DNA from: Agromyces terreus
GTDB lineage: Bacteria > Actinomycetota > Actinomycetes > Actinomycetales > Microbacteriaceae
Assembly: GCF_009749465.1 (NCBI RefSeq)
Contig: NZ_WBIS01000005.1
Span: 124,001 to 188,000, forward strand
Direction of reading: 5' to 3'
DNA length: 64,000 nt
The notes beneath the pieces were generated by a model, which saw only the letters and a program-made list of their open reading frames with translations, ran no database searches and had not been told where the DNA came from. Position 1 is the stretch's first letter, and each line of letters opens with the position of its first letter. This document shows, piece after piece, positions 1 through 64,000 of this stretch. The position numbers were made by a program, and so were the translations under genes.

Positions 1-361
1 GGGCGTCGGTGAGCTTGCCCCACTTGTCGACGACCTGGCCGGCGGCGGCGAGCTCCGCGAGTCCGACCGCGCCGGCACGGGCGACGGGCCCGGCGAAGCG
101 GCCCTCGGCGAGCACGCTGCCGTTGCGCTGGTCGCGCAGCGCGATCGCGGCGGTGCCGACGAGGTGGTTCGCGAGGGCGCCGGGCCACGGCGCGAAGGCC
201 GACCGGCCGTCGGCCTCGGGCACGACCGTCGTCCACATGCGATGACCGTCGATCTCGACGTCGACCGTGCGGCCGATCGCCGGCGAATCGAACCGCACCC
301 GCAGGCCGCGCCGCCCCGCAGCGAGCGCCGCAGGTCGCCGACGGGGCCGGAAGAGAGTCAC
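1..361 (-). CDS. Unrecognised protein, N-terminal part only (runs off left edge)
   Basis: An open frame on the minus strand starts at a GTG at 361 and continues without a stop to the window edge, giving about 120 residues. A GAAGGA-type ribosome site lies about 10 bases before the GTG, and a possible -10 box (TAGACT on the minus strand, 408-413) lies about 45 bases upstream. The translation opens with a basic stretch, then has a mixed beta-type sequence with a central RDQRNGSVLAEG segment and ends near VVDKWGKLTD. There is no signal peptide or membrane segment. I do not recognise the family. Its divergent neighbour is a polysaccharide flippase gene, so a role in surface glycan assembly, for example a transferase of the LicD or Stealth kind, is possible but is only a guess from context. 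Codon choice matches the neighbours, so the frame itself looks real. Confidence 0.6.
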   Translation of the reverse strand, partial: MTLFRPRRRPAALAAGRRGLRVRFDSPAIGRTVDVEIDGHRMWTTVVPEADGRSAFAPWPGALANHLVGTAAIALRDQRNGSVLAEGRFAGPVARAGAVGLAELAAAGQVVDKWGKLTDA

Positions 362-544
362 GAAGCGGCGTTCCTTCGGATCGACGGATGGGGGGCGAGG
401 ACCTCCCGAGTCTATGCGAACGCGTGTTTCGGCGCGTCTCGCGCGGATGTCCCGGACCGCCTCCGTTCTGGGGGAGAATGGCGGGACTGCGCACGACTCC
501 CCGGGCGCGACTCCCGAACCCGAGCCCACGGAGGTCGTCGGCGC

Positions 545-1774
545 GTGAAGACGAAGACTGCCCTGCGCTTCGCGGGCGGCTACGGCCTCTCGGTGGCGAT
601 CAGCGGCATCGTGAGCCTCGCGGTGATCCCGGCGATCATCGTCGCCGCGGGCGCGGACGCCTGGGCGACCATCGCCGTGGCGCAGGCGGTCGCCGGCTTC
701 GCGTTCGTCTTCGCGGTCTACGGCTGGGGCGTCGTCGGGCCGACCGAGGTCGCGCGGCGCTCCCGCGACGAGCTCGGCGCCTACTACTTCGAGTCGCTCC
801 TGAGCCGGGTGTGGCTCTGCCTCGTGATCCTGCCGATCTCGATCGTCATCGCCGTGCTCATCGTCGGCGACGACGCCCTGCTCGCGGCGCTCACGGTCGC
901 GAGCGGCGTGCTCGTCGCACTCGGCGCGGGCTGGTTCTACGTCGGCGAGTCGAGTCCCATCCGGTTCCTGCTCATCGACACGATCCCGCGCATCGTCGGC
1001 ACGGTCGCCGGGGCCGTCGTGCTCATCGCCACGGGCGACGCCGTCGCGTTCGCGGCGCTGCAACTCGCCGGAGTGCTCGCCTCGGCCGTGATCGCGAACT
1101 GGAACATCCTCGTCCGATACCCCGGGTGGCGCTTCAGCCTCTCCCCCGTGCGCGCGGTCCGCAATCTCGCCGGCCAGGCGAGTCCGGTCGCGATGTCGGC
1201 CACGGCCTCGGTCTACGTGAACGTGCCGATCGTGCTCATCGACCTGTTCCTGCCGTCGGCGACCGCCGTCTACGCCCTCGCCGAGCGCATCGTACGCCTC
1301 GCCCTCTACTCGACCCGTCCTGTCGTGCAGATCGCCCAGGGGTGGGTCCCGAACCCTGTGCCCGAGGTGCAGGCCGCGCGCGCCCGCAGGGTCACGCTCA
1401 TCGCCCTGGCGCTCGGTGCGCTCGGCGGCATCGTGTACGCCGTGGCCGGTCCGTGGATCGGCGACCTGCTCTCGGGCGGCACGCTCGCCATCCCGTCGGC
1501 GCTGGCCGTTCCGATGGCGATCAACCTGGCAGCCATCCTCGCCTCGCAGCTGACCGGGTTCGCCTGCCTCACGGCGTTCGGCCTCACCAGGACCCTCGCG
1601 ACGAGCACCATCGTGGGCGCGGTGGTCGGCACCGTGCTCATGTATCCGCTGCTGTTGTGGATCGGCGCCCCCGGCGTCGCGTGGGGCCTCGCGGTCGCAG
1701 AGGTCTGCGTGCTCGGCGTCCAGCTGTTCGCGCTCGCTCCCAGACTTCGCAGATCAGAGCCAGTAGGCTCGTAG
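545..1774 (+). CDS. Wzx-like polysaccharide flippase
   Basis: The 409-residue product is almost wholly hydrophobic, with about twelve predicted membrane helices and short basic loops, the layout of the Wzx/RfbX branch of the MOP exporter superfamily, whose members are usually 400-480 residues. Such proteins flip undecaprenyl-linked oligosaccharide repeat units across the cytoplasmic membrane. I chose the GTG at 545 because an ACGGAGG ribosome site sits just upstream and the first helix follows directly after MKTKTALRFAGG. Longer in-frame starts back to 164 would add a non-hydrophobic arginine-rich tail that reads like a shadow of the opposite strand. The next gene encodes a GlfT2-like galactofuranosyltransferase in the same direction, which suggests the substrate is a lipid-linked galactan or a related wall glycan. 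The family assignment rests on topology and general resemblance; no single diagnostic motif is available. Confidence 0.75.
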   Translation: MKTKTALRFAGGYGLSVAISGIVSLAVIPAIIVAAGADAWATIAVAQAVAGFAFVFAVYGWGVVGPTEVARRSRDELGAYYFESLLSRVWLCLVILPISIVIAVLIVGDDALLAALTVASGVLVALGAGWFYVGESSPIRFLLIDTIPRIVGTVAGAVVLIATGDAVAFAALQLAGVLASAVIANWNILVRYPGWRFSLSPVRAVRNLAGQASPVAMSATASVYVNVPIVLIDLFLPSATAVYALAERIVRLALYSTRPVVQIAQGWVPNPVPEVQAARARRVTLIALALGALGGIVYAVAGPWIGDLLSGGTLAIPSALAVPMAINLAAILASQLTGFACLTAFGLTRTLATSTIVGAVVGTVLMYPLLLWIGAPGVAWGLAVAEVCVLGVQLFALAPRLRRSEPVGS

Positions 1775-1828
1775 ACGCGCGTCAGGGGGCCATGGCGCGA
1801 TCCCACCACCACACACGGAGCAGCCAGC

Positions 1829-3751
1829 GTGAGCTTGACCTGGAACGAGATCCAACGCGTCGTCTTCCCCGAGGACGCCGATCCCGACGTCATCTCGCTG
1901 TACGTCGACGCCGACGTCTGGGCGAAGGTCGGCGAGCGCGAGGTCCGCGTCAGCGACCGCGCGCACCTCGACGACGTGCTCGGGCGCGACCGCTTCCGCG
2001 TCGCCGCGGGCGACCGAGTCTCGTTCGCGAGCTACTTCAACGCGTTCCCCGCGTCGTACTGGCAGCAGTGGACCAACGTCCAGCGCGTGCGCCTCACCCT
2101 CGAGACGAGCGGCGAGGGCACGCTGCTCGTGTACCGATCGACGGCGCAGGGCGTGCCGCAGCGGGTCGCGTCGGCGCCGTTCTCGAGCACCGTGCGGCAC
2201 GAGATCGAACTGCCGATCGTCACGTTCGGCGACGGCGGCTGGTACTGGTTCGACATCGTCGCGGGCGATCAGGAGGTCGTCGTGGCCGACGGCCGCTGGG
2301 AGACGGATGCCCCCGAGCTGCGCGCCGGCGGGGCATCCATCGGCACCACGACCTTCAACAAGCCCGACTACTGCGTCCGCACCCTCGAGGCGCTCGCCGC
2401 CGACGACACGGTGCGCGAGGTCATCGACCGCATCTACATCGTCGACCAGGGCAACCAGCGCGTGGTCGAGGAGGCCGGGTTCGACGCCGTGGCCGAGCGC
2501 CTCGGCGAAACCCTCACCATGATCGAGCAGCCCAACCTCGGCGGATCGGGCGGGTTCGCCCGCTCGATGTCCGAGACGCTCTCGGCCGGCGAGAGCGACT
2601 TCATCATCCTGCTCGACGACGACGTCACCGTCGAGCCCGAGAGCATCGCCCGCGCCGTGCGGTTCGCCCGCCGCACCACCCGCCCCGTCGTCGTCGGCGG
2701 GCACATGTTCGACCTCCTCAACCGCCCGGTGCTGCACGCGTTCGCCGAGACGGTCGACCTCAAGCCGTTCGTCTGGCACGCGCAGCCGCACGACGAGGTC
2801 CCGCACGACTTCCGGTTCTCGAACCTGCGTCAGACCCGGTGGATGCACGCCCGCATGGACGCCGACTACAACGGCTGGTGGTTCTGCCTCATCCCGACCG
2901 AGGTCGTGCGCGAGGTCGGCCTGTCGCTGCCCGCGTTCATCAAGTGGGATGACGCGGAGTACTGCCTCCGGGCCCGCGACGCCGGCTACCCCACGGTGAC
3001 GCTTCCCGGCATGGCGCTGTGGCACGTCTCCTGGCTCGACAAGGACGACTCGATCGACTGGCAGGCGTACTTCCACGCCCGCAACCGCTACGTCGCCGCG
3101 CTCCTGCACTCGCCGTACTCCGACGGCGGCCTGCTCACGCGCGACAGCGAACGCTGGGACCTGAAGCACCTGCTCTCGATGCAGTACTACCCGGTCACCC
3201 TGCGGCACCGCGCGCTGCGCGACATCCTGTCGGGTCCCGCGCACATGCAGCAGGGCATGGCGACGATCCTCGGCGAGCTGCGCGCCGCCGCGGCCGACTT
3301 CCCCGAGAAGACGGTGCTGCGCGACGAGGCCGAGATCCCGATGACCGTCGAGGGCAAGCGCGTCTACCCGATCCCGAGCGGAACGGCGGGGCCGAAGGGC
3401 CCGCGCGGCGTTCCGCTCGTGCTGTTCACGGTGCAGATGACGCTCCGGCAGTGGTTCACGCGCCCTGCATCGAAGAACATCGCCGAACCGCAGGTCGAGC
3501 TCGCCAAGCGCGACGGCACCTGGTTCCGCCTCCCGCACTTCGACAGCGCGCTCGTCTCGACCGCCGACGGCTCCGGAAAGGTGCGCTACACGCGCGACCC
3601 GAAGACGTTCCGGCGACTGCTGCGCGAGAGCCGGCGCCTCCACCGCGAGATCAAGCGGCGCTGGCCCGAGCTCGCACGCGAGTACCGCGCCGCGCTCCCC
3701 GAGATCACCTCCCCCGAAGCCTGGGAGCCGCACTTCACGAAGAAGAAGTAG
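1829..3751 (+). CDS. glfT2: GlfT2-like galactofuranosyltransferase
   Basis: The 640-residue product has the length and three-part build of mycobacterial GlfT2 (about 637 residues), the processive enzyme that polymerises the galactan from UDP-galactofuranose. Residues 1 to about 165 form the N-terminal beta domain. The GT-A core follows, with an NLGGSGGFARSM loop near 235, the metal-binding DDD at 263-265, a KWDD segment at 372-375 in the place of the catalytic acidic pair, and WHVSW with H399 as the probable metal ligand. The rest is a helical C-terminal domain for membrane association. The GTG at 1829 is preceded by a GGAG site. The gene lies downstream of the flippase and meets the wall-binding protein gene tail to tail, with nine bases between the stops. 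The partner genes glf (7855-9006) and glfT1 (33150-34097) are in the same locus. Members outside mycolic-acid bacteria may build other galactofuranose polymers, so the exact linkage is not known. Confidence 0.88.
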   Translation: MSLTWNEIQRVVFPEDADPDVISLYVDADVWAKVGEREVRVSDRAHLDDVLGRDRFRVAAGDRVSFASYFNAFPASYWQQWTNVQRVRLTLETSGEGTLLVYRSTAQGVPQRVASAPFSSTVRHEIELPIVTFGDGGWYWFDIVAGDQEVVVADGRWETDAPELRAGGASIGTTTFNKPDYCVRTLEALAADDTVREVIDRIYIVDQGNQRVVEEAGFDAVAERLGETLTMIEQPNLGGSGGFARSMSETLSAGESDFIILLDDDVTVEPESIARAVRFARRTTRPVVVGGHMFDLLNRPVLHAFAETVDLKPFVWHAQPHDEVPHDFRFSNLRQTRWMHARMDADYNGWWFCLIPTEVVREVGLSLPAFIKWDDAEYCLRARDAGYPTVTLPGMALWHVSWLDKDDSIDWQAYFHARNRYVAALLHSPYSDGGLLTRDSERWDLKHLLSMQYYPVTLRHRALRDILSGPAHMQQGMATILGELRAAAADFPEKTVLRDEAEIPMTVEGKRVYPIPSGTAGPKGPRGVPLVLFTVQMTLRQWFTRPASKNIAEPQVELAKRDGTWFRLPHFDSALVSTADGSGKVRYTRDPKTFRRLLRESRRLHREIKRRWPELAREYRAALPEITSPEAWEPHFTKKK

Positions 3752-3760
3752 CCCGGCCCG

Positions 3761-5956
3761 TCAGCAGAGCGCCAAGCGCGTGACGCGGTCGGTCAGTGCG
3801 CCAGGGCCGCCGAGCAGCACCAGCGACGTCACCTTCTGCTTCAGCAGCGCCGCGCGCACCGGACTCGGCATGCAGTTCGTCTGCGCGAGGTAGAGCGGAT
3901 CGTCGGCCCGACCGGCGGCGACGGCTCCGGCGAGGGCGTCCGGATACGCCATGCCGGTCGCGAGGTACGCGTTCGGGCTCGCCGCGATCACGGAGTTCAG
4001 GGAGACGCTCGTCGAGAAGCGATCGGGTCCGGAGTATCTCGAGACCGTGTGCGACTTCGCGAGCGCGCTCTGGATGCCGGAGGACACCGCACCCGTGCCG
4101 CCGGCGATGCGCACCTGATCGACGCCTCGGGAGGTCAGCAGGGTTCGGGTCGCCGCGGGCACCGAACCCGATCTGCCGTCGACGAGGACGACCGGGATGT
4201 GGAGGGATGCCGCGACCGCGGCCGCGGTCAGGGCGTCCGGGAAATCCCGCCCGGTCGCGACGTAGACCGTCCTGAAGTCGCCGAAGGCGTCGGCGACGAT
4301 CCGGCGCGAGGTGTCGTAGCGGTCGACCCCGCCGATGCGCTGCACCGGCGCGACCGCCTTGAGCGACGACGCGACGGCGTTCGACACGGCGCCGGTTCCG
4401 CCGACGACGATGATCTGCTTGGGCGCCAGCCGTTTCAGCTCCGCCAGGGTGGAGGACGGCAGCGCCGACTTCTGGGTGAGCAGCAGCGGCCCGCCCCGCC
4501 GCGCCGCGGCGGGTGCCGCGGCGAGCGCGTCGGCGAACGCGGCCCCCGATGCGATGTAGGCGACCGACACCCCGCGCGACGGGAATGCCGCCTTCGAGAT
4601 CGCCGCGGCGGTCGCGTAGCGGTCCGCGCCCTGCCGACGCGTCATCGGGATCGCCGAGGCGACGCGGGGGTCGCCGAACCAGTCGGTGTACATCCGCCAG
4701 AAGTTGCGGTTGCCGTATGCGGAACAGGAGTCCCCGGTGCCGTACAGGTTTGCGAGCGCGGCCTTGTTGGGCTGGTACGGCGTGTAGTAGTAGAGCGCCG
4801 CCGTCGCCCGGTTGGCGATGGTGACGGCTCCGGTGCCGCACGAGGACGACGGGTGGTACGCGATGCGATTCGACGCGCCCACCTTGATCCAGGTGAACGA
4901 TCCGGCGGGGTTGCCGTACCAGGTCAGCTGGCGAGCGGCCGCGAACACCTGGTTGAAGAAGCCGTAGTACGTCGAATCGCAGGCGGCCGTGTCGGGGCAT
5001 CCGTAGCCCATGGCCTTCTGCATGACGCCGGCCGTCGGAGCGCGGCTCGTGAGCAGGGACTGCTCCTTCTGCAGCGTGACGAGGATGACTTTCGCGCTGA
5101 GCTTGCACGCCCGCTGCACCTTGTAGATGATGCGCGCCGCCGATTCGCCGTTCGCGCCCGCATACGTGGTGCAGGTGCCGAAGCTCCAGGTGCGCGTCGG
5201 GGTGTTCTGGCGATAGTTCGCGAGGCAGTACGAGTTCTGGCAACTGCCGACCGTCTTCGTCAGGAAGGCCTGGATCTCGGCCTCGGTCATCGCCGAGCCG
5301 TTGGCGAAGTTCGCATCGGAGATGAGGTTGCCGGCCGTGAAGCTCGATCCGACGGCGGCAGCGGATGCCACGGTGCCCGCGTCGGCCGCGGCGCCGAGCG
5401 TCTGGGCCTCGGGCTCGCTCGAGGAGCTGAGCAGCGTGCTGATCACCCGCGCGTCGGCTGCCTGCTCCGCTGCTGCGGTCTCGGCGACCTCGGCAGCTCC
5501 GGCATCCGCGTCTTCACCCGCCGTGTCCTCGGCCGCGTCGGGGTCGTCGGCCTTCTCGGCCTGCAGCTTCAGGTGCGCCGCATAGAGGTCCGCCTCGCTG
5601 ACGGTGTCGTCACCCTCGGCGTACAGGGCGTCGGACAGCTCCTCGACGGGGGCGACCGTCGGCACCTCCGCCGGCTGCTCGGCCGCTGCGTCCTCGCCGG
5701 GCTCGCCCTCGGGCTGCCCAACGGGCGCGACCTGATCTTCGGCGGGGTCGCCCGTCGACGGCGCATCGGGCAGGCCGCTCGGTGCCTCGGTCGGCGCGGC
5801 CGGCGCGGTCGGCGCGGCCGTCGGGGTCGGCGCGGCCGTCTGGGAGGTCACCGGTTCGTCGGGCGTCCCGTCGGCCTCGGTCGCGTACCCCGGCGCGACG
5901 AGCAGGGACGACAGCAGCGCCCCCACGACGACCCCGATGAACATGGTCTTCTGCAT
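3761..5956 (-). CDS. Secreted protein with lysozyme-like domain and three CWB2 repeats
   Basis: The 731-residue product begins with a signal peptide (MQKTMFIGVVVGALLSSLLV, cleavage near A25). A low-complexity Ala/Pro/Glu/Asp-rich stretch runs to about residue 200. Next comes a cysteine-containing globular domain (about 205-430) of the sort often annotated hemagglutinin-like in actinobacteria; its LVTLQKEQSLLT helix resembles the catalytic-Glu helix of lytic transglycosylases, which suggests but does not prove peptidoglycan hydrolysis. Three consecutive cell-wall-binding type 2 repeats (PF04122) fill the C-terminus, each with a DRYxT segment, an ATGxxFPDAL-type segment and a GGTGAVS-type segment. 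The ATG at 5956 has a GGGGGAG site eight bases away. It is a tandem paralogue of the gene at 5996-7765, separated by only 39 bases. The long acidic Ala/Pro linker is absent from that paralogue. It is probably exported by Sec and held non-covalently on anionic wall polymer. Confidence 0.8.
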   Translation of the reverse strand: MQKTMFIGVVVGALLSSLLVAPGYATEADGTPDEPVTSQTAAPTPTAAPTAPAAPTEAPSGLPDAPSTGDPAEDQVAPVGQPEGEPGEDAAAEQPAEVPTVAPVEELSDALYAEGDDTVSEADLYAAHLKLQAEKADDPDAAEDTAGEDADAGAAEVAETAAAEQAADARVISTLLSSSSEPEAQTLGAAADAGTVASAAAVGSSFTAGNLISDANFANGSAMTEAEIQAFLTKTVGSCQNSYCLANYRQNTPTRTWSFGTCTTYAGANGESAARIIYKVQRACKLSAKVILVTLQKEQSLLTSRAPTAGVMQKAMGYGCPDTAACDSTYYGFFNQVFAAARQLTWYGNPAGSFTWIKVGASNRIAYHPSSSCGTGAVTIANRATAALYYYTPYQPNKAALANLYGTGDSCSAYGNRNFWRMYTDWFGDPRVASAIPMTRRQGADRYATAAAISKAAFPSRGVSVAYIASGAAFADALAAAPAAARRGGPLLLTQKSALPSSTLAELKRLAPKQIIVVGGTGAVSNAVASSLKAVAPVQRIGGVDRYDTSRRIVADAFGDFRTVYVATGRDFPDALTAAAVAASLHIPVVLVDGRSGSVPAATRTLLTSRGVDQVRIAGGTGAVSSGIQSALAKSHTVSRYSGPDRFSTSVSLNSVIAASPNAYLATGMAYPDALAGAVAAGRADDPLYLAQTNCMPSPVRAALLKQKVTSLVLLGGPGALTDRVTRLALC

Positions 5957-5971
5957 GATCTGAACTCCCCC

Positions 5972-5997
5972 GAGTCATCCCCCCGCATGCGGGACTC
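5972..5997 (-). other. Stem-loop between the two CWB2 genes
   Basis: A perfect 12-base palindrome CCCGCATGCGGG at 5982-5993 is nested in a GAGTC...GACTC pair (5972-5976 with 5993-5997). It overlaps the stop codon of the upstream wall-binding gene (5996-5998) and ends 16 bases before the start of the downstream paralogue. There is no T run, so it is not a standard terminator. It could slow ribosomes or polymerase between the two genes or stabilise an mRNA end. Confidence 0.4.
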
Positions 5998-7765
5998 AAC
6001 ACGACTGTAGCTTGGCCACCCGATCGCTCAGCGCCCCCGTGCCGCCGACGAGCCGCACGGACGTCGCCCCCTTCGAGAAGACCGCGACACGAGTCGCGAC
6101 GGGTGTGCAGTTCGGCATCGAGAGCAACAACGGAAGCTCAGCGGTGCCCGCCGCCGCCGCCCCGGTGAGTGCATCGGGGAATGCGGCTCCGGTCGCGATG
6201 AACACGCCCGTCGCGGTTCGGAACACCGAGTTGACGGCCGCACTCGTCGTGTACCGGTCGGCGCCGGCGTACCGCGTGACCGAGAAGGAGGCCGCGAGGC
6301 TGGACTGCACGCCGGCCGAGACGACCCCCGTGCCGCCGGCGATGCGCACCGCGTCGACGCCCAGCTTGCGGAGCATCGCGATGGTTGCCGAATCGGCTCG
6401 TGCAGCTCGTCCGTCGACGAGCACCACCGGCACGTCGAGCGACCCCGCCGCCGCGCCCGCGCTCAACCCGTCTGGGAAGTCGCGCCCGGTCGCGACGTAG
6501 GCGAGGTCGGCAGAGCCGAAGGCGTCGGACGCGAGGCGGCGCGACGTATCGTACCGATCGGAACCGCCGATGCGCGTCGTCGACGCGATCTTGCCGAGAG
6601 CCGTCGCCACTCCCGCCGAGACGGCCCCGGTGCCGCCGACGACGACGATGCGCTTCGGCTTGAGTCGCTTGAGCTCGCCCGCCGTGGCCGCCGACAGCGA
6701 GGTCGGGTCCGTCAGCAGCAGCGGACCGCCGCGGTGCGCCGCCGCGGGCGCGGCCGCGAGCGCGTCGGCGAACTGGTTGCCGGCCGCGACGTAGGCCACG
6801 GGCACGCCCGCGGCCGGGAAGCCGGCCCTCGAGATCGCGACCGCCGTCGCGTATCGGTCTGCGCCCTGGAGCCGGGTCGCCGTGATGGCCGCACCAGATC
6901 GCGGGTCGCCGAACCAGTCGGTGTAGAGACGCCAGAAGTTGCGATTTCCGTACTCGGAGCACGCACCGCCAGTGCCGTAGACGTTCTTCAGCGCGGCGGC
7001 ATCCGGTTGGAACGGCGTGTAGTAGTAGAGCGCCGCCGTCGCACGGTTCACGATGACGACGTTGCCCGAGCCGCAAGATGACTTCGGGCTGTAGGCGATC
7101 GGGTTTGCGGCGCCGACCCTGAGGTACGTGTACGAGCTTCCGGCCGTCCCGTAGTACGTCAGCTGCCTGGCAGCGAAGGCGACCTGCTTGAAGAAGCTCG
7201 CGTACTCGGGGTCGCAGGCGCCGGCGTCGGGACATCCGTAGCCCATGGCCTTCGCGAGCGTCGCGACCGGAGGCGTGCGGTTCGTGAGCAGCGACTGCTC
7301 CTTCTGCAGCATCACGAGGATGACCCGCGCACTCAACCCGCACGCCTGCTGCACTCGGAAGATGATGCGCGACGCCTTCTCGGAGGCGGCACCTGCGTAC
7401 TCGGCGCAACTCCCGTAGCTCCAGTCGATGTCCGGCGTCGTCTCGCGGTAGTTCACGAGACAGGACGAGCTCGTACACCCCGCGCCCATCTTCACGAGGA
7501 AGGCCTGGATCGCGGCCTCGCTCATGGCGCCGTCGTCGTAGAAGTTCGCATCGGCGATGAGGTTGCCCGACGTGAAACCGTTGGCCGTGCCCGATGCGGC
7601 GTCCTCGGCGCGCAGGATGCCGCGGACCTCGCCGACCACTGATCCGGCCCCGGCAACGACGGCGTCTCCTGCAGCCGACTGCTCGAGCGCCATCGCCGGG
7701 GTGACGGCCGCGGATGCCGCGAGCACACCGATCAGGATCGCGTAAACGAACTTCTTCATCGACAC
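5996..7765 (-). CDS. Secreted protein with lysozyme-like domain and three CWB2 repeats, paralogue 2
   Basis: The 589-residue product has a signal peptide (MKKFVYAILIGVLAASAAV, cleavage near A26), a short linker, the same globular domain as its neighbour (about residues 65-295, including LVMLQKEQSLLTNRTPP and a WRLYTDWFGDPR end) and three CWB2 repeats (about 300-589). It lacks the long acidic Ala/Pro linker of the paralogue at 3761-5956. The frame opens with GTG TCG ATG AAG AAG; the ATG at 7759 is about as likely as the GTG at 7765 because the ribosome site (GGGCGG) is weak for both. A possible -10 box TAGGCT lies at 7838-7843. The pair looks like a tandem duplication. Both are expected outside the cytoplasm on the wall, where the conserved Glu helix could make them peptidoglycan-acting; this is inference from motif resemblance. 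Confidence 0.78.
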   Translation of the reverse strand: MSMKKFVYAILIGVLAASAAVTPAMALEQSAAGDAVVAGAGSVVGEVRGILRAEDAASGTANGFTSGNLIADANFYDDGAMSEAAIQAFLVKMGAGCTSSSCLVNYRETTPDIDWSYGSCAEYAGAASEKASRIIFRVQQACGLSARVILVMLQKEQSLLTNRTPPVATLAKAMGYGCPDAGACDPEYASFFKQVAFAARQLTYYGTAGSSYTYLRVGAANPIAYSPKSSCGSGNVVIVNRATAALYYYTPFQPDAAALKNVYGTGGACSEYGNRNFWRLYTDWFGDPRSGAAITATRLQGADRYATAVAISRAGFPAAGVPVAYVAAGNQFADALAAAPAAAHRGGPLLLTDPTSLSAATAGELKRLKPKRIVVVGGTGAVSAGVATALGKIASTTRIGGSDRYDTSRRLASDAFGSADLAYVATGRDFPDGLSAGAAAGSLDVPVVLVDGRAARADSATIAMLRKLGVDAVRIAGGTGVVSAGVQSSLAASFSVTRYAGADRYTTSAAVNSVFRTATGVFIATGAAFPDALTGAAAAGTAELPLLLSMPNCTPVATRVAVFSKGATSVRLVGGTGALSDRVAKLQSC

Positions 7766-7837
7766 CGCCCAACCGTCACGCGAACCCGCGTGGCGCGGTG
7801 GGCGCCGATGGAGCGGACGCAGGGATCCGTGCGACCG

Positions 7838-7843
7838 AGCCTA
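7838..7843 (-). promoter_or_regulatory. Possible -10 box for the CWB2 gene pair
   Basis: TAGGCT read on the minus strand, about 73 bases before the GTG at 7765. The 7766-7854 gap is the only non-coding space upstream of the two wall-protein genes, so a promoter is expected here. I see no convincing -35 box. Confidence 0.35.
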
Positions 7844-7854
7844 GCCGTGAAGGC

Positions 7855-10304
<2,450 letters not shown>

Positions 10305-10311
10305 GGATTCG

Positions 10312-10317
10312 AGTCTA
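10312..10317 (-). promoter_or_regulatory. -10 box, leaderless promoter of the 6-dehydrogenase/glf operon
   Basis: TAGACT on the minus strand ends eight bases from the ATG at 10304, leaving room for transcription to start at the initiation codon. No ribosome site is present between them. Confidence 0.55.
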
Positions 10318-10367
10318 ACCTGCGGGCGAGGGCCGACCGGCCGCCGATCGGCGCGGGAGGGCGGCGC

Positions 10368-11450
10368 TCAGCTGCGCCCGGCCAACCACGTCGCGGCGGC
10401 GAATCTGAGCGGCGCCTCGCGGGCCGCGAACCGGGCCGCCCGCGCCGGGATCAGCGCCGCCGGCGTCGTGAACCGCCGTCTCGCCGCCGAGCGGGCATCG
10501 ACCTCGGCGTGGGCGAGGTCGGGGTCGTCGATCGCCGCGATGAGGGCGTGGTCCGCGCGCGAGAGCACGTCGAGCGCGGCCGGGGCGTAGGCCTGGAGCG
10601 TCCGGCTGAGCTCGGCGAGCGCGAGGCGGTCGTCGACGGTCCATGCCTCCGCCCGATAGTGCACCGCGCCGAACATCTGGATGCGCCAGAGCTTGGCGGC
10701 GAGCGCGACCCGCTCGGAGCGGCCGAGCGCGAGCACCCAGGGATCGCCCACGAGGCCGGTCACGGCCGCGAGGTCGTCGGCGAGCGGCCGTCTCGTGAAC
10801 GTGACCCGTTCCGCGTCGTCGTGGATGAGGTACTCCGCACCCCGCCGGACGCGCGCGATGCGGGCGCCCGAGAACCAGAGTCTCGTCGAGTAGAGCAGGT
10901 CCTCACCGGTCGCGAGCCCCTCGGTGAAGCGAAGGTCGCCGAACCGCTCGCGGGCGATGAGGCCGAGCGGGGCCGAACGGTAGGCGAGGCGGTCGCGCAC
11001 GCCGTCGAGTGCCACGGACCGGTTCGGCCGGGTCGGAGGCGTGGGCACGAGCCGCCCGCCGGCGTAGCGCAACGCCGGGATCACGAGGTCGGCTCCGTGC
11101 CGCTCGGCCGCCGCGGCCCAGGCGTCGACGGCGCCCGGGGCGAGCTCGTCGTCGGACCCCATGATCGAGACGTGGCGCGCGGTCGCGAGCTCGAGCCCGC
11201 GATTGAAGGGCCCCGCCGGGCTGCGGACGCCGTCGTCGAGGCTCTCGAGCCGAACCCGCGGATCGTCGGCCAGGACGCCGAGCCTCGCGGCGATGCCGGA
11301 CACGGGCGTGTTGTGGCAGACCACGATGACCCGGGCGGTCGCCGCCGACCCGAGCGCGGAGCCGACCGCGCGTGCGACGTCGCGTCGGGGGTCGTGGGCG
11401 GCGACGACGAGATCGACCTCAGCCGCGGGCACGGGAGCTCCGTCCGGCAT
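10368..11450 (-). CDS. Family 2 glycosyltransferase
   Basis: The 360-residue product has a GT-A fold start: VDLVVAAHDPRRDVARAVGS, then an IVVCHN segment, FNRGLELATARHVSIMGSDDEL with the GSDD metal-binding motif near residue 105, and TGLATGEDLLYSTRLWFSG further on, where an acidic residue of GED may be the base. The C-terminal third is helical and has no membrane span. The ATG at 11450 overlaps the end of the upstream GT4 gene by 32 bases, so the two are probably co-translated. Its closest relative in the window is the gene at 16043-17122, with the same SPxGPF, MGSDD, VRDRLAYRSAPL and TGEDL/SGEDL motifs in the same order. Donor and acceptor cannot be read from the sequence. Confidence 0.82.
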   Translation of the reverse strand: MPDGAPVPAAEVDLVVAAHDPRRDVARAVGSALGSAATARVIVVCHNTPVSGIAARLGVLADDPRVRLESLDDGVRSPAGPFNRGLELATARHVSIMGSDDELAPGAVDAWAAAAERHGADLVIPALRYAGGRLVPTPPTRPNRSVALDGVRDRLAYRSAPLGLIARERFGDLRFTEGLATGEDLLYSTRLWFSGARIARVRRGAEYLIHDDAERVTFTRRPLADDLAAVTGLVGDPWVLALGRSERVALAAKLWRIQMFGAVHYRAEAWTVDDRLALAELSRTLQAYAPAALDVLSRADHALIAAIDDPDLAHAEVDARSAARRRFTTPAALIPARAARFAAREAPLRFAAATWLAGRS

Positions 11451-12513
11451 CGGCGTAGACCTCGCCGTACGCCGTGCGCCGTGCGTCCTCGGTGAACCGG
11501 GACCGCACGTCGGCGGCGATGTCCGCCGCACTGCGACCGGCGTTCGCGGCGAGCACGCGTTCCACGCCGTCGGCGTACGCCGTGGCGGTGCGCTCGCCCA
11601 CGAGCACGCCGTCGGGCTCGCGCACGAACTCCGCCTGCTCGCCGACGTCGCCCACGACGACCGGCCGCCCGGCCGCGAGCGCCTCGGCGATCGCGACGCC
11701 GAACGTCTCGTGTTCGGTCGGCAGCACGAAGACGTCGGACTCGCCGAGCACGGCGCCGACCTCGTGCGGCGCGAGTCGGCCGCGGAACCGCACCCGGCCC
11801 TCGAGACCCGACTCGTGCACGAGCGCATCGAGCTCCCGGCGCATCGGCCCCTCCCCCACCCAGTCGAGCTGCACGTCGTGGCCGCGCCGCACGAGCTCGG
11901 CGGCGGCGGCGATCGCGAGGCCGGGGCCCTTGCGGGCGACGAGACCGCCCACGCCGACGAGACGGAGCAGGCCGTCGGGTTCGCGCCGCGGCACCGGTTC
12001 GGCGGTCGACGCGACCGCGTTCGGGATCACGGTGATCGGCCCACGTCGCGTCTCGCCGATCTTCGCCGCGAGCTGCCGACCGACCGCGACCACGACGTCG
12101 GGCCGCTCGAGCAGGCGCATGGTCGTCGGGATCGCCAGCCGCGCCCCGAGCGGAACCGTCGAGGGCGCCAGCAGGCCGGACCAGTGCTCGGTGTGCACCC
12201 ACGGCACGGACAGGTCGAGACGCCGGAAAGGCAGCAGGGTCGACGCCGCCATCGTGTGCACAAGGTCGATGCCCTCGAGACGTGGGCGCAGCCCGCGGCG
12301 GGCCGCCGCCACGCTCAGCGGATTCGCCGCGACCATCGGCACGTGGTGCACGGGCCAAGGAACCGCGACCGCGCCGGGACGGCGGTCGGATGACAGGTGC
12401 ACGACCTCCACCTCGTGCTCCCGGGCGATCAGGTCGATGTCGCGCTCGACGAACACGCCGGACTCGGGCGTCGCCGCCGTCGGCAGCCAGGTCGTGACGA
12501 CGAGCACTCTCAC
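11419..12513 (-). CDS. Family 4 glycosyltransferase
   Basis: The 364-residue product has the two-domain GT-B pattern of retaining GT4 enzymes. The N-terminus MRVLVVTTWLPTAATPESGVF carries the acceptor-domain signature. HTEHWSGLLAP lies near 115, GVGGLVARKGPGLAIAAA marks the start of the nucleotide-sugar domain, and LPTEHETFGVAIAEALAAGRPVVV is the E-x7-E motif near 275. It is cytoplasmic with no membrane spans. The GTG at 12513 follows a TACGGT -10 box (12520-12525) by six bases, so it looks leaderless, and it is divergent from wecB across a 66-base promoter region. It heads a two-gene unit with the GT2 gene at 10368-11450. Substrate unknown. Confidence 0.85.
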   Translation of the reverse strand: MRVLVVTTWLPTAATPESGVFVERDIDLIAREHEVEVVHLSSDRRPGAVAVPWPVHHVPMVAANPLSVAAARRGLRPRLEGIDLVHTMAASTLLPFRRLDLSVPWVHTEHWSGLLAPSTVPLGARLAIPTTMRLLERPDVVVAVGRQLAAKIGETRRGPITVIPNAVASTAEPVPRREPDGLLRLVGVGGLVARKGPGLAIAAAAELVRRGHDVQLDWVGEGPMRRELDALVHESGLEGRVRFRGRLAPHEVGAVLGESDVFVLPTEHETFGVAIAEALAAGRPVVVGDVGEQAEFVREPDGVLVGERTATAYADGVERVLAANAGRSAADIAADVRSRFTEDARRTAYGEVYADAGRSSRARG

Positions 12514-12579
12514 GGGTCGACCGTACCAGTCGGGTCTCGGGCGACGGCCCGAGGCATCCGTCGCCTAGAATCGAGCCCC
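12514..12579. promoter_or_regulatory. Divergent promoter region for GT4 gene and wecB
   Basis: Both genes have a TANNNT box spaced so that transcription would begin at the start codon: TACGGT on the minus strand (12520-12525) before the GTG at 12513, and TAGAAT on the plus strand (12566-12571) before the GTG at 12580. The 14-base string GTCGCCTAGAATCG around the second box recurs upstream of the acyltransferase gene near 17218. Confidence 0.6.
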
Positions 12580-13650
12580 GTGAAGGTCATCAGCGTCGTG
12601 GGCGCGCGCCCCCAGTTCGTCAAGCTCGCTCCGATCGCAAAGGCCGCCGCCGCGGCCGGCGTCGACCACGTCATCGTGCACACGGGCCAGCACTACGACC
12701 CGATGCTCTCCGACGTGTTCTTCGAAGACCTCGGCATCCCCGCGCCCGACGTGCACCTGGGCGTCGGTTCGGGCAGCCACGGGGTGCAAACCGGCGCGAT
12801 CCTCGGCGCGCTCGACGCCGTCTTCGACGAGCACGCCCCCGACTGGGTGCTCGTCTACGGCGACACGAACTCGACCCTCGCCGCGGCGGTCAGCGCGGTC
12901 AAGCTGCACCATCCGCTCGCCCACCTCGAGGCCGGTCTGCGCTCGTTCAACCGTCGCATGCCCGAGGAGCACAACCGGGTGCTCACCGACCACGCCGCCG
13001 ACCTCTGCCTCGCGCCGACCGAGGTCGCGATGGCGCATCTCGCCGACGAAGGGCTCGACGACCGTTCGGTGCTCGTCGGCGACGTCATGACCGATGTCCT
13101 CTTCGAGGTGCGCGACGCCGTCGCCGGCTCCTCCTCGGTGCTCGTCGACGAACTCGGCCTCACCCCCGGCGGGTTCCACGTCGCCACCATCCACCGCGCC
13201 GAGAACACCGACGACCCCGCACGCCTCGCCGAGATCGCCCGCGCGCTCGGCTCGCTCGAGCACCCCGTGATCCTCCTCGCGCACCCGCGGGTCGTCGCCA
13301 AGGCGGCCGCGCACGGCATCGAGCTCACCCAGGGCTCGCTCATCGCGCACGCCCCGCTCGCCTACCCCGACCTCATCGCCGCCGTGCTCGCCAGCCGCGG
13401 GGTCGTGACCGACTCCGGCGGACTCCAGAAGGAGGCGTTCCTCCTTCGCGTCCCCTGCACGACGGTGCGCCCCGAGACCGAGTGGGTCGAGACCGTCGAG
13501 CTCGGCTGGAACGTGCTCGCGAACACCTCCGACGAGATCGCCGCCGCCGTCGGCCGCCCGGCTCCGGAGCCGACGACCGCGGCACCCTACGGCGACGGCA
13601 AGGCGGCCGAGCGCGTCATCGCGACCCTCCTCGGCGCTGCCGGAGCCTGA
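12580..13650 (+). CDS. wecB: UDP-N-acetylglucosamine 2-epimerase (WecB/WbpI type)
   Basis: The 356-residue product belongs to the non-hydrolysing UDP-GlcNAc 2-epimerase family, which inverts C2 of UDP-GlcNAc or related sugars to the manno form. Visible marks are VVGARPQFVKLAP at the N-terminus, HTGQHYD, VYGDTNSTLAAA, HLEAGLRSFNRRMPEEHNR with acidic active-site residues, ATIHRAENTDD, and SGGLQKEAFLLRVPC at the nucleotide-binding C-terminal domain. The GTG at 12580 lies nine bases after a TAGAAT box, so I take a leaderless start; the in-frame extension to 12397 would run into the divergent GT4 gene. WecB makes UDP-ManNAc for WecC; the closely related WbpI works on UDP-diacetamido-glucuronic acid. 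Since the window also has WbpB, WbpE and WbpD homologues, either role is open. The stop codon is the first unit of a tandem array. Confidence 0.9.
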   Translation: MKVISVVGARPQFVKLAPIAKAAAAAGVDHVIVHTGQHYDPMLSDVFFEDLGIPAPDVHLGVGSGSHGVQTGAILGALDAVFDEHAPDWVLVYGDTNSTLAAAVSAVKLHHPLAHLEAGLRSFNRRMPEEHNRVLTDHAADLCLAPTEVAMAHLADEGLDDRSVLVGDVMTDVLFEVRDAVAGSSSVLVDELGLTPGGFHVATIHRAENTDDPARLAEIARALGSLEHPVILLAHPRVVAKAAAHGIELTQGSLIAHAPLAYPDLIAAVLASRGVVTDSGGLQKEAFLLRVPCTTVRPETEWVETVELGWNVLANTSDEIAAAVGRPAPEPTTAAPYGDGKAAERVIATLLGAAGA

Positions 13651-13735
13651 CGCGCTGCGGGGCCCGACGCGCTGCGGATGCCCGACGCGCCGCCGGGACC
13701 TGACGCGCTACGGGGCCAGACGCGCTGCCGCGTCA
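13648..13735. repeat. Tandem array, 17-18 bp unit, between convergent genes
   Basis: About four and a half copies of a unit close to YGACGCGCTGCGGGGCC start at 13648, 13665, 13683, 13701 and about 13718. The first unit contains the stop codon of wecB, and the last merges into the stop codon of the convergent glycosyltransferase gene (13733-13735), so the array fills the whole gap. Units differ at a few positions, so the array is degenerate. Two other short arrays with similar unit size lie next to stop codons at 43716 and 44188. Confidence 0.75.
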
Positions 13736-14860
13736 GCGCCCCGTGATGCCGTCGATCGCCCGTCGCCAGACGACGACCTGCGACTCCGCGGAGAGGTCGC
13801 GCGCGGCATCCGCCGACGCCGACTTGTACGCGGCGACCTGCGCGGGCGCGAGCCGTTCGATCTCGCGCACGAGCGCCGCGGTCGAGAAGTCGTCGGCGAC
13901 CGCGCCGATACCGCGCTCGCGCACCACCCGGGCCATCTCGGGCGACGGCCCGATGATCAGGCCGAGCCGGGCCTGCACGTAGTCGAAGAACTTGTTCGGC
14001 AGCGCCCACGTATTGTTGAAGTTGACGGGCGGGAGCACGTGCACGCCGACGTCGTAGGCGCTCAGCGTCTCGTTGAGCTCGTCGTACGGAACCGGGTCGT
14101 GCACCGTGATCCTCGCGTTCTGCCTCGCCTTCAGCGAATCGAGGTACGCGGGATCGTTGGGGGTGAGGTACAGGTCGAGCGTGCAGCCGCCGCTCGCCGC
14201 GTCGACGGCGTCGACGATGGTCATGATGTTGCGATCGTGGAGCGCCGCACCGCTGTGCACGAGCCGGATCGGATCGTGGACCGGCTGCGGCTCGCGCTCC
14301 ACGTAGGGCGCCGCGTTCGTGACGACGTCGGCGGCGACGCCGAACCGACGGCGGTACTCCTCGGCGATGCCCTGTCCGACCGTCGTGACGGAGGTCGCCT
14401 TCGTGACGAACGTGCGGCACATCCAGCGCATGAAGGGTCCGACGAACACGCGCCAACGGAGCAGATCCTCCTTCTGGCGGGGCGAGTACTCGTGGAGGTC
14501 GGCGTGCACGCCGCGCGAGGGGACCGACAGCGCGAGGCCGACCGCGTCGACGTCGTCGGCGAGGACCGCGTCGAACGATCGGCCCGCGAGCGCGCGCTTC
14601 GCCGCGACGACGGCCGGGTTCGACCAATAGGCGCTCCGGTACCGACGGGTCGCGACCCTGCCGCGGTCGTACCGCCAGACGGCGAGCTCGTCGGGGATCG
14701 AGAGGTGCTCGACCACGCCGTCGGGCGCGGGGCCGTGACCGCAGGTCGTCACGGCGTAGTCCTCGGCGAAGAGGCGCACCTGCTTGAGGACCCGCGCGTC
14801 GGCGGCGATGGGCGAGAACGACAGGATGAGCAGTCGCGGCCGCGCGTCCACGGCGCTCAC
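13733..14860 (-). CDS. GT4-like glycosyltransferase, tandem paralogue B
   Basis: The 375-residue product opens with LLILSFSPIAADARVLKQV, typical of GT-B glycosyltransferases that begin with a beta strand and a loop before the acceptor domain. It continues with VHADLHEYSPRQKEDLLRW, VTNAAPYVEREPQPV and, in the donor domain, HVLPPVNFNNTWALPNKFFDYVQARL, which resembles the E-x7-E region of GT4 enzymes and contains a conserved PNK. The GTG at 14860 overlaps the stop of the upstream paralogue (14857) as GTGA. The upstream copy has the same motifs in the same places, so this is a recent or maintained tandem duplication. It is cytoplasmic with no membrane spans. Donor and acceptor are unknown. Confidence 0.78.
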   Translation of the reverse strand: MSAVDARPRLLILSFSPIAADARVLKQVRLFAEDYAVTTCGHGPAPDGVVEHLSIPDELAVWRYDRGRVATRRYRSAYWSNPAVVAAKRALAGRSFDAVLADDVDAVGLALSVPSRGVHADLHEYSPRQKEDLLRWRVFVGPFMRWMCRTFVTKATSVTTVGQGIAEEYRRRFGVAADVVTNAAPYVEREPQPVHDPIRLVHSGAALHDRNIMTIVDAVDAASGGCTLDLYLTPNDPAYLDSLKARQNARITVHDPVPYDELNETLSAYDVGVHVLPPVNFNNTWALPNKFFDYVQARLGLIIGPSPEMARVVRERGIGAVADDFSTAALVREIERLAPAQVAAYKSASADAARDLSAESQVVVWRRAIDGITGR

Positions 14861-16005
14861 CGTGCGTGCCCGCCGGCCATGAGGCGGTCGACGCACTCGG
14901 CCCACACGGCGACCTGCGCCTCCGAGGAGAGCTCCCGTGCGTGACGGTCGGCGAGGCGCTTCCATTCGGCGACCGTCGAGGCGTCGAGATCCGAGACGAC
15001 CGCGGCCAGCGCCTGCGCGCCGAAGTCGGGCGTCACCGCGCCGAGGCGGTACGCGCCGACCACCTTCGCCATCTCGGCCGAGGGGCCGACGATGACGCCG
15101 AGCCGCGCCTGGACGTAGTCGAAGATCTTGTTCGGGAGGGCCCACTCGTTGTTGAAGTTGACCGGCGGGAGGAGGTGCACGCCCGCGTCGTACCCGTTCA
15201 GCGTCGAGACGAGGTCGCGGTAGGGAACCGGCTCGCGCACGCGCACCCACTGCGAGGACTCGGCTCGCGCCTTGAGCCGATCGAGCAGTCCGGGATCGTT
15301 CGGGGTCAGGAACAGGTCGAGCGTCGCGGCTCCCCCGGCCGCGTCGACGCCCTCGACGAGCGCCGCCAGATTCCGGTTCTCGAGGCAGGCCCCGCTGTGC
15401 ACGAGGCGGATGGGATCGCCGACCGGCACCGGTGCGAGATCGGCGTACGGCGCCGCGTTGGTGACGATGACCGGAGCGAACCCGAACTGCCGCTCATACT
15501 CGCGCGCGAGCCCCTCGCTCACCGTCGACCACGAGGACGCCTTCGCGACGAAGCTCCGGCACAACCAGTCGTAATAGGGCTTGATGCGCGCAAGCCAGGC
15601 GGGGATCTCCTCGTGGAGCCGCGGCGAGTACTCGTGGAGGTCGGCGTGCACGCCGTGGGGCGGGCGCAGCCCGAGGGCGATCGGAACCGATTCGACGTCG
15701 TTCGCGATGGCCGCGTCGACCTTCAGCCCCGCGAGCGCCGTCCGCGCCCAGCGCACCGCCGAGAGCCGTTCGTACGCGCGCCGATACCAGTGCAGGGTGA
15801 TGAGCCGCCCGTCGAGATCGTCGATGCGCACGTCGTCGGGCACGCGGACGTGGTCGGCGACGCCCGGCGGGGCCTCGCCGTAGCCGCAGGTCACGACGTC
15901 GTAGCGGGCGGAGAACTCGACGACCTGCTTCAGCACTCTCGCGTCGGCCGCGATCGGCGAGAACGACAGGATCAGCAACCGTCGGCGGGGAGTCTGCTGG
16001 TTCAC
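14857..16005 (-). CDS. GT4-like glycosyltransferase, tandem paralogue A
   Basis: The 382-residue product carries LLILSFSPIAADARVLKQV right after MNQQTPRRR, then VHADLHEYSPRLHEEIPAW, VTNAAPYADLAPVPV and HLLPPVNFNNEWALPNKIFDYVQ, matching the downstream gene block for block. I chose the GTG at 16005 because the conserved N-terminus follows at once and longer starts would run into the upstream GT2 gene; its ribosome site is weak. The downstream paralogue begins within its stop codon, so the two are probably made together, perhaps adding successive sugars of one repeat unit. The HEYSP motif with a histidine in the acceptor domain is shared by both. The family is inferred from fold-level motifs, without a known close relative. 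Confidence 0.76.
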   Translation of the reverse strand: MNQQTPRRRLLILSFSPIAADARVLKQVVEFSARYDVVTCGYGEAPPGVADHVRVPDDVRIDDLDGRLITLHWYRRAYERLSAVRWARTALAGLKVDAAIANDVESVPIALGLRPPHGVHADLHEYSPRLHEEIPAWLARIKPYYDWLCRSFVAKASSWSTVSEGLAREYERQFGFAPVIVTNAAPYADLAPVPVGDPIRLVHSGACLENRNLAALVEGVDAAGGAATLDLFLTPNDPGLLDRLKARAESSQWVRVREPVPYRDLVSTLNGYDAGVHLLPPVNFNNEWALPNKIFDYVQARLGVIVGPSAEMAKVVGAYRLGAVTPDFGAQALAAVVSDLDASTVAEWKRLADRHARELSSEAQVAVWAECVDRLMAGGHAR

Positions 16006-16042
16006 GGGGCATCCGTTTCGGTGGAGGGAAGGGTCGACACGA

Positions 16043-17122
16043 TCACGGCCAGGTCCGGTATCTGAGGAAGCGCCGGAGCGTGCCCTCCCGATCGAAGGCG
16101 AGGAGCGGATTGCGCGGGAGGAGCTGGTCGAACCGCCCGGCGCCGCCGTGCGCGCGCGCAGCGGCCAGCACGGAACCGGCATCGAAGGGCACCGCGGCGA
16201 GCGAATCGAGGATCCGCCGATCCGCGCGCGCGAACGGGCGCATCGCCCGCGGTGCGAGCGCCGTCGCGGCGCGGGTGAACTCGCCGTACGCCGCGAGATC
16301 GCCGTCCGGAACCGCCCCTGCGCCCTCGATGCGGCGCAGCACGGCGCCGAGGACGTGGATGCGAAGGAGCTTGATCACGAGGCTGTTCCTCGCAGCCGAC
16401 GCCGACGCGCGAACCCAGTCGCGGCCGATCAGGCGGCGCACGGCCTCCAGCTCGATCTCAGCCGGGCGCGGCGTCGTCGTGACCCGCGCCTCGGCATCGG
16501 CCCCGATCACGTACGACGGCGCCGCGGGATGGAAGTCGACACGGGCATCGGAGAACCACAGCCGGGCCGAGAACTCGAGGTCCTCGCCGGACGCGAGCCC
16601 CGGCGTGAGCTCGAGGCTCAGCTCGTCGAGCAGTCCGCGCCGCAGGAACGCGAGCGGCGCGCTCCGGTAGGCCAGTCGATCGCGGACGGCGTCCAGCGAC
16701 CTGACACGGCCCTTCCTGGCGAGCGGGTTGCGCAGCATCTCCCCGCCCTGATGGCGCAACGGCAGGATCAACGCGTCGGGCGCGTCCGCCTCGAGCAGGC
16801 GAGCGGATGCCTCGACCGCGCCGGGCTCGAGGAAGTCGTCGGACCCCATGATGGCCACGTAGTCGGCCGACGCCGAACGCAGCCCGTGCATGAACGGACC
16901 GGTCGGCGACGGCACGCCGTCGGAGAACTCGAGCCACTCGACCGGCGCATCCGCGAACTCCGCACGCGCGACCTCGAAGGCGGCGGACGCGATGCCGTGG
17001 CAGACGACGAGCACCCGGACGCCGGCGACGGCGTCGTGCAGTACCGAGCGCACCGCGCGCGTCACCGGGCGCGAGGGGTCGTGCACCGCGATGACGACGT
17101 CGATCGTGGGCGCGATTGGCAT
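16043..17122 (-). CDS. Family 2 glycosyltransferase, paralogue of 10368-11450
   Basis: The 359-residue product starts IDVVIAVHDPSRPVTRAVRS and keeps the GT-A marks VLVVCHG, SPTGPFMHGLRSASADYVAIMGSDDFLEPGAVEAS with GSDD near residue 100, VRDRLAYRSAPLAFL and TPGLASGEDLEFSARLWFSD. The order and spacing match the gene at 10368-11450, so these two are paralogues separated by 4.6 kb. I chose the ATG at 17122 because a GAGAGA ribosome site lies about nine bases upstream; a longer GTG start at 17194 would add a basic tail and intrude on the divergent promoter. It is followed by the two GT4-like paralogues in the same direction (gap 37 bases), so the three probably form one transcript. Confidence 0.8.
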   Translation of the reverse strand: MPIAPTIDVVIAVHDPSRPVTRAVRSVLHDAVAGVRVLVVCHGIASAAFEVARAEFADAPVEWLEFSDGVPSPTGPFMHGLRSASADYVAIMGSDDFLEPGAVEASARLLEADAPDALILPLRHQGGEMLRNPLARKGRVRSLDAVRDRLAYRSAPLAFLRRGLLDELSLELTPGLASGEDLEFSARLWFSDARVDFHPAAPSYVIGADAEARVTTTPRPAEIELEAVRRLIGRDWVRASASAARNSLVIKLLRIHVLGAVLRRIEGAGAVPDGDLAAYGEFTRAATALAPRAMRPFARADRRILDSLAAVPFDAGSVLAAARAHGGAGRFDQLLPRNPLLAFDREGTLRRFLRYRTWP

Positions 17123-17223
17123 GATGTGCATTCTCTCAGCACGCTTCCCGGCCGCCAAACTCCCGTGCGGGCGCAAGGCGGGGACGCTCCGCACCGAGGT
17201 CGGAGACGGCGCCGCGTGTCGCC

Positions 17224-17229
17224 TAGAAT
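17224..17229 (+). promoter_or_regulatory. -10 box of the acyltransferase gene and its leader
   Basis: TAGAAT inside the string GTCGCCTAGAATCG, which is identical to the promoter core of wecB. It is nine bases before a GTG (17238) that opens a 14-codon frame and about 46 bases before the TTG of the acyltransferase gene. Confidence 0.5.
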
Positions 17230-17237
17230 CGCTGACT

Positions 17238-17282
17238 GTGATCAGCGTCGGGACCTCCCTGACGGAGGTGCGCGTTGGCTAG
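17238..17282 (+). CDS. Putative 14-residue leaderless leader peptide
   Basis: A frame of 14 codons (MISVGTSLTEVRVG) starts at a GTG placed where transcription from the TAGAAT box at 17224 should begin. It ends in a TAG at 17280-17282 that overlaps the TTG start of the acyltransferase gene (17275), in the arrangement TTGGCTAG. The ribosome site GGAGG for the TTG lies inside this small frame. That layout would let a terminating ribosome restart on the main gene. The peptide has no run of a single amino acid, so amino-acid-sensing attenuation is not suggested. The call rests on position only and could be chance. Confidence 0.35.
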   Translation: MISVGTSLTEVRVG

Positions 17283-18444
17283 CACCCCCGTGGGCGTCGT
17301 CGACGGTTCCCGGCGCCTCGACTCCCTCACCGGACTGCGCTGGTGGGCGGCGTTCGCCGTCTTCGGCCACCACATGCTGAACTTCGTCCCGCTCCCCGGA
17401 GCCGCGGTCATCTCGCTCGGCCATTTCGGCGTCGCGTTCTTCTTCGTCCTCTCGGGGTTCGTCCTCACCTGGTCGGCGCGGGCCACGACGACGATGCCGA
17501 CGTTCTGGTGGCGCCGTTTCGCGCGCATCTACCCCGCGAACCTCGTCGCGCTGCTCATCGCCATCCCGGTCTTCTACAGCTTCGCGCCCGACCCCGCGCA
17601 ATGGTGGGTGAAGCCGTTCGATCTCGGCATCCTGCTGCTGTCGGTGTTCCTCCTCCAGGGCTGGTCGCGTGATCCCGTGATCCTCTTCTCGGGCAATCCC
17701 GCCGCCTGGACGCTCACCTGCGAGGCGTTCTTCTACGCGCTGCATCCGTTCATCAACCGCGTCCTCCTCCCCCTCCGCCTGCGCGGCTCGCTCATCGCGG
17801 CGGGCATCGTCGTCGTCGTGATGTTCGCGTACCGCGCCTCCGTGATGGCCTGGCCCGGGTCCTGGGCGGCCCAACTCCCCCTGCCGGTCTCGCGGCTCTC
17901 GGAGTTCGTGCTCGGCATGTGCCTCGCCAGCGCCATGCTCGCCGGCTGGCGGGTGCGGGTGAAGCCGATCGCCTGCTACGTCCTCGGCGGCGCCTTCCTC
18001 GTCTGGATCGGCATCTCGGGGCACCGGGAGTCGGTGGATGCCGTGACCCGCTTCTTCCTCTCGACCTCGAACGAGTGGATCGTGATGCTCTGCGCCATCA
18101 CGATCGCCGCCGTCGCGCGTCGCGACCTCGTCGGCGGGTTCTCCCTCCTCCGCTCCAAGCTGCTGGTCATGCTCGGCGACTGGTCGTACGCGTTCTACCT
18201 CGTGCACGCCACGATCATCTACGCGCTGCTCGCCGTTGTTGGTCGCCAGCCCGCCGGCTGGGGCGCGCTGGGATGGACGGCGCTGCTGCTGATCCTCTCG
18301 CTCGCGGCGGCCGCGGCCCTCCACATCTGGATCGAGCGCCCGTTCGAACGACGGATGCGCCGGTGGTGGGACGATCGGCAGCGTCGACGCCGCTCCGATC
18401 CGACGGCAGCCCGGCAGGCGAAAGCGGACGCCCCCGTCGGCTAA
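17275..18444 (+). CDS. Acyltransferase 3 family membrane protein (OafA type)
   Basis: The 389-residue product has about ten membrane helices. It carries the acyltransferase 3 (PF01757) marks RLDSLTGLRWWAAFAVFGHHML with the catalytic His region near residue 35, FGVAFFFVLSGFVLTW, and RFARIYPANLVALL. These enzymes move acetyl or other acyl groups from the cytoplasm onto sugars of surface polysaccharides. The start is a TTG with a GGAGG site six bases upstream. The C-terminal tail is basic and hydrophilic and has no SGNH extension. The gene converges with a glycosyltransferase gene, seven bases between stops. It probably O-acylates the glycan made by this locus. Confidence 0.88.
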   Translation: MASTPVGVVDGSRRLDSLTGLRWWAAFAVFGHHMLNFVPLPGAAVISLGHFGVAFFFVLSGFVLTWSARATTTMPTFWWRRFARIYPANLVALLIAIPVFYSFAPDPAQWWVKPFDLGILLLSVFLLQGWSRDPVILFSGNPAAWTLTCEAFFYALHPFINRVLLPLRLRGSLIAAGIVVVVMFAYRASVMAWPGSWAAQLPLPVSRLSEFVLGMCLASAMLAGWRVRVKPIACYVLGGAFLVWIGISGHRESVDAVTRFFLSTSNEWIVMLCAITIAAVARRDLVGGFSLLRSKLLVMLGDWSYAFYLVHATIIYALLAVVGRQPAGWGALGWTALLLILSLAAAAALHIWIERPFERRMRRWWDDRQRRRRSDPTAARQAKADAPVG

Positions 18445-18451
18445 CCGTGCC

Positions 18452-19657
18452 TCACGGTCGGGGCGGGAGCACGCCCTCGGGGTCGACCCCGAGGAATCCG
18501 CTGAGCGCGGCCGCGGATGCGCGGCCGTCGTGCACCTCGCGGACGAACTCGATGCCGCGCTCGGCCCTTGCGGGAGCGCCGGGGTCGGCGACGAGTTCGC
18601 GGATGACGCGCTCGACGGATGCCCCGGTCGACTCGACGATCGGCAGTTCGCGCCCGGTGCGCTCCAGGACGGCGCGGCGCACCTCGTCGGCCACGTGCCC
18701 GACGACGATGCGCCCGGCGGAAAGCGCCTCGCAGGCGGCGACGCCGTAGTCGCCGATCCGGAACTGGTCGAGCACGATGTCGGCGTTGCGGTACACGTCG
18801 GGCATCTCGGCGGCCGGAACCCCCTCGACCCTGCGGTACTCGATCGTCCCCTCGTCGTGCAGGCGGGTCAGCACCGGGTCGACGAGATCGGATCCCTTCA
18901 TGCGACCGCTCGAGGGCGCGTGCGCGACGACCGGGCGCTCCCGCCGCATCGGCGGCGGTCCGCCGGCCCACGCATCGACGTCGACGACGACCGGGAGCCA
19001 TTGCGCCGCCGGGAGGTCCTCGAGCAGCCCGAGCGTCGAGATGAAGACCGGCTGCCCGAGCCGCTCGAGGAGCGCGAGGTGACGGGCGGCCTGCCGTTCG
19101 AAGACGGCGACCTGATCCCATTCGGGGTCGGCGAATGGGGAATCCGGATGCCTCGCCGCGTGCCGGCTCGGAAGGCGGACATCGCTCCCGTGGGCGAGCA
19201 TGGCGACGCCGATGCCGCGGCCGACGAGGCCGCGGACCTGCTGCTCGACGGTCTGGTCGTACACGCGCCCGAACGGGTGCCGTTCGGCCTCGACCAGCAC
19301 GTGGCCGAACCCGGTCCGAACCGCGTCGAGCTGCGCCGCCTGCCAGCTGCGCGAGAGGACGTACGCGGAGGCGGGCACGACCTGGTCGACCGGGTACCCG
19401 AACTCGGTGCCGATGCGGTACGCCATGCTCACCGCCCCCACGCCGGGGAGCCGCTCGGCGGCGCGGGCCCACTGCCACCCCTGGCCGGCGAAGTTCACGG
19501 GCGCGATGAACAGTCGGACCGGCGTGGCCGGGGCCTCGGCGACCGGGAGCGCATGCCGGTCGTAGCGCAGGCGCGCCGGAAGGATGCGGGTGAGCAGCGA
19601 CTCCGGCACGAAGCGCGAGAATCGGCCCGCGAGCGCCCCGACCCCCTTCGGCAGCAT
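18452..19657 (-). CDS. Glycosyltransferase-like protein (GT-B), paralogue of 21590-22774
   Basis: The 401-residue product has a GT-B-like two-domain pattern. The N-terminal half has PVRLFIAPVNFAGQGWQWARAAERLPGVGAV and MLAHGSDVRLPSRHAARH. The C-terminal half has VVAHAPSSGRMKGSD, then DIVLDQFRIGDYGVAACEALSAGRIVVGHV, which fits the donor-binding acidic motif. The gene at 21590-22774 shows the same segments (NSAGQGFAWARAAERLPGVGAV, LAHGSDIRLPNRHA, HAPSRAVVKGTDAI, LEQFRIGTYSVAAVEAMAAGRVVVGHV), so the two are paralogues lying either side of an ABC exporter gene. The ATG at 19657 is six bases beyond the exporter stop. It is cytoplasmic; substrate unknown. Confidence 0.72.
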   Translation of the reverse strand: MLPKGVGALAGRFSRFVPESLLTRILPARLRYDRHALPVAEAPATPVRLFIAPVNFAGQGWQWARAAERLPGVGAVSMAYRIGTEFGYPVDQVVPASAYVLSRSWQAAQLDAVRTGFGHVLVEAERHPFGRVYDQTVEQQVRGLVGRGIGVAMLAHGSDVRLPSRHAARHPDSPFADPEWDQVAVFERQAARHLALLERLGQPVFISTLGLLEDLPAAQWLPVVVDVDAWAGGPPPMRRERPVVAHAPSSGRMKGSDLVDPVLTRLHDEGTIEYRRVEGVPAAEMPDVYRNADIVLDQFRIGDYGVAACEALSAGRIVVGHVADEVRRAVLERTGRELPIVESTGASVERVIRELVADPGAPARAERGIEFVREVHDGRASAAALSGFLGVDPEGVLPPRP

Positions 19658-19663
19658 CGGCGA

Positions 19664-21451
19664 CTACTTCGTGAGGCCGGCGAGGGCCGCCTGCGTCGCG
19701 AAATCGGGCACGGCGGCGACGACCTCGTCGAAGCTGCCGTTCGCGAGGATCTTGCCGTCGCGCATGAACACGACCTGATCGCTGTCGCGGATGGTCGAGA
19801 GCCGGTGCGCCACCGACACGATCGTGACCTGGCCGCGCAGGCTGCGGATCGCGAACGCGACGTCGGACTCGGTCTTCGTGTCGAGGGCGCTGGTCGCCTC
19901 GTCCATCACGAGCACCAGCGGGTCGCCGTAGAGTGCCCGGGCGATGCCGAGGCGCTGCCGTTGGCCGCCCGAGAGCGACATGCCCCGGTCGCCGATGCGC
20001 GAGTCGATGCCGCCGGGGCGCAGGGCGATCGTCTCCCAGAGCTGGGCCCGCTCGAGCGCGTCGCGCACCTTGTCGCGGTCGATGTCGTCGCCCCAGGTGA
20101 GTGCGACGTTCTGGGCCACCGTCCCGTCGAAGAGCGAGACGTCCTGAGGCACGTAGCCCACCCGTGACCGCCACCCCATCAGCACGTCCTCGAGCTCGAC
20201 GCCGTCGAGGCGGATGCTGCCCTCGGAGGGCACGAGCAGTCCGAGGAGGAGGTCGACGAGGGTGGTCTTGCCGGCGCCCGACGCACCGGCGATGCCGAGG
20301 GTCGTGCCCATGGGCAGGACGAGGTCGACGCCCCTCAGCGCGGGCTCGCTGCGCTGCGGGTACGTGAACCTGACATCCTGGAGCACCAGTTCGCGCGGCT
20401 CGCCCTCGATCGGGCGCCGTCCGACGTTGTCGGCGTAGTGCACGTACTCGACCGACTGCTCGATGTCCTTGATGACGTCGTTCACGATGAGCACGTTCGC
20501 GTGCGTCTGCGTCATGACCGACTGGAACCCGGTCAGCGAGGGCACGAGCCGGTACCCGGCGACGCCGAACAGCGCGACCGAGGAGAACGCGGCCGCGATG
20601 TTGCCGCCGCTGCCGAGGTAGGAGGCCCCGCCGACGAGCAGGAACCCGCCGACGAGCGCCCCGTCGAAGACGAACTTCGGAAGCTGCCCGAGGAAGCTCA
20701 GGTTCGAGCGGGCCCTCGTGGTGTGGATGCGGTTGTCGTGCACCGCCCTCGCCACGGACGGCGCGCTGTTGCGGAGGGTGATCTCCTTCAGCGCGTTGAC
20801 CATGTCGGTCATGAGACCGGCGACCTTGAAGGAATAGGTGCGGTTGACCCGGCCCGCCTCGATCGACTTCCGGGCCACGACGAAGTACAGCAGGCAGGCG
20901 ATGAGCCCCAGGTAGACGAGGGTGATCGCCGCGGTCACCGGCTGGGCGATGACGAGCACGAGCACGACGGCGATGAAGGTCGTCAGCATCGTCGGCAGCG
21001 ACAGCATCGGGAGCATGAACCCGCCGACCACGCTCGCGATGCCCACGTCGGCGAGCCTGATGAGCTGCGAGGTGTTGCGGCGCAGTCGCTCGGTCCACGG
21101 CGCCTTGATGTACGCGTCGAACAACCGGTCGCCGATCTCGAGCTCGTACGAGGCGAATCGTCTGGTCGCGACCCACTGGAGAGCGACGGCGATGACCGAC
21201 TTCAGGATGATGAGGCCGCATACGAGCAGCAGGACCCAGATGAACCCGCTGGGCTCGATCGTGCCGATCACGGGCAGGACGACCGGCTGGTTGTTCACCA
21301 TGCCGGTCAGCGAGACCGCGAGCAGCATGAGCGCGGCGATGTCGAGTCCGGCGAGCGCGCTCGAGAAGGCGACGTAGAACCAGAGGAACCCGCGCGCCTT
21401 CGCCGGCAGCAACGGCAGGATCCTTCGGAACGTCTGCAGATTGGCCTTCAC
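19664..21451 (-). CDS. ABC exporter, fused membrane and ATPase domains
   Basis: The 595-residue product is a type IV ABC half-exporter: six membrane helices (about residues 20-310), then an ATPase with Walker A GASGAGKTTLVDLLLG, an RVGYVPQDVSLFDGT Q-loop, signature LSGGQRQRLGIARAL, Walker B LVLVMDEATSALD and switch His in SVAHRLS. Length and layout are those of the MsbA/PglK group, which moves lipid-linked sugars. Placement between two paralogous glycosyltransferase genes suggests a lipid-linked glycan substrate, giving the locus a second flipping route beside the Wzx-like protein. I chose the GTG at 21451, with an AGAAGGAA ribosome site about seven bases before it; a longer frame to 21526 adds a basic stretch of doubtful value. 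The 138-base gap to the upstream gene stop may hold an internal promoter. Confidence 0.88.
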   Translation of the reverse strand: MKANLQTFRRILPLLPAKARGFLWFYVAFSSALAGLDIAALMLLAVSLTGMVNNQPVVLPVIGTIEPSGFIWVLLLVCGLIILKSVIAVALQWVATRRFASYELEIGDRLFDAYIKAPWTERLRRNTSQLIRLADVGIASVVGGFMLPMLSLPTMLTTFIAVVLVLVIAQPVTAAITLVYLGLIACLLYFVVARKSIEAGRVNRTYSFKVAGLMTDMVNALKEITLRNSAPSVARAVHDNRIHTTRARSNLSFLGQLPKFVFDGALVGGFLLVGGASYLGSGGNIAAAFSSVALFGVAGYRLVPSLTGFQSVMTQTHANVLIVNDVIKDIEQSVEYVHYADNVGRRPIEGEPRELVLQDVRFTYPQRSEPALRGVDLVLPMGTTLGIAGASGAGKTTLVDLLLGLLVPSEGSIRLDGVELEDVLMGWRSRVGYVPQDVSLFDGTVAQNVALTWGDDIDRDKVRDALERAQLWETIALRPGGIDSRIGDRGMSLSGGQRQRLGIARALYGDPLVLVMDEATSALDTKTESDVAFAIRSLRGQVTIVSVAHRLSTIRDSDQVVFMRDGKILANGSFDEVVAAVPDFATQAALAGLTK

Positions 21452-21589
21452 TGTCGATTCCTTCTCGCCGGTGATCGCGACTGGCTGTTCGGGTGTGCCG
21501 CGACGCCGCCGTCGGGCGGGCGTCACCTCGGCGGGCGATCGATCGTTAATCCTCGCACAACCGCGGTGGAGGCATGCTGTACGCGCTGC

Positions 21590-22774
21590 TCAGCCGAGCA
21601 GGAACGGGCGGAGCACCTGCGCCGACGTCCGCCCGTCGTGCACGCTGCGGACGAAGTCGGCCCCGGCGGCGGCGATCGAACGGGCGTGGTCGGGGCGCGC
21701 GATGAGGTCGAGGAGGACCTCCTCGAGCGTGTCGGGCGTGGCCTGCACGACCGGCAGCTCCCGGCCGTACGCGCTCCGGACGTATTCGCGCACCTGCTCG
21801 TGGACGTGCCCCACTACGACGCGCCCGGCGGCCATCGCCTCGACCGCGGCCACGGAATAGGTGCCGATGCGGAACTGCTCGAGCACGATGTCGGCGTCGG
21901 CGATGCGGGCCGGCATCTCCGCCGACGGGATGCCGCTGAACTCGCGATAGTCGACGACGCCGCGTTCGGCGAGCGCGTGCATGACCGGCCGGATGGCGTC
22001 CGTGCCCTTCACGACCGCGCGACTCGGCGCGTGGACGACGACCGGCACCTCCCGTTCGAGCGGCTCGGCGTCGACGCGCCATCGGTCGGTGTCGACGACG
22101 AGCGGCAGCACGGTCGCCGCCGGCCAGTCGCCGAGCAGGTCGGGGGTCGAGACGAACACCGGCACGTCGAGCCGCTCGAGGATCGCGTGCTTGGCGTCGG
22201 CCTGCCGCTGCAGCGTCGGCGTCGCATCCCACACGCCCTCCCGGAACGGGGACCACTCGTCGATGAGCGCATGGCGGTTCGGGAGCCGGATGTCGCTGCC
22301 GTGGGCGAGGATCGCGACCCGGACGCCGGCATCGCGCATCGCGTCGACCTCACGCTCGACGTCGTCGTCGAACCGGGAGGTGAACAACGGCCAGACCGAC
22401 TCCGCGATCACGTGGGTGAAGGATCGGGACACGGCGCGGAAGTGCGCACGCTGCCAGGCCTCGGATCGGACGAACACGGTGGTCGGGACGGAGTAGTCGC
22501 TCGGGAAGCCGAAACCGCCCTCGCCACGGTGCTGGAGGTCGACCGCGCCGACGCCGGGGAGCCGCTCGGCGGCGCGCGCCCACGCGAATCCCTGCCCGGC
22601 CGAGTTGACGGCGCCGACGTACAGCCGCACCGGCGTCGCGGGCGCGACGGGCGGCGGCGGCCGATCGCCGGGGGCGAATCCGTACTTCGACGGATTGACC
22701 CTCAGCTGCAGGCCCTCCGGCATGGCCCCGAGCGCGCGCCACGCGGCGCGGCGGAGTGCGCTCCGCTCAGCCAT
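21590..22774 (-). CDS. Glycosyltransferase-like protein (GT-B), paralogue of 18452-19657
   Basis: The 394-residue product shares all main segments with the gene at 18452-19657: an N-terminal VRLYVGAVNSAGQGFAWARAAERLPGV block, the LAHGSDIRLPNRHA block near residue 165, HAPSRAVVKGTDAIRPV and IVLEQFRIGTYSVAAVEAMAAGRVVVGHV. Its first 40 residues differ, with a short basic start. The ATG at 22774 overlaps the end of the upstream GT4 gene by eight bases, so it is the third of at least three coupled glycosyltransferase genes (24206, 22767, 21590). No membrane spans. The GT-B assignment comes from general pattern; sugar specificity cannot be stated. Confidence 0.72.
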   Translation of the reverse strand: MAERSALRRAAWRALGAMPEGLQLRVNPSKYGFAPGDRPPPPVAPATPVRLYVGAVNSAGQGFAWARAAERLPGVGAVDLQHRGEGGFGFPSDYSVPTTVFVRSEAWQRAHFRAVSRSFTHVIAESVWPLFTSRFDDDVEREVDAMRDAGVRVAILAHGSDIRLPNRHALIDEWSPFREGVWDATPTLQRQADAKHAILERLDVPVFVSTPDLLGDWPAATVLPLVVDTDRWRVDAEPLEREVPVVVHAPSRAVVKGTDAIRPVMHALAERGVVDYREFSGIPSAEMPARIADADIVLEQFRIGTYSVAAVEAMAAGRVVVGHVHEQVREYVRSAYGRELPVVQATPDTLEEVLLDLIARPDHARSIAAAGADFVRSVHDGRTSAQVLRPFLLG

Positions 22775-24209
22775 CGGTCGATCCGCTCGCGGCGGCGGCC
22801 GGGTGCATCCGCTCGTACAGCGCGATGAGCCGCGCCGCCTCGTGCTGCCAGGTCAGCTCCACCGCGGCCCTGCGGGCTGCGGCGCGGTGCCGCGGCGCGT
22901 CGGCGACGATGGATTCGATCGCGTCGGCGACCTCCGACGGGCCCGCATCGGGCGCCACGACGCCGCCGAGATCGAACTCGCGGACGATCGCGGCCGCGTC
23001 CTTCGTCGCCGAGGCCAGCACGGGCAGCCCGGCATGGATCGACTCGAACAGCTTGTTGGGCAGCGAGTACTCGTACGACAGCACCGTCGGCTGGGTGAGG
23101 GCGACCGAGACGTCCGCATCGGCGAGCGCCGCCGACACCTCTGACGGTGCGACCGCGCCCGCGAAATGCACGCGATCCGCGACGCCGATGCGATCGACCA
23201 GCCGCTGGAGGTCGCCGAGATAGGTCTCGGCGCCCTCTCCGAGCAGGACGAAGTGCATGTCGTCGGGGAGGTTCGGGAGCGCCGCGATCACGCGCTCGAT
23301 ACCGCGGTTGAAGGTGATGCCCCCGCAGTACACGACGATTCGGGCGTCATCCGCCAGCCCCGCCAGTTCGTGGAGGCGACCGCCCGAGCGCTCGACCGGT
23401 TCGGCGGAGAGCGGCGGGATGTTCCGCACCAGCGTCGGCCGTTCACGCAGCCCGTACGTGCGCTGGAGCCACTCGGCGATGCTCGGCGACACGGTCACCA
23501 CCGCGGCGGCGCGCCGGGCGCCCCGACGCTCCATCGGGCCCTCGAGCCGCTTCGCGACCGGCCGGTCGCTGCTGACGTTGCGCCGCGTCCACAGTTCATG
23601 GGAGTCGTAGACGAGCGGGACGCCGAGACGGCGTGCGACCCGACCGGCCGCGGGCAGGGTGTTGGCGTCGTGCGCGTGCACCACGTCGGGCTGCCACGCG
23701 ACCACCGCGGACCGCGCATTCCGCCAGAACGAGAACTGCCGCACCGTGCCGTCGGCGCGACGCCACTGGCGGATCACCCACCCCTTCACCCCGCCGGGCG
23801 CGACCGGGACGGCCGCGACGGCGCTCGGGGCCGCCGCGACGGGGTCGACGCGGGGCTCCGCGGTCTGCTCCGGCGAGGCGGCGGCCGGCCTCTCGGGCGC
23901 GGGCGGGGTCGCCCGGCGCCCGCCCCGCAGCATCCGCCGTGCGAAGCCCCCGGCATCGACCAGGACGTGCCCGATGCTGGTGATCGGCACGCGCTCGATC
24001 TCGAATCCTCCGCCGTCGCGGGTCACGCCCGTCGGGTAGCGGCTGACGCGCGGACCCCCGAACGCGAAGACCCGCGCCTCAGCGCCGGCATCGACCGCGG
24101 CCTGCGCGATGCGCAGTACGCGGGCGTCGCGGTGCATGTCGTTGTACACGAGGTAGGCGATGCGCAGCGGCGCGCCGTCGGATCGTCGGAGCCGGACGTC
24201 GGGCGTCAT
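22767..24209 (-). CDS. Family 4 glycosyltransferase with Ala/Pro-rich insert
   Basis: The 480-residue product has a GT4 pattern: LRIAYLVYNDMHRDARVLRIAQAA at the start, VVHAHDANTLPAAGRVARRLGVPLVYDSHELWTRR near residue 180, VYCGGITFNRGIERVIAALP at the donor-domain start, and TVLSYEYSLPNKLFESIHAGLPVLAS with the acidic motif. Between about residues 100 and 145 an Ala/Pro-rich unstructured insert is present, which makes it longer than the usual 380-420. The ATG at 24209 overlaps the upstream gene stop as ATGA. The HAHDANTLPAA plus PNKLFE combination resembles enzymes that add sugars to undecaprenyl-linked acceptors. Exact donor unknown. Confidence 0.82.
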   Translation of the reverse strand: MTPDVRLRRSDGAPLRIAYLVYNDMHRDARVLRIAQAAVDAGAEARVFAFGGPRVSRYPTGVTRDGGGFEIERVPITSIGHVLVDAGGFARRMLRGGRRATPPAPERPAAASPEQTAEPRVDPVAAAPSAVAAVPVAPGGVKGWVIRQWRRADGTVRQFSFWRNARSAVVAWQPDVVHAHDANTLPAAGRVARRLGVPLVYDSHELWTRRNVSSDRPVAKRLEGPMERRGARRAAAVVTVSPSIAEWLQRTYGLRERPTLVRNIPPLSAEPVERSGGRLHELAGLADDARIVVYCGGITFNRGIERVIAALPNLPDDMHFVLLGEGAETYLGDLQRLVDRIGVADRVHFAGAVAPSEVSAALADADVSVALTQPTVLSYEYSLPNKLFESIHAGLPVLASATKDAAAIVREFDLGGVVAPDAGPSEVADAIESIVADAPRHRAAARRAAVELTWQHEAARLIALYERMHPAAAASGSTDG

Positions 24210-25399
24210 GCGCCACCGGCTCTCGCGCCGTCGCGCACCACGCGCGCGGCGGCACCCGCGGCCGCGCCGATCGACGCGTGCTCGTTCGTCCACGTCGAGA
24301 GCCGCTCGCGCTCGTCGCGTCGATCGCGTTGCAGGAGTTCGATGAGGGCCGCGGCCGTCGCCTCGACGTCGTACGCCACCGCGCGCCCCAGGCGGTCGCG
24401 CTCGATGACCGCGGATGCCTCGCCCGGCCCGACGTAGACGACGGGGGTGCCGCACCCGAGCGCCGCGTACACCTTGGTCGGGAACGCGAAGTCGTACCCC
24501 TGCCCCGGCTTGAGGCTGACGACGCCCACCCGGGCGGACCGGAGGGCGACGGCGGCCTCGCGCGGCGGCACGAGATCGTGGAACTCGACGGCGTCTGGCG
24601 CGAGCTCGCGGGCGAGCCGCTGCAGGTCGGCCCAGGCGCTCCCCTGGCCGAGGAACATCAACCGAGCATCGGGCACCGCGGCACGCACGCGCGGCCAGGC
24701 GCGGACGAACACGTCGGCGCCCTGCCACTCGGAGGTGGTGCCCGCGTAGACCGCGGTCGGCGGGCCGTCGGTCACGGGGCCGTCGGGAGTGAAGACGGTC
24801 GTGTCGATGCCGTTGCGCACGACCGTGACGCGGTCGTGGCCGGCGAGCTCGCGAGCCCGGTCGGCGACGCCGTCGGTCACGGCGATGACCGCGCGAGCGC
24901 CGCGCAACGCCCAGGACTCGAGCCTGCGCACGACCGACACCACGAATGCGGGAGCCCCCGTCGACTCCGCGGCATCGGACCAGATGTCGGCCGCGTAGTA
25001 GACGTACGGGATCCGGCGCAGCGCGCAGGCCATTCGGACCACGAACCCCGTCGTGGGCGGCGGTTCGGTGACGACCACGTCGACGCCGCGTGCGAAGAGG
25101 AGTCGGAACGCGAGCGGCACGTCGAAGCTGAGGTACTGCAGGTAGCCGCGCACCTGCCCGGATGCGTCGCGCAACACCGGGAACCGCCGGACCCGGATCG
25201 GCACGGTCGGTGCAGGGCCCGACGCCTGGTGGATGCCGGCCGACGCCGCCGGCTCGCCCGAGTCGGCCGCCGGCGCACGTGTGGTGAGCACCGTCACCCG
25301 GTCGCCGCCGTCGGCGAGGGCCCGCGCCAGCGCCGCGAGCCGGTAGGCAGCGGCCGCCGGCTCGGGTGCGAAGATGCGGCTGGTGATCACGACTCGCAT
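24206..25399 (-). CDS. Family 4 glycosyltransferase (WbuB-like)
   Basis: The 397-residue product resembles the WbuB/WcaI group of GT4 enzymes. It begins MRVVITSRIFAPEPAAAAYRLAALARALADGGDRVTVLTT, then has FDVPLAFRLLFARGVDVVVTEPPPTTGFVVRMA, YVYYAADIWSDAAESTG, IDTTVFTPDGP, YAGTTSEWQGADVFVRAW and FAFPTKVYAALGCGTPVVYVGPGEAS. In that group the EPPPTT and ADIWSD segments are typical and the usual substrate is a fucosamine or related amino sugar. The ATG at 25399 lies 17 bases beyond the stop of the oxidoreductase gene, so it continues the same operon after the amino-sugar genes. It could therefore transfer the diacetamido sugar made upstream; that is inference from position. Confidence 0.84.
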   Translation of the reverse strand: MRVVITSRIFAPEPAAAAYRLAALARALADGGDRVTVLTTRAPAADSGEPAASAGIHQASGPAPTVPIRVRRFPVLRDASGQVRGYLQYLSFDVPLAFRLLFARGVDVVVTEPPPTTGFVVRMACALRRIPYVYYAADIWSDAAESTGAPAFVVSVVRRLESWALRGARAVIAVTDGVADRARELAGHDRVTVVRNGIDTTVFTPDGPVTDGPPTAVYAGTTSEWQGADVFVRAWPRVRAAVPDARLMFLGQGSAWADLQRLARELAPDAVEFHDLVPPREAAVALRSARVGVVSLKPGQGYDFAFPTKVYAALGCGTPVVYVGPGEASAVIERDRLGRAVAYDVEATAAALIELLQRDRRDERERLSTWTNEHASIGAAAGAAARVVRDGARAGGA

Positions 25400-25416
25400 C
25401 GCGGCGGGCCCGGGGG

Positions 25417-26403
25417 TCAGAACTCGACGACCGCGCCGGTCGCGGCGGAGGTGATGACGCCCTCGACCACCACGAGGGTGCGCAGCCCCTCCTCCATGGT
25501 GACGACATCGTGACGCTCGCCGAGCACCGCGTCGCGGAACGCCTCGTGCTCCACGCGGAGCGGCTCGCGCTTGGCGAACGCGAAGCGCGTCATGTCGCCC
25601 TCGCTGACGCCGCGGAAGGCCGAGACGGCCTCCCACTCGGTCGCGACGGTGCCGTTGCGGAAGAGCGTGAGGTCGCCGGTGGAGGTGTCGGCGACGAACG
25701 CGCCGTGCTCGCCGGTGACGATCGTGACGCGTTCCTTCATGGGGCTCAGCCAGTTGACCACGTGGTTGACGAGCACGCCGTTCTGCAGCCGACCGGTCGC
25801 GAGCACCATGTCCTCGAACTCGCGCCCGCTCTTGTGCAGGGTCTGCGCCGAGATCGAGGCGTACTCGCTCTGCGCGACCCACGCCGTGAGGTCGATGTCG
25901 TGCGAGCCCAGGTCTTTCACGACGCCGACGTCGGCGATGCGCGACGGGAACGGCCCCTGACGGCGGGTCGTGATCTGGTAGACCTCGCCGAGGTCGCCCG
26001 CGGCGATGCGCCGGCGCAGCTCCTGCAGCGCGGGGTTGAAGCGCTCGATGTGGCCGACCGCGCCGACGAGCCCTCGGCTCGCGAACGCCTCGGTCATCTC
26101 GCGGCCCTGATCGACGGTCTGCGCGATCGGCTTCTCGACGAGCGTGTGCACGCCGGCGTCGGCGAGCTTCATCGCCGCGTCGTAGTGGAACCGGGTCGGG
26201 ATCGCGACGACCGCGAGATCGAGGCCGACGGCGATCATCGACTCGACGTCGGGCAGCACCTCGAGATCGCCGGCGACGCCGTGCGGATCGCCGCCGGGGT
26301 CGGCGATGGCCACGAGCTCGACGCCCGAGATCTCGCGAAGGACGCGCGCGTGGTGCCGGCCCATCATGCCGACGCCGATGAGGCCGGCGCGCAGGTCGCC
26401 CAT
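25417..26403 (-). CDS. wlbA: Gfo/Idh/MocA oxidoreductase, UDP-sugar 3-dehydrogenase (WbpB/WlbA type)
   Basis: The 328-residue product has the NAD-binding GLIGVGMMGRHHARVLREI motif, IADPGGDPHG, VAIPTRFHYDAAMKLADAGVHTLVEKPIAQTVDQG with the EKP motif near residue 92, VGHIERFNPAL and DLGSHDIDLTAWV with a probable catalytic His. This is the pattern of WlbA/WbpB, which oxidises C3 of UDP-GlcNAc uronic acid. The ATG at 26403 shares one base with the stop of the aminotransferase gene. The gene order acetyltransferase, aminotransferase, oxidoreductase is that of diacetamido-uronic acid loci, which supports the specific call beyond the broad family. No membrane spans. Confidence 0.85.
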   Translation of the reverse strand: MGDLRAGLIGVGMMGRHHARVLREISGVELVAIADPGGDPHGVAGDLEVLPDVESMIAVGLDLAVVAIPTRFHYDAAMKLADAGVHTLVEKPIAQTVDQGREMTEAFASRGLVGAVGHIERFNPALQELRRRIAAGDLGEVYQITTRRQGPFPSRIADVGVVKDLGSHDIDLTAWVAQSEYASISAQTLHKSGREFEDMVLATGRLQNGVLVNHVVNWLSPMKERVTIVTGEHGAFVADTSTGDLTLFRNGTVATEWEAVSAFRGVSEGDMTRFAFAKREPLRVEHEAFRDAVLGERHDVVTMEEGLRTLVVVEGVITSAATGAVVEF

Positions 26404-27503
26404 CAGGCGCCCGCCCCTGCGACGGCGTTCACGGCGGCGACGATGCGCTCGAGGTCTGCGCCGGAGAGCGACGGATGCACCGGAAGCGACACGACCTCGC
26501 CGGCGGCGCGCTCGGTCTCGGCGAGGTGCAGTCCGGGTGCGAAGCGCTCGAGCGACGCGAGTCGGTGGTTCGGCACCGGGTAGTAGACGCCGCTGCCGAC
26601 CGCGTGCTCGTTCTTGAGCGCGGCCACGAAGCCGTCGCGGTCCTCGGGCACGCGCACGGTGTACTGGTGGTACACGTGCACCGCGCCGTCGGCGACGGGC
26701 GGGACGACGACCCCGCGCAGCTCGCGGTCGAAGAAGGCGGCGTTCGCACGGCGGGTCTCGGTCCAGGCGCCGACCTTCGTCAGCTGGACCCGGCCGATGG
26801 CCGCGTGGATGTCGGTCATGCGGGCGTTGAAGCCGACGACCTCGTTCTGGTACTGCGCCTCCATGCCCTGGTTGCGCAGCAGCTTGACGTTGCGGACCAT
26901 CTCGGGCGTCTCGCACGAGACCATGCCGCCCTCGCCGCTCGTCATGTTCTTCGTCGGGTAGAGGCTGAACATCGCGAAGCGCCCGAACGTGCCGACCTTG
27001 CGCCCGCCCAGCGAGGCGCCGTGCGCCTGCGCCGCGTCTTCGAACAGCGCGAGCCCGTGCCGGTCGGCGACGGCCTGCAGTTCGGCCATGTGCGCGGGGT
27101 GCCCGTAGAGGTGCACGGGCATGATCGCCTTGGTGCGCTCGGTGACGGCCGCCTCAACGGATGCCGGGTCGAGTGTGAACTGGTCGGGCTCGATGTCGGC
27201 GAACACCGGGGTCGCGCCGGTGAGCGCGACGGAGTTCGCGGTCGCGGCGAAGGTGAACGACGGAACGATCACCTCGTCGCCGGGGCCGATGCCGGCGGCG
27301 AGCAGGCCGAGGTGGAGGCCGGACGTGCCCGAGTTGACGGCGACCGACTCGCGGCCGTCGACCAGCACCTCGGCGAACTCGCGCTCGAATGCGGCGACCT
27401 CGGGGCCCTGCGCCACCATGCCCGACCGGAGCACCCGGTCGACCGCGGCACGCTCGTCATCGCCGATGATCGGCTTGGCGGGCGGGATGAACGACTCAGT
27501 CAT
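26403..27503 (-). CDS. wlbC: DegT/DnrJ/EryC1 PLP aminotransferase (WbpE/WlbC type)
   Basis: The 366-residue product is a sugar aminotransferase. It begins FIPPAKPIIGDDERAAVDRVLRSGMVAQGPEVAAFEREFA, followed by VNSGTSGLHLGLLAAGIGPGDEVIVPSFTFAATANSV, EDAAQAHGA, the PLP-lysine segment FSLYPTKNMTSGEGGMV (K185), and YPVPNHRL near the C-terminus. In the WbpE/WlbC route it puts an amino group on C3 of the 3-keto sugar made by the adjacent oxidoreductase, with glutamate as donor. The ATG at 27503 overlaps the acetyltransferase stop as ATGA and its own stop overlaps the oxidoreductase start, so all three are tightly coupled. Length is normal for the family. Confidence 0.9.
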   Translation of the reverse strand: MTESFIPPAKPIIGDDERAAVDRVLRSGMVAQGPEVAAFEREFAEVLVDGRESVAVNSGTSGLHLGLLAAGIGPGDEVIVPSFTFAATANSVALTGATPVFADIEPDQFTLDPASVEAAVTERTKAIMPVHLYGHPAHMAELQAVADRHGLALFEDAAQAHGASLGGRKVGTFGRFAMFSLYPTKNMTSGEGGMVSCETPEMVRNVKLLRNQGMEAQYQNEVVGFNARMTDIHAAIGRVQLTKVGAWTETRRANAAFFDRELRGVVVPPVADGAVHVYHQYTVRVPEDRDGFVAALKNEHAVGSGVYYPVPNHRLASLERFAPGLHLAETERAAGEVVSLPVHPSLSGADLERIVAAVNAVAGAGA

Positions 27504-28111
27504 GCGTTCTCACTCATCTCTCTCAAGGCCCCTTCGGCCTCGACGTACTCTGCGCCCGTGGCCGGGCAGCGCCAGATCTCTCCGTCGGCGACCAGGCGCT
27601 GCCCGGCCCTGCCGACCCACCCGATGCGTCGCGCGGGCACACCGGCCATGAGCGCGAAGTCGGGGACGTCCTTCGTCACGACCGCGCCGGCCGCGATCGT
27701 CGACCATGCGCCGATCGTCACGGGCGCCACGCAGACCGCACGCGCGCCGACGGAGGCGCCGGTGCGGATGGTGACGCCGACCGGCTCCCAGTCGTGCGCG
27801 CTCTTGAGCGTTCCGTCGGGATTCACGGCGCGCGGGTACGTGTCGTTCGTGAGCACGACCGCCGGCCCGATGAACACGCCGTCAGCGAGCACGGCGGGCT
27901 CGTACACGAGCGCGTAGTTCTGCACCTTGCAGTTGTCGCCGAGCTGCACCCCGGTGCCGATGTACGCGCCGCGGCCGATCACGCAGTTCTCGCCGAGCAC
28001 GGCGTTCTCACGCACCTGGGCGAGATGCCAGACCGAGCTGCCGTCGCCGATGGTCGCTTCTGACGAGACGTCTGCCGATTCGACGATGCGGGCGCTCGAA
28101 GATGATGACAA
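27500..28111 (-). CDS. wlbB: Left-handed beta-helix N-acetyltransferase (WbpD/WlbB type)
   Basis: The 203-residue product is a hexapeptide-repeat acyltransferase: repeats run from IGDGSSVWHLAQVRENAVLGENCVIGRGAYIGTGVQLGDNCKVQNYALVYEP through VGARAVCVAPVTIGAWSTIAAGAVVTKDVPDFALMAGVPARRIG. The VYEPAVLADGVFIGPAVVLTNDTYPRA loop is characteristic of the WbpD/WlbB group, which acetylates the 3-amino group of UDP-2-acetamido-3-amino-glucuronic acid. The start is a TTG at 28111 with an AAGGAG site seven bases upstream; a longer frame to 28231 would cross the divergent promoter. It heads the run of coupled genes down to 21590. Confidence 0.88.
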   Translation of the reverse strand: MSSSSSARIVESADVSSEATIGDGSSVWHLAQVRENAVLGENCVIGRGAYIGTGVQLGDNCKVQNYALVYEPAVLADGVFIGPAVVLTNDTYPRAVNPDGTLKSAHDWEPVGVTIRTGASVGARAVCVAPVTIGAWSTIAAGAVVTKDVPDFALMAGVPARRIGWVGRAGQRLVADGEIWRCPATGAEYVEAEGALREMSENA

Positions 28112-28184
28112 TGCTGGGCTCCTTGTGCCGTCCGGGCGATCGCGGCTGCGCAGACAGCCTACCTTGTTCTGCAAGAATGGCCTG
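28112..28184. promoter_or_regulatory. Divergent promoter region, acetyltransferase and GT2 genes
   Basis: The 73 bases between the TTG at 28111 and the ATG at 28185 must drive both directions. On the minus strand an AAGGAG ribosome site precedes the TTG. On the plus strand an AAGAAT string at 28174-28179 is five bases from the ATG with no ribosome site, hinting at a leaderless start. No clear -35 boxes. Confidence 0.35.
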
Positions 28185-28886
28185 ATGGACAGCCACGCCC
28201 AGGTCGACCCTCGGAGGCACTCCGGCGACACCTGGATCGTGATCCCCCTCTACAACGAGGGCAGCGTCATCGCGCGGGTCGTCGCCGAGCTGCGCGAGCA
28301 TTTCGAGCACATCGTCTGCGTCGACGACGGCAGCACCGACGGCTCCGCCGACGCCGCCGAGGCCGCCGGGGCCCGCCTCATCCGGCATCCGGTCAATCTC
28401 GGTCAGGGAGCGGCCCTGCAGACGGGCTTCGACTACGTCGTGAAGCAGCCCGGCGCACGGTATCTCGTCACGTTCGACGCCGACGGCCAGCACCGCATCG
28501 AAGACGCCATGCTCATGCTCGACCTCGCGAAGCACGACGACGTCGCGATCGTCTTCGGGTCCCGGTTCCTCGACGACCGCACGAATCCGGGCGTGCTGAA
28601 GAAGATCGTGCTGCAGACGGCCGTCTGGGTGACGAACAAGACCACCGGGCTCCACCTCACCGACGCGCACAACGGACTGCGCGTGATCCGCACCGACGCG
28701 GCCGCGCAGATCCACCTCGAGCAGGACCGCATGGCGCACGCCTCCGAGATCGTGATGAAGCTCGGGCGCACGAAGCTCCCGTGGCGCGAGTTCCCCGTCG
28801 AGGTGCTGTACACCGACTACTCGAAGGCGAAGGGGCAGTCCCTGTTGAACTCCGTCAACATCCTCGTCGACCTGCTGGTGAGGTGA
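28185..28886 (+). CDS. Family 2 glycosyltransferase, polyprenyl-phosphate mannosyl/glucosyltransferase-like
   Basis: The 233-residue product is a compact GT-A enzyme without C-terminal membrane helices: WIVIPLYNEGSVIARVVAEL, VDDGSTDGSADAAEAAG, HPVNLGQGAALQTGFDYV, FDADGQHRIED with the DxD metal site near residue 100, FGSRFLD and TDAHNGLRVIR. This is the dolichyl-phosphate-mannose synthase-like branch, which typically transfers a sugar from a nucleotide donor to polyprenyl phosphate. The next gene, three bases downstream, encodes a small DUF2304 membrane protein, a common partner of this type and perhaps its membrane anchor. The polyprenyl-linked sugar could then feed a GT-C enzyme such as the product of 29331-31292. 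The specific sugar is unknown. Confidence 0.85.
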   Translation: MDSHAQVDPRRHSGDTWIVIPLYNEGSVIARVVAELREHFEHIVCVDDGSTDGSADAAEAAGARLIRHPVNLGQGAALQTGFDYVVKQPGARYLVTFDADGQHRIEDAMLMLDLAKHDDVAIVFGSRFLDDRTNPGVLKKIVLQTAVWVTNKTTGLHLTDAHNGLRVIRTDAAAQIHLEQDRMAHASEIVMKLGRTKLPWREFPVEVLYTDYSKAKGQSLLNSVNILVDLLVR

Positions 28887-28889
28887 CCC

Positions 28890-29309
28890 ATGTGGATCCA
28901 GATCCTCCTCGTCGTCGGCGTCATCCTCATCGGGTTCTTCCTCGCCCGACCGGCCGGCGGCGACAGCCACCTCGCCCTTCGCCGGCTCTTCATGGCGGCG
29001 TTCGTCGCCGTCGCCATCCTGTCGATCCTGTTCCCGCAGTGGCTCAGCTGGTTCGCGAACCTCATCGGCGTCGGCCGAGGCGCCGACCTCATGCTCTACG
29101 CGCTCATCCTGGCGTTCCTGGTGTTCGTCGCGACGACGTACCGGCGCAACGTCCAGGTGAACCACCGCATCACGCTGCTCGCACGTGAGATCGCGCTCGC
29201 CCGCGCCGACGCCGAAGACGCCCGCGCCGCGATCATCGCCCACGAGGCCGAGTCGTCGGATGCCGCAGATGAGCGCCCTGCGGCCGACCGCATCGAGCGC
29301 GAGGACTGA
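28890..29309 (+). CDS. DUF2304 small membrane protein
   Basis: The 139-residue product has three predicted membrane helices (about residues 2-20, 32-55 and 66-85), then a charged amphipathic stretch (NHRITLLAREIALARADAEDARAAI) that looks like a coiled coil, and an acidic tail. This matches DUF2304 (PF10066), whose genes usually sit next to a polyprenyl-phosphate glycosyltransferase gene, as here (three-base gap). The coiled-coil part may bind the cytosolic transferase and bring it to the membrane; that role is inferred. The ATG at 28890 is immediately after the upstream stop, so translation is probably coupled. Confidence 0.82.
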   Translation: MWIQILLVVGVILIGFFLARPAGGDSHLALRRLFMAAFVAVAILSILFPQWLSWFANLIGVGRGADLMLYALILAFLVFVATTYRRNVQVNHRITLLAREIALARADAEDARAAIIAHEAESSDAADERPAADRIERED

Positions 29310-29330
29310 TCTCCGCCGACGCCCGACGGG

Positions 29331-31292
29331 TCAGTCGCAGGCCGTGATGCGGTAGAGCACGGCGTCGCCCTCGCGGTCGACCTCCTCGGCCACGCCCGCC
29401 TCCTCGAGGTGGCGAAGTCCTCGGTACGGTGTCGCGCCGTCGATGCGGATGCCGGTCTCGCCGGAGTCCTGGAAGTAACTGCCGAAGTCGAGCACGTGCG
29501 TCACCCCCGCCGATCGGACCGCCTCGCAGACGGCCGGGTCGTCGAGGGCGTCGTTCAGGTGCTCGTTGATGATCGCCGCCTCGGGGAACACGTACGAGTT
29601 GAAGTGCGGGTTCAGCATGCGCCGCCCGGTCAGGGCGTACGCGAACGCCGCACCCGTCCACGGGTTGCCGGCGATGACCGCGTCTTCGGCGACGTGCTCG
29701 GGGATGCGCTCGATGAGGGCGCGCTCGCTCCCCGAGAGGATCGGGGCGTCCTCGGCGTCGGTGTAGGTGCGGGCCGTCCAGGCGAGCTGCGCCCCCATGG
29801 CCGGGCTGAGCTGCGTGGCGAGCACCAGCACGACGAGGCCGCCCGCGCCGAGCGATCGGGCACCGCGCGAGCTCGGGACGAGCCGCAGCCTGGGCAGCGC
29901 GAAGCGCTGCACCAGCCGCCAGAGGAAGAGGGCGCCGAAGACCGCCATCGGGACGGCGGCGATGACGAGCAGCGAGCTCAATCGGGGCGGGTCGCGGTAG
30001 AACACGCCGACGACCCACGCCCGCAGCTTCCACGACGGGCCGGCCGCCGCGACGACGAAGAGCACGACCGTCACGGCCCAGGTCGCGACGAACCAGAGCT
30101 TCTCGCGCCGGCGGATGAGGTCGATGACGCCGAGCAGGGCGAGCGAGCCCGCGACGACGGACGGGATCGCCCCGTCGAACCCCTGGAAGACGGATTCGAC
30201 GAGGGCCCAGAGCGGGTTCGTGTACGTGGGCCACGGCGAGTTCGCGCCGATGCGCCCGAACCAGATCCAGACGGCCGCGAACGCCACGAGCCCGAGGCCG
30301 AGCAGGACCCACCACACCGCCTGCCGGCGGCCGGGGACCGATCGGATCGCGGGGATCGCACGCCAGATGACGAGCGGCAGGACCATCGCCGCCCAGGCGA
30401 AGGCCGCGGCGGGCTGCGCGAAGGCGATGCCCACCAGGATGACCGCGAGCAGGATGCTGCGGAACACGATGCCGCGGCTCCGCCAGGCCCGCTCCTGGCC
30501 GAGCGAGAACGCGAAGGCGAGGGCGCCGGGGAGGAGCGCGAGGGCGAGGGCGTACGGGTACAGCACGCCGAACGTCAGCATCATCAGGGGGAAGGCCGGG
30601 AACGCGGCTGCCATGACGCCGACCGCGAGGGTGGCGGAGAGGCTCCTCGGCAGCAGCGAACGCATCAGGAGGAGGCATCCGGACGGCCAGACCAGGGCCG
30701 CCACGACGACGCTGACCGCATTGACCGACACGGGGATCGTGCCGATGCCGGTCGCGGCGACGAGCGAGGTCACCGCGTGCCATCCTGCCGGGTAGAACGC
30801 GTGCGCCCCCTCGGGCAGCACGAGCCCCTGGATGTCGAACGACGACGCGCTGCCGGTGTCGAGGATGTAGCGGACGCCGTTGAGGTGGAAGAAGGCGTCG
30901 AAGGTCTGCGAGATGCGGTCGGGGGCGCCGAGCCCGATCACGAGCTGGGTGCCGATGATCACCGCCGCGATCGCGAGCGACACGAACGTCCAGATGCTGA
31001 CGGGCGGCTCGGTCCGGGGCAGGCGAGCGGCACGGCGGCGCACGAGCTGGCCGGCCACACCCACCGGCACGGAGACGACCACGAGGGCCGCCGCGATCGG
31101 GAGCGGCGCCCACTCGATGCCGAGTCGGCCGTAGACGATCGCGAGGACCGAGAGGAAGGCGACCGTGATCGCCGGGGCCACGGCCCAGAGCGTGAACCGG
31201 CGCGCCCCGGCGGCGAAGCCGAGCGCGAACCCCGGGCCGAACATCACGGCCGCCGCCATCAGGAGCGGCGGGACGAACTCGAGCCAGCTCAT
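29331..31292 (-). CDS. Large polytopic membrane protein, DUF6541-like, possible GT-C glycosyltransferase
   Basis: The 653-residue product has about thirteen membrane helices over residues 5-510 and a C-terminal extracytoplasmic domain of about 140 residues (LAWTARTYTDAEDAPILSG to the end). An early loop has GLGAPDRISQTFDAFFHLNGVRYILDTGSASSF, where acidic and His residues follow the second group of helices, the usual place of the catalytic Asp in GT-C enzymes. I place it near DUF6541 by general resemblance; that family has no settled function. A role in adding a polyprenyl-linked sugar outside the membrane fits the topology and the nearby polyprenyl-phosphate transferase gene. The ATG at 31292 overlaps the galE stop as ATGA, so it is the second gene of the galE unit. 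Confidence 0.6.
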   Translation of the reverse strand: MSWLEFVPPLLMAAAVMFGPGFALGFAAGARRFTLWAVAPAITVAFLSVLAIVYGRLGIEWAPLPIAAALVVVSVPVGVAGQLVRRRAARLPRTEPPVSIWTFVSLAIAAVIIGTQLVIGLGAPDRISQTFDAFFHLNGVRYILDTGSASSFDIQGLVLPEGAHAFYPAGWHAVTSLVAATGIGTIPVSVNAVSVVVAALVWPSGCLLLMRSLLPRSLSATLAVGVMAAAFPAFPLMMLTFGVLYPYALALALLPGALAFAFSLGQERAWRSRGIVFRSILLAVILVGIAFAQPAAAFAWAAMVLPLVIWRAIPAIRSVPGRRQAVWWVLLGLGLVAFAAVWIWFGRIGANSPWPTYTNPLWALVESVFQGFDGAIPSVVAGSLALLGVIDLIRRREKLWFVATWAVTVVLFVVAAAGPSWKLRAWVVGVFYRDPPRLSSLLVIAAVPMAVFGALFLWRLVQRFALPRLRLVPSSRGARSLGAGGLVVLVLATQLSPAMGAQLAWTARTYTDAEDAPILSGSERALIERIPEHVAEDAVIAGNPWTGAAFAYALTGRRMLNPHFNSYVFPEAAIINEHLNDALDDPAVCEAVRSAGVTHVLDFGSYFQDSGETGIRIDGATPYRGLRHLEEAGVAEEVDREGDAVLYRITACD

Positions 31293-32275
31293 GCGGTCTG
31301 CGCGTCGCGGTGTTCGGCGGCGCGCCAGGCGGAGGCGACCATCTCGTCGAGCGATCGGGTTGCGGTCCAGCCGAGCTCCGCCTCGATGCGGGACGCGTCG
31401 GCCACGACGGCGGCCGGGTCGCCGGGCCGCGCGGGTTCGATGCGCGGCTCGAGGTCGATGCCCGACACGGCGCGGAGGCGCGCGAGCACCTCGAGCACGC
31501 TCGCGCCCGTTCCGGTGCCGACGTTGTAGACCCGCGCCCGCGCCGGGCCCTGCTCGGCCGCGAGCGAGTCGAGCGCGGCGAGGTGCGCCTCGGCGAGATC
31601 GAGGACGTGGATGTAGTCGCGGATGCCGGTGCCGTCGGGCGTCTCGAAGCCGTCGCCGTAGACGAGCGGCGCGAGTCCCCGTCGGACACGGTCGATCGCG
31701 ATCGTCACGAGGTTGAGCGGCAGCGGATCGCCGAGGTCGTCCCAGCCGGCCCCGGCGACGTTGAAGTAGCGGAGCGAGACGGCGTCGATGCCGTGGGCGA
31801 CGACGGCGTCGCGCACGAGCCACTCGCCGATGAGCTTCGACTCGCCGTAGGGGTTGATGGGCAGCGTCGGCGTCGATTCGTCGACCTTCGGGTTCGCCGG
31901 CGTGCCGTACACCGCGGCGGAGGAGGAGAAGACGAGGCGGCGCACGCCCGTGTCGGCCGCCGCGCCGACGACCGCGGCCAGCCCGCCGACGTTGTCGCGG
32001 AAGTACCGCTCGGGCACGGCCACCGACTCGGCCGCCTGCTTGCGCGCGGCGAGGTGCACGATGCCGGTGACGCCGTGCTCGCGGATGCACGCGGCGAGCG
32101 CGCTCCTGGCGTCGTCGCCGGCGAGGTCGATCGTCGCATGGTCGGCGCCCGAGAGGCGCGAGGCGTCGCCGCTGGAGAGGTCGTCGACGACCACGACCTC
32201 GTCACCGCGTTCGATCAGCGACCGGACGACATGCGCGCCGATGTACCCGGCGCCGCCGGTGATGAGAATGGACAC
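31289..32275 (-). CDS. galE: UDP-glucose 4-epimerase
   Basis: The 328-residue product is a short-chain dehydrogenase-type epimerase with SILITGGAGYIGAHVVRSLIERGDEVVVVDDLSSG at the N-terminus, VHLAARKQAAES, the FSSSAAVYGTP serine region, the YGESK catalytic Tyr/Lys pair near residue 150, RYFNVAGA and RDYIHVLDLAEAHLAAL. It interconverts UDP-glucose and UDP-galactose, so with glf it would supply UDP-galactofuranose to the GlfT enzymes. The GTG at 32275 lies seven bases after a TAAACT box (32283-32288) and has no ribosome site, so a leaderless message is likely; the in-frame extension upstream would overlap the next gene. Length is typical (about 325-340). Confidence 0.92.
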   Translation of the reverse strand: MSILITGGAGYIGAHVVRSLIERGDEVVVVDDLSSGDASRLSGADHATIDLAGDDARSALAACIREHGVTGIVHLAARKQAAESVAVPERYFRDNVGGLAAVVGAAADTGVRRLVFSSSAAVYGTPANPKVDESTPTLPINPYGESKLIGEWLVRDAVVAHGIDAVSLRYFNVAGAGWDDLGDPLPLNLVTIAIDRVRRGLAPLVYGDGFETPDGTGIRDYIHVLDLAEAHLAALDSLAAEQGPARARVYNVGTGTGASVLEVLARLRAVSGIDLEPRIEPARPGDPAAVVADASRIEAELGWTATRSLDEMVASAWRAAEHRDAQTA

Positions 32276-32282
32276 GGCTGAC

Positions 32283-32288
32283 AGTTTA
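32283..32288 (-). promoter_or_regulatory. -10 box, leaderless promoter of galE
   Basis: TAAACT on the minus strand with seven bases to the GTG at 32275, in a 41-base gap after the glycosyltransferase gene stop. No ribosome site intervenes. Confidence 0.5.
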
Positions 32289-32316
32289 CGTGCGCGACCC
32301 GGGTGCGCCGGGCCGA

Positions 32317-33150
32317 CTACGCCTTCGCCCGGTCGCCGGCGATCAGCCGCCGGTAGGCGACCTTGCGCACGGGCTCCGGCACGAACCGGTACACGCCGCG
32401 GACGGTCACGTTGCGCACGTACTGGCCCCTGGTGGTGAAGCGGATGCCGCGGAGTGCGCGCTGCAGCGCGAGCTCGCTGCGCCACTGGGCGCGGCCCCCA
32501 CGGCGGGCGTAGGCCCCCGCACCGACCCGGTACATGACGAGGGGCTCGGCGAGGTTGCCGACCGACGCGCCGCCGGCGATCATGCGCGCGAACAGCCAGT
32601 AGTCCTCCATGAGGCCCATCGCCTGGTAGCCGCCGACGCGGTCGACGACGGTGCGCCGGTACACCACCGTGGGGTGGCTGAACGGATCGTGGAACCGGGC
32701 GTACGAGGCGATGTCCGCGGCATCCGTGCGCGGCACGCGCTTGCCGACGATGGAGCCGTCGTCGTCGAGGAACTCGAGCATGCCGGTGCCCACCAGGTCG
32801 AGGCCGCCCTCGACGAGGGGCACCTGCTTGGCGAAGCGCTCGGGCAGCGAGATGTCGTCGGCGTCCATGCGGGCGACGATGTCGTGGTCGCTGAGCGCGA
32901 GGCCCTCGGTGAGCGCCCGGGTGAGGCCCACGTTCTCGGGCAGCACGTGGTGCACGACCCGGACCTCGGATGCCGTGACGGCGGCGTCGATCGCCGCTGC
33001 GAGGTCGTCGCCGACCGGGCCGTCCTGCACGAGCACGACCTGTTCGGGACGTCGCGTCTGCTGGGTGACGCTCGAGGTGAACGCCTTGGTGAAGTGCGCT
33101 GCGTCGTCGCCGCGGTAGACGGGCATGAGCAGCGCGAACGGCTCCGCCAT
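32317..33150 (-). CDS. Family 2 glycosyltransferase
   Basis: The 277-residue product starts FALLMPVYRGDDAAHFTKAFTSSVTQQTRRPEQVVLVQDGPVGD, then has LPENVGLTRALTEGLALSDHDIVARMDADDISLPERFAKQV with the MDADD metal site near residue 90, HPTVVYRRTVVDRVGGYQAMGLMEDYWLFARM with the ED base near 190, and a basic C-terminus. It resembles the rhamnosyl and beta-glycosyl group of GT2. The ATG at 33150 shares one base with the stop of the upstream GlfT1-like gene, so these two work from one message, possibly adding early sugars of the galactan linker. That is inference from the pairing. Confidence 0.85.
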   Translation of the reverse strand: MAEPFALLMPVYRGDDAAHFTKAFTSSVTQQTRRPEQVVLVQDGPVGDDLAAAIDAAVTASEVRVVHHVLPENVGLTRALTEGLALSDHDIVARMDADDISLPERFAKQVPLVEGGLDLVGTGMLEFLDDDGSIVGKRVPRTDAADIASYARFHDPFSHPTVVYRRTVVDRVGGYQAMGLMEDYWLFARMIAGGASVGNLAEPLVMYRVGAGAYARRGGRAQWRSELALQRALRGIRFTTRGQYVRNVTVRGVYRFVPEPVRKVAYRRLIAGDRAKA

Positions 33151-34097
33151 CAGCCCTCCACCGCGCGCACGGCCTCGCTGACCTCGCCGAGCCCCGCGAG
33201 CGATGCGCCGTTGGGGCGCGGCCGGGTGCGGGTGCCGTCGCGGTAGCCGCGGTTCCATCCGTCGCGGAGCACCGCGCGGTCGGAGGAGCGGAGGAAGGTC
33301 CTGATCCACCTGCGGATGCTGGAACCGCCGTAGACGAGCTTCTCGAAGCCCGACAGGCTCTGCGAGCGACGGAACATCCAGAGCTTGTTGCGGACCTCGT
33401 AGTAGAAGCGCGGCCCGGGGTCGGCATCCGTCGAGCCGAGCACCTTCGTCTTGTGCACGACCACGGAGGCCGGCACATGCAGGCCCCGCCGCCCGCGCAG
33501 CACGCGCGTCGAGTACTCGAAGTCGTCGTTCCAGATGAAGTAGTCGGCGATGGGCAGTCCGACCCGGCGCACGACGTCGGCGCGCACGAGCATCGACACG
33601 AACGAGGTGCTGCGCACCGCGATGCCGCCCGCTCGCGCCGCGGCGACGCGTTCGGCCTTGCCGACGAAGGGCTTGGGGCGCGGCGTGTTCATGGGGTGCT
33701 CGGTGCCGTCGGTCCAGATCACCCGGGAGCCGGCGGCGACGACGTCGGTGCCGGCGACCGCCTCGAGGAGCGCCTCGAGCGCACCCTCGGTGGGCACGGT
33801 GTCGTCGTCCATGAGCCAGAGCCAGTCGGGGTCGTGGCGGTCGAGGGCCACGGCCATGCCGGCGGCGAACCCGCCGGCCCCGCCCGTGTTGCGCGAGAGG
33901 GTCACGAGGTCGACGAGCGCTCCGGCGGCCCGGGCGACCTCGGCGGTGTCGTCGGTCGAGGCGTTGTCGACGACGACGACCCTGGCGACCGGGGTGAGCT
34001 GGGCGCCGAGCGCGTCGAGCACCTCGACGAGCAGGTCTCGGCGGTTATAGGCGACGACGACGGCCACGACGCGCGCGTTCTGCCGGTTCGGACTCAT
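33150..34097 (-). CDS. glfT1: GlfT1-like galactofuranosyltransferase
   Basis: The 315-residue product is a GT2 enzyme with VVAVVVAYNRRDLLVEVLDAL, VVVDNASTDDTAEV, NTGGAGGFAAGMAVAL, WLWLMDDDTVPTEGALEAL with the DDD metal site near residue 95, SMLVRADVVRRVGLPIADYFIWNDDFEYSTRVL with WNDD as the probable base, and a C-terminal FYYEVRNKLWMFRR segment. The NTGGAGGF and FIWNDD pattern is shared with mycobacterial GlfT1, which starts the galactan on the lipid-linked linker. I chose the ATG at 34097, preceded by AGAGAG; an upstream ATG at 34130 is also possible. With glfT2 at 1829 and glf at 7855 the galactofuranose set is complete. A rhamnosyltransferase is the main alternative. Confidence 0.78.
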   Translation of the reverse strand: MSPNRQNARVVAVVVAYNRRDLLVEVLDALGAQLTPVARVVVVDNASTDDTAEVARAAGALVDLVTLSRNTGGAGGFAAGMAVALDRHDPDWLWLMDDDTVPTEGALEALLEAVAGTDVVAAGSRVIWTDGTEHPMNTPRPKPFVGKAERVAAARAGGIAVRSTSFVSMLVRADVVRRVGLPIADYFIWNDDFEYSTRVLRGRRGLHVPASVVVHKTKVLGSTDADPGPRFYYEVRNKLWMFRRSQSLSGFEKLVYGGSSIRRWIRTFLRSSDRAVLRDGWNRGYRDGTRTRPRPNGASLAGLGEVSEAVRAVEG

Positions 34098-34201
34098 GTG
34101 ACTCTCTGGGATTCGGGGATGACATTCCATCTTGCCCTGCCGGCACGCGCCGTGCCGACCATGGGCACCGCTTCCCGTCGGATTCGCAGGGGTGCGACGG
34201 G

Positions 34202-34207
34202 TAGATT
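34202..34207 (+). promoter_or_regulatory. Possible -10 box for the GT4 gene at 34241
   Basis: TAGATT lies 33 bases before the ATG at 34241, which has its own AAGGAG site at 34231-34236, so this would be a message with a short leader. The 143-base gap 34098-34240 separates divergent genes and also has to drive glfT1; no clear minus-strand box was found. Confidence 0.4.
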
Positions 34208-34240
34208 TGCAGGGTTGCCACCCGCCGACGAAGGAGCTGC

Positions 34241-35383
34241 ATGGCCACCACCCTCCGGATGATCGTCGATCAGGTGATCGCGCCCGTTCCCGGCCCGCTC
34301 GGCGTCTACACGCAAGCGCTCACCTCGGCACTGATCGCGAACGCGCCGACCGGATGCCACGTCGAGGGCATCGTCTCCTCGCCGTCCGTCGCCGAGGTCG
34401 AACGCATCGACGCGCTCTTCCCGGGCATGGCCGGGCTCTACAAGACGTCGCTCGCGCGCCGCGAGCTCACGGCCGCCTGGCAGCTCGGGCTCACCACCTC
34501 CCCCGGCGGCGGCATGATCCACGCCCCGAGCCTGTTCGCGCCGCTCCGTCGGCACGATCGCTCGGTGAGCGGCGACCAGGTCGTCGTGACCGTCCACGAC
34601 CTCTCGCCGTGGCTGCATCCCGAGTCGCTCCCGCCGTCGCAGGTGGCGTGGTCGAAGTCGATGCTGAAGCGCGCCCGCAAGCACGCCGACGCGATCGTCG
34701 TGCCGACGCACGCGCTCGCCGAGCGCCTCGGCGAGCTGGCCCGCCTCGACGACCGCGTGCGCGTGATCGGCACCGCGCCCCGGCCGGGTCTCGCCCGCCC
34801 GTCGTCGCTCGAATCCTCGCTGCGCGCGACCCGCCTCGGCCTCCCGTCGCAGTACCTGGTGACGAGCGGCACGCTCGAGCCGCGCAGGGGCGTCATCGAC
34901 CTGCTCGAGGCGCTCGGCCGCCCCGGCGTGCCCGAGATCCCGCTCGTCGTGCTCGGCCCGTCGACGTGGGGCGAGGTGCATCTCGCGAACGTCGCCGAGG
35001 AGTCGGGGGTCGACCCCCGCCTGGTGCGGGCGATCGAGTGCGACGACCCGATCGACCTCGCGGTGGTGCTGTCCGGCGCGACCGCATGCGTCGCGCCCGC
35101 ACACGACGACGCCCCGGCGACCGGGCTCATCGAGGCGTTCAGCCTCGGCGTTCCGGTCATCCACTCCGACACGGCCACTCATCTCGAGGTCGCGGCCGAG
35201 TCCGGCATCTCCGTCACGGTCGGCTCCGGCGGTTACGCCGACCGGCTCGCGGCCGCGGTCACCTCCGTGGTCGAGCAGCCCGCGGTGGCCGAGCGCCTCT
35301 CGGTGACCTCGACCGACCGCGCCCGCGCGTTCAGCTGGCGCGACTCGGCCGAACGCGTCTGGCAGCTGCACGCCGACCTCTGA
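34241..35383 (+). CDS. Family 4 glycosyltransferase
   Basis: The 380-residue product has a GT-B build: MIVDQVIAPVPGPLGVYTQALTSALI at the start, VVVTVHDLSPWLHPESLPPSQVAWSKSMLKRARKHADAIVVPTHALAERL in the middle, LVTSGTLEPRRGVIDLLEALGRP at the donor-domain start, and the DDAPATGLIEAFSLGVPVIHSD acidic motif near residue 290. No membrane spans. A good AAGGAG site stands four bases before the ATG. It is a single gene at the right end of the polysaccharide locus, convergent with the LCP gene; the 116 bases after it hold nothing I can identify. Substrate unknown, perhaps mannose by general resemblance. Confidence 0.82.
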   Translation: MATTLRMIVDQVIAPVPGPLGVYTQALTSALIANAPTGCHVEGIVSSPSVAEVERIDALFPGMAGLYKTSLARRELTAAWQLGLTTSPGGGMIHAPSLFAPLRRHDRSVSGDQVVVTVHDLSPWLHPESLPPSQVAWSKSMLKRARKHADAIVVPTHALAERLGELARLDDRVRVIGTAPRPGLARPSSLESSLRATRLGLPSQYLVTSGTLEPRRGVIDLLEALGRPGVPEIPLVVLGPSTWGEVHLANVAEESGVDPRLVRAIECDDPIDLAVVLSGATACVAPAHDDAPATGLIEAFSLGVPVIHSDTATHLEVAAESGISVTVGSGGYADRLAAAVTSVVEQPAVAERLSVTSTDRARAFSWRDSAERVWQLHADL

Positions 35384-35499
35384 GCCCGCTCGAACCGTGG
35401 CATCCGCCCCTCGGGGGCCGGTGGGACGCTCACCGCTGAGGCTCGGCGCGGATGCCCGGCGCTGACTCGCCGCGACCGCGCGACGCACGTCCGGCCCGG

Positions 35500-36873
35500 T
35501 CAGCCCTCTTCGGGCTCGGCCGTCACCGGCGTGAGGGCCTCGTCGATGAGCTGGCGCACGTAGTCGTAGTCGGGGTCCTCGGCCGAGTCGACGCCGTTGT
35601 CGGGCGTCAGCGGCACGGTGATGATCGGCAGGTCCTTCGTCTTCATGCCGAGGTCGACGAAGTACCCGAGCATCGACTGCGGGATGTCGGTCTTCACCGT
35701 GTCGGCTCCGGCCGCCGCGATGCCCTGGAACTTCGTCAGCACGGTCGCGGGCGTGAACTGCTGCAGGATCGCCGCCTCGAGGTTGTGCTGGCGCTGCATG
35801 CGCTCGTAGTCGCCGCCCGCGACGCCGTAGCGCGCCCGGCCGTACCAGAGCGCGTGGTAGCCGTCGAGGTGCTGCTGGCCGGGCTCGATCCATCCGTCGA
35901 CGCCGTTGTTGTCCTCGTCGCCGCCGATGGGGATGCGCGTCTCGACGTTGATGTCGATGCCGCCGAGCGCGTCGATGAGCTGCTCGAAGCCCTGCATGTC
36001 GATGAGCACGTAGTACTGGACCGTGAGGCCCGTGATGCCCTCGACGGCGTCGCGCATGCCCTCGATGCCGGGCTCGCTGCCCTGCGACACGGCGTCGGGG
36101 TACATCTCGGGCGACTTGAGCTCGACCTCGGTGTAGATGGAGTTGAGCTGGCAGACGTCGACCTCGCAGCCGTCGATCGCGCCGTAGCCCTCGGGGTACA
36201 CCTGGTACAGCGGCGAGTCCTCGGGGAACGGCACGTCGACGAAGTCGCGCGGCAGGCCGATCGTGACCGCCTGGCCGGTGTCGGCGTCGATGCTCACGAG
36301 GCTCATGCTGTCGGGGCGCATGCCCTCGCGGTCGGGGCCGGAGTCGCCGCCGAGCAGGAGGATGTTGTAGCGGCCGTCGACCGGCGGCTGGCTCGGACCG
36401 GCCACGAACACCGACGACAGGAACCCGCTCGCGGTGGTCGCGACGTACGCCCCGTACGCGGCCGTGCCCGAGACGAACACCATGACGGCGATCGACAGCA
36501 GCGCCACCCAGGGTCGCGCGGTGGGCGCGGTCTTCACGAGCCGCACGAGCCGCAGGGTGTCGAGCGTGAGCACGACCCAGAGCACGGCGTAGAACACGAG
36601 CAGCGCGGCGAGCACCCAGAGCGCGATGCTGTTCGAGACGATCGAGTAGAGCACCGTGGGCCAGAGGAGCCACGTCACGAGGGCGAGCACGGCCAGCGTC
36701 CAGAGCGTCAGCGTCGCGCCCAGGCCGAACCGGCCGAGGCGACGGTCGCCGGTGAGCACCTGCACCGAGCCCGGGATGAGCAGGTTCAACCCGACGAGCC
36801 ACCAGGCACGACGGGTCATGACCGTGCGCGAGGCGGCATCGGGGTACCGGATCGGGCTTGCGGCGAGGGTCAT
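35500..36873 (-). CDS. LytR-CpsA-Psr family glycopolymer ligase
   Basis: The 457-residue product is unusual in having four or more N-terminal membrane helices (about residues 24-150) before the extracytoplasmic LCP domain, rather than one. The domain shows the family marks [45 protein letters not shown], then [23 protein letters not shown], the [15 protein letters not shown] arginine segment and [18 protein letters not shown] proteins move lipid-linked wall polymers onto peptidoglycan, so this could attach the glycan made by the left half of the window. The ATG at 36873 overlaps the purE stop as ATGA, so it is the last gene of a purK-purE-LCP unit. The extra helices are seen in many actinobacterial members. 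Confidence 0.9.
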
Positions 36874-37373
36874 CGGGTCGACTTCAACCGTTCGTTCTTC
36901 TCTTCGACGAGGTCGGCGAGGGCTGCGGCGTACTCGGCGAGCGCGTCGGAGAGCGCGGGGTCGGATGCCCCGAGCACGCGCACCGCGTAGAGACCGGCGT
37001 TCTTCGCCCCGCCGATGGCCATGGTCGCGACCGGGATGCCGCCGGGCATCTGCACGATCGAGAGCAGCGAATCGAGCCCGTCGAGGCGCGCCAGCGGCAC
37101 GGGAACGCCCACCACGGGCAGGGTCGTGACCGAGGCGAGCATGCCGGGCAGGTGCGCGGCGCCGCCGGCGCCCGCGATGATGACCTTGATGCCGCGCGCG
37201 GCCGCCTGCTGGCCGTAGGCGATCATCTTCTCGGGGGTGCGGTGCGCCGAGAGCACCTCGACCTCGTGCGCGACGCCGAATTCGTCGAGCACGGCGGATG
37301 CCTCGCGCATCACGTTCCAGTCGGAGTCGGAACCCATCACGACGCCCACGAGCGGGCCGGTTGCTGCAGTCAC
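36870..37373 (-). CDS. purE: N5-carboxyaminoimidazole ribonucleotide mutase
   Basis: The 167-residue product carries the PurE marks [59 protein letters not shown] and [10 protein letters not shown]. It converts N5-CAIR to CAIR in purine synthesis, working after PurK, whose gene lies just upstream. The start is a GTG at 37373. Length is typical (about 160-170). The gene overlaps the LCP gene start by four bases. There is an 82-base gap to purK, with no terminator seen, so both are probably on one transcript. Confidence 0.97.
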
Positions 37374-37455
37374 CCGACGATCTTAGGATGCCCGGCTGGC
37401 AGATCGCCGCAGGGCGCGCACGGGCCGCCCGACCCGTCCGCCGACGGCGTGCGCG

Positions 37456-38586
37456 TCAGTCCTGGAACTGCGCCGCGGCGGCGCGCGCCTCGTAGACGAC
37501 CTGGTCGAGGTCGTCGCCGACGACCGTGACGTGGCCGACCTTGCGCCCGGGGCGGGGCGCCTTGCCGTAATTGTGCAGCTTCGCCGTCGGGTGCTCGGCG
37601 AGGGCGCGCTCGTAGCGGTCGGCGAGGGATCCCTCGGCGGGGCCGCCGAGCACGTTGACCATGACCGACCAGTCGGCGTGCGTGCCGGTGCCGCCGAGCG
37701 GCAGGTCGAGCACGGCCCGCAGGTGCTGCTCGAACTGTCCGGTGGTGGAGCCGTCCATCGACCAGTGCCCGCTGTTGTGCGGGCGCATCGCGAGTTCGTT
37801 GACGAGGATGCGCTCGTCGGTGGTCTCGAAGAGCTCGACCGCCATGACGCCGGTGACGCCGAGCCCGTCGGCGACCGCGAAGGCGATCTCGGCGGCGACG
37901 TCGGACATGCGGCCGGCCGAGTGGGGCGCCGGGGCGATGACCTCGCTGCAGACGCCGCCGACCTGCACGGTCTCGACGAGCGGCCACGCGACGGTCTCAC
38001 CGGAGGGACGCCGGGCGACCATCTGCGCGAGCTCGCGCCGGAAGTCGACGAGCTCCTCGACGAGCAGGGCTCCGCCGCGGCCGTCTTCGGCGACGGTCGC
38101 GAACCACTCGTGCACCTCGGCCGCGCTGCGGACCACGCGCACGCCCTTGCCGTCGTAGCCGCCGCGCGGCGTCTTCACGACCGCCCGGCCGCCGTGCGCC
38201 TCGATGAAGGCGTCGAGCTCGCCCGCGTCCTCGACCCGGGCCCAGTCGGGCACGGGGAGTCCGAGCTCGGAGAGGCGCTCGCGCATGAGCAGCTTGTCCT
38301 GCGCGAAGCGCAGCGGATCGGGGCCTGGATGCACAGCGACGCCGGCGTCGACGAGGCCGCGCAGCACGTCTTGGGGCACGTGCTCGTGGTCGAACGTGAT
38401 CACGTCGACCTCGCGCGCGAACGCGAGCACGGTCTCGAGGTCGGTGTAGTCGCCCACCCGGTCGGCGGCGATGGCCGCTGACATGCCCTCGGACTCGGCG
38501 AGCACTCGGATGTCGATGCCGAGTTCGATGGCCGCGGGGATCATCATCCGGGCGAGCTGTCCGCCGCCGATCACTCCGACTCGCAC
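37456..38586 (-). CDS. purK: N5-carboxyaminoimidazole ribonucleotide synthase
   Basis: The 376-residue ATP-grasp enzyme makes N5-CAIR from AIR, bicarbonate and ATP. Marks are VGVIGGGQLARMMIPAAIELGIDIRVLAE, FDHEHVP, RFAQDKLLMRERL, VVKTPRGGYDGKGVRVV (the ATP-grasp glycine loop near residue 145), NELAMRPHNSGHWSMDGSTTGQFEQHLRAV and KLHNYGKAPRPGRKVGHVT. I chose the GTG at 38586 because an AGAAGGAG site stands seven bases upstream; the in-frame GTG at 38607 would put that site inside the gene. A -10 box TAGACT at 38662-38667 would give a leader of about 65-70 bases. It begins the purK-purE-LCP unit. Confidence 0.96.
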   Translation of the reverse strand: MRVGVIGGGQLARMMIPAAIELGIDIRVLAESEGMSAAIAADRVGDYTDLETVLAFAREVDVITFDHEHVPQDVLRGLVDAGVAVHPGPDPLRFAQDKLLMRERLSELGLPVPDWARVEDAGELDAFIEAHGGRAVVKTPRGGYDGKGVRVVRSAAEVHEWFATVAEDGRGGALLVEELVDFRRELAQMVARRPSGETVAWPLVETVQVGGVCSEVIAPAPHSAGRMSDVAAEIAFAVADGLGVTGVMAVELFETTDERILVNELAMRPHNSGHWSMDGSTTGQFEQHLRAVLDLPLGGTGTHADWSVMVNVLGGPAEGSLADRYERALAEHPTAKLHNYGKAPRPGRKVGHVTVVGDDLDQVVYEARAAAAQFQD

Positions 38587-38661
38587 GCGGTCGCTCCTTC
38601 TGATCACGATCGATTCGGCCCGTGGGCCGGGCCTGGCCGCAGGCGCGGCGATGACCCGTTC

Positions 38662-38690
38662 AGTCTAGGCGGCATCCGACGGCATAGGAT
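38662..38690. promoter_or_regulatory. Divergent promoters of purK and gtrA
   Basis: Minus strand: TAGACT (38662-38667), about 76 bases from the purK GTG, which has a ribosome site. Plus strand: TAGGAT (38685-38690), six bases from the GTG at 38697 of gtrA, which has none and therefore looks leaderless. I see no PurR-like or riboswitch-like pattern in the purK leader. Confidence 0.5.
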
Positions 38691-38696
38691 GTGCCG

Positions 38697-39278
38697 GTGT
38701 CCAGCCGAACGACGAGCGAACCCCGGTCGGGCGGACCCCTCGCACGCGCCTGGGACGGCCTGCTCGCCTATGCGCTGAAGTTCGGCGTCGTCGGCCTCAT
38801 CGGCCTCGTGATCGACGTGGTGCTCTTCAATCTGCTGCGCCTCGGCGTCTTCGGCGACGACCACTGGGCGCAGTCGGCGATCGGCGCGAAGACCATCTCG
38901 ACGACGGTCGCGATCGTGTTCAACTGGCTCGGCAACCGGTACTGGACGTTCCGCAACCACCGCAGGCGCAATTACCTGCGCGAGTTCGGCGAGTACGTCG
39001 TCGTCTCGATCGGCGGCATGCTCATCGCCCTCGGCTGCCTGTGGATCAGCCACCACTGGCTCGGCTACACGAGCCTCGTGGCCGACAACATCGCCACGAA
39101 CGTGGTCGGACTCGCGCTCGGCACGGCGTTCCGGTTCGTGCTCTACCGCTACTGGGTGTTCGGACACCACCGCTCCGACGGGCTGTCGAACCTCGCGAGG
39201 GTCGAGGAGGCGCAGCGCACCCTCTTCGAGGAACCGGGCGAGGCGGATGCCCCGACCGATCAGTCCTCGACGGCCTGA
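38697..39278 (+). CDS. GtrA family membrane protein
   Basis: The 193-residue product has four membrane helices (about residues 22-45, 57-75, 97-117 and 127-148) with the GtrA (PF04138) marks KFGVVGLIGLVIDVVLFNLL, VFNWLGNRYWTFR and the C-terminal YRYWVFG. GtrA proteins help bring polyprenyl-linked sugars across the membrane or anchor polyprenyl glycosyltransferases. The same gene sits between purK and the PH-domain gene in M. tuberculosis (Rv3277, from memory). The GTG at 38697 lies six bases after TAGGAT; the GTG at 38691 is the alternative. Its last 19 bases overlap the end of the convergent DarT-like gene. Confidence 0.87.
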   Translation: MSSRTTSEPRSGGPLARAWDGLLAYALKFGVVGLIGLVIDVVLFNLLRLGVFGDDHWAQSAIGAKTISTTVAIVFNWLGNRYWTFRNHRRRNYLREFGEYVVVSIGGMLIALGCLWISHHWLGYTSLVADNIATNVVGLALGTAFRFVLYRYWVFGHHRSDGLSNLARVEEAQRTLFEEPGEADAPTDQSSTA

Positions 39279-40114
39279 CCGCCCGCGGGCTGGAACCACG
39301 GCGGGTACACGGCGACGCGCGTCGCGAGCCCGACGGCGTCGAGCGCCGACTTGACGCGGTCGCGCACGCGGTCGTTCGCGACGGCGATGAGGCGCACGCG
39401 CTCGACCGGCAGGCACTCGCGCACCAGGAACTCCGCGGCGAGCAGCTGCGCGCCCTCGTCGTCGCGGTGCAGGCGACGCAGCGAACGGAGCACGTCGGAC
39501 CACTCGGTCGCCGAGACCGAGCCGAGGGCGGCGACATCCTTCTCGGTGATCGCGACCGCGCCGACGGTCTCGGTGCGGGCTCCGACGGCCGCGGCGATGT
39601 CGGTCACGAACAGCACGTGGTCGGATGCCGGGCGGGAGACGGCCTCGGCGGCGAGACGGGGATCGGGCGAGCCCGTGCGCAGCGCCTCCCAGAAGTGCGC
39701 GTCGGTCGAGAGGAGGAACGGCACGTAGTCGGCGACGACCTGCTCGGTGCCCTCGACGGGGGCGGAGCGGCGGAACTCCCGGGCGGCGGGGGCGGCCACG
39801 TCGACCTCGGGCGTCGCGCCCGCGGCATCCGCGAGGATCGCGCCCTCGCCGAGGATCGACGCGAGGTTCTCGATGTGCGTCACGTGGTAGATGCGCACCG
39901 TCTTCGGGTCGACCGGCGCGAGCTCGGCCTGCACGCCGCCGCGGGTGCCGGCCACGCGGGCCGGCGCGCGACGCGTGCGCGTGACCGTGCCGCCGATGCC
40001 GATCGACGAACGCGGCGTGCGCACGGCGGCGACCGCCGGCTTGGGTGCGGGCTCGGGCGGAGGAAAGCACGTGGCGCACATTCCAGCTTCGAAACCGTGC
40101 CTGCATTCGTCCAC
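39260..40114 (-). CDS. DarT-like ADP-ribosyltransferase (DUF4433) with N-terminal zinc-knuckle motif
   Basis: The 284-residue product has the DarT/DUF4433 pattern: TVRIYHVTHIENLASILGEGAILAD with Y76, H77 and H80 at the NAD-binding start, DYVPFLLSTDAHFWEALRTG, HVLFVTDI, and LLAAEFLVRECLPVERVRLIAV, where E228 fits the catalytic glutamate of the family. DarT toxins modify thymidine in single-stranded DNA. Two things are odd. The first 20 residues hold a CxH...CxxC set (C4, H6, C13, C16) that may bind zinc, followed by about 40 residues that look unstructured. And no DarG-type macrodomain antitoxin gene lies on either side. The gene sits between gtrA and the PH-domain gene, a junction that is direct in M. 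tuberculosis as I recall. It may be a tamed, non-toxic member. Its tail overlaps gtrA by 19 bases. Confidence 0.75.
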   Translation of the reverse strand: MDECRHGFEAGMCATCFPPPEPAPKPAVAAVRTPRSSIGIGGTVTRTRRAPARVAGTRGGVQAELAPVDPKTVRIYHVTHIENLASILGEGAILADAAGATPEVDVAAPAAREFRRSAPVEGTEQVVADYVPFLLSTDAHFWEALRTGSPDPRLAAEAVSRPASDHVLFVTDIAAAVGARTETVGAVAITEKDVAALGSVSATEWSDVLRSLRRLHRDDEGAQLLAAEFLVRECLPVERVRLIAVANDRVRDRVKSALDAVGLATRVAVYPPWFQPAGGQAVED

Positions 40115-40215
40115 GGGAAACCTCCATAGGTCCGCTCGCGCTCGGGGGCGCGCGAGTCAGACGTTCTACGTTACGCCCCGAAACCGAGTGCGGCGTGCGA
40201 ACGGGGTCTCGGACC

Positions 40216-40902
40216 TCAGCGGCCGCCCCACGAGACGGTGTCGCCGTCGGGCGCCTCGCGCATCGCCCGCCGATGCTCGCGAGCGGCGGGGCTGGCCGGA
40301 TCCATGAGCTCCTGCAGGGCGGCCTGCACGAGCTCGGCGCGCGGCGCGTCCTTGATGACGAGCACCCGGTCGTGGCCCGTGTTGATGCGCACGTCGCCGG
40401 AACCGAACATCGACTGCACCCAGCCGGCCCGCACGTCGACGTCGGTGCCCCGGCTGTTCAGCAGTTCCTGGCGGACCCGCGAGAAGACGCCGTGGCGCAG
40501 GATGACGCGCCTCGTCGTGATGGTCGCGCGCCGTGTCAGCCACGCGAGGAAGGGCAGCAGGCAGCCGAGGACCACGAGGAGAGCGGCTCCGGCGAGCGCG
40601 GCGAGCACCTGCCAGGCCTCGTCGAGCACGCCCACCGCATAGGTCGTCGCGCCCGCGACCGCGATGAGGAGCACCGCCGGGAGCGCGAGCACCCTCGCGT
40701 GGCGGCGGACCCGGGCGACGACCCGCTCGGGGACGTCGGACACGACGGCGCCGGTGTACCCGGGCGCACCCGTCGCGCCGCCCGGGAGCGGAGCGGATCC
40801 GGGGGCCGACGCCCGGGCCGAGGGCGGCTGCGCCCGGGCCGGAGCGGGCGCGCCCGACTTCGCGGACCGCCGGCCCGCACGTGTCTCGGCCCCCCTCGTC
40901 AT
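40216..40902 (-). CDS. Membrane protein with bacterial PH domain
   Basis: The 228-residue product has a Pro/Ala-rich N-terminal tail, two adjacent membrane helices (about residues 75-115: VLALPAVLLIAVAGATTYAV and VLAALAGAALLVVLGCLLPF) and a PH-like beta domain (ATITTRRVILRHGVFSRVRQELLNSRGTDVDVRAGWVQSMFGSGDVRINTG) of the bPH2 kind. The same gene lies next to birA in M. tuberculosis (Rv3278c, from memory). Function is unknown in both. The ATG at 40902 is seven bases after the birA stop with no strong ribosome site, so it is probably translated by ribosomes coming off birA. The 101 bases before the DarT-like gene hold nothing I can identify. Confidence 0.8.
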   Translation of the reverse strand: MTRGAETRAGRRSAKSGAPAPARAQPPSARASAPGSAPLPGGATGAPGYTGAVVSDVPERVVARVRRHARVLALPAVLLIAVAGATTYAVGVLDEAWQVLAALAGAALLVVLGCLLPFLAWLTRRATITTRRVILRHGVFSRVRQELLNSRGTDVDVRAGWVQSMFGSGDVRINTGHDRVLVIKDAPRAELVQAALQELMDPASPAAREHRRAMREAPDGDTVSWGGR

Positions 40903-40909
40903 ACGCCCA

Positions 40910-41752
40910 TTAATACCGCAGGTGCGTGACATCCCCGGCGGCGACAGCCTGCTCCTCGCCGTTCTCCCGGTCTCGGACGACGAGCCGCCCGTCGGCGTCG
41001 AGCCGCTCGGCGGATCCGATCAGCTCGCGATCGCCCGGGAGCTCGACCCGGACCTCGGAACCGAGGGTGCCGCACAGCGAGGAGACCGTCGCGGCGACGC
41101 CGGAGGCATCCGCATCCCCTCCGGACGCCGCGAACTCGGCGAACAACCGCGACAGCGTGCCGAGGTAGTCGGCGAGCACCGCATCGGCATCGGGGCGCAC
41201 CCCGGTGGCGAGCAGGAGCGAGGTCGACGTCAGCGTCGGGAGGTCGTGCTCGTCGAGCGTGAGGTTGAGGCCGGCGCCCACGACGACGGCACCCGACTCG
41301 GGCAGCAGCTCGGAGAGGATGCCGCACACCTTGTAGCCCGACACGAGCACGTCGTTGGGCCACTTCAGGCGCACGTCGACCCCGCCCGACACGTCTTCGG
41401 GGTCTTCGGGCTCGGCCGGGCGCGCCGCGTCGACGGCGCGGGTCACGGCCTCGGTCATCGCCGCGCCGGCGATGAGCGGGATCCATCCGTACGCCTCGGC
41501 CGGAAGCGCCGAGCCCGCGTCGCCCGGCCGCAGCAGCACCGAGATCGCGAGCGTCTTGCCCGTCGGCGCCAGCCATGTGCGCCCGAGCCGGCCGCGACCG
41601 CTCGTCTGGTCGTCGGTGACGATCACGGAGCCGTGCGGCCACCCCGCGGCATCCGCCCCGTTCGCGGCCTCGCGGAGCAGATCGTTCGTCGAGGTCGCGG
41701 TGTCGAGGAACTCGAGGCGGGGCGCGACGGCGCGAGACTTCGGAAGGTCCAT
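40910..41752 (-). CDS. birA: Biotin--[acetyl-CoA-carboxylase] ligase
   Basis: The 280-residue product is a class I biotin ligase without the N-terminal helix-turn-helix, so it is not a repressor. Marks are DTATSTNDLLREAA, VTDDQTSGRGRLGRTWLAPTGKTLAISVLL with the GRGRLGR biotinyl-AMP loop near residue 52, DVRLKWPNDVLVSGYKVCGILSELLPE and VVVGAGLNLTLDEHDLP. It would load biotin on K555 of the AccA-type protein encoded at 49402. A charged insert (VDAARPAEPEDPEDVSGG) lies before LKWPNDV. It is divergent from accD across 108 bases. The ATG at 41752 has a GGGAG site about ten bases upstream. Confidence 0.95.
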   Translation of the reverse strand: MDLPKSRAVAPRLEFLDTATSTNDLLREAANGADAAGWPHGSVIVTDDQTSGRGRLGRTWLAPTGKTLAISVLLRPGDAGSALPAEAYGWIPLIAGAAMTEAVTRAVDAARPAEPEDPEDVSGGVDVRLKWPNDVLVSGYKVCGILSELLPESGAVVVGAGLNLTLDEHDLPTLTSTSLLLATGVRPDADAVLADYLGTLSRLFAEFAASGGDADASGVAATVSSLCGTLGSEVRVELPGDRELIGSAERLDADGRLVVRDRENGEEQAVAAGDVTHLRY

Positions 41753-41847
41753 GCCGACAGTCTCCCAAAGGCCACCCGGGGGAAGACACCATTGCACGGC
41801 CGCGATTTGTAGGAATCCCTCAACGAAGTCGGCCGGATGCACGCCGG

Positions 41848-41853
41848 TAGAGT
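41848..41853 (+). promoter_or_regulatory. -10 box, leaderless promoter of accD
   Basis: TAGAGT with seven bases to the GTG at 41861 and no ribosome site. The same TAGAGT string precedes punA at 53981 with similar spacing. Confidence 0.55.
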
Positions 41854-41860
41854 GAAGCGC

Positions 41861-43459
41861 GTGACCGAAGCGACTGACGGCCCCGACCTGTCCACCACGG
41901 CGGGAAAGCTCGCCGACCTCAAGCTGCGCTACCACGAAGCCGTGACCGCCAGCGGCGAGGCCGCGATCGAGAAGCAGCATGCCAAGGGCAAGATGACCGC
42001 CCGCGAGCGCATCGCCGAACTGCTCGACCCCGGCTCGTTCGTCGAGCTCGACGAGTTCGTGCGCCACCGCACCCACGCGTTCGGCATGGAGGGCAAGCGC
42101 CCCTACGGCGACGCGGTCGTCACCGGCACCGGCACGATCCACGGCCGCCAGGTCGCCGTGTACTCGCAGGACTTCACGATCTTCGGCGGATCCCTCGGTG
42201 AGGTCGCGGGCGAGAAGATCATCAAGGTCATGGAGCTCGCCATCAAGACCGGCGTGCCCATCATCGGCATCCTCGACTCGGGCGGCGCGCGCATCCAGGA
42301 GGGCGTGGTCGCCCTCGGCAAGTACGGCGAGATCTTCCGCCGCAACACCGCGGCATCCGGCGTCATCCCGCAGATCTCGATCGTGTGCGGCCCCGCCGCG
42401 GGCGGCGCCGTCTACTCCCCCGCGCTCACCGACTTCGTCATCATGGTCGACAAGACCAGCCAGATGTTCGTCACCGGCCCCGACGTCATCAAGACCGTCA
42501 CCGGCGAAGACGTCGGCATGGAGGAGCTCGGCGGCGCGCTGACCCACAACTCGGTCTCGGGCGTCGCGCACTACCTCGCGAGCGACGAGTCCGACGCACT
42601 CGACTACGCGCGCACGCTCATCTCCTTCCTGCCCGACAACAACATGACGGATGCCCCGGTGTACGACACCGAGGCCGAGCTCGAGGTCACCGACGACGAC
42701 CTGCGGCTCAACACCGTGATCCCCGACTCGCCCAACCAGCCCTACGACATGCACGCCGTCATCGAGGGCGTCGTCGACAACGGCGACTTCCTCGAGGTGC
42801 AGCCGCTGTTCGCGCCGAACATCGTCATCGGGTTCGCGCGCGTCGAGGGCCGCTCCGTCGGCATCATCGCGAACCAGCCCAGCCAGATGGCCGGGACGCT
42901 GAACATCGCCGCCGGCGAGAAGGCCTCGCGCTTCGTGCGCTTCTGCGACGCGTTCTCGATCCCGATCCTCACCCTCGTCGACGTGCCCGGCTACCTGCCC
43001 GGCACCGACCAGGAGTGGACGGGCGTCATCCGCCGCGGCGCGAAGCTCCTCTACGCCTACGCCGAGGCGACCGTGCCGCTCGTGACCGTCATCACCCGCA
43101 AGGCCTACGGCGGCGCGTACATCGTCATGGGCTCCAAGCAGCTCGGCGCCGACATCAACCTCGCCTGGCCCACGGCCGAGATCGCCGTCATGGGCGGGCA
43201 GGGCGCCGTCAACATCCTCTACCGCGGCGAGATCAAGCGGGCTGAAGAAGCCGGTGAAGACGTCGCCGCCGTGCGCACGAAGCTCGCGAACGAGTACACG
43301 TACAACGTCGCCAGCCCGTTCCTCGCCGCCGAGCGCGGCGAGCTCGACGGCGTCATCGAGCCCGCCGCCACCCGCGTGGCCGTGCTGAAGGCCCTGCGGT
43401 CGCTGCGCACCAAGCGCGCGAGCCTGCCGCCCAAGAAGCACGGCAACATCCCGCTGTAA
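41861..43459 (+). CDS. accD: Acyl-CoA carboxylase beta subunit (carboxyltransferase, AccD5-like)
   Basis: The 532-residue product has both carboxyltransferase halves: [42 protein letters not shown] and [41 protein letters not shown] in the N domain, and [61 protein letters not shown] in the C domain. Length and sequence fit propionyl-CoA or acetyl/propionyl-CoA carboxylase beta chains of the AccD5/PccB type. It moves CO2 from biotin on the AccA-type alpha chain to the acyl-CoA. I chose the leaderless GTG at 41861; an in-frame ATG at 41837 lies upstream of the -10 box and is unlikely. It is followed by accE. Confidence 0.95.
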
Positions 43460-43470
43460 GGGGCACGAGC

Positions 43471-43713
43471 ATGCGACACGTAGACACCACCGAAGCGGAT
43501 GCCGCGGCGCGGGCCGCGTCCATCCGGTTCATCACGCGCGACGTCACCGACGAGGAGGCGGCCGCGGTCACCGCGGTGCTCGTCGCCGCCGTCGACGCGC
43601 AGGCGGATGCCGCGGCGCCCGCCGATCCCCGCCGCGGCGCCTGGGTGCGTAGCTCCGGCTCGCTCAGCGCGTTCGACCCGCGCGGCGGGCGATGGGACCG
43701 GGCCGGGGCGTAG
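43471..43713 (+). CDS. accE: Acyl-CoA carboxylase epsilon subunit
   Basis: The 80-residue product matches the small, variable epsilon subunit (PF13822): IRFITRDVTDEEAAAVTAVLVAAV, then an Ala/Asp-rich middle and WVRSSGSLSAFDPRGGRWDRAG at the end. It binds the AccD5-type beta chain and tunes the carboxylase complex in actinobacteria. It starts 11 bases after the accD stop with an AAGGGG-like ribosome site. The same pair, accD5-accE5, is adjacent in M. tuberculosis. A tandem array begins three bases after its stop codon. Confidence 0.88.
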   Translation: MRHVDTTEADAAARAASIRFITRDVTDEEAAAVTAVLVAAVDAQADAAAPADPRRGAWVRSSGSLSAFDPRGGRWDRAGA

Positions 43714-43715
43714 TC

Positions 43716-43816
43716 CTGCGGCATCCGCGCGCTCTGCCGCATCCGCCCGTCTGCGGCATCCGCCCGCCCTGCGGCATCCGCGCGCTCTGCGGCATCCGCG
43801 CGTCTGCCGGATTCGG
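43716..43816. repeat. Tandem array, 17-18 bp unit, after accE
   Basis: Five full units and one partial unit close to CTGCGGCATCCGCGCGCT start at 43716, 43734, 43751, 43769, 43787 and 43804. The array begins three bases after the accE stop. Every full unit contains GCATCCGC, a string that is frequent throughout the window as GGCATCC or GGATGCC. Confidence 0.85.
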
Positions 43817-43890
43817 AGATTTCCGCGACCCGCCGCATTTCACCGACCCGACCGACGGCGTGTCGCCGAAACTCCGAATCGAGCAACCCG

Positions 43891-44099
43891 GTCGGCGGAT
43901 GTCCCCCGTGGGTGTCCCCCGAAGTGCCGACTGTCGAGGACCGATCGGGTTTGTGAGGATTGTCGTGCAGGCTCCCTCAGGGAGCCGCCACCCTCGTCGG
44001 TCGGGTAACCGACGAGTGGTTGGGGGCGAGTCAGGGCGATATTCGGGTTGTCGCCGTGACTCGGGCTTGATGGGGGGTCGATCATCGATCGGCCCCCCA
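43891..44099. ncRNA. Candidate structured RNA: five successive stem-loops
   Basis: Stems seen: GTCGGC 43891-43896 with 43926-43931; GGCTCCC 43970-43976 with 43980-43986 (three-base loop); CTCGTCGGT 43993-44001 with 44008-44016 (perfect nine pairs); CGAGTCA 44027-44033 with 44057-44063, extended by GGCGA 44035-44039 with 44051-44055; and a 13-pair stem 44071-44083 with 44087-44099, one G-U. The strand is not known because stems read both ways. It matches no RNA family I can name. The last stem could be a terminator but lacks a T run. A plain run of convergent-gene terminators is the main alternative. Confidence 0.35.
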
Positions 44100-44133
44100 C
44101 CTTCATGTCCGCGGGCGGGCCGCCCGTGCGCCG

Positions 44134-44191
44134 TGCAGGAAACCGGGAGGCATCCCCCTCTCAGGGCGGGGATGGCGCCTCGTTTCCTGCA
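44134..44191. repeat. Long imperfect hairpin
   Basis: TGCAGGAAAC (44134-44143) pairs perfectly with GTTTCCTGCA (44182-44191), and inside it CATCCCC (44151-44157) pairs with GGGGATG (44168-44174). The right arm runs into the following 16 bp tandem array. It may help end transcription from either side. Confidence 0.6.
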
Positions 44192-44267
44192 GCAGGCGCC
44201 TCCCGCAGCAGGCGCCTCCCGCAGCAGGCGCGGCCGGCAGTTCGCGCGGCCGGCAGTTCGCGCGGCC
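44188..44267. repeat. Tandem array, 16 bp unit, after the kinase-like gene
   Basis: Five units of exactly 16 bases start at 44188, 44204, 44220, 44236 and 44252. The first two resemble CGCAGCAGGCGCCTCC and the last two are identical copies of GGCAGTTCGCGCGGCC; the middle unit is half of each, as expected of stepwise drift. It ends six bases before the stop codon (44273-44275) of the minus-strand gene. Confidence 0.85.
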
Positions 44268-44272
44268 GGGGC

Positions 44273-45283
44273 TCAGGCCTCGCGCGGGATCTCGAGCCAG
44301 AACTCCACGTCGAGGTCGTCGGGATCCTCGAGCACCTCGCCCGGCGCGGGCTCGACGAGGCCGACCACCGTCACGGCGGCCGCGGACGTCTCGGCGGCCG
44401 TGCGGGCGATGATGCGGTCGGCGCCCGAGGACGCGATCGCCTCCGCGAGCCGCCGCAGCACGCGCTCGCGCTCGACGTCGGCGAGGTCGTCGATGCCGCC
44501 CTCGTCGAGCAGGGTGACCGTCGCACCGCGCTCGCGTGCGCGGTGCACCTGTGCGCGCACGTCGTCGGTCAGGAGCATCCGCCCCCGGATCTCGTCCCGG
44601 ATGGCCGCCTCGAGGATGCGGCACTCGCGCCGTTGCAGCGGGGTGAGCACTCCGCCGCGATCGGCGATGCGACGCAGCATGGGCGCCGCGATGCGGTTCG
44701 TCTGGGCGAGGCGCTCACGACCCTCGAAGACGTGCGCGTCCTGCGCGGCCTGCCACTCGGCCGCCTCGCGTTCCGCCTGCGCGTAGCGGCGGGTCTCCCG
44801 CGCCGCGGTGCCGAGCGCGGCGGCGAGCATGTGCGCGATCGCGACCCACGCGATGCTGCCGATCACCCCGAGCTCGCCGAGCGCGAGCGGACCGGCCCAC
44901 ACGATCGTCTGCACCGCGAGCGCGATGACGCCCAGCCAGGCGGCGAGGATCTGCCGGCGCGCGGCGGCGATCGTCATGAGGGTCCCGACGGCGGCGACGT
45001 ACCAGGTGGCGTACCCGTTGGACGCCGACGGGTCGAGCTGACTGGTCACGAGCAGCGGCATGACGATGCAGACCGCGAGGTCGAACGCCGCCAGCCAGTC
45101 GGGCATGCGGGCGCGCGAGCCGACCGTCAGGCTCGCGACGGTCGCGACGACGTAGAGCACGAGGGCCGCCGCCGTGGGCCACGGGCTGGCCGGCACCCGG
45201 ATCGAGGTGACCGCGAGCATCACGTGGTACGCCGAGAAGAGGGCGGCGAGCACGAGGAGCAGCCAGCGCGGGATCGCGATCAT
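44273..45283 (-). CDS. Membrane protein, degenerate sensor-kinase-like
   Basis: The 336-residue product has about five N-terminal membrane helices (residues 5-170), a helical linker (AQAEREAAEWQAAQDAHVFEGRERLAQTNRIAAPMLRRIADRG) and a C-terminal part with LTPLQRRECRILEAAIRDEIRGRMLL, which resembles linker sequences in actinobacterial sensor-kinase-like proteins. No phospho-acceptor H-box and no N or G boxes of a working ATPase are visible, so it is probably not a catalytic kinase. The ATG at 45283 overlaps the stop of the true kinase gene as ATGA, so it is the last gene of the TrmA-like, regulator, kinase unit. It may be a sensing or damping partner of that kinase. Function unknown. Confidence 0.6.
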   Translation of the reverse strand: MIAIPRWLLLVLAALFSAYHVMLAVTSIRVPASPWPTAAALVLYVVATVASLTVGSRARMPDWLAAFDLAVCIVMPLLVTSQLDPSASNGYATWYVAAVGTLMTIAAARRQILAAWLGVIALAVQTIVWAGPLALGELGVIGSIAWVAIAHMLAAALGTAARETRRYAQAEREAAEWQAAQDAHVFEGRERLAQTNRIAAPMLRRIADRGGVLTPLQRRECRILEAAIRDEIRGRMLLTDDVRAQVHRARERGATVTLLDEGGIDDLADVERERVLRRLAEAIASSGADRIIARTAAETSAAAVTVVGLVEPAPGEVLEDPDDLDVEFWLEIPREA

Positions 45284-46515
45284 CGGTCGGCCTCCACGCC
45301 CGCGGGCCAGAGCAGGGTCACGGTCGTGCCGCGCCCCACCGCCGAGTCGATGCGCGCCGCGCCGCCGGCGTTCGCCATCCGCTCGATGATCGAGACGCGG
45401 ACGCCGAGCCGCTCCGCGGGGATCTGCTCCACGTCGAACCCGACGCCCGTGTCGGCGATCTCGATGGCGCAGCCGCCCGTGCGGATGCCGCGCACCCTGA
45501 CCTCGCGGCGCACCACGCGCTCGCCGTCCTCGGCGTGCTGCATGCTGTTGACCATCGCCTGCACGGCCGCCGTGGAGAGCGCGTCGGCGGCCTCGACCGG
45601 GATCTCGACGCCGCCCGTGTTCACGACCCGCACCGTGAACGCCACGGCGAAGGTCGCGAGCGCCGCACGCAGCCGGCGCACGAGATGCGGCAGGCCGACG
45701 CGGTCGCCGGTCTGCGGCCAGCCGACGCCCGCCTGGTCGAGCCGGCGCACTGCGTCGCGTGCCATGCGCGCCGCGAGGGCCTGCTCGTCGGGCGCGTTCG
45801 CGGCGGCGGCCGACAGGAGCGTGGTCAGCACGCTGTCGTGCACGAGGGCGTCGACCTTGGCGCGTTCGAGCTCGGAGGCGTGCTGGCGCACCGCCGACTC
45901 GTACCGTTCGAGCGCAGCCTCCTGGGCGACGTCGACGGCGCGCGCGGCATTGCGGAGCATGGTGACGATGATGAGCACCACCGCACCGAGGATGAGGGCG
46001 TACACGGCGTCGAGGATCGCGAGGCTGACCGACGCCCCGCCGCCCGCGGGGAGCAGGCGCACGACGCCGTACATGGCCGGGACGAGCACCGTGTAGGCGA
46101 CGGCCCACATCGTGGGCAGGGCGACGACCGCCGCGGTCGTCGCCACCGTGCACAGGAAGTACAGCCACGGCGGCGAGTCGGCCACCACCTCGAGGTCGAC
46201 CACGATGAGCGGCCACGCGAGGATCGCTCCGGCGTAGAGCACCGCGAAGACGAGCGCCGCGCTGCGCACGGCGACCTTGGTCGCCGCGGCGAGGGCCACC
46301 GCCAGGATGGATCCGTAGAGCACCGCGACGAGCGCGACCCCCGCTCCGGGGCGCAGGCCCGTGCTCTGGGCGAGGGCCAGCGGCAACGCCTGCGCGCCGA
46401 AGACGATGCCGAACGTGCCCAGCGCGCGAGCCGCGACCGTCTCGACCTGTTCGCGCGTGACCGCGGTGCGACGCCGCGTCGTCTCACGCGCGAGACGCGC
46501 CTCAGCGGCGGGCAT
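45280..46515 (-). CDS. Sensor histidine kinase (NarL/DesK type)
   Basis: The 411-residue product has about six membrane helices (residues 30-195), a coiled stretch (AVDVAQEAALERYESAVRQHASELERAKVDAL), an HD-containing H-box DALVHDSVLTTLLS with H226 as phospho-acceptor, an N-box AVQAMVNSMQHAE and G-boxes EIADTGVGFD and RGTTVTLLW. This is the HisKA_3 plus HATPase layout of kinases that pair with NarL-type regulators, and the regulator gene lies just upstream. There is no separate extracytoplasmic sensor domain, so the signal is probably sensed in or at the membrane. The ATG at 46515 overlaps the regulator gene end by 14 bases. Target genes unknown. Confidence 0.9.
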   Translation of the reverse strand: MPAAEARLARETTRRRTAVTREQVETVAARALGTFGIVFGAQALPLALAQSTGLRPGAGVALVAVLYGSILAVALAAATKVAVRSAALVFAVLYAGAILAWPLIVVDLEVVADSPPWLYFLCTVATTAAVVALPTMWAVAYTVLVPAMYGVVRLLPAGGGASVSLAILDAVYALILGAVVLIIVTMLRNAARAVDVAQEAALERYESAVRQHASELERAKVDALVHDSVLTTLLSAAAANAPDEQALAARMARDAVRRLDQAGVGWPQTGDRVGLPHLVRRLRAALATFAVAFTVRVVNTGGVEIPVEAADALSTAAVQAMVNSMQHAEDGERVVRREVRVRGIRTGGCAIEIADTGVGFDVEQIPAERLGVRVSIIERMANAGGAARIDSAVGRGTTVTLLWPAGVEADR

Positions 46516-47194
46516 CCCCGCCGTCACCGTCGAGCCCGGGGAGGATGCCGTCTTCGACGGCGCGCCGCAGCAGGTCGACCTTGGTCGGCGCCGGACGCCC
46601 GACCTCCACGTACTTGGCACGGATGCGGTCGAGGTACTCCCGCGCCGTGGAATGGGCGATGCCGAGCTGCACCGCGACCGCCTTCAACGGCAGCCCCGAC
46701 GCGTACAGGTGCAGCACGTCGTGCTCGCGCCGACCGAGCTGCGCCTTCGCGAACTCGCGATCGGCCTCGATCGCGCTGGCCCACTCGACGTTGTTCAGGA
46801 CGTCGCCCCTGGCGACCGTCGCGATGGCCGCGATCACGGCCGACATCGGCGACGCCTTCGGGATCACGCCCGCGGCGCCCGCGGCGAGCGCCTCGCGCAC
46901 GGCGGCGACCCGGTCGGCGATGCTGTGCACGAGCACGGCGCTGCCGGTCGCGAGCACCGAGCGCACGTTGTCGGTGACGCTCGACCCGTCGCCGAGCGAG
47001 AGGTCGAGCACGACCACGTCGCATCGGCCGCGATCGAGCGAGGCGAGGGCGGCGAGCAGCGAACGGACGTCGGCCGTGTCGGCCACGACGTCGTAGCCCG
47101 CGTCGCGGCACGCCGCACGCAGTCCGAGGCGGACGGCCTCGTGGTCGTCGACGATCGCGACCGTCGCGACCGTGTCATCTGCTGGTCCCGGCAC
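46502..47194 (-). CDS. NarL/LuxR-type response regulator
   Basis: The 230-residue product has a receiver domain with VAIVDDHEAVRLGL (acidic pair D16, D17), phospho-acceptor D64 in DVVVLDLSLGDGSS, and GVIPKAS with the conserved lysine. A LuxR-type helix-turn-helix follows: LGRREHDVLHLYASGLPLKAVAVQLGIAHSTAREYLDRIRAKY. The GTG at 47194 has a GGAAGGGG ribosome site in the 17-base gap after the RNA methyltransferase gene. It works with the kinase encoded next. All key residues are present, so it should be functional. The regulon cannot be read from the window. Confidence 0.92.
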   Translation of the reverse strand: MPGPADDTVATVAIVDDHEAVRLGLRAACRDAGYDVVADTADVRSLLAALASLDRGRCDVVVLDLSLGDGSSVTDNVRSVLATGSAVLVHSIADRVAAVREALAAGAAGVIPKASPMSAVIAAIATVARGDVLNNVEWASAIEADREFAKAQLGRREHDVLHLYASGLPLKAVAVQLGIAHSTAREYLDRIRAKYVEVGRPAPTKVDLLRRAVEDGILPGLDGDGGDARR

Positions 47195-47211
47195 GGCACC
47201 CCTTCCGTCAG

Positions 47212-48609
47212 TCACACGATAGCGGCCAGTCGGGCGACGGCCTCGACATGGTGCGTGTTCGGGAAGAGGTCGAAGGCCTCGAGGTGCTCGAGCTCGTACC
47301 CCTGGCGCCGGAGGAGCCCGACGTCCCGGGCGAGCGCGACGGGATCGCAGGCGACGTAGACGAGCTGGGCGGGGCGGAGCGCGGCGAGGCGGTCGACGAC
47401 GTCGCGGCCGGCGCCCGACCGCGGCGGGTCGAGCACGACGGTCGCCTCGCGGAGTCGGGCGCGCTCCCCCGCGGAGGCGTCGGCCTCGAGCTCGGCGAGG
47501 AAGCGGTCGACCCGTGCCGTGAGCGCGCGGGCCCCGACCCAGTCCGCCAGGTTCGCGCCGGCGTGCCCGGTCGCGCGTTCGTCGGACTCGACGCTCGTGA
47601 TGCGCACCGTGTCGCCGAACCGGTCGCCGATCGCCGCGGCCAGCAGGCCGACGCCGCCGTAGAGGTCGAGGTTCGCGGCCCGCGGATCGAAGCGGTCGGC
47701 GTCGACGGCGGCCTGCACGGCCTTCGTGAGCGTCGCCGCGGCCCCGCGGTGCACCTGCCAGAATCCGTCGCGGTCGACGGTGAAGCGCCGGTCGCCGACG
47801 ACCTCGCTGGTGACCGGACGCTCGCCACGAGGCATCCGCTCGCCGTCGGAGACGACCAGTTGCGGGTCGGCGCCGCTCGGGGCCACGAGGTCGATCGAGA
47901 CCGCGCCCGGGAAGCGCTCGGACAACGGCGCGAGCGCGGCCAGCTCGTCGACCGCGAGCGGGACGGATGCCACGGGCACGACCGTGTGGCTGCGTGCGGC
48001 GTACGGTCCGACGGCGCCGTCGGCGGCCACGTGCAGCCGCACGCGCGTGCGCCACCCCGTGCCGTCGGCCCGCGCACCGGGTGCGAGCGCCGGATCGACG
48101 GCCTGCACGACGACGTCGCGCTCGACCCCGCCGAACCTCGACAGCGCGTCGCGCAGCACCTCGGCCTTCAGGGCGCGCTGGCGTTCATCGGCGATGTGGC
48201 CGAACTCGGCCCCGCCGGCGCGGCGTTCGGGGGCGCGGTCGACGGATGCCTCGGCCCAGACGTGCTCGCGGCGATCGGCGGATGCCTCGAGCACCTCGAC
48301 GGTGTCGGCCCGCCAGAAACGCTCATGGGCGGTGTCGGAGACCCTCGCCCGCACCCGCTCGCCCGGGATGGCGTCGGCGACGAAGACGACGCGGCCCTCG
48401 TGGTGCGCGACCGCGATGCCGCCGTGGGCGATGCGCTCGACCTCGAGCTCGAGCACGGGGCCGTCGGTGCGGATGGGGGCCGGCGCGCGACCTCGCGCGC
48501 TCCCCTTCGGCGCGGGCGCCCCGGCCTGCTCGGCCGCGTTCGGGCGTCGAGCGGGTCGCCCGCCCCGCCTGGCGTGGTTCGGACGGTCGGAGCGCGGCGG
48601 TCGGGGCAT
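47212..48609 (-). CDS. TrmA/RlmD-type RNA uracil-5 methyltransferase-like protein
   Basis: The 465-residue product has a basic N-terminal tail (about 45 residues), a TRAM RNA-binding domain (LELEVERIAHGGIAVAHHEGRVVFVADAIPGERVRARV), and a Rossmann methyltransferase core with FWQVHRGAAATLTKAV, NLDLYGGVGLLAAAIGDRFG, VVLDPPRSGAGRDVVDRL, LVYVACDPVALARDVGLLRRQGYELEHLEAFDLFPNTHHVEAVARL. DPPRSG and the catalytic cysteine in YVACDP are intact. The cysteine cluster of iron-sulphur RlmD proteins is not evident. It therefore probably methylates U in rRNA or tRNA. It is divergent from maf and leads the two-component unit. The exact RNA target is unknown. Confidence 0.88.
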   Translation of the reverse strand: MPRPPRSDRPNHARRGGRPARRPNAAEQAGAPAPKGSARGRAPAPIRTDGPVLELEVERIAHGGIAVAHHEGRVVFVADAIPGERVRARVSDTAHERFWRADTVEVLEASADRREHVWAEASVDRAPERRAGGAEFGHIADERQRALKAEVLRDALSRFGGVERDVVVQAVDPALAPGARADGTGWRTRVRLHVAADGAVGPYAARSHTVVPVASVPLAVDELAALAPLSERFPGAVSIDLVAPSGADPQLVVSDGERMPRGERPVTSEVVGDRRFTVDRDGFWQVHRGAAATLTKAVQAAVDADRFDPRAANLDLYGGVGLLAAAIGDRFGDTVRITSVESDERATGHAGANLADWVGARALTARVDRFLAELEADASAGERARLREATVVLDPPRSGAGRDVVDRLAALRPAQLVYVACDPVALARDVGLLRRQGYELEHLEAFDLFPNTHHVEAVARLAAIV

Positions 48610-48622
48610 GCATCGAGCATTC

Positions 48623-48637
48623 CACAGGCCGCCTGTG
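48623..48637. promoter_or_regulatory. Perfect inverted repeat in the methyltransferase/maf promoter region
   Basis: CACAGGC (48623-48629), one base, then GCCTGTG (48631-48637), centred in the 45-base gap between two divergent starts. It is a plausible operator for a dimeric regulator or just the core of overlapping promoters. I found no second copy in the window. Confidence 0.4.
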
Positions 48638-48654
48638 AACGGCAGGATGGGGGG

Positions 48655-49296
48655 ATGCGCCTCTACCTCGCCTCGACCTCCCCCGCCCGCCTGGCGACGC
48701 TCCGCGCGGCCGGCATCGAACCCGTCGCGATCTCGCCCGGCGTCGACGAGGAGGCCGCCGTCGCCGCGGTCGAGACCGAGCGCGGGCGCCCCCTCGACGC
48801 GCACGAGCTCGTGCAGCTGCTCGCGCAGGCCAAGGCCGAGGCCGTCGTCGGCGCCGACGTCGACGGGGAGCCGATCGACGGCCTCATCCTCGGCGGCGAC
48901 TCGGCGTTCCTCGTCGACGGGCGCATCCACGGCAAGCCGCACCTGCCCGAGGTCGCGAAGGCCCGCTGGCTCGAGCAGAACGGCTCGCACGGAGACCTCT
49001 GGTCGGGGCACTGGCTCATCGACCACCGCGGCGGGCGCGTGCGGGGCGCCGTCGGGCGGGCGGATGTCGCGACCGTGCGCTTCGCGACCCTCGACGAGGC
49101 CGAGATCGACGCCTACGTCGCCTCGGGCGAGCCGCTGCTCGTCGCCGGCGCGTTCACCGTCGACAGCCTCGGCGGACCCTTCATCCGGCGGGTCGAGGGC
49201 GACCCGTCGACGGTCGTCGGCCTGTCGCTCTCGACCCTGCGCGACCTCGTGCGCGAGCTCGGCGTCGCATGGACGTCGCTCTGGAACCGGGTCTGA
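48655..49296 (+). CDS. maf: Maf-like nucleotide pyrophosphatase
   Basis: The 213-residue product begins RLYLASTSPARLATLRAAGIEPVAISPGVDEEA and has GLILGGDSAFLVDGRIHGKPH with the catalytic acidic residue, then VATVRFATLDEAEIDAYVASGEPLLVAGAFTVDSLGGPFIRRVEGDPSTVVGLSL. Maf enzymes split non-standard or UTP/dTTP-type nucleotides to the monophosphate. The ATG follows a G-rich ribosome site. The gene precedes accA, the same accD-accE-maf-accA order as in M. tuberculosis from memory, but here the two-component block sits between accE and maf. Confidence 0.92.
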   Translation: MRLYLASTSPARLATLRAAGIEPVAISPGVDEEAAVAAVETERGRPLDAHELVQLLAQAKAEAVVGADVDGEPIDGLILGGDSAFLVDGRIHGKPHLPEVAKARWLEQNGSHGDLWSGHWLIDHRGGRVRGAVGRADVATVRFATLDEAEIDAYVASGEPLLVAGAFTVDSLGGPFIRRVEGDPSTVVGLSLSTLRDLVRELGVAWTSLWNRV

Positions 49297-49318
49297 GCGC
49301 GCCGCGCGGCTCGGGTCT

Positions 49319-49358
49319 TTGTCGACACCCGAAAGGGTCGAGCACCTTTCTTGTCGAC
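49319..49358 (+). repeat. Direct repeat TTGTCGAC, 32-base spacing, before accA
   Basis: TTGTCGAC occurs at 49319-49326 and 49351-49358, three helical turns apart, each containing the palindrome GTCGAC. Between them CCC-GAAA-GGG (49328-49337) can form a tetraloop hairpin. The pair lies 30-70 bases upstream of the accA -10 box and may be a regulator site. Confidence 0.35.
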
Positions 49359-49388
49359 CTGATCCAAAGGCAACGCGCGATCCGTGAA

Positions 49389-49394
49389 TAGGCT
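49389..49394 (+). promoter_or_regulatory. -10 box, leaderless promoter of accA
   Basis: TAGGCT with seven bases to the ATG at 49402. A weak AGAGG string lies only two bases from the ATG, too close to be a normal ribosome site. Confidence 0.5.
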
Positions 49395-49401
49395 GAGAGG
49401 C

Positions 49402-51177
49402 ATGCCGCGTATCACCAAGGTCCTCATCGCCAACCGCGGGGAGATCGCCGTCCGCATCATCCGCGCCGCCCGCGACGCCGGAATCGCGTCCGTCGCGATC
49501 TACGCCGACCAGGACCGCGACGCGCGCCACTCGAAGCTCGCCGACGAGGCCTACGCCCTCGAGGGCTCGACGAGCGCCGAGACGTACCTCGTCGTCGACA
49601 AGATCCTCTCGATCGCCCGCCGCTCGGGCGCCGACGCGGTGCACCCCGGCTACGGCTTCCTAGCCGAGAACCCCGACTTCGCCCGCGCGGTCATCGCCGC
49701 CGGCCTCGTCTGGATCGGTCCGTCCCCCGAGGCCATCGAGCGCCTCGGCGACAAGGTCTCGGCGCGCCACGTGGCCGAGAAGGTCGGAGCGCCCCTCGCA
49801 CCCGGCACGCTGAACCCGGTGGCCGACGCCTCCGAGGTGCTCGACTTCGTCGACGTGCACGGGCTGCCCGTCGCGATCAAGGCGGCCTTCGGCGGCGGCG
49901 GACGCGGGCTCAAGGTCGCCCGCACCCGCGAAGAGGTGCCCGAGCTGTTCGACTCGGCGACCCGCGAGGCCGTCGCGGCGTTCGGCCGCGGCGAGTGCTT
50001 CGTCGAGAAATACCTCGACAAGCCCCGCCACGTCGAGACCCAGTGCCTCGCCGACGCCCACGGCAACGTCGTCGTCATCTCGACCCGCGACTGCTCGCTG
50101 CAGCGACGCCACCAGAAGCTCGTCGAGGAGGCGCCCGCGCCGTTCCTCACCGACGCGCAGACCGAGGCGCTGTACACGTCGTCGAAGGCGATCCTGAAGG
50201 AGGTCGGCTACGTCGGCGCCGGCACCTGCGAGTTCCTGATCGGCCAGGACGGCACCGTCTCGTTCCTCGAGGTCAACACGCGCCTGCAGGTCGAGCACCC
50301 GGTCTCCGAGGAGGTCACCGGCATCGACCTCGTGCGCGAGCAGTTCCGCATCGCCGAGGGCGGCGTGCTCGACTACGCCGACCCGGTCGCGGTGGGCCAC
50401 TCGATCGAGTTCCGCATCAACGGCGAGGACCCGGGCCGCAACTTCCTCCCCGCCCCCGGTCCGGTGCACCAGATCCGTTTCCCCGGCGGCCCCGGCGTCC
50501 GCGTCGACTCCGGCGTGACGAGCGGCGACGTCATCTCGGGCGCGTTCGACTCGCTGCTCGCGAAGCTCATCGTCACCGGAGCGACCCGAAAGGACGCGCT
50601 CGAGCGAGCACGCCGCGCCCTCGACGAGTTCGAGGTCAACGGCCTGCCCACCGTGCTGCCGTTCCACCGCGACATCGTCGGCAACGAGGCCTTCGCCCCC
50701 GCCGGAGACGAGCCGTTCTCGATCTACACCCGCTGGATCGAGACCGAGTACGACAACCGCCTCGAGCCCTGGACGGGCGAGATCGCCGAGGCCGCGCCGG
50801 CGGCCGCCCGCACCAACCTCGTCGTCGAGGTCGGCGGACGCCGCATCGAGGTCACGCTGCCCGCGAAGCTGGCGGGCGCCTCGGCGTCCTCCGCGACGGC
50901 GACGGCCGGAGCCGTGCCACGCCGTCGCACCGCCTCGCACGTCGCGGGCACCGCGACCGGCGACGCCGTGAAGGCGCCCATGCAGGCCACGGTCGTCAAG
51001 GTGGCCGTCGCCGAGGGCGACAAGGTCGTCAAGGGCGACCTCGTGCTCGTGCTCGAGGCCATGAAGATGGAGCAGCCCATCGTCGCCCACAAGGACGGCG
51101 TCGTCGGCATCGTCAACGCCGAGGCCGGCGCGACCGTGTCGAGCGGCCACCTGCTCCTCTCGATCGCCGACGCCTGA
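49402..51177 (+). CDS. accA: Acetyl/propionyl-CoA carboxylase alpha chain (biotin carboxylase plus BCCP)
   Basis: The 591-residue product fuses a biotin carboxylase (residues 1-450) and a C-terminal biotin carrier domain. Marks are [52 protein letters not shown] (ATP-grasp), [44 protein letters not shown], and the biotinyl segment [17 protein letters not shown] with K555. It is the AccA3/BccA type shared by several actinobacterial acyl-CoA carboxylases and partners AccD and AccE. BirA at 40910 would biotinylate it. The in-frame GTG at 49384 is upstream of the -10 box, so the ATG at 49402 is preferred. Confidence 0.96.
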
Positions 51178-51191
51178 GCTTCTTCCTCCTT

Positions 51192-51278
51192 TTTCAGGAG
51201 GGGGTGTGGGCACGGGCGGCGATCTCGGCGCATTCCACGCCGCGGTGCCCCCGCGCGCCCACACCCTCTCCTGAAAAG
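51192..51278. repeat. Palindromic element, copy 1
   Basis: A left arm of 21 bases (51192-51212, starting TTTTCAGGAGGGGGTGTG) pairs with 51258-51278 with one G-T wobble; the 45-base centre is unrelated to the other copies. It lies just after the accA stop, between accA and the convergent DUF559-type gene. Copies 2 and 3 are at 52345 and 58625. Confidence 0.9.
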
Positions 51279-51321
51279 TGAAAGCACCCGTTCAGTTCGA
51301 GCGCGCGCGACAGGTCGATCG

Positions 51322-52239
51322 TCAGGCGCGTAGCGCACGAACGCCGGCGATGGCGTCGCGAAGCATCGCGGACGCACGATCCGGATGCCGCAGCAGCACC
51401 CGCGCCGGGATCCTCAGCGTCGGCAGCCCGAGCCTCAATGCCGCCGCATCGCGCTGCCGGTCGAACTCGAACTGTCGGCGCGTCCGGTGGAAGCGATAGC
51501 CGTCGATCTCGACCACGAGACATCCGTCGACCAAAAAGTCCACCCGGCCCACGCCCTCGAGGTCGACCTGTTGTTCGAAGGCCAGTCCCTGCTCGATGAG
51601 CTCTTCGACGAGGTGCGACTCCGCACCCGAACCGGATCGCGCGCTCAGATGCATCGGCTCGGCTTCGGGGTCGGAGGCCCGGTCGACCAGCAGCTGCGCC
51701 TCGTCGAGCGTGAGCGACCCGGCGTGCACCGCCGATTCGAATGCCGCCCGGATATCTCGACGGTCGGCGCAGCCCGCCATCTCGGCGAGCGCGGTCCGGA
51801 CGTCGACTCGCCACGCGGATTCGTCGTCGCGTCGGTGGCCGAATCGCCCGTCGCACCAGTGCAGGCGGACGGGGACTCCGAAGCGATCGGGCATGACGAC
51901 CTCGTCGGCCCCTGGCCGGTCCGTCACGGACAGCGGCGACCGGGTGCGCAGGCGAGCGGCGTTGTGCGGCAGGCTGACGTGCACGCACCCACCGGAGAGC
52001 CCTGACCACAGTCCCATCGCGGCGAGCGCGCTGCGACACCCGAGACGCCCGCCCACGCGCACGGCGGCGCGCCGGTCGAGATCGACGTCGTGGGTGGCGT
52101 AGTGGGCGCGGCGAACCCGCCCGATCTCGCCGAGCTTCACGGCGACCGAAAGCTGCATGCCGGTGATTCCGCGGTCGATGAGCTGACGCCGCGTCGCGAT
52201 GCCGCCGTGTTCGGCGAGCACGTCGATGATCGATTCCAC
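51322..52239 (-). CDS. AbiEi-like N-terminal plus DUF559/Vsr-like nuclease-fold protein
   Basis: The 305-residue product begins VESIIDVLAEHGGIATRRQLIDRGITGMQLSVAV, a small winged-helix like the N-terminal part of AbiEi antitoxins. It ends with LVEELIEQGLAFEQQVDLEGVGRVDFLVDGCLVVEIDGYRFHRTRRQFEFDRQRDAAALRLGLPTLRI, a DUF559/Vsr-type endonuclease-fold pattern with the acidic VDFLVD and VEIDG residues. Such proteins are common in Microbacteriaceae, often as many copies per genome, and their function is unsettled. The start is uncertain: I prefer the GTG at 52239, but a GTG at 52350 would extend the protein by 37 residues and would lie inside the arm of palindromic element 2. The gene is framed by two copies of that element. 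Confidence 0.75.
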   Translation of the reverse strand: MESIIDVLAEHGGIATRRQLIDRGITGMQLSVAVKLGEIGRVRRAHYATHDVDLDRRAAVRVGGRLGCRSALAAMGLWSGLSGGCVHVSLPHNAARLRTRSPLSVTDRPGADEVVMPDRFGVPVRLHWCDGRFGHRRDDESAWRVDVRTALAEMAGCADRRDIRAAFESAVHAGSLTLDEAQLLVDRASDPEAEPMHLSARSGSGAESHLVEELIEQGLAFEQQVDLEGVGRVDFLVDGCLVVEIDGYRFHRTRRQFEFDRQRDAAALRLGLPTLRIPARVLLRHPDRASAMLRDAIAGVRALRA

Positions 52240-52344
52240 ATGACGAGCCTGCGGGGCCAGCGGCACCGAAGTCGGCCCTCTCGCAAGATCGAGGTCGGCG
52301 CCGCGGCATCCGCCCTTGTCGAGGAGGAGTCGCGTCTCCGTTCG

Positions 52345-52443
52345 TTTCACTTTTCAGGAGGGGGTGTGGGGAGGCGAGGCCATCGACCCGCGTCGGGCCG
52401 CGGGAGCACCCCGCGCGCCCACACCCCCTCCTGAAAAGTGAAA
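52345..52443. repeat. Palindromic element, copy 2
   Basis: Two 26-base arms (52345-52370, beginning TTTCACTTTTCAGGAGG, and 52418-52443) are perfect reverse complements around a 47-base GC-rich centre. It lies between the DUF559-type gene and lpdA, both on the minus strand. A possible GTG start of the DUF559-type gene falls at 52348-52350 in the left arm. Confidence 0.92.
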
Positions 52444-52476
52444 TGCAGAACGGAAGCGACGCCGACGCCGACGCGA

Positions 52477-53907
52477 TCAGCGCACGACGTGCATCGCGCG
52501 CGCCGCGTCGGTCAGCGAACCGCTGAGCGACGGGTACACGGGGAACGCCTCGGCGAACTGGTCGACCGTGAGCCGGTGCTCGACGGCGAGCGCGAGCGGG
52601 AAGATGAGCTCGGATGCCTTGGGCGCGACGATGACCCCGCCGATGATGGCGCCCGACCCGCTCGATGCGAAGAGCTTCACGAAGCCGTCGCGGATGCCCA
52701 TCATCTTCGCGCGCGGGTTCGAGGCGAGCGGCAGCTTGTAGACGACGCCGGGCACCACGCCCTCCTCGATCTCGCGCTGCGTCCAGCCGACGGCGGCGAT
52801 CTCGGGCTGCGTGAAGATGTTCGAGGTGATGTTGCGCAGCTCGGGCGGGTTCACGATGTCGCCCATGGCGTGGAACACGGCGGTGCGGCCCTGCATCGAG
52901 GCGACCGAGGCGAGCGGGGGGAAGGTCGTGCAGTCGCCGGCCGCGTAGATGTTCGGCATCGACGTGCGGGCGACCCGGTTGACGCGGATGTGGCCCGAGT
53001 CCGAGAGCTGGACGCCGGCCTGCTCGAGCCCGAGGTCGCCCGTGTTCGGCACGGAGCCGACGGCCATGAGGCAGTGCGAGCCGCGCACCTCGCGCCCGTC
53101 GGAGAGCGTCGCGACGACCTCGTCGCCGTCGCGCACGACCGACTCGGCGCGCGACTTGTTCAGGACCTTCATGCCGTGGCGCTTGAAGACCTTCTCGATG
53201 ACGGATGCCGCGTCGGCGTCTTCGCCCGGAAGCACCTGGTCACGGCTCGAGATGAGCGTCACCTTCGCGCCGAGGGCACGGTAGGCGGAGGCGAACTCGG
53301 CACCGGTGACGCCGGATCCGACGACGATGAGGTGCTCGGGCACCTGCTGCAGGTGGTAGAGCTGGGTCCACGTCAGGATGCGCTCCCCGTCGGGGACGGC
53401 GGTGCCGAGCACGCGGGGCGTCGCGCCGACCGAGACGACGAGCGTGTCGGCCTCGATGCGGTCGAAGTCGGTGCCGCCCTTCGCGGTCGCGACGATGACC
53501 GCGTTGGGTCCGTCGAGGCGGCCCTCGCCGTGCACGAGGTGCACGCCGGCGTCGATGAGGTTCGAGCGCATGTCGTCGGACTGCTGCGCCGCGAGGCCGA
53601 GCAGCCGCTTGTTGACCGCGGCGAGGTTGATGGCCACGTTCGGCTTGACGGCCTTCTCGGCGTCGCCCTTGGCGTAGAACTGGACGCCGAGGTCGGCGGC
53701 CTCCTTGACCGCGTTCGACGCCTCGGCGGTGGCGATGAGCGACTTCGACGGCACCACGTCGGTGAGCACGGCCGAGCCGCCGACGCCGGCGCGTTCGATG
53801 AGGGTGACCTCGGCGCCGAGCTGGGCTCCGGCGAGCGCGGCCTCGTAGCCTCCGGGCCCGCCTCCGAGGACGGCGATGCGTTGGGTGCGCTCGAACTCGT
53901 AGGCCAT
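52477..53907 (-). CDS. lpdA: LpdA-like NAD(P)H-quinone reductase / flavoprotein disulfide reductase
   Basis: The 476-residue product is a class I flavin disulfide reductase fold: IAVLGGGPGGYEAALAGAQLGAEVTLIE (FAD), LIVVGSGVTGAEFASAYRALGAKVTLIS (NAD), IYAAGDCTTFPPLASVASMQGRTAVFHAMG and a dimerisation domain. The redox CxxxxC of dihydrolipoamide dehydrogenase is missing: the matching region reads GVGGSAVLTDVVPSKSL with no cysteine. That fits the LpdA (Rv3303c) type, which acts on quinones, and rules out a normal E3 role. I prefer the ATG at 53907, six bases after a CAGAAT box, so probably leaderless; the ATG at 53913 is the alternative. It is divergent from punA. Confidence 0.88.
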   Translation of the reverse strand: MAYEFERTQRIAVLGGGPGGYEAALAGAQLGAEVTLIERAGVGGSAVLTDVVPSKSLIATAEASNAVKEAADLGVQFYAKGDAEKAVKPNVAINLAAVNKRLLGLAAQQSDDMRSNLIDAGVHLVHGEGRLDGPNAVIVATAKGGTDFDRIEADTLVVSVGATPRVLGTAVPDGERILTWTQLYHLQQVPEHLIVVGSGVTGAEFASAYRALGAKVTLISSRDQVLPGEDADAASVIEKVFKRHGMKVLNKSRAESVVRDGDEVVATLSDGREVRGSHCLMAVGSVPNTGDLGLEQAGVQLSDSGHIRVNRVARTSMPNIYAAGDCTTFPPLASVASMQGRTAVFHAMGDIVNPPELRNITSNIFTQPEIAAVGWTQREIEEGVVPGVVYKLPLASNPRAKMMGIRDGFVKLFASSGSGAIIGGVIVAPKASELIFPLALAVEHRLTVDQFAEAFPVYPSLSGSLTDAARAMHVVR

Positions 53908-53992
53908 GCTCATATTCTGCCAGTACGGGTGCGCGCACCCTCACACGAGCACGATCCCGCCGCGGCATCCGCTCGCTCATTAGAGTGGTGGG
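53908..53992. promoter_or_regulatory. Divergent leaderless promoters of lpdA and punA
   Basis: Minus strand: CAGAAT (53914-53919) with the ATG at 53907. Plus strand: TAGAGT (53981-53986) with the ATG at 53993, six bases on. No ribosome site in either case. Confidence 0.5.
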
Positions 53993-54820
53993 ATGACGCA
54001 TGCAAACGTGCTCGGCGACCCCGCAGCAGACCCCTTCGCCGTCGCGGCCGACGCCGCGGCCCGCATCGCCGAGCTCACCGGCGTCGAACGTCACGACGTC
54101 GCGCTCACCCTCGGCAGCGGCTGGGGCCGGGCCGCCGAGCTCATCGGCGAGACGACGCACACGATCGCGGCCACCGAGGTGCCCGGCTTCTCCAAGCCCG
54201 CGCTCGAGGGCCACGTCGGCACGCTGCGTTCGGTGCTGCTGCCGAGCGGCAAGCACGCCCTCGTGATCGGCGCCCGAACGCACTACTACGAGGGGCACGG
54301 CGTGCGCCGGGTCGTGCATTCCGTCCGCACCGCCGCCGCGGCGGGTGCGACGACGATGATCCTCACGAACGGGGCCGGCGGCATCAAGGACCACTGGAAG
54401 CCCGGCACCCCGGTGCTCATCAGCGACCACATCAACCTCACGGCGGACTCGCCGCTCGAGGGCGCCACCTTCATCGACCTGACCGACCTGTACTCGACGC
54501 GGCTGCGCGAGCTCGCGCGCACCGTCGACCCCGGCCTCGACGAGGGCGTCTACTGCCAGTTCCGCGGCCCGCACTACGAGACGCCCGCCGAGGTGCAGAT
54601 GGCGAAGACGATCGGCGGCCACATCGTCGGCATGTCGACCGCGCTCGAGGCCATCGCCGCCCGCCAGGCCGGCATGGAGGTACTCGGCATGAGCCTCATC
54701 ACCAATCTCGCCGCCGGCATCCAGCAGACGCCGCTCAGCCACGAAGAGGTCATCGAGGCCGGGCGCCTGGCCGAACCGGTGATCTCGTCGCTGCTGGCGA
54801 AGATCGTCGCAGAGCTCTAG
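53993..54820 (+). CDS. punA: Purine nucleoside phosphorylase
   Basis: The 275-residue product is a trimeric-type purine nucleoside phosphorylase that splits inosine and guanosine with phosphate. Marks are VALTLGSGWGRAAELIG (phosphate loop), TEVPGFSKPALEGHVGTLRSVLL, GARTHYYEGHGVRRVVHSVRTAAAAGATTMILTNGAGGI, VYCQFRGPHYETPAEVQMAKTIGGHIVGMSTALEAIAARQAGMEVLGMSLITNLAAG. It works with add, deoA and cdd on the same side of the window in nucleoside salvage. The next gene, pmmB, begins ten bases after its stop with a GGAG site. Confidence 0.94.
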   Translation: MTHANVLGDPAADPFAVAADAAARIAELTGVERHDVALTLGSGWGRAAELIGETTHTIAATEVPGFSKPALEGHVGTLRSVLLPSGKHALVIGARTHYYEGHGVRRVVHSVRTAAAAGATTMILTNGAGGIKDHWKPGTPVLISDHINLTADSPLEGATFIDLTDLYSTRLRELARTVDPGLDEGVYCQFRGPHYETPAEVQMAKTIGGHIVGMSTALEAIAARQAGMEVLGMSLITNLAAGIQQTPLSHEEVIEAGRLAEPVISSLLAKIVAEL

Positions 54821-54830
54821 GAGATCCCGG

Positions 54831-56552
54831 ATGCCGCAGCCAGACGCCCTGAGCACGTCCGACGCCGATCGCGACCGCATCGCGCAGGCCGACGCGTGGA
54901 TCGCGCAGGACCCCGACCCCGAGACGCGCGCCGAACTCGAGCAGCTCATCGCGAGGGTGCAGGCGGGCGACGCCGCGGCATCCGCGGATCTCGCCGACCG
55001 GTTCGACCAGCGGCTCGCGTTCGGCACGGCGGGGCTGCGCGGCGAGATCGCCGCCGGGCCGAACCGCATGAACCGGGTGCTCGTGTCGCAGGCCGCCGCA
55101 GGGCTCGCCGCCTACCTGCTCGAACGCGCGACCGACGAGACCCCGTCGGCCGTCATCGGCTACGACGGCCGGCGCAACTCCGCGGTGTTCGCGAGGGACA
55201 CCGCCGAGATCCTCGCGGGCGCGGGCGTGCGCGCCGTCCTGCTGCCGCGGCTCCTGCCGACCCCGGTGCTCGCGTTCGCGGTGCGGCATCTCGGCATGTC
55301 CGCGGGCGTCATGGTCACCGCCTCGCACAACCCGCCGAACGACAACGGCTACAAGGTCTACCTCGGCGGCCGTGACCACGGCTCGCAGATCGTGTCGCCC
55401 GCCGACGCCGAGATCGCGGCGCACATCGCCGGCGTCGCCGCCACGACGCCCGTGCTCGACCTGCCGCGCGGTGCCTACGAGACCGCCGACGACTCGGTCG
55501 TCGACACCTACGTGCAGCGCACCGCGCTCGAGGCCGGGCATGCTCCGGCCGCGCAGCCCAAGGTCGTCTACACCGCCATGCACGGTGTCGGCTGGGAGAC
55601 CGCCGCGCGCGTGCTCGCCGACGCCGGGTTCGACGCCCCCACCCTCGTCGACGCGCAGATCGCGCCCGACGCCGCGTTCCCGACCGTCGCGTTCCCGAAC
55701 CCCGAGGAGCCCGGCGCGATGGATCTCTCGTTCGCCCGCGCCCGCGAGGTCGACGCCGACCTCATCGTCGCGAACGACCCCGACGCCGACCGGCTCGCGA
55801 TCGCGATCCCCGACCCGGGCGTCTCAGAGGGGTATCGGCGTCTCACCGGCAACGAGGTCGGCCTGCTGCTCGGCTGGCGTGCCGCACGTCAGGCCGCGGG
55901 CGCGTCGGGCGATTCGGGCCCCGCGGGCACGCTCGCGTGCTCGATCGTCTCCTCCCCCGGGCTGGCCGAGATCGCCGACGCCTACGACCTCGACTTCGAG
56001 GCGACCCTGACCGGCTTCAAGTGGATCTCGCGGGCGCCGAACCTCGTGTTCGGCTTCGAGGAGGCCCTCGGCTACCTCGTGAACCCCGGCACGGTACGTG
56101 ACAAGGACGGCATCTCGGCCGCCGTCGCGTTCCTCTCCCTCACCGCGGAACTGCGCGCGAACGGCCGCACCGTCGCCGACCACCTCGACGAGTTCGTCGA
56201 GCGATTCGGATGCCACCTCTCGGGCCAGATCTCGATCCGCGTCACCGATCTCAGCCGCATCGGCGCCGTCATGGCCCGTCTGCGCGCCGAGCCGCCCGCA
56301 TCGGTCGGCGGCGTCCGCGTCGAGCGCATCGAGGACCTCTCGCACGGGTTCGGGTCCCTCGCGCCGAGCGACGTCCTGCGCTTCGTCATGCAGGGTGGCG
56401 CGCGCATCATGGTGCGCCCCAGCGGAACCGAGCCGAAGCTCAAGGTCTACCTCGACGCCGCCGCGCACGACGGCACGGTCGCGGAGCGCCGCGCTGCGGC
56501 ATCCGCGACGCTCGAGGCGCTCGAGGGCGGCATGCGCGAACTCATCGCGTGA
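54831..56552 (+). CDS. pmmB: Phosphomannomutase/phosphoglucomutase (PmmB type)
   Basis: The 573-residue product is an alpha-D-phosphohexomutase with all four domain marks: FGTAGLRGEIAAGPNRMNRVLV, the phosphoserine loop GVMVTASHNPPNDNGYKVYLGG, the metal loop IVANDPDADRLAIAIPD, the sugar loop FGFEEALGYLV and the phosphate loop MVRPSGTEPKLKVYL. It is in the long class (about 550-580) close to PgmB/PmmB and could act on ribose-1-phosphate produced by PunA as well as on hexoses. It is co-oriented with punA (gap ten bases), as in M. tuberculosis (deoD-pmmB, from memory). Confidence 0.93.
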   Translation: MPQPDALSTSDADRDRIAQADAWIAQDPDPETRAELEQLIARVQAGDAAASADLADRFDQRLAFGTAGLRGEIAAGPNRMNRVLVSQAAAGLAAYLLERATDETPSAVIGYDGRRNSAVFARDTAEILAGAGVRAVLLPRLLPTPVLAFAVRHLGMSAGVMVTASHNPPNDNGYKVYLGGRDHGSQIVSPADAEIAAHIAGVAATTPVLDLPRGAYETADDSVVDTYVQRTALEAGHAPAAQPKVVYTAMHGVGWETAARVLADAGFDAPTLVDAQIAPDAAFPTVAFPNPEEPGAMDLSFARAREVDADLIVANDPDADRLAIAIPDPGVSEGYRRLTGNEVGLLLGWRAARQAAGASGDSGPAGTLACSIVSSPGLAEIADAYDLDFEATLTGFKWISRAPNLVFGFEEALGYLVNPGTVRDKDGISAAVAFLSLTAELRANGRTVADHLDEFVERFGCHLSGQISIRVTDLSRIGAVMARLRAEPPASVGGVRVERIEDLSHGFGSLAPSDVLRFVMQGGARIMVRPSGTEPKLKVYLDAAAHDGTVAERRAAASATLEALEGGMRELIA

Positions 56553-56565
56553 GCGCCGCCCGGCC

Positions 56566-56850
56566 TCAGCCCAGCGAGGCCTCGAGCTTGCCGCCGATCT
56601 CATCGACGTCGAAGTAGTTCACGACCTCGATGATCTCGGCGTGGTTGCGCCCGAGCGCGGCCCGCACGGCGCCCGCGAGCTCCGTCGAGGTGAGCACCAC
56701 CTGGGCGTCGGATGCCGCGACCGCGACGGATTCGAGATCGCTCGCGTCGACCACGGCCGACAGCCCGAGGCGACCGAGCGCGCGCTCGGCGTTCAGCTTG
56801 AGGATGGCGGAGGTGCCGATGCCCGACCCGCAGACGGCGATGATCCTCAT
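56566..56850 (-). CDS. PTS EIIB component (ascorbate/galactitol-like)
   Basis: The 94-residue product is a small PTS phosphocarrier with the active cysteine C7 in IIAVCGSGIGTSAILKLNAERAL, followed by VDASDLESVAVAASDAQVVLTSTELA. This matches the SgaB/UlaB or lactose/galactitol-type IIB fold. The ATG at 56850 overlaps the stop of the EIIA gene as ATGA. Its own end is 13 bases from the pmmB stop (convergent). No EIIC membrane gene is adjacent, so either a distant EIIC is served or the pair has a regulatory role. Confidence 0.85.
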   Translation of the reverse strand: MRIIAVCGSGIGTSAILKLNAERALGRLGLSAVVDASDLESVAVAASDAQVVLTSTELAGAVRAALGRNHAEIIEVVNYFDVDEIGGKLEASLG

Positions 56851-57317
56851 GATCGGTGCTCCGATTCGTCGGAGCGGCCCATGCCGAGCAGCTGCCGCAC
56901 CTCGTCGGCAGAGGCCGCGCCGGCGATGCGGGCGATGACCTGCTCGTCGTTGAAGACGTTCGCGAGCCGGGCGACCGAGGCGACGTGCTCCTCGGCGTTC
57001 GCGACGGCGAGGCCGATGACCACGCTCACGGGATCGTTGTGGGGGTGGCCGAACTCGACCGGTGCGGCGAGCGTCACGACCGAGAGCCCCTCTCGGAGCA
57101 CGTCGGGCCCCGGGCGGGCGTGGGCCAGCGCGAGCCCCGGCGCGACGACCACGTAGGCGCCGAACTCCTCGATGACGGCGATCATGCGGTCGGTGTACTC
57201 GGCCCGCGTGGAGCCGGAGCGGGCGAGCGCACGACCCGCCTCGCGGACCGCCTGGCGCCAGTCGTCGACGTGCGCGCCGAGGTGCACGGCGACGTCGGGA
57301 AGCGACGGTGTGGTCAT
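56847..57317 (-). CDS. PTS EIIA component (mannitol/fructose/ascorbate type)
   Basis: The 156-residue product is a PTS_EIIA type-2 protein with the phospho-accepting H66 in VVVAPGLALAHARPGPDV and a conserved VEFGHPHNDPVSVVIGLAV segment. It receives phosphate from HPr and passes it to an EIIB. The ATG at 57317 is followed directly by EIIB in the same operon. Upstream, the 97-base gap to the add stop has no gene. The unit sits between pmmB and add, a place where M. tuberculosis has no PTS gene as far as I recall. Confidence 0.87.
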   Translation of the reverse strand: MTTPSLPDVAVHLGAHVDDWRQAVREAGRALARSGSTRAEYTDRMIAVIEEFGAYVVVAPGLALAHARPGPDVLREGLSVVTLAAPVEFGHPHNDPVSVVIGLAVANAEEHVASVARLANVFNDEQVIARIAGAASADEVRQLLGMGRSDESEHRS

Positions 57318-57414
57318 GGGTGGTTCCGTTTCAGCGCTCGGGGCGCAGGGTGTGGGGCGTCGCGGTGGTCGTCGAGCGCGGTCGGAGCGGAGACGCCCGG
57401 CCCGCGGCATCCGA

Positions 57415-58536
57415 TCAGGCCTCGTCGAAGCCCTCTCCGATGAGTTCGGCGAGCTCGTCGCGGTCGTCGAGCGGGAGGAAGGTGGCCGCGACCGCGTTCA
57501 GCTGGAAGGTCTCGATGTCGTCGAGGTCGTAGCCGAAGGCGTCGCTCAGCAGCGCGAGTTCGCGCGAGATGCTCGTGGAGCTCTGAAGACGGTTGTCGGG
57601 GTTGACCGTGACCCGGAAGCCGAGCTGGTAGAGCAGGTCGAACGGGTGGTCGACGAGCTCGTCGCCCCATGCCTGGATCGCACCCGTCTGCAGGTTCGAC
57701 GACGGGCTGAGCTCGAGGGCGATCTCGCGGTCGCGCACCCACTGCGCGATCGGGCCCAGCGAGACGTAGGTGTTCTCGTCGTCCTGGCGCTCGATGACGA
57801 GGTCTTCGGCCAGGCGCACGCCGTGGCCGAGGCGCAGGGCACGGCCGTCGAAGAGGGCGCTGCGGATCGACTCGAGCCCGTCGGCCTCGCCGGCGTGCAC
57901 GGTGACGGGCAGGTACTGGCCCGCGAGGTAGTCGAAGGCGGTGCGGTGCCGGCTCGCCGGGAACCCGGCCTCGGCGCCCGCGATGTCGAACCCGACGACG
58001 CCGCGGTCTCGGTGGCGCACCGCGAGCTCGGCGATCTCGAGCCCGCGATCGGCGTGCCGCATGGCCGTGATGAGCTGCCCGGTGCGAATGCCGTGGCCGG
58101 CGTCGCGGGCGTCGTCGACGCCCTGGTCGAGCCCCTCCTGCACGGCGGCCACGACCTCGTCGAGGTCGAGCCCCCCGCCCAGGTGCTGCTCGGGCGCCCA
58201 GCGGATCTCGCCGTAGATCACCCCGTCTGCGGCGAGGTCCTGGACGAACTCGCGGGCGACCCTGGTGAGGCCCTCGCGGGTCTGCATGACCGCGGTGGTG
58301 AGGTCGAAGGTCTTCAGGTAGTCGACGAGCGAACCGGAGTCGGCCTTCTCGGCGAACCAGGTGCCGAGCTCGTCGGCGTCCTGCGTGGGCACGTCGACGC
58401 CGGTGGCGTCGGCGAGCTCGATGATGGTCTGCGGACGCAGCCCTCCGTCGAGGTGGTCGTGCAGCGAGATCTTCGGGAGCGCCTGGATGTTCGCGCCATC
58501 GCCCTCGAGCCGGTACTGCGTCGCATTCGTGTTCAC
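57415..58536 (-). CDS. add: Adenosine deaminase
   Basis: The 373-residue product carries the zinc-binding HDHLDG (H26, H28), VTVHAGEADGLESI with the third His and catalytic Glu region, LGHGVRLAED, and VTVNPDNRLQSSTSISRE in place of the usual NTDDP motif; the zinc Asp is kept while the following Asp is Asn, which is common in actinobacterial forms. It turns adenosine to inosine for PunA. The GTG at 58536 is six bases after a TATCGT box (58543-58548), so it is probably leaderless and separately transcribed from deoA. Confidence 0.93.
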   Translation of the reverse strand: MNTNATQYRLEGDGANIQALPKISLHDHLDGGLRPQTIIELADATGVDVPTQDADELGTWFAEKADSGSLVDYLKTFDLTTAVMQTREGLTRVAREFVQDLAADGVIYGEIRWAPEQHLGGGLDLDEVVAAVQEGLDQGVDDARDAGHGIRTGQLITAMRHADRGLEIAELAVRHRDRGVVGFDIAGAEAGFPASRHRTAFDYLAGQYLPVTVHAGEADGLESIRSALFDGRALRLGHGVRLAEDLVIERQDDENTYVSLGPIAQWVRDREIALELSPSSNLQTGAIQAWGDELVDHPFDLLYQLGFRVTVNPDNRLQSSTSISRELALLSDAFGYDLDDIETFQLNAVAATFLPLDDRDELAELIGEGFDEA

Positions 58537-58542
58537 GGCTCA

Positions 58543-58548
58543 ACGATA
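58543..58548 (-). promoter_or_regulatory. -10 box, leaderless promoter of add
   Basis: TATCGT on the minus strand with six bases to the GTG at 58536 and no ribosome site between them. Confidence 0.45.
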
Positions 58549-58624
58549 CCGGCGAGGCCGCCGTGAAGTCTCGGCAATCTCAGAGCAATACGTCCCGGAG
58601 CGGTGCCGTCTCCTCGCTCGTGAA

Positions 58625-58719
58625 TCACTTTTCAGGAACGGGTGTGGGCACGACGGGGTATCCGGAGCGGAACTCGACCGGGACAACGCTTGCCGCCCAC
58701 ACCCCTTCCTGAAAAGCGA
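58625..58719. repeat. Palindromic element, copy 3
   Basis: A 25-base left arm (58625-58649, beginning TCACTTTTCAGGAACGGG) pairs with 58695-58719 with two mismatches, around a 45-base centre unlike those of copies 1 and 2. It fills most of the gap between deoA and add, both on the minus strand, and would lie at the 3-prime end of the deoA message. Confidence 0.88.
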
Positions 58720-58727
58720 AAGAGGCG

Positions 58728-60029
58728 TCAGCGGCCGATGCGATCGGCGATGAGCGGGCCGCCGTCGGCGACGGCCTCGCCCTCGTCGCCGATGCGGTAG
58801 GCGCCCTCGACGGCCTCGAGGGCACGCGCGAACCTGGCGGGCTCGTCGGCGAGGAGCGTGAAGAGCGGCTCCCCCTTGCGCACCGGGTCGCCCGGCTTCG
58901 CGTGCAGGTCGATGCCCGCCGCATGGTGCACCGGGTCCTCCTTGCGCGCGCGTCCGGCCCCGAGGCGCCAGGCGGCGATGCCGAACGGCAGCGCCTGCTG
59001 CTCGACCAGCACGCCGTCGCGGTCGGCGACCACGGTGTGCGTCTCGCGCGCGACCGGCATCGCGGCGTCGGGGTCGCCGCCCTGCGCGACGACGAACGCA
59101 CGCCAGCTGTCCATCGCACGGCCGTCGTCGAGGGCCGCCTCGACGTCGGCGCCGTGCACGCCGGCGAGCTCGAGCATCTCGCGGGCGAGCGCGACGGTCA
59201 GTTCGCGCACGTCGGCCGGCCCGCCGCCGGCGAGCACCTCGATCGACTCCCGAACCTCGTTGGCATTGCCGATCGTGAGGCCGAGGGGCACGTTCATGTT
59301 CGTGATGAGGGCGGATGTCGCGACGCCCGCGTCTTCGCCGAGCTCGACCATCGTGCGGGCGAGCTCGCGCGAGCGCTCGATGTCCTGGAGGAACGCGCCC
59401 GAGCCGAACTTCACGTCGAGCACCAGGGCGCCGGTGCCCTCGGCGATCTTCTTCGACATGATCGACGAGGCGATGAGCGGAATGGCCTCGACCGTCCCGG
59501 TGATGTCGCGCAACGCGTACAGCTTCTTGTCGGCAGGCGCGAGGCCGCTGCCCGCAGCGCAGATGACGCCGCCCATGTCGCGGAGCTGGGCGAACATCTC
59601 GTCGTTCGTGAGGTCGGCGCGCCATCCTGGAATGGACTCGAGCTTGTCGAGCGTGCCGCCGGTGTGCCCGAGGCCGCGGCCCGAGAGCTGCGGCACCGCG
59701 ACGCCGAACGACGCGACGAGCGGCATGAGCGGGAGCGTGATCTTGTCGCCGACGCCGCCCGTGGAGTGCTTGTCGGTGGTCGGCTTGCCGAGCCCGCTGA
59801 AGTCCATGCGCTCGCCCGAGGCGATCATCGCCATCGTGAGGTCGCGGATCTCGCGCCGCTCCATGCCGTTGAGGAAGATCGCCATGGTCATGGCCGACAT
59901 CTGCTCGTCGGCGACGTATCCGCGCGTGTAGGCGTCGATCAGCCAGTCGATCTCGGCCGTCTCGAGCGTGCGGCCGTCTCGCTTGGCCCGGATCAGGTCG
60001 ACCGCGTCGAAGGCCTCGACCGCGCTCAT
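58728..60029 (-). CDS. deoA: Thymidine phosphorylase
   Basis: The 433-residue product has the pyrimidine-nucleoside phosphorylase marks DLIRAKRDGRTLETAEIDWLIDAY, MTMAIFLNGM, TTDKHSTGGVGDKITLPLMPLVASFGVAVPQLSGRGLGHTGGTLDKLESIPG (the family signature), ALRDITGTVEAIPLIASSIMSKKIA, LDVKFGSGAF and a C-terminal domain with HAKPGDPVRKGEPLFTL. It splits thymidine or deoxyuridine with phosphate. The ATG at 60029 overlaps the cdd stop as ATGA. The end lies nine bases from palindromic element 3. Confidence 0.95.
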   Translation of the reverse strand: MSAVEAFDAVDLIRAKRDGRTLETAEIDWLIDAYTRGYVADEQMSAMTMAIFLNGMERREIRDLTMAMIASGERMDFSGLGKPTTDKHSTGGVGDKITLPLMPLVASFGVAVPQLSGRGLGHTGGTLDKLESIPGWRADLTNDEMFAQLRDMGGVICAAGSGLAPADKKLYALRDITGTVEAIPLIASSIMSKKIAEGTGALVLDVKFGSGAFLQDIERSRELARTMVELGEDAGVATSALITNMNVPLGLTIGNANEVRESIEVLAGGGPADVRELTVALAREMLELAGVHGADVEAALDDGRAMDSWRAFVVAQGGDPDAAMPVARETHTVVADRDGVLVEQQALPFGIAAWRLGAGRARKEDPVHHAAGIDLHAKPGDPVRKGEPLFTLLADEPARFARALEAVEGAYRIGDEGEAVADGGPLIADRIGR

Positions 60030-60445
60030 GCGCCGGCCCCCCGGTACTCGACGAGCTGGCGCGGGCCGAACGCGTCGGGCAGGACCTCGTCGATCGTCTT
60101 GAAGCCCGAGACCGTCTCGAGCACCATGCCCTCGGCGGAGTGCTCGAAGAGCAGCTGGCGGCAGCGCCCGCAGGGCATCAGCACGTTGCCGTGCCCGTCG
60201 ACGCACGTGAAGGCGACGAGCTTGCCGCCGCCCGACATCGCGAGCGCCGAGACGAGCGAGCACTCGGCGCAGAGCGTGACCCCGTACGAGGCGTTCTCGA
60301 CGTTGCATCCGCTGACGATGCGGCCGTCGTCGACGACGGCCGCCGCCCCCACCGGGAATTCGGAGTAGGGCACGTACGCCTTGGCCATGGCCTCGCGTGC
60401 GCGTTCGCGCAGGTCGTTCCAGTCGATCGCATCCGTTGCGGTCAT
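60026..60445 (-). CDS. cdd: Cytidine deaminase
   Basis: The 139-residue product is a tetrameric-type cytidine deaminase: AYVPYSEFPVGAAAVVDDGRIVSGCNVENASYGVTLCAECSLV with C59 and E61, and LMPCGRCRQLLFE with C92 and C95, giving the zinc set and catalytic Glu. It turns cytidine into uridine. The ATG at 60445 has a GGGAGAG site. It follows the second ABC permease gene by 58 bases and its stop overlaps deoA, so it links uptake to breakdown in one operon. Confidence 0.95.
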   Translation of the reverse strand: MTATDAIDWNDLRERAREAMAKAYVPYSEFPVGAAAVVDDGRIVSGCNVENASYGVTLCAECSLVSALAMSGGGKLVAFTCVDGHGNVLMPCGRCRQLLFEHSAEGMVLETVSGFKTIDEVLPDAFGPRQLVEYRGAGA

Positions 60446-60503
60446 GATGTCTCTCCCGTTCGAGATGGCCGGCGGATGCCTCGGGCGGCCCCGAGGCATC
60501 CGG

Positions 60504-61820
60504 TCAGGCCTTGATGTACGGTTTGCCCGCGGCCGCCGGCCCGCGGACCTTGCCCACGAGGCCGGCCACGGCGATGATCGTCACCACGTACGGCAGCATG
60601 AGCATGAACTCGCTCGGCACCGGCGAGCCGATGACCGAGAGCGTGTTCTGGAGGTTCGAGGCGAAGCCGAACAGCAGCGCCGCGAGCGTGGCCTTGATCG
60701 GATCCCACTGGCCGAAGATGACGGCCGCGAGGGCGATGAAGCCGGCGCCCGCCGTCATCTCCTTATTGAAGGCGATGCCCGAGCCGATGGTGAAGAAGGT
60801 GCCTCCGAAGCCCGCGATGGCGCCGGCGAGCGCGACGTTCCAGAAGCGGGTCCGGTTGACGTTGATGCCCACGGTGTCGGCCGCCTGCGGGTGCTCGCCG
60901 ACGGCGCGGACCCGCAGACCCCAGCGGGTGTGGAAGAGCCCGACGTAGACCGCGGCGACCGCGATGTACATGATGTAGACGATCAGCGTCTGGCGGAAGA
61001 AGACCGGCCCGATGATCGGGATGTCGCTCAGCAGCGGGATCGGCAGGCGCGGGAAGCGCGGCGGCGAGTTCAGCACGCCGGCGTTCGGCGCGAGCACCTG
61101 CGAGAAGAAGAAGCTCGTGAGCCCGGTGACGAGCACGTTGAGCACCACACCGACGATGACCTGGTCGACGAAGTACTTGATCGAGAAGGCCGCGAGCACC
61201 ATGCCGACGAGCAGGCCCGCCACCATCGCGCCGACGAGTCCGGAGAAGAGCCCGACCCAGATCGACCCCGTCGAGGACGCGACGACGGATGCCACGACGG
61301 CCGACGTGAACGCGCCGGCGAGCAGCTGCCCCTCGATGGCGATGTTGATGACGCCCACGCGTTCGCCGATGACGCCCGCGAGCGACCCGAAGATGAGCGG
61401 AACGGCGAGGCTCAACGATCCGAACAGGAGGCCGATCATGGGCAGGGTCGCGCCCGCGCCGGCCCAGGTGAGGAACCCGAAGAGGAAGAGCACCGCGAAC
61501 ACCACGATGAGCCAGAGCGGCACCCGCTTCTTCGCGCGCACGAGCCACGCCGAGTACGCCGTGATCAGGGCGAGGAGCACGACGACGGTCCAGAGCGCCG
61601 GCATCGCCGGGACGACGAGGTCGGGCACCTGGATCGCGTCGCGCTCGGAGGCGTTCAGGCGGTAGGTCGTGTCGCCGTGCCGGGGTGCGAACACCGCGAG
61701 CGCGAGGGCGACGAGGGTGAAGACGGCGAAGGCGATGGGCGCCTTCCAGCTCGTGACGACGGTCGTGTCGAGCGTGACGATCTGCGGCGCCGGGGCCGCG
61801 GAACCGGTTGCGGTGCTCAC
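60504..61820 (-). CDS. Nucleoside ABC transporter permease 2
   Basis: The 438-residue product is a branched-chain/simple-sugar ABC permease (PF02653) with about ten to twelve membrane helices. It shows GVINIAIEGQLLAGAF near residue 175, TRWGLRVRAVGEHPQAADTVGINVNRTRFWNVALAGAIAGFGGTFF, and GFIALAAVIFGQWDPIKATLAALLFG. This fits the second membrane subunit of BmpA/NupQ-type nucleoside importers. A 90-residue loop and extra helices stand before the core. The GTG at 61820 overlaps the first permease stop as GTGA with a GGAGG site. Position before cdd and deoA supports nucleosides as substrate. Confidence 0.9.
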   Translation of the reverse strand: MSTATGSAAPAPQIVTLDTTVVTSWKAPIAFAVFTLVALALAVFAPRHGDTTYRLNASERDAIQVPDLVVPAMPALWTVVVLLALITAYSAWLVRAKKRVPLWLIVVFAVLFLFGFLTWAGAGATLPMIGLLFGSLSLAVPLIFGSLAGVIGERVGVINIAIEGQLLAGAFTSAVVASVVASSTGSIWVGLFSGLVGAMVAGLLVGMVLAAFSIKYFVDQVIVGVVLNVLVTGLTSFFFSQVLAPNAGVLNSPPRFPRLPIPLLSDIPIIGPVFFRQTLIVYIMYIAVAAVYVGLFHTRWGLRVRAVGEHPQAADTVGINVNRTRFWNVALAGAIAGFGGTFFTIGSGIAFNKEMTAGAGFIALAAVIFGQWDPIKATLAALLFGFASNLQNTLSVIGSPVPSEFMLMLPYVVTIIAVAGLVGKVRGPAAAGKPYIKA

Positions 61821-63196
61821 TTCGCCTCCACCTCCTTCGTGACGATCGGGCGGGGTCGTTTCGGCCCCTTCGACGGGTCGGGCAGTCGGAAGATGGTGCG
61901 CACGAGCGGCGGCGCGGCGATGAAGAGCACGATGAGCGACTGCACGACGAGCACGATGTCGATCGGGACGCCCTCGGCGGCCTGCATCGAGTAGCCGCCG
62001 GCCTTGAACGCGCCGAAGAGGATGCCCGCGAGGAAGATGCCCCACGGCGTCGATCGCCCGAGGAGCGCCACGGTGATGGCGTCGAAGCCGACGCCTGCGT
62101 CGATGCCGGCGGTGAAGCCGGTGGTCACGGTTCCGAGCACCTGGCTGACGCCCGCGAGACCGAGCAGCGCGCCGGAGATGAGCATCGCGTAGACGTACAT
62201 GGACGGCACGTTGATGCCGGCGACGCGTGCGGCGTTGGGGTTCTCGCCCACGGCCCGGAAGCGGAAGCCGAGGCTCGAGCGGGTGAGGATCCACCACACG
62301 AGGATCGTCGCGGCGACGGCGAGCACGAAGCCGAAGTGCAGGTTGTAGCGCGGCCCGAGCAGGTCGAAGAAGATCGCGGTGTCCTTCATGGGCGGCGTCT
62401 TCGGGTTCGACGAGCCTGGGGCCTGGAGCAGGCCGGGCGTGCGCAGCATCCACGACACGAGGTAGAAGGCCACGTAGTTGAGCATGATCGTCACGATGAC
62501 CTCGTGCGCGCCCGTGCGCGCCTTCAGGAGGCCGGCGATGCCGCCCCACAGGGCGCCGCCGAGCAGCCCGCCGATGAGGGCGACGAACATGTGCAGGCCG
62601 ACCGGCAGGTCGAACCCGAACGCGATCCAGCCGGCGACGGATGCCGCGATGAGCATCTGCCCGCGGCCGCCGATGTTGAACATGCCGACCCGGAACGCGA
62701 GCCCGACGCCGAGCCCGCCCGCGATGAGGGGGGTGGCGAAGGTGAGCGTCTCGGTGAGCGGCTTGATGCCGTCGGCGAAGGAGTCGCGACGGAAGTTGTA
62801 GACCGAGCCCTGGAAGAGTGCGACGTAGGCGCCGGACACCGAATCCCAGACGGCCACGATGGTGTCGCCGGGCCGCGCGAAGAAATACACGCTGGCCTTC
62901 TGCACGTTCTCGTCGGTGAAGGCGATCATGATCGCGCCGACGATGAGGGCGAGCACGACCGAGAGCACCGAGATGAGCGCGTTGCCCGTGACGATCTGCT
63001 GCCACATGGTGTGCCAGCGGGACGGCGGCGGCACTTCTTCGGGCGCGGCGACGGCCGGACGGTCGTCGGCGGATGTCGCGGCGTCGGGCGTGGCGGCGGA
63101 TGCCGCGGTGTCGGGCGTGCCGGCGGCGACCGGGGTGGCGGGCTCGCTCGGCTCGACGGGCCCGGACGACCCGTTCGGGTTCTGGGGGTCGCTCAT
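61817..63196 (-). CDS. Nucleoside ABC transporter permease 1
   Basis: The 459-residue product starts with a 60-residue Pro/Ala/Thr-rich cytoplasmic tail, then has about ten helices with the permease marks PLTETLTFATPLIAGGLGVGLAFRVGMFNIGGRGQMLI, GLLKARTGAHEVIVTIMLNYVAFYLV, FRAVGENPNAARVAGINVPSMYVYAMLISGALLGLAG and GFDAITVALLGRSTPWGIFLAGILFGAFKAGG. It is the NupP/BmpC-type partner of the next gene. The ATG at 63196 overlaps the stop of the ATPase gene as ATGA. The disordered tail is not typical of enteric members. Confidence 0.9.
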   Translation of the reverse strand: MSDPQNPNGSSGPVEPSEPATPVAAGTPDTAASAATPDAATSADDRPAVAAPEEVPPPSRWHTMWQQIVTGNALISVLSVVLALIVGAIMIAFTDENVQKASVYFFARPGDTIVAVWDSVSGAYVALFQGSVYNFRRDSFADGIKPLTETLTFATPLIAGGLGVGLAFRVGMFNIGGRGQMLIAASVAGWIAFGFDLPVGLHMFVALIGGLLGGALWGGIAGLLKARTGAHEVIVTIMLNYVAFYLVSWMLRTPGLLQAPGSSNPKTPPMKDTAIFFDLLGPRYNLHFGFVLAVAATILVWWILTRSSLGFRFRAVGENPNAARVAGINVPSMYVYAMLISGALLGLAGVSQVLGTVTTGFTAGIDAGVGFDAITVALLGRSTPWGIFLAGILFGAFKAGGYSMQAAEGVPIDIVLVVQSLIVLFIAAPPLVRTIFRLPDPSKGPKRPRPIVTKEVEAK

Positions 63197-64000
63197 GCTG
63201 CGGCTCCTTCTGCGGGTTCGCCGGCCATCATGAGACCGAGCACGTCGCGCGGGGTGTCGCCGGGCACGATGCCGACGACCCGGCCGCGGTACATCACCAT
63301 GATGCGGTCGGCGAGGGCTGCGACCTCGTCGAGCTCGGTCGACACGACGACCACGGGCACCCCGGCGTCGCGCGTCTCGACGATGCGCTTGTGGATGAAC
63401 TCGATGGATCCGACGTCGACGCCGCGAGTGGGCTGTGCGGCGACGAGGAGCCGCAGTTCGCGGCTGAGCTCTCGGGCGAGCACGACCTTCTGCGCGTTGC
63501 CGCCGGAGAGACGGCCGACCTTCTCGTCGATGCCCTGCGTGCGGACGTCGAACTCGGCGACCTTCTCGCGGGCGAAGTCGGCGAGCGCGGCGCGCTGGAT
63601 GCTGGCCGCCTTCACGAACGGCTCGCCGTCGGAGCGGTCGAGCATGAGGTTCTCGGCGATCGTGAACTCGCCGACGAGGCCGTCTTCGTTGCGGTCCTCG
63701 GGCACGAACCCGACGCCGGCGGAGAGGATCTTGCGCACGCTCTGACCCATGAGCTCGACCCCGTCGAGCACCACGGATCCCCGCACGCGCGTCGCGAGGC
63801 CGACGAGCGCCTCGGTGAGCTCGGTCTGCCCGTTGCCCTGGACGCCGGCGATGGCGAGGATCTCGCCCTTGCGGACCTCGAAGCTCACGTCGTTGACGAC
63901 GAGCTGGCCGATGTGGTCGATGACCGTGAGCCCGGAGACCACGAGTGCGTCGTCGCCGAGCTGCGGCGGGTCCTTCTGCACGGTCAGCTCGACCGCGCGG
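63193..64000 (-). CDS. Nucleoside/simple-sugar ABC transporter ATPase, C-terminal part (runs off right edge)
   Basis: At least 269 residues of the second nucleotide-binding half are present. It shows LAIAGVQGNGQTELTEALVGL (Walker A variant of the second half), SAGVGFVPEDRNEDGLVGEFTIAENLML, the signature GRLSGGNAQKVVLARELS, QPTRGVDVGS and VVVVSTELDEVAALADRIMVMYRGRVVG. The frame is open to the window end, so the first half and the start lie outside. This is the RbsA/MglA-like two-domain ATPase of the BmpB/NupO group, energising the two permeases that follow with ATGA overlap. A lipoprotein binding-protein gene would be expected further upstream. Confidence 0.93.
   Translation of the reverse strand, partial: RAVELTVQKDPPQLGDDALVVSGLTVIDHIGQLVVNDVSFEVRKGEILAIAGVQGNGQTELTEALVGLATRVRGSVVLDGVELMGQSVRKILSAGVGFVPEDRNEDGLVGEFTIAENLMLDRSDGEPFVKAASIQRAALADFAREKVAEFDVRTQGIDEKVGRLSGGNAQKVVLARELSRELRLLVAAQPTRGVDVGSIEFIHKRIVETRDAGVPVVVVSTELDEVAALADRIMVMYRGRVVGIVPGDTPRDVLGLMMAGEPAEGAAA

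Follow-up and report, generated by a model that had tools for sequence, protein, structure and literature searches.

The stretch of DNA analysed here (the window) covers 64,000 nucleotides of Agromyces terreus (assembly GCF_009749465.1, genome G000 below; contig NZ_WBIS01000005.1, positions 124,001 to 188,000) and carries three short elements built of inverted boxes, two of which enclose a putative nuclease gene between an accC-like and an lpd-like gene (Table 1). The third follows a pyrimidine-nucleoside phosphorylase gene and precedes an adenosine deaminase gene. The names accC, lpd and, in other genomes, glyS were read from sequence, and the Pfam run covered the nuclease and the two genes beside element 3.

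Table 1. Coordinates of the elements and of the nuclease gene in the window.
Feature	Position	Strand	Description
Element 1	51190-51278 (first-pass annotation: 51192-51278), 89 bp	.	Inverted boxes, core TCAGGA/TCCTGA; directly past the accC-like gene
Element 2	52345-52443, 99 bp including the outer arms; 89-bp unit 52350-52438	.	Past the lpd-like gene, on the upstream side of the nuclease gene
Element 3	58625-58719, 95 bp including the outer arms; 89-bp unit 58628-58716	.	
Nuclease gene	51322-52239	-	AbiEi-like winged helix and MTES_1575/DUF559-like (Vsr-type) nuclease; start at 52239 inferred, open frame to 52350

The first-pass annotation, made from the letters of the window, had described the three elements as palindromes with constant arms, and they were found again with exact 89-bp units and, in element 2, with 26 paired arm positions and no mismatch. 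Its remark that the first 50 kb hold no element also proved right, as all six arm matches in the window (up to 3 mismatches) fell within elements 1-3, while the shuffled window gave a mean of 0.01. The genome-wide arm search that it had proposed revealed 21 copies in the 3.71-Mb assembly (27 contigs), of which 17 were exactly 89 bp and 2 were 90 bp long. The remaining two were an 88-bp copy with an eroded inner arm (C22) and a 106-bp copy with a poly-G/poly-C centre (G000:C21:69810-69915), whose long runs of G and C probably arose as an artefact when a strong hairpin was sequenced or assembled. The length constraint suspected for the centre was real, but the constant quantity is the whole element and not the centre alone. 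Similarly, the centres had been called unrelated, and their identity is low, but they are not wholly unrelated: the centres of the 17 copies that are 89 bp long had a mean best pairwise identity (best orientation) of 0.46, compared with 0.35 for shuffled centres and 0.89 for the arms, and of the 391 symmetric position pairs in these centres, 180 were complementary, compared with 124 (sd 8.8) after shuffling. Unpaired single boxes were very few and almost absent in G000. A distinct class of 105-106 bp was also observed (G000:C21:15197-15302, with similar stretches in G001, G004, G015, and G036), in which the outer ends are as in the elements, the centre is seemingly common to species, and an AGGAG-ATG start stands at one end; it was left out of the element counts where noticed.

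The protein encoded between elements 1 and 2 combines an AbiEi-like winged helix with a nuclease-like C-terminal part. A search for a linked single-strand transposase (TnpA/RAYT) had been recommended, and a linked enzyme gene was worth seeking, but it is not of this class: Pfam Y1_Tnp had no match in G000 and was present in 5 of 14 control genomes. The window protein matched MTES_1575 (E 2.9e-7) and AbiEi_4 (E 0.0012), both under the curated cut-offs. Among its relatives, the proteins of G023 and G001 passed the AbiEi_4 and DUF559 cut-offs and that of G142 passed the MTES_1575 cut-off, while the G225 protein gave no Pfam match and was assigned by BLASTP clustering and alignment (31% identity). 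A profile of 14 relatives matched PDB 3hrl (E 5.9e-5) and weakly matched 3r3p, a mobile-intron protein (E 0.12). The residues E245, D272, E282, and D284 are conserved, and the protein of G007 lacks the stretch holding the last three. A structure model of the window protein made without an alignment had a mean pLDDT of 36.8 and was discarded. No AbiEii nucleotidyltransferase toxin adjoins the gene, the neighbouring frames being accC- and lpd-like. We know of no role for a DUF559/MTES_1575 nuclease of such a kind. In addition, on the minus strand, a small hairpin (window 51284-51304) lies 18 bp past the stop of the nuclease gene; the T-rich outer arm of element 1 comes next, and the hairpin is possibly a terminator that uses this arm.

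The core boxes TCAGGA...TCCTGA were also found in other Agromyces species and in other genera of Microbacteriaceae. The core-only pattern at 79-81 bp matched in 27 of 60 genus genomes, many with one match, while the reversed pattern gave 0 or 1 match per genome. In the family sample, a match was found in 139 of 398 genomes and the reversed pattern never exceeded 2; at least 9 matches were present in 13 family genomes besides G000, from eight other genera. Sequences were read closely in two of the other genera, g38 (G225, G077, and G316) and g22 (G061), and the consensus TCGGAAATTCAGGA was obtained in G225, G077, and G061. The bases flanking the core vary by lineage, with CTTTTCAGGAG in G000, CACAACTCAGGAAC in G030 and G024, CAGAATTCAGGA in G007 and G019, and TTCTCAGGA in G147, G028, and most of G036; G023 has CTTTTCAGGAG, but with other flanks. 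A longer class of about 126 bp (core 119-121 bp) with the ends TTTTCAGGA...TCCTGAAAA occurs in G001, G006, G015, and G023. The elements are a real class that is present in several genera of one family.

Additional boxes were seen in some genomes. Elements of G007 contain extra TCAGGA boxes that give spans of 79, 112, and 145 bp, in steps of 33, and many elements of G036, G147, G142, and G004 contain a third box, which reads TTCTCAGGA or its complement and lies inside the element at about 30 bp from one of its ends. G032 has a single element with the window's own arm sequence, a decayed second arm, and no nuclease gene beside lpd.

A scan of GTDB contigs for the exact ends returned 17 stretches, one of them from Agromyces; between these ends, 16 of the stretches have 7-18 of 33-35 positions paired, and the remaining one is perfectly palindromic. 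Phages and plasmids searched for relatives of the elements gave weak partial matches only, and viral contigs gave no match for three element patterns and no relative of the nuclease. Rfam had no match at gathering score in the window, and a run on seven loci returned only a sub-threshold mir-3622. In a limited literature collection, no paper was recognised as describing such a repeat.

The spacing of the boxes is near-constant, at 79-81 bp, and at 119-121 bp in one clade. In contiguous stretches of the two other genera, 35 of 42 elements measured 79-81 bp, and the other seven (68, 68, 69, 69, 69, 90, and 91 bp) were about one helical turn off; the 42 are those that passed the outer-base filter in a range of 64-102 bp, and none was seen at half turns. 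Independent length events number fewer than seven, as two of the 69-bp elements are tandem neighbours and one short element recurs at a site common to G077 and G225. The off-lengths found in Agromyces were two elements of 69 bp in G004 and one of 70 bp in G028. The near-constant length, together with seven of seven odd lengths lying about one turn away, supports a model of a paired reader: whole-turn shifts fit two proteins on one face of the DNA, so the centre may drift while the length may not. However, the step from 80 bp to the 119-121-bp class does not correspond to whole turns, which counts against the phase explanation.

Among 169 distinct elements with called neighbours, 68 were in convergent, 86 in co-directional, and 15 in divergent gaps, and the facing stop codon was a median of 35.5 bp from the element (154 elements); genes were called by a simple codon-score caller, and a few elements overlap called genes. 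Such places raise the question of whether the elements act in RNA, as bidirectional terminators or RNA-stability elements at 3-prime ends. The short distance past the stop and the common convergent gaps agree with this, as do the strong stems in predicted folds. Of 19 convergent cases in G030 and G024, 16 had the head of the element turned towards the nearer stop, while tandem cases were split 7 to 8. The T-rich outer arms of elements 1 and 2 form the ends of two terminator-like matches; however, the scan of the region gave 3 matches against 2.3 expected by chance, and the matches near the elements are other small hairpins and not the element stems. No T run follows the stems, as the first-pass annotation had noted. 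At one site of G023, a terminator-type hairpin lies separately beside the element, and G006, which lacks the element, has retained this hairpin.

The mismatches in the stems also speak against selection on RNA. On the gene-sense strand of 154 elements, isolated stem mismatches comprised 27 G.T/T.G and 28 A.C/C.A pairs. A selected RNA stem should favour G.U, and the lack of an excess of G.U over A.C, together with the absence of a Y1 transposase from G000 and of target-site duplications visible by eye, was read as pointing to DNA-level sites; the control for this test consisted of 6 hairpins only, too few to calibrate its power, and hairpins without a T tail showed 252 G.T and 187 A.C. The interiors of the 126-bp and G030 classes paired no more than column composition predicts, and those of G000 somewhat more; pairing at positions -1 and -2 was forced by the filter and is uninformative. 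The equal numbers of the two mismatches, as well as the scarcity of unpaired boxes, support a paired-box DNA site. The earlier suggestion of a hairpin kept for RNA processing or termination was not supported, within the uncalibrated power of the mismatch test, and we consider a function at the RNA level very unlikely.

A comparison of flanks showed that sites are partly common to species. The sites of elements 1 and 2 are occupied by elements of the longer class (119-121 bp) in G023, G001, and G015, elements of another dialect lie beside lpd in G030 and G024, and the two genes around element 3 also enclose elements in G028 and G030. In distant species, most sites are not common to both. If the boxes are binding sites, this would be a natural case in which the dialect of a site changes at many genomic places while the sites stay put. 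Of the elements of G023 that were compared, five single ones are missing from G006, as are both accC-lpd elements and the gene between them. In G006, the accC- and lpd-like genes are directly adjacent.

These gains and losses between species are among the features expected of non-autonomous mobile DNA, MITE- or REPIN-like and moved by some other transposase, in which case the nuclease gene would be a passenger or a neighbour and the places past stop codons would be harmless insertion spots. The same reading would account for dispersed copies with inverted ends, for the tandem doublets of elements in G077, G225, and G061, and for the few elements in divergent gaps (of the 107 gaps of at least 120 bp in four cluster regions, 30 were divergent, a background that applies to those regions and not to Agromyces). 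In contrast, the Y1 family, the one transposase family searched, is absent from G000, the G000 centres are unlike those of recent copies, and the ends are intact at sites common to deeply separated species. Inspection by eye of seven sites that lack their element in G006 showed no duplicated target bases, the flanks having diverged. In the four cluster regions, we noticed no full-length form in which single boxes enclose a gene. Mobility of this kind appears unlikely. The clustered elements of G225, G077, and G061 adjoin genes that look like housekeeping genes (names from sequence), and an integron-like array was rejected on this ground.

Across the loci analysed, the nuclease gene was found in 14 genomes, 12 of which have strict elements on both sides; of the other two, G316 has one element, upstream, and G147 has degenerate elements, judged by eye. 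In Agromyces, the neighbours of the unit are accC/lpd-like genes; in g38 and g22, the unit adjoins a glyS-like gene. Of the 13 cases in which the distance could be measured, 12 have the core of the upstream element 105-165 bp away from the inferred start, and in G142 it is 220 bp away. The downstream element overlaps the end of the nuclease frame in G225, G077, and G061. The lpd locus was examined in 53 of the 60 genus genomes (all but G021, G026, G037, G143, G144, G155, and G156); most other loci were chosen for holding elements, and lpd loci were not. The gene was present at lpd in 10 of the 53 (G000, G001, G007, G015, G023, G024, G030, G036, G142, and G147), each with at least 9 elements. 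Among the 43 without it, in the sense of absence at lpd, since the gene may sit elsewhere in the genome, 36 had 0-2 elements and seven had 5-9 (G004, G006, G012, G019, G028, G035, and G154). The co-occurrence was significant (Fisher 1e-6, uncorrected for relatedness). Both the flanking in 12 of 14 genomes and the co-occurrence at lpd support the nuclease as the reader of the elements.

Several observations count against this role. No nuclease gene lies beside any of the elements that the core-only pattern gave for G004 (8), G028 (8), and G019 (6), or beside 4 of 5 in G012; this includes 20 additional stretches of these four genomes. G006 has kept 9 well-conserved elements despite the loss of the gene at accC-lpd, and in G007 the elements persist while the catalytic part of the nuclease is deleted. 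In some genomes, other genes are also flanked by elements on both sides. The elements might instead be bound by some host protein, chromosome-organising or otherwise, that is unrelated to the nuclease, which would suit their vertical persistence and helical phase, as well as the concentration of at least 14 of 17 matches of G225 within 0.27 Mb (G225:C1:1574068-1840192, 1.57-1.84 Mb) of a 3.64-Mb contig. However, the listed copies of the Agromyces genomes G023, G030, and G036 are spread along the chromosome, and the recurrent order element-gene-element would be left unexplained. In our judgement, a host protein of this type is quite unlikely.

Taken together, we favour, with reserve, the reading that the elements are REPIN-like paired-box DNA sites read by the AbiEi-like winged-helix and nuclease protein. 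We observed the sequences, spacing, and sites of the elements and their association with the gene that they enclose; what the protein would do at them is deduced from these. Each element would consist of two inverted recognition boxes with an invariant core TCAGGA, lineage-specific flanks, a near-constant helical phase, and a drifting centre, and the protein encoded between elements 1 and 2 would most likely be their reader. One molecule may bind each box, and two may pair across the bent spacer. Upstream of the nuclease gene, the element would then serve as an operator at which the protein represses its own gene, and the scattered elements might be further sites of the same protein that persist because it acts on them. 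There, the protein may cut, copy, or bridge the elements, or simply be titrated by them. Such binding is suggested by what is reported for AbiEi proteins, whose targets are inverted repeats and whose binding bends the DNA (PMC7319586). In Streptococcus agalactiae, AbiEi occupies two inverted repeats cooperatively, bends the DNA, and represses its own operon, and repeats with a 10-bp longer gap are bound by a mycobacterial relative (PMC7319586). The genome G007, with the catalytic part gone and the elements kept, would speak for binding over cutting, to judge from its sequence.

A bolder extension, which we regard as somewhat improbable, is that a winged-helix protein with a Vsr/homing-type nuclease, and not an HUH transposase, builds and maintains the REPIN-like elements. 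Encoded between two elements, it might nick or cut the boxes and spread or conserve them by homing-like repair, and the dialects would coevolve with the DNA-binding domain across Microbacteriaceae. A second, unrelated enzyme beside repeats of this type would separate the general features of paired-box repeats (inverted boxes, fixed phase, extragenic places, and long persistence) from those specific to RAYTs. It would also point to a role for such DUF559/MTES_1575 nucleases.

Several known systems resemble the elements in part. Intrinsic terminators differ in the T run that follows their GC stems. MITEs differ in interiors that are common to their copies or to a full-length transposon; here, the identity of the G000 centres is low (0.46) and no full-length element was noticed. 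The attC sites of integrons have conserved ends, an imperfect dyad, a place after a stop codon, and the core GTTRRRY. The elements share the conserved ends, the imperfect dyad, and the post-stop place, whereas their neighbours are housekeeping-like genes and not cassettes, and GTTRRRY is not found at their ends. Vsr/DUF559-type endonucleases match the C-terminal domain by profile, but the nuclease here is fused to a winged helix and flanked by paired-box elements. AbiEi of the AbiE type IV toxin-antitoxin system has a similar winged-helix N-terminus, and the element upstream of the gene resembles the inverted repeats described in the AbiEi promoter (PMC7319586). Unlike AbiEi, the protein here has a nuclease-like C-terminal part, its gene has accC-/lpd-like neighbours in place of the AbiEii toxin, and dispersed sites occur elsewhere in the genome.

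The closest similarity is to REPIN/RAYT systems, in keeping with the first-pass suggestion of a mobile REP- or MITE-like family as far as the dispersed, REP-like anatomy is concerned, but not as to the linked gene. As in the published description of REPINs, short conserved boxes form inverted pairs that are extragenic and dispersed, with a less conserved spacer whose length is held more than its sequence (the commonest REPIN spacings are 71 and 110 bp), and ordered tandem clusters and an associated enzyme gene occur (PMC3116915). REPINs are tied there to one enzyme class (PMC3116915) and are described elsewhere with a GTAG/CGTC tag (PMC3733652). By comparison with these accounts, single boxes are almost absent here, copies number 21 and not hundreds, and no GTAG/CGTC tag was seen by eye beside the boxes of the 21 elements. 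The layout is REPIN-like, but two defining marks of REPIN/RAYT membership, the RAYT gene and the tag, were absent from G000. Where a Y1 transposase would be expected, the partner is a winged-helix protein with a Vsr-like nuclease. This partner gene is the surprising part of what may be a cousin of REPINs.
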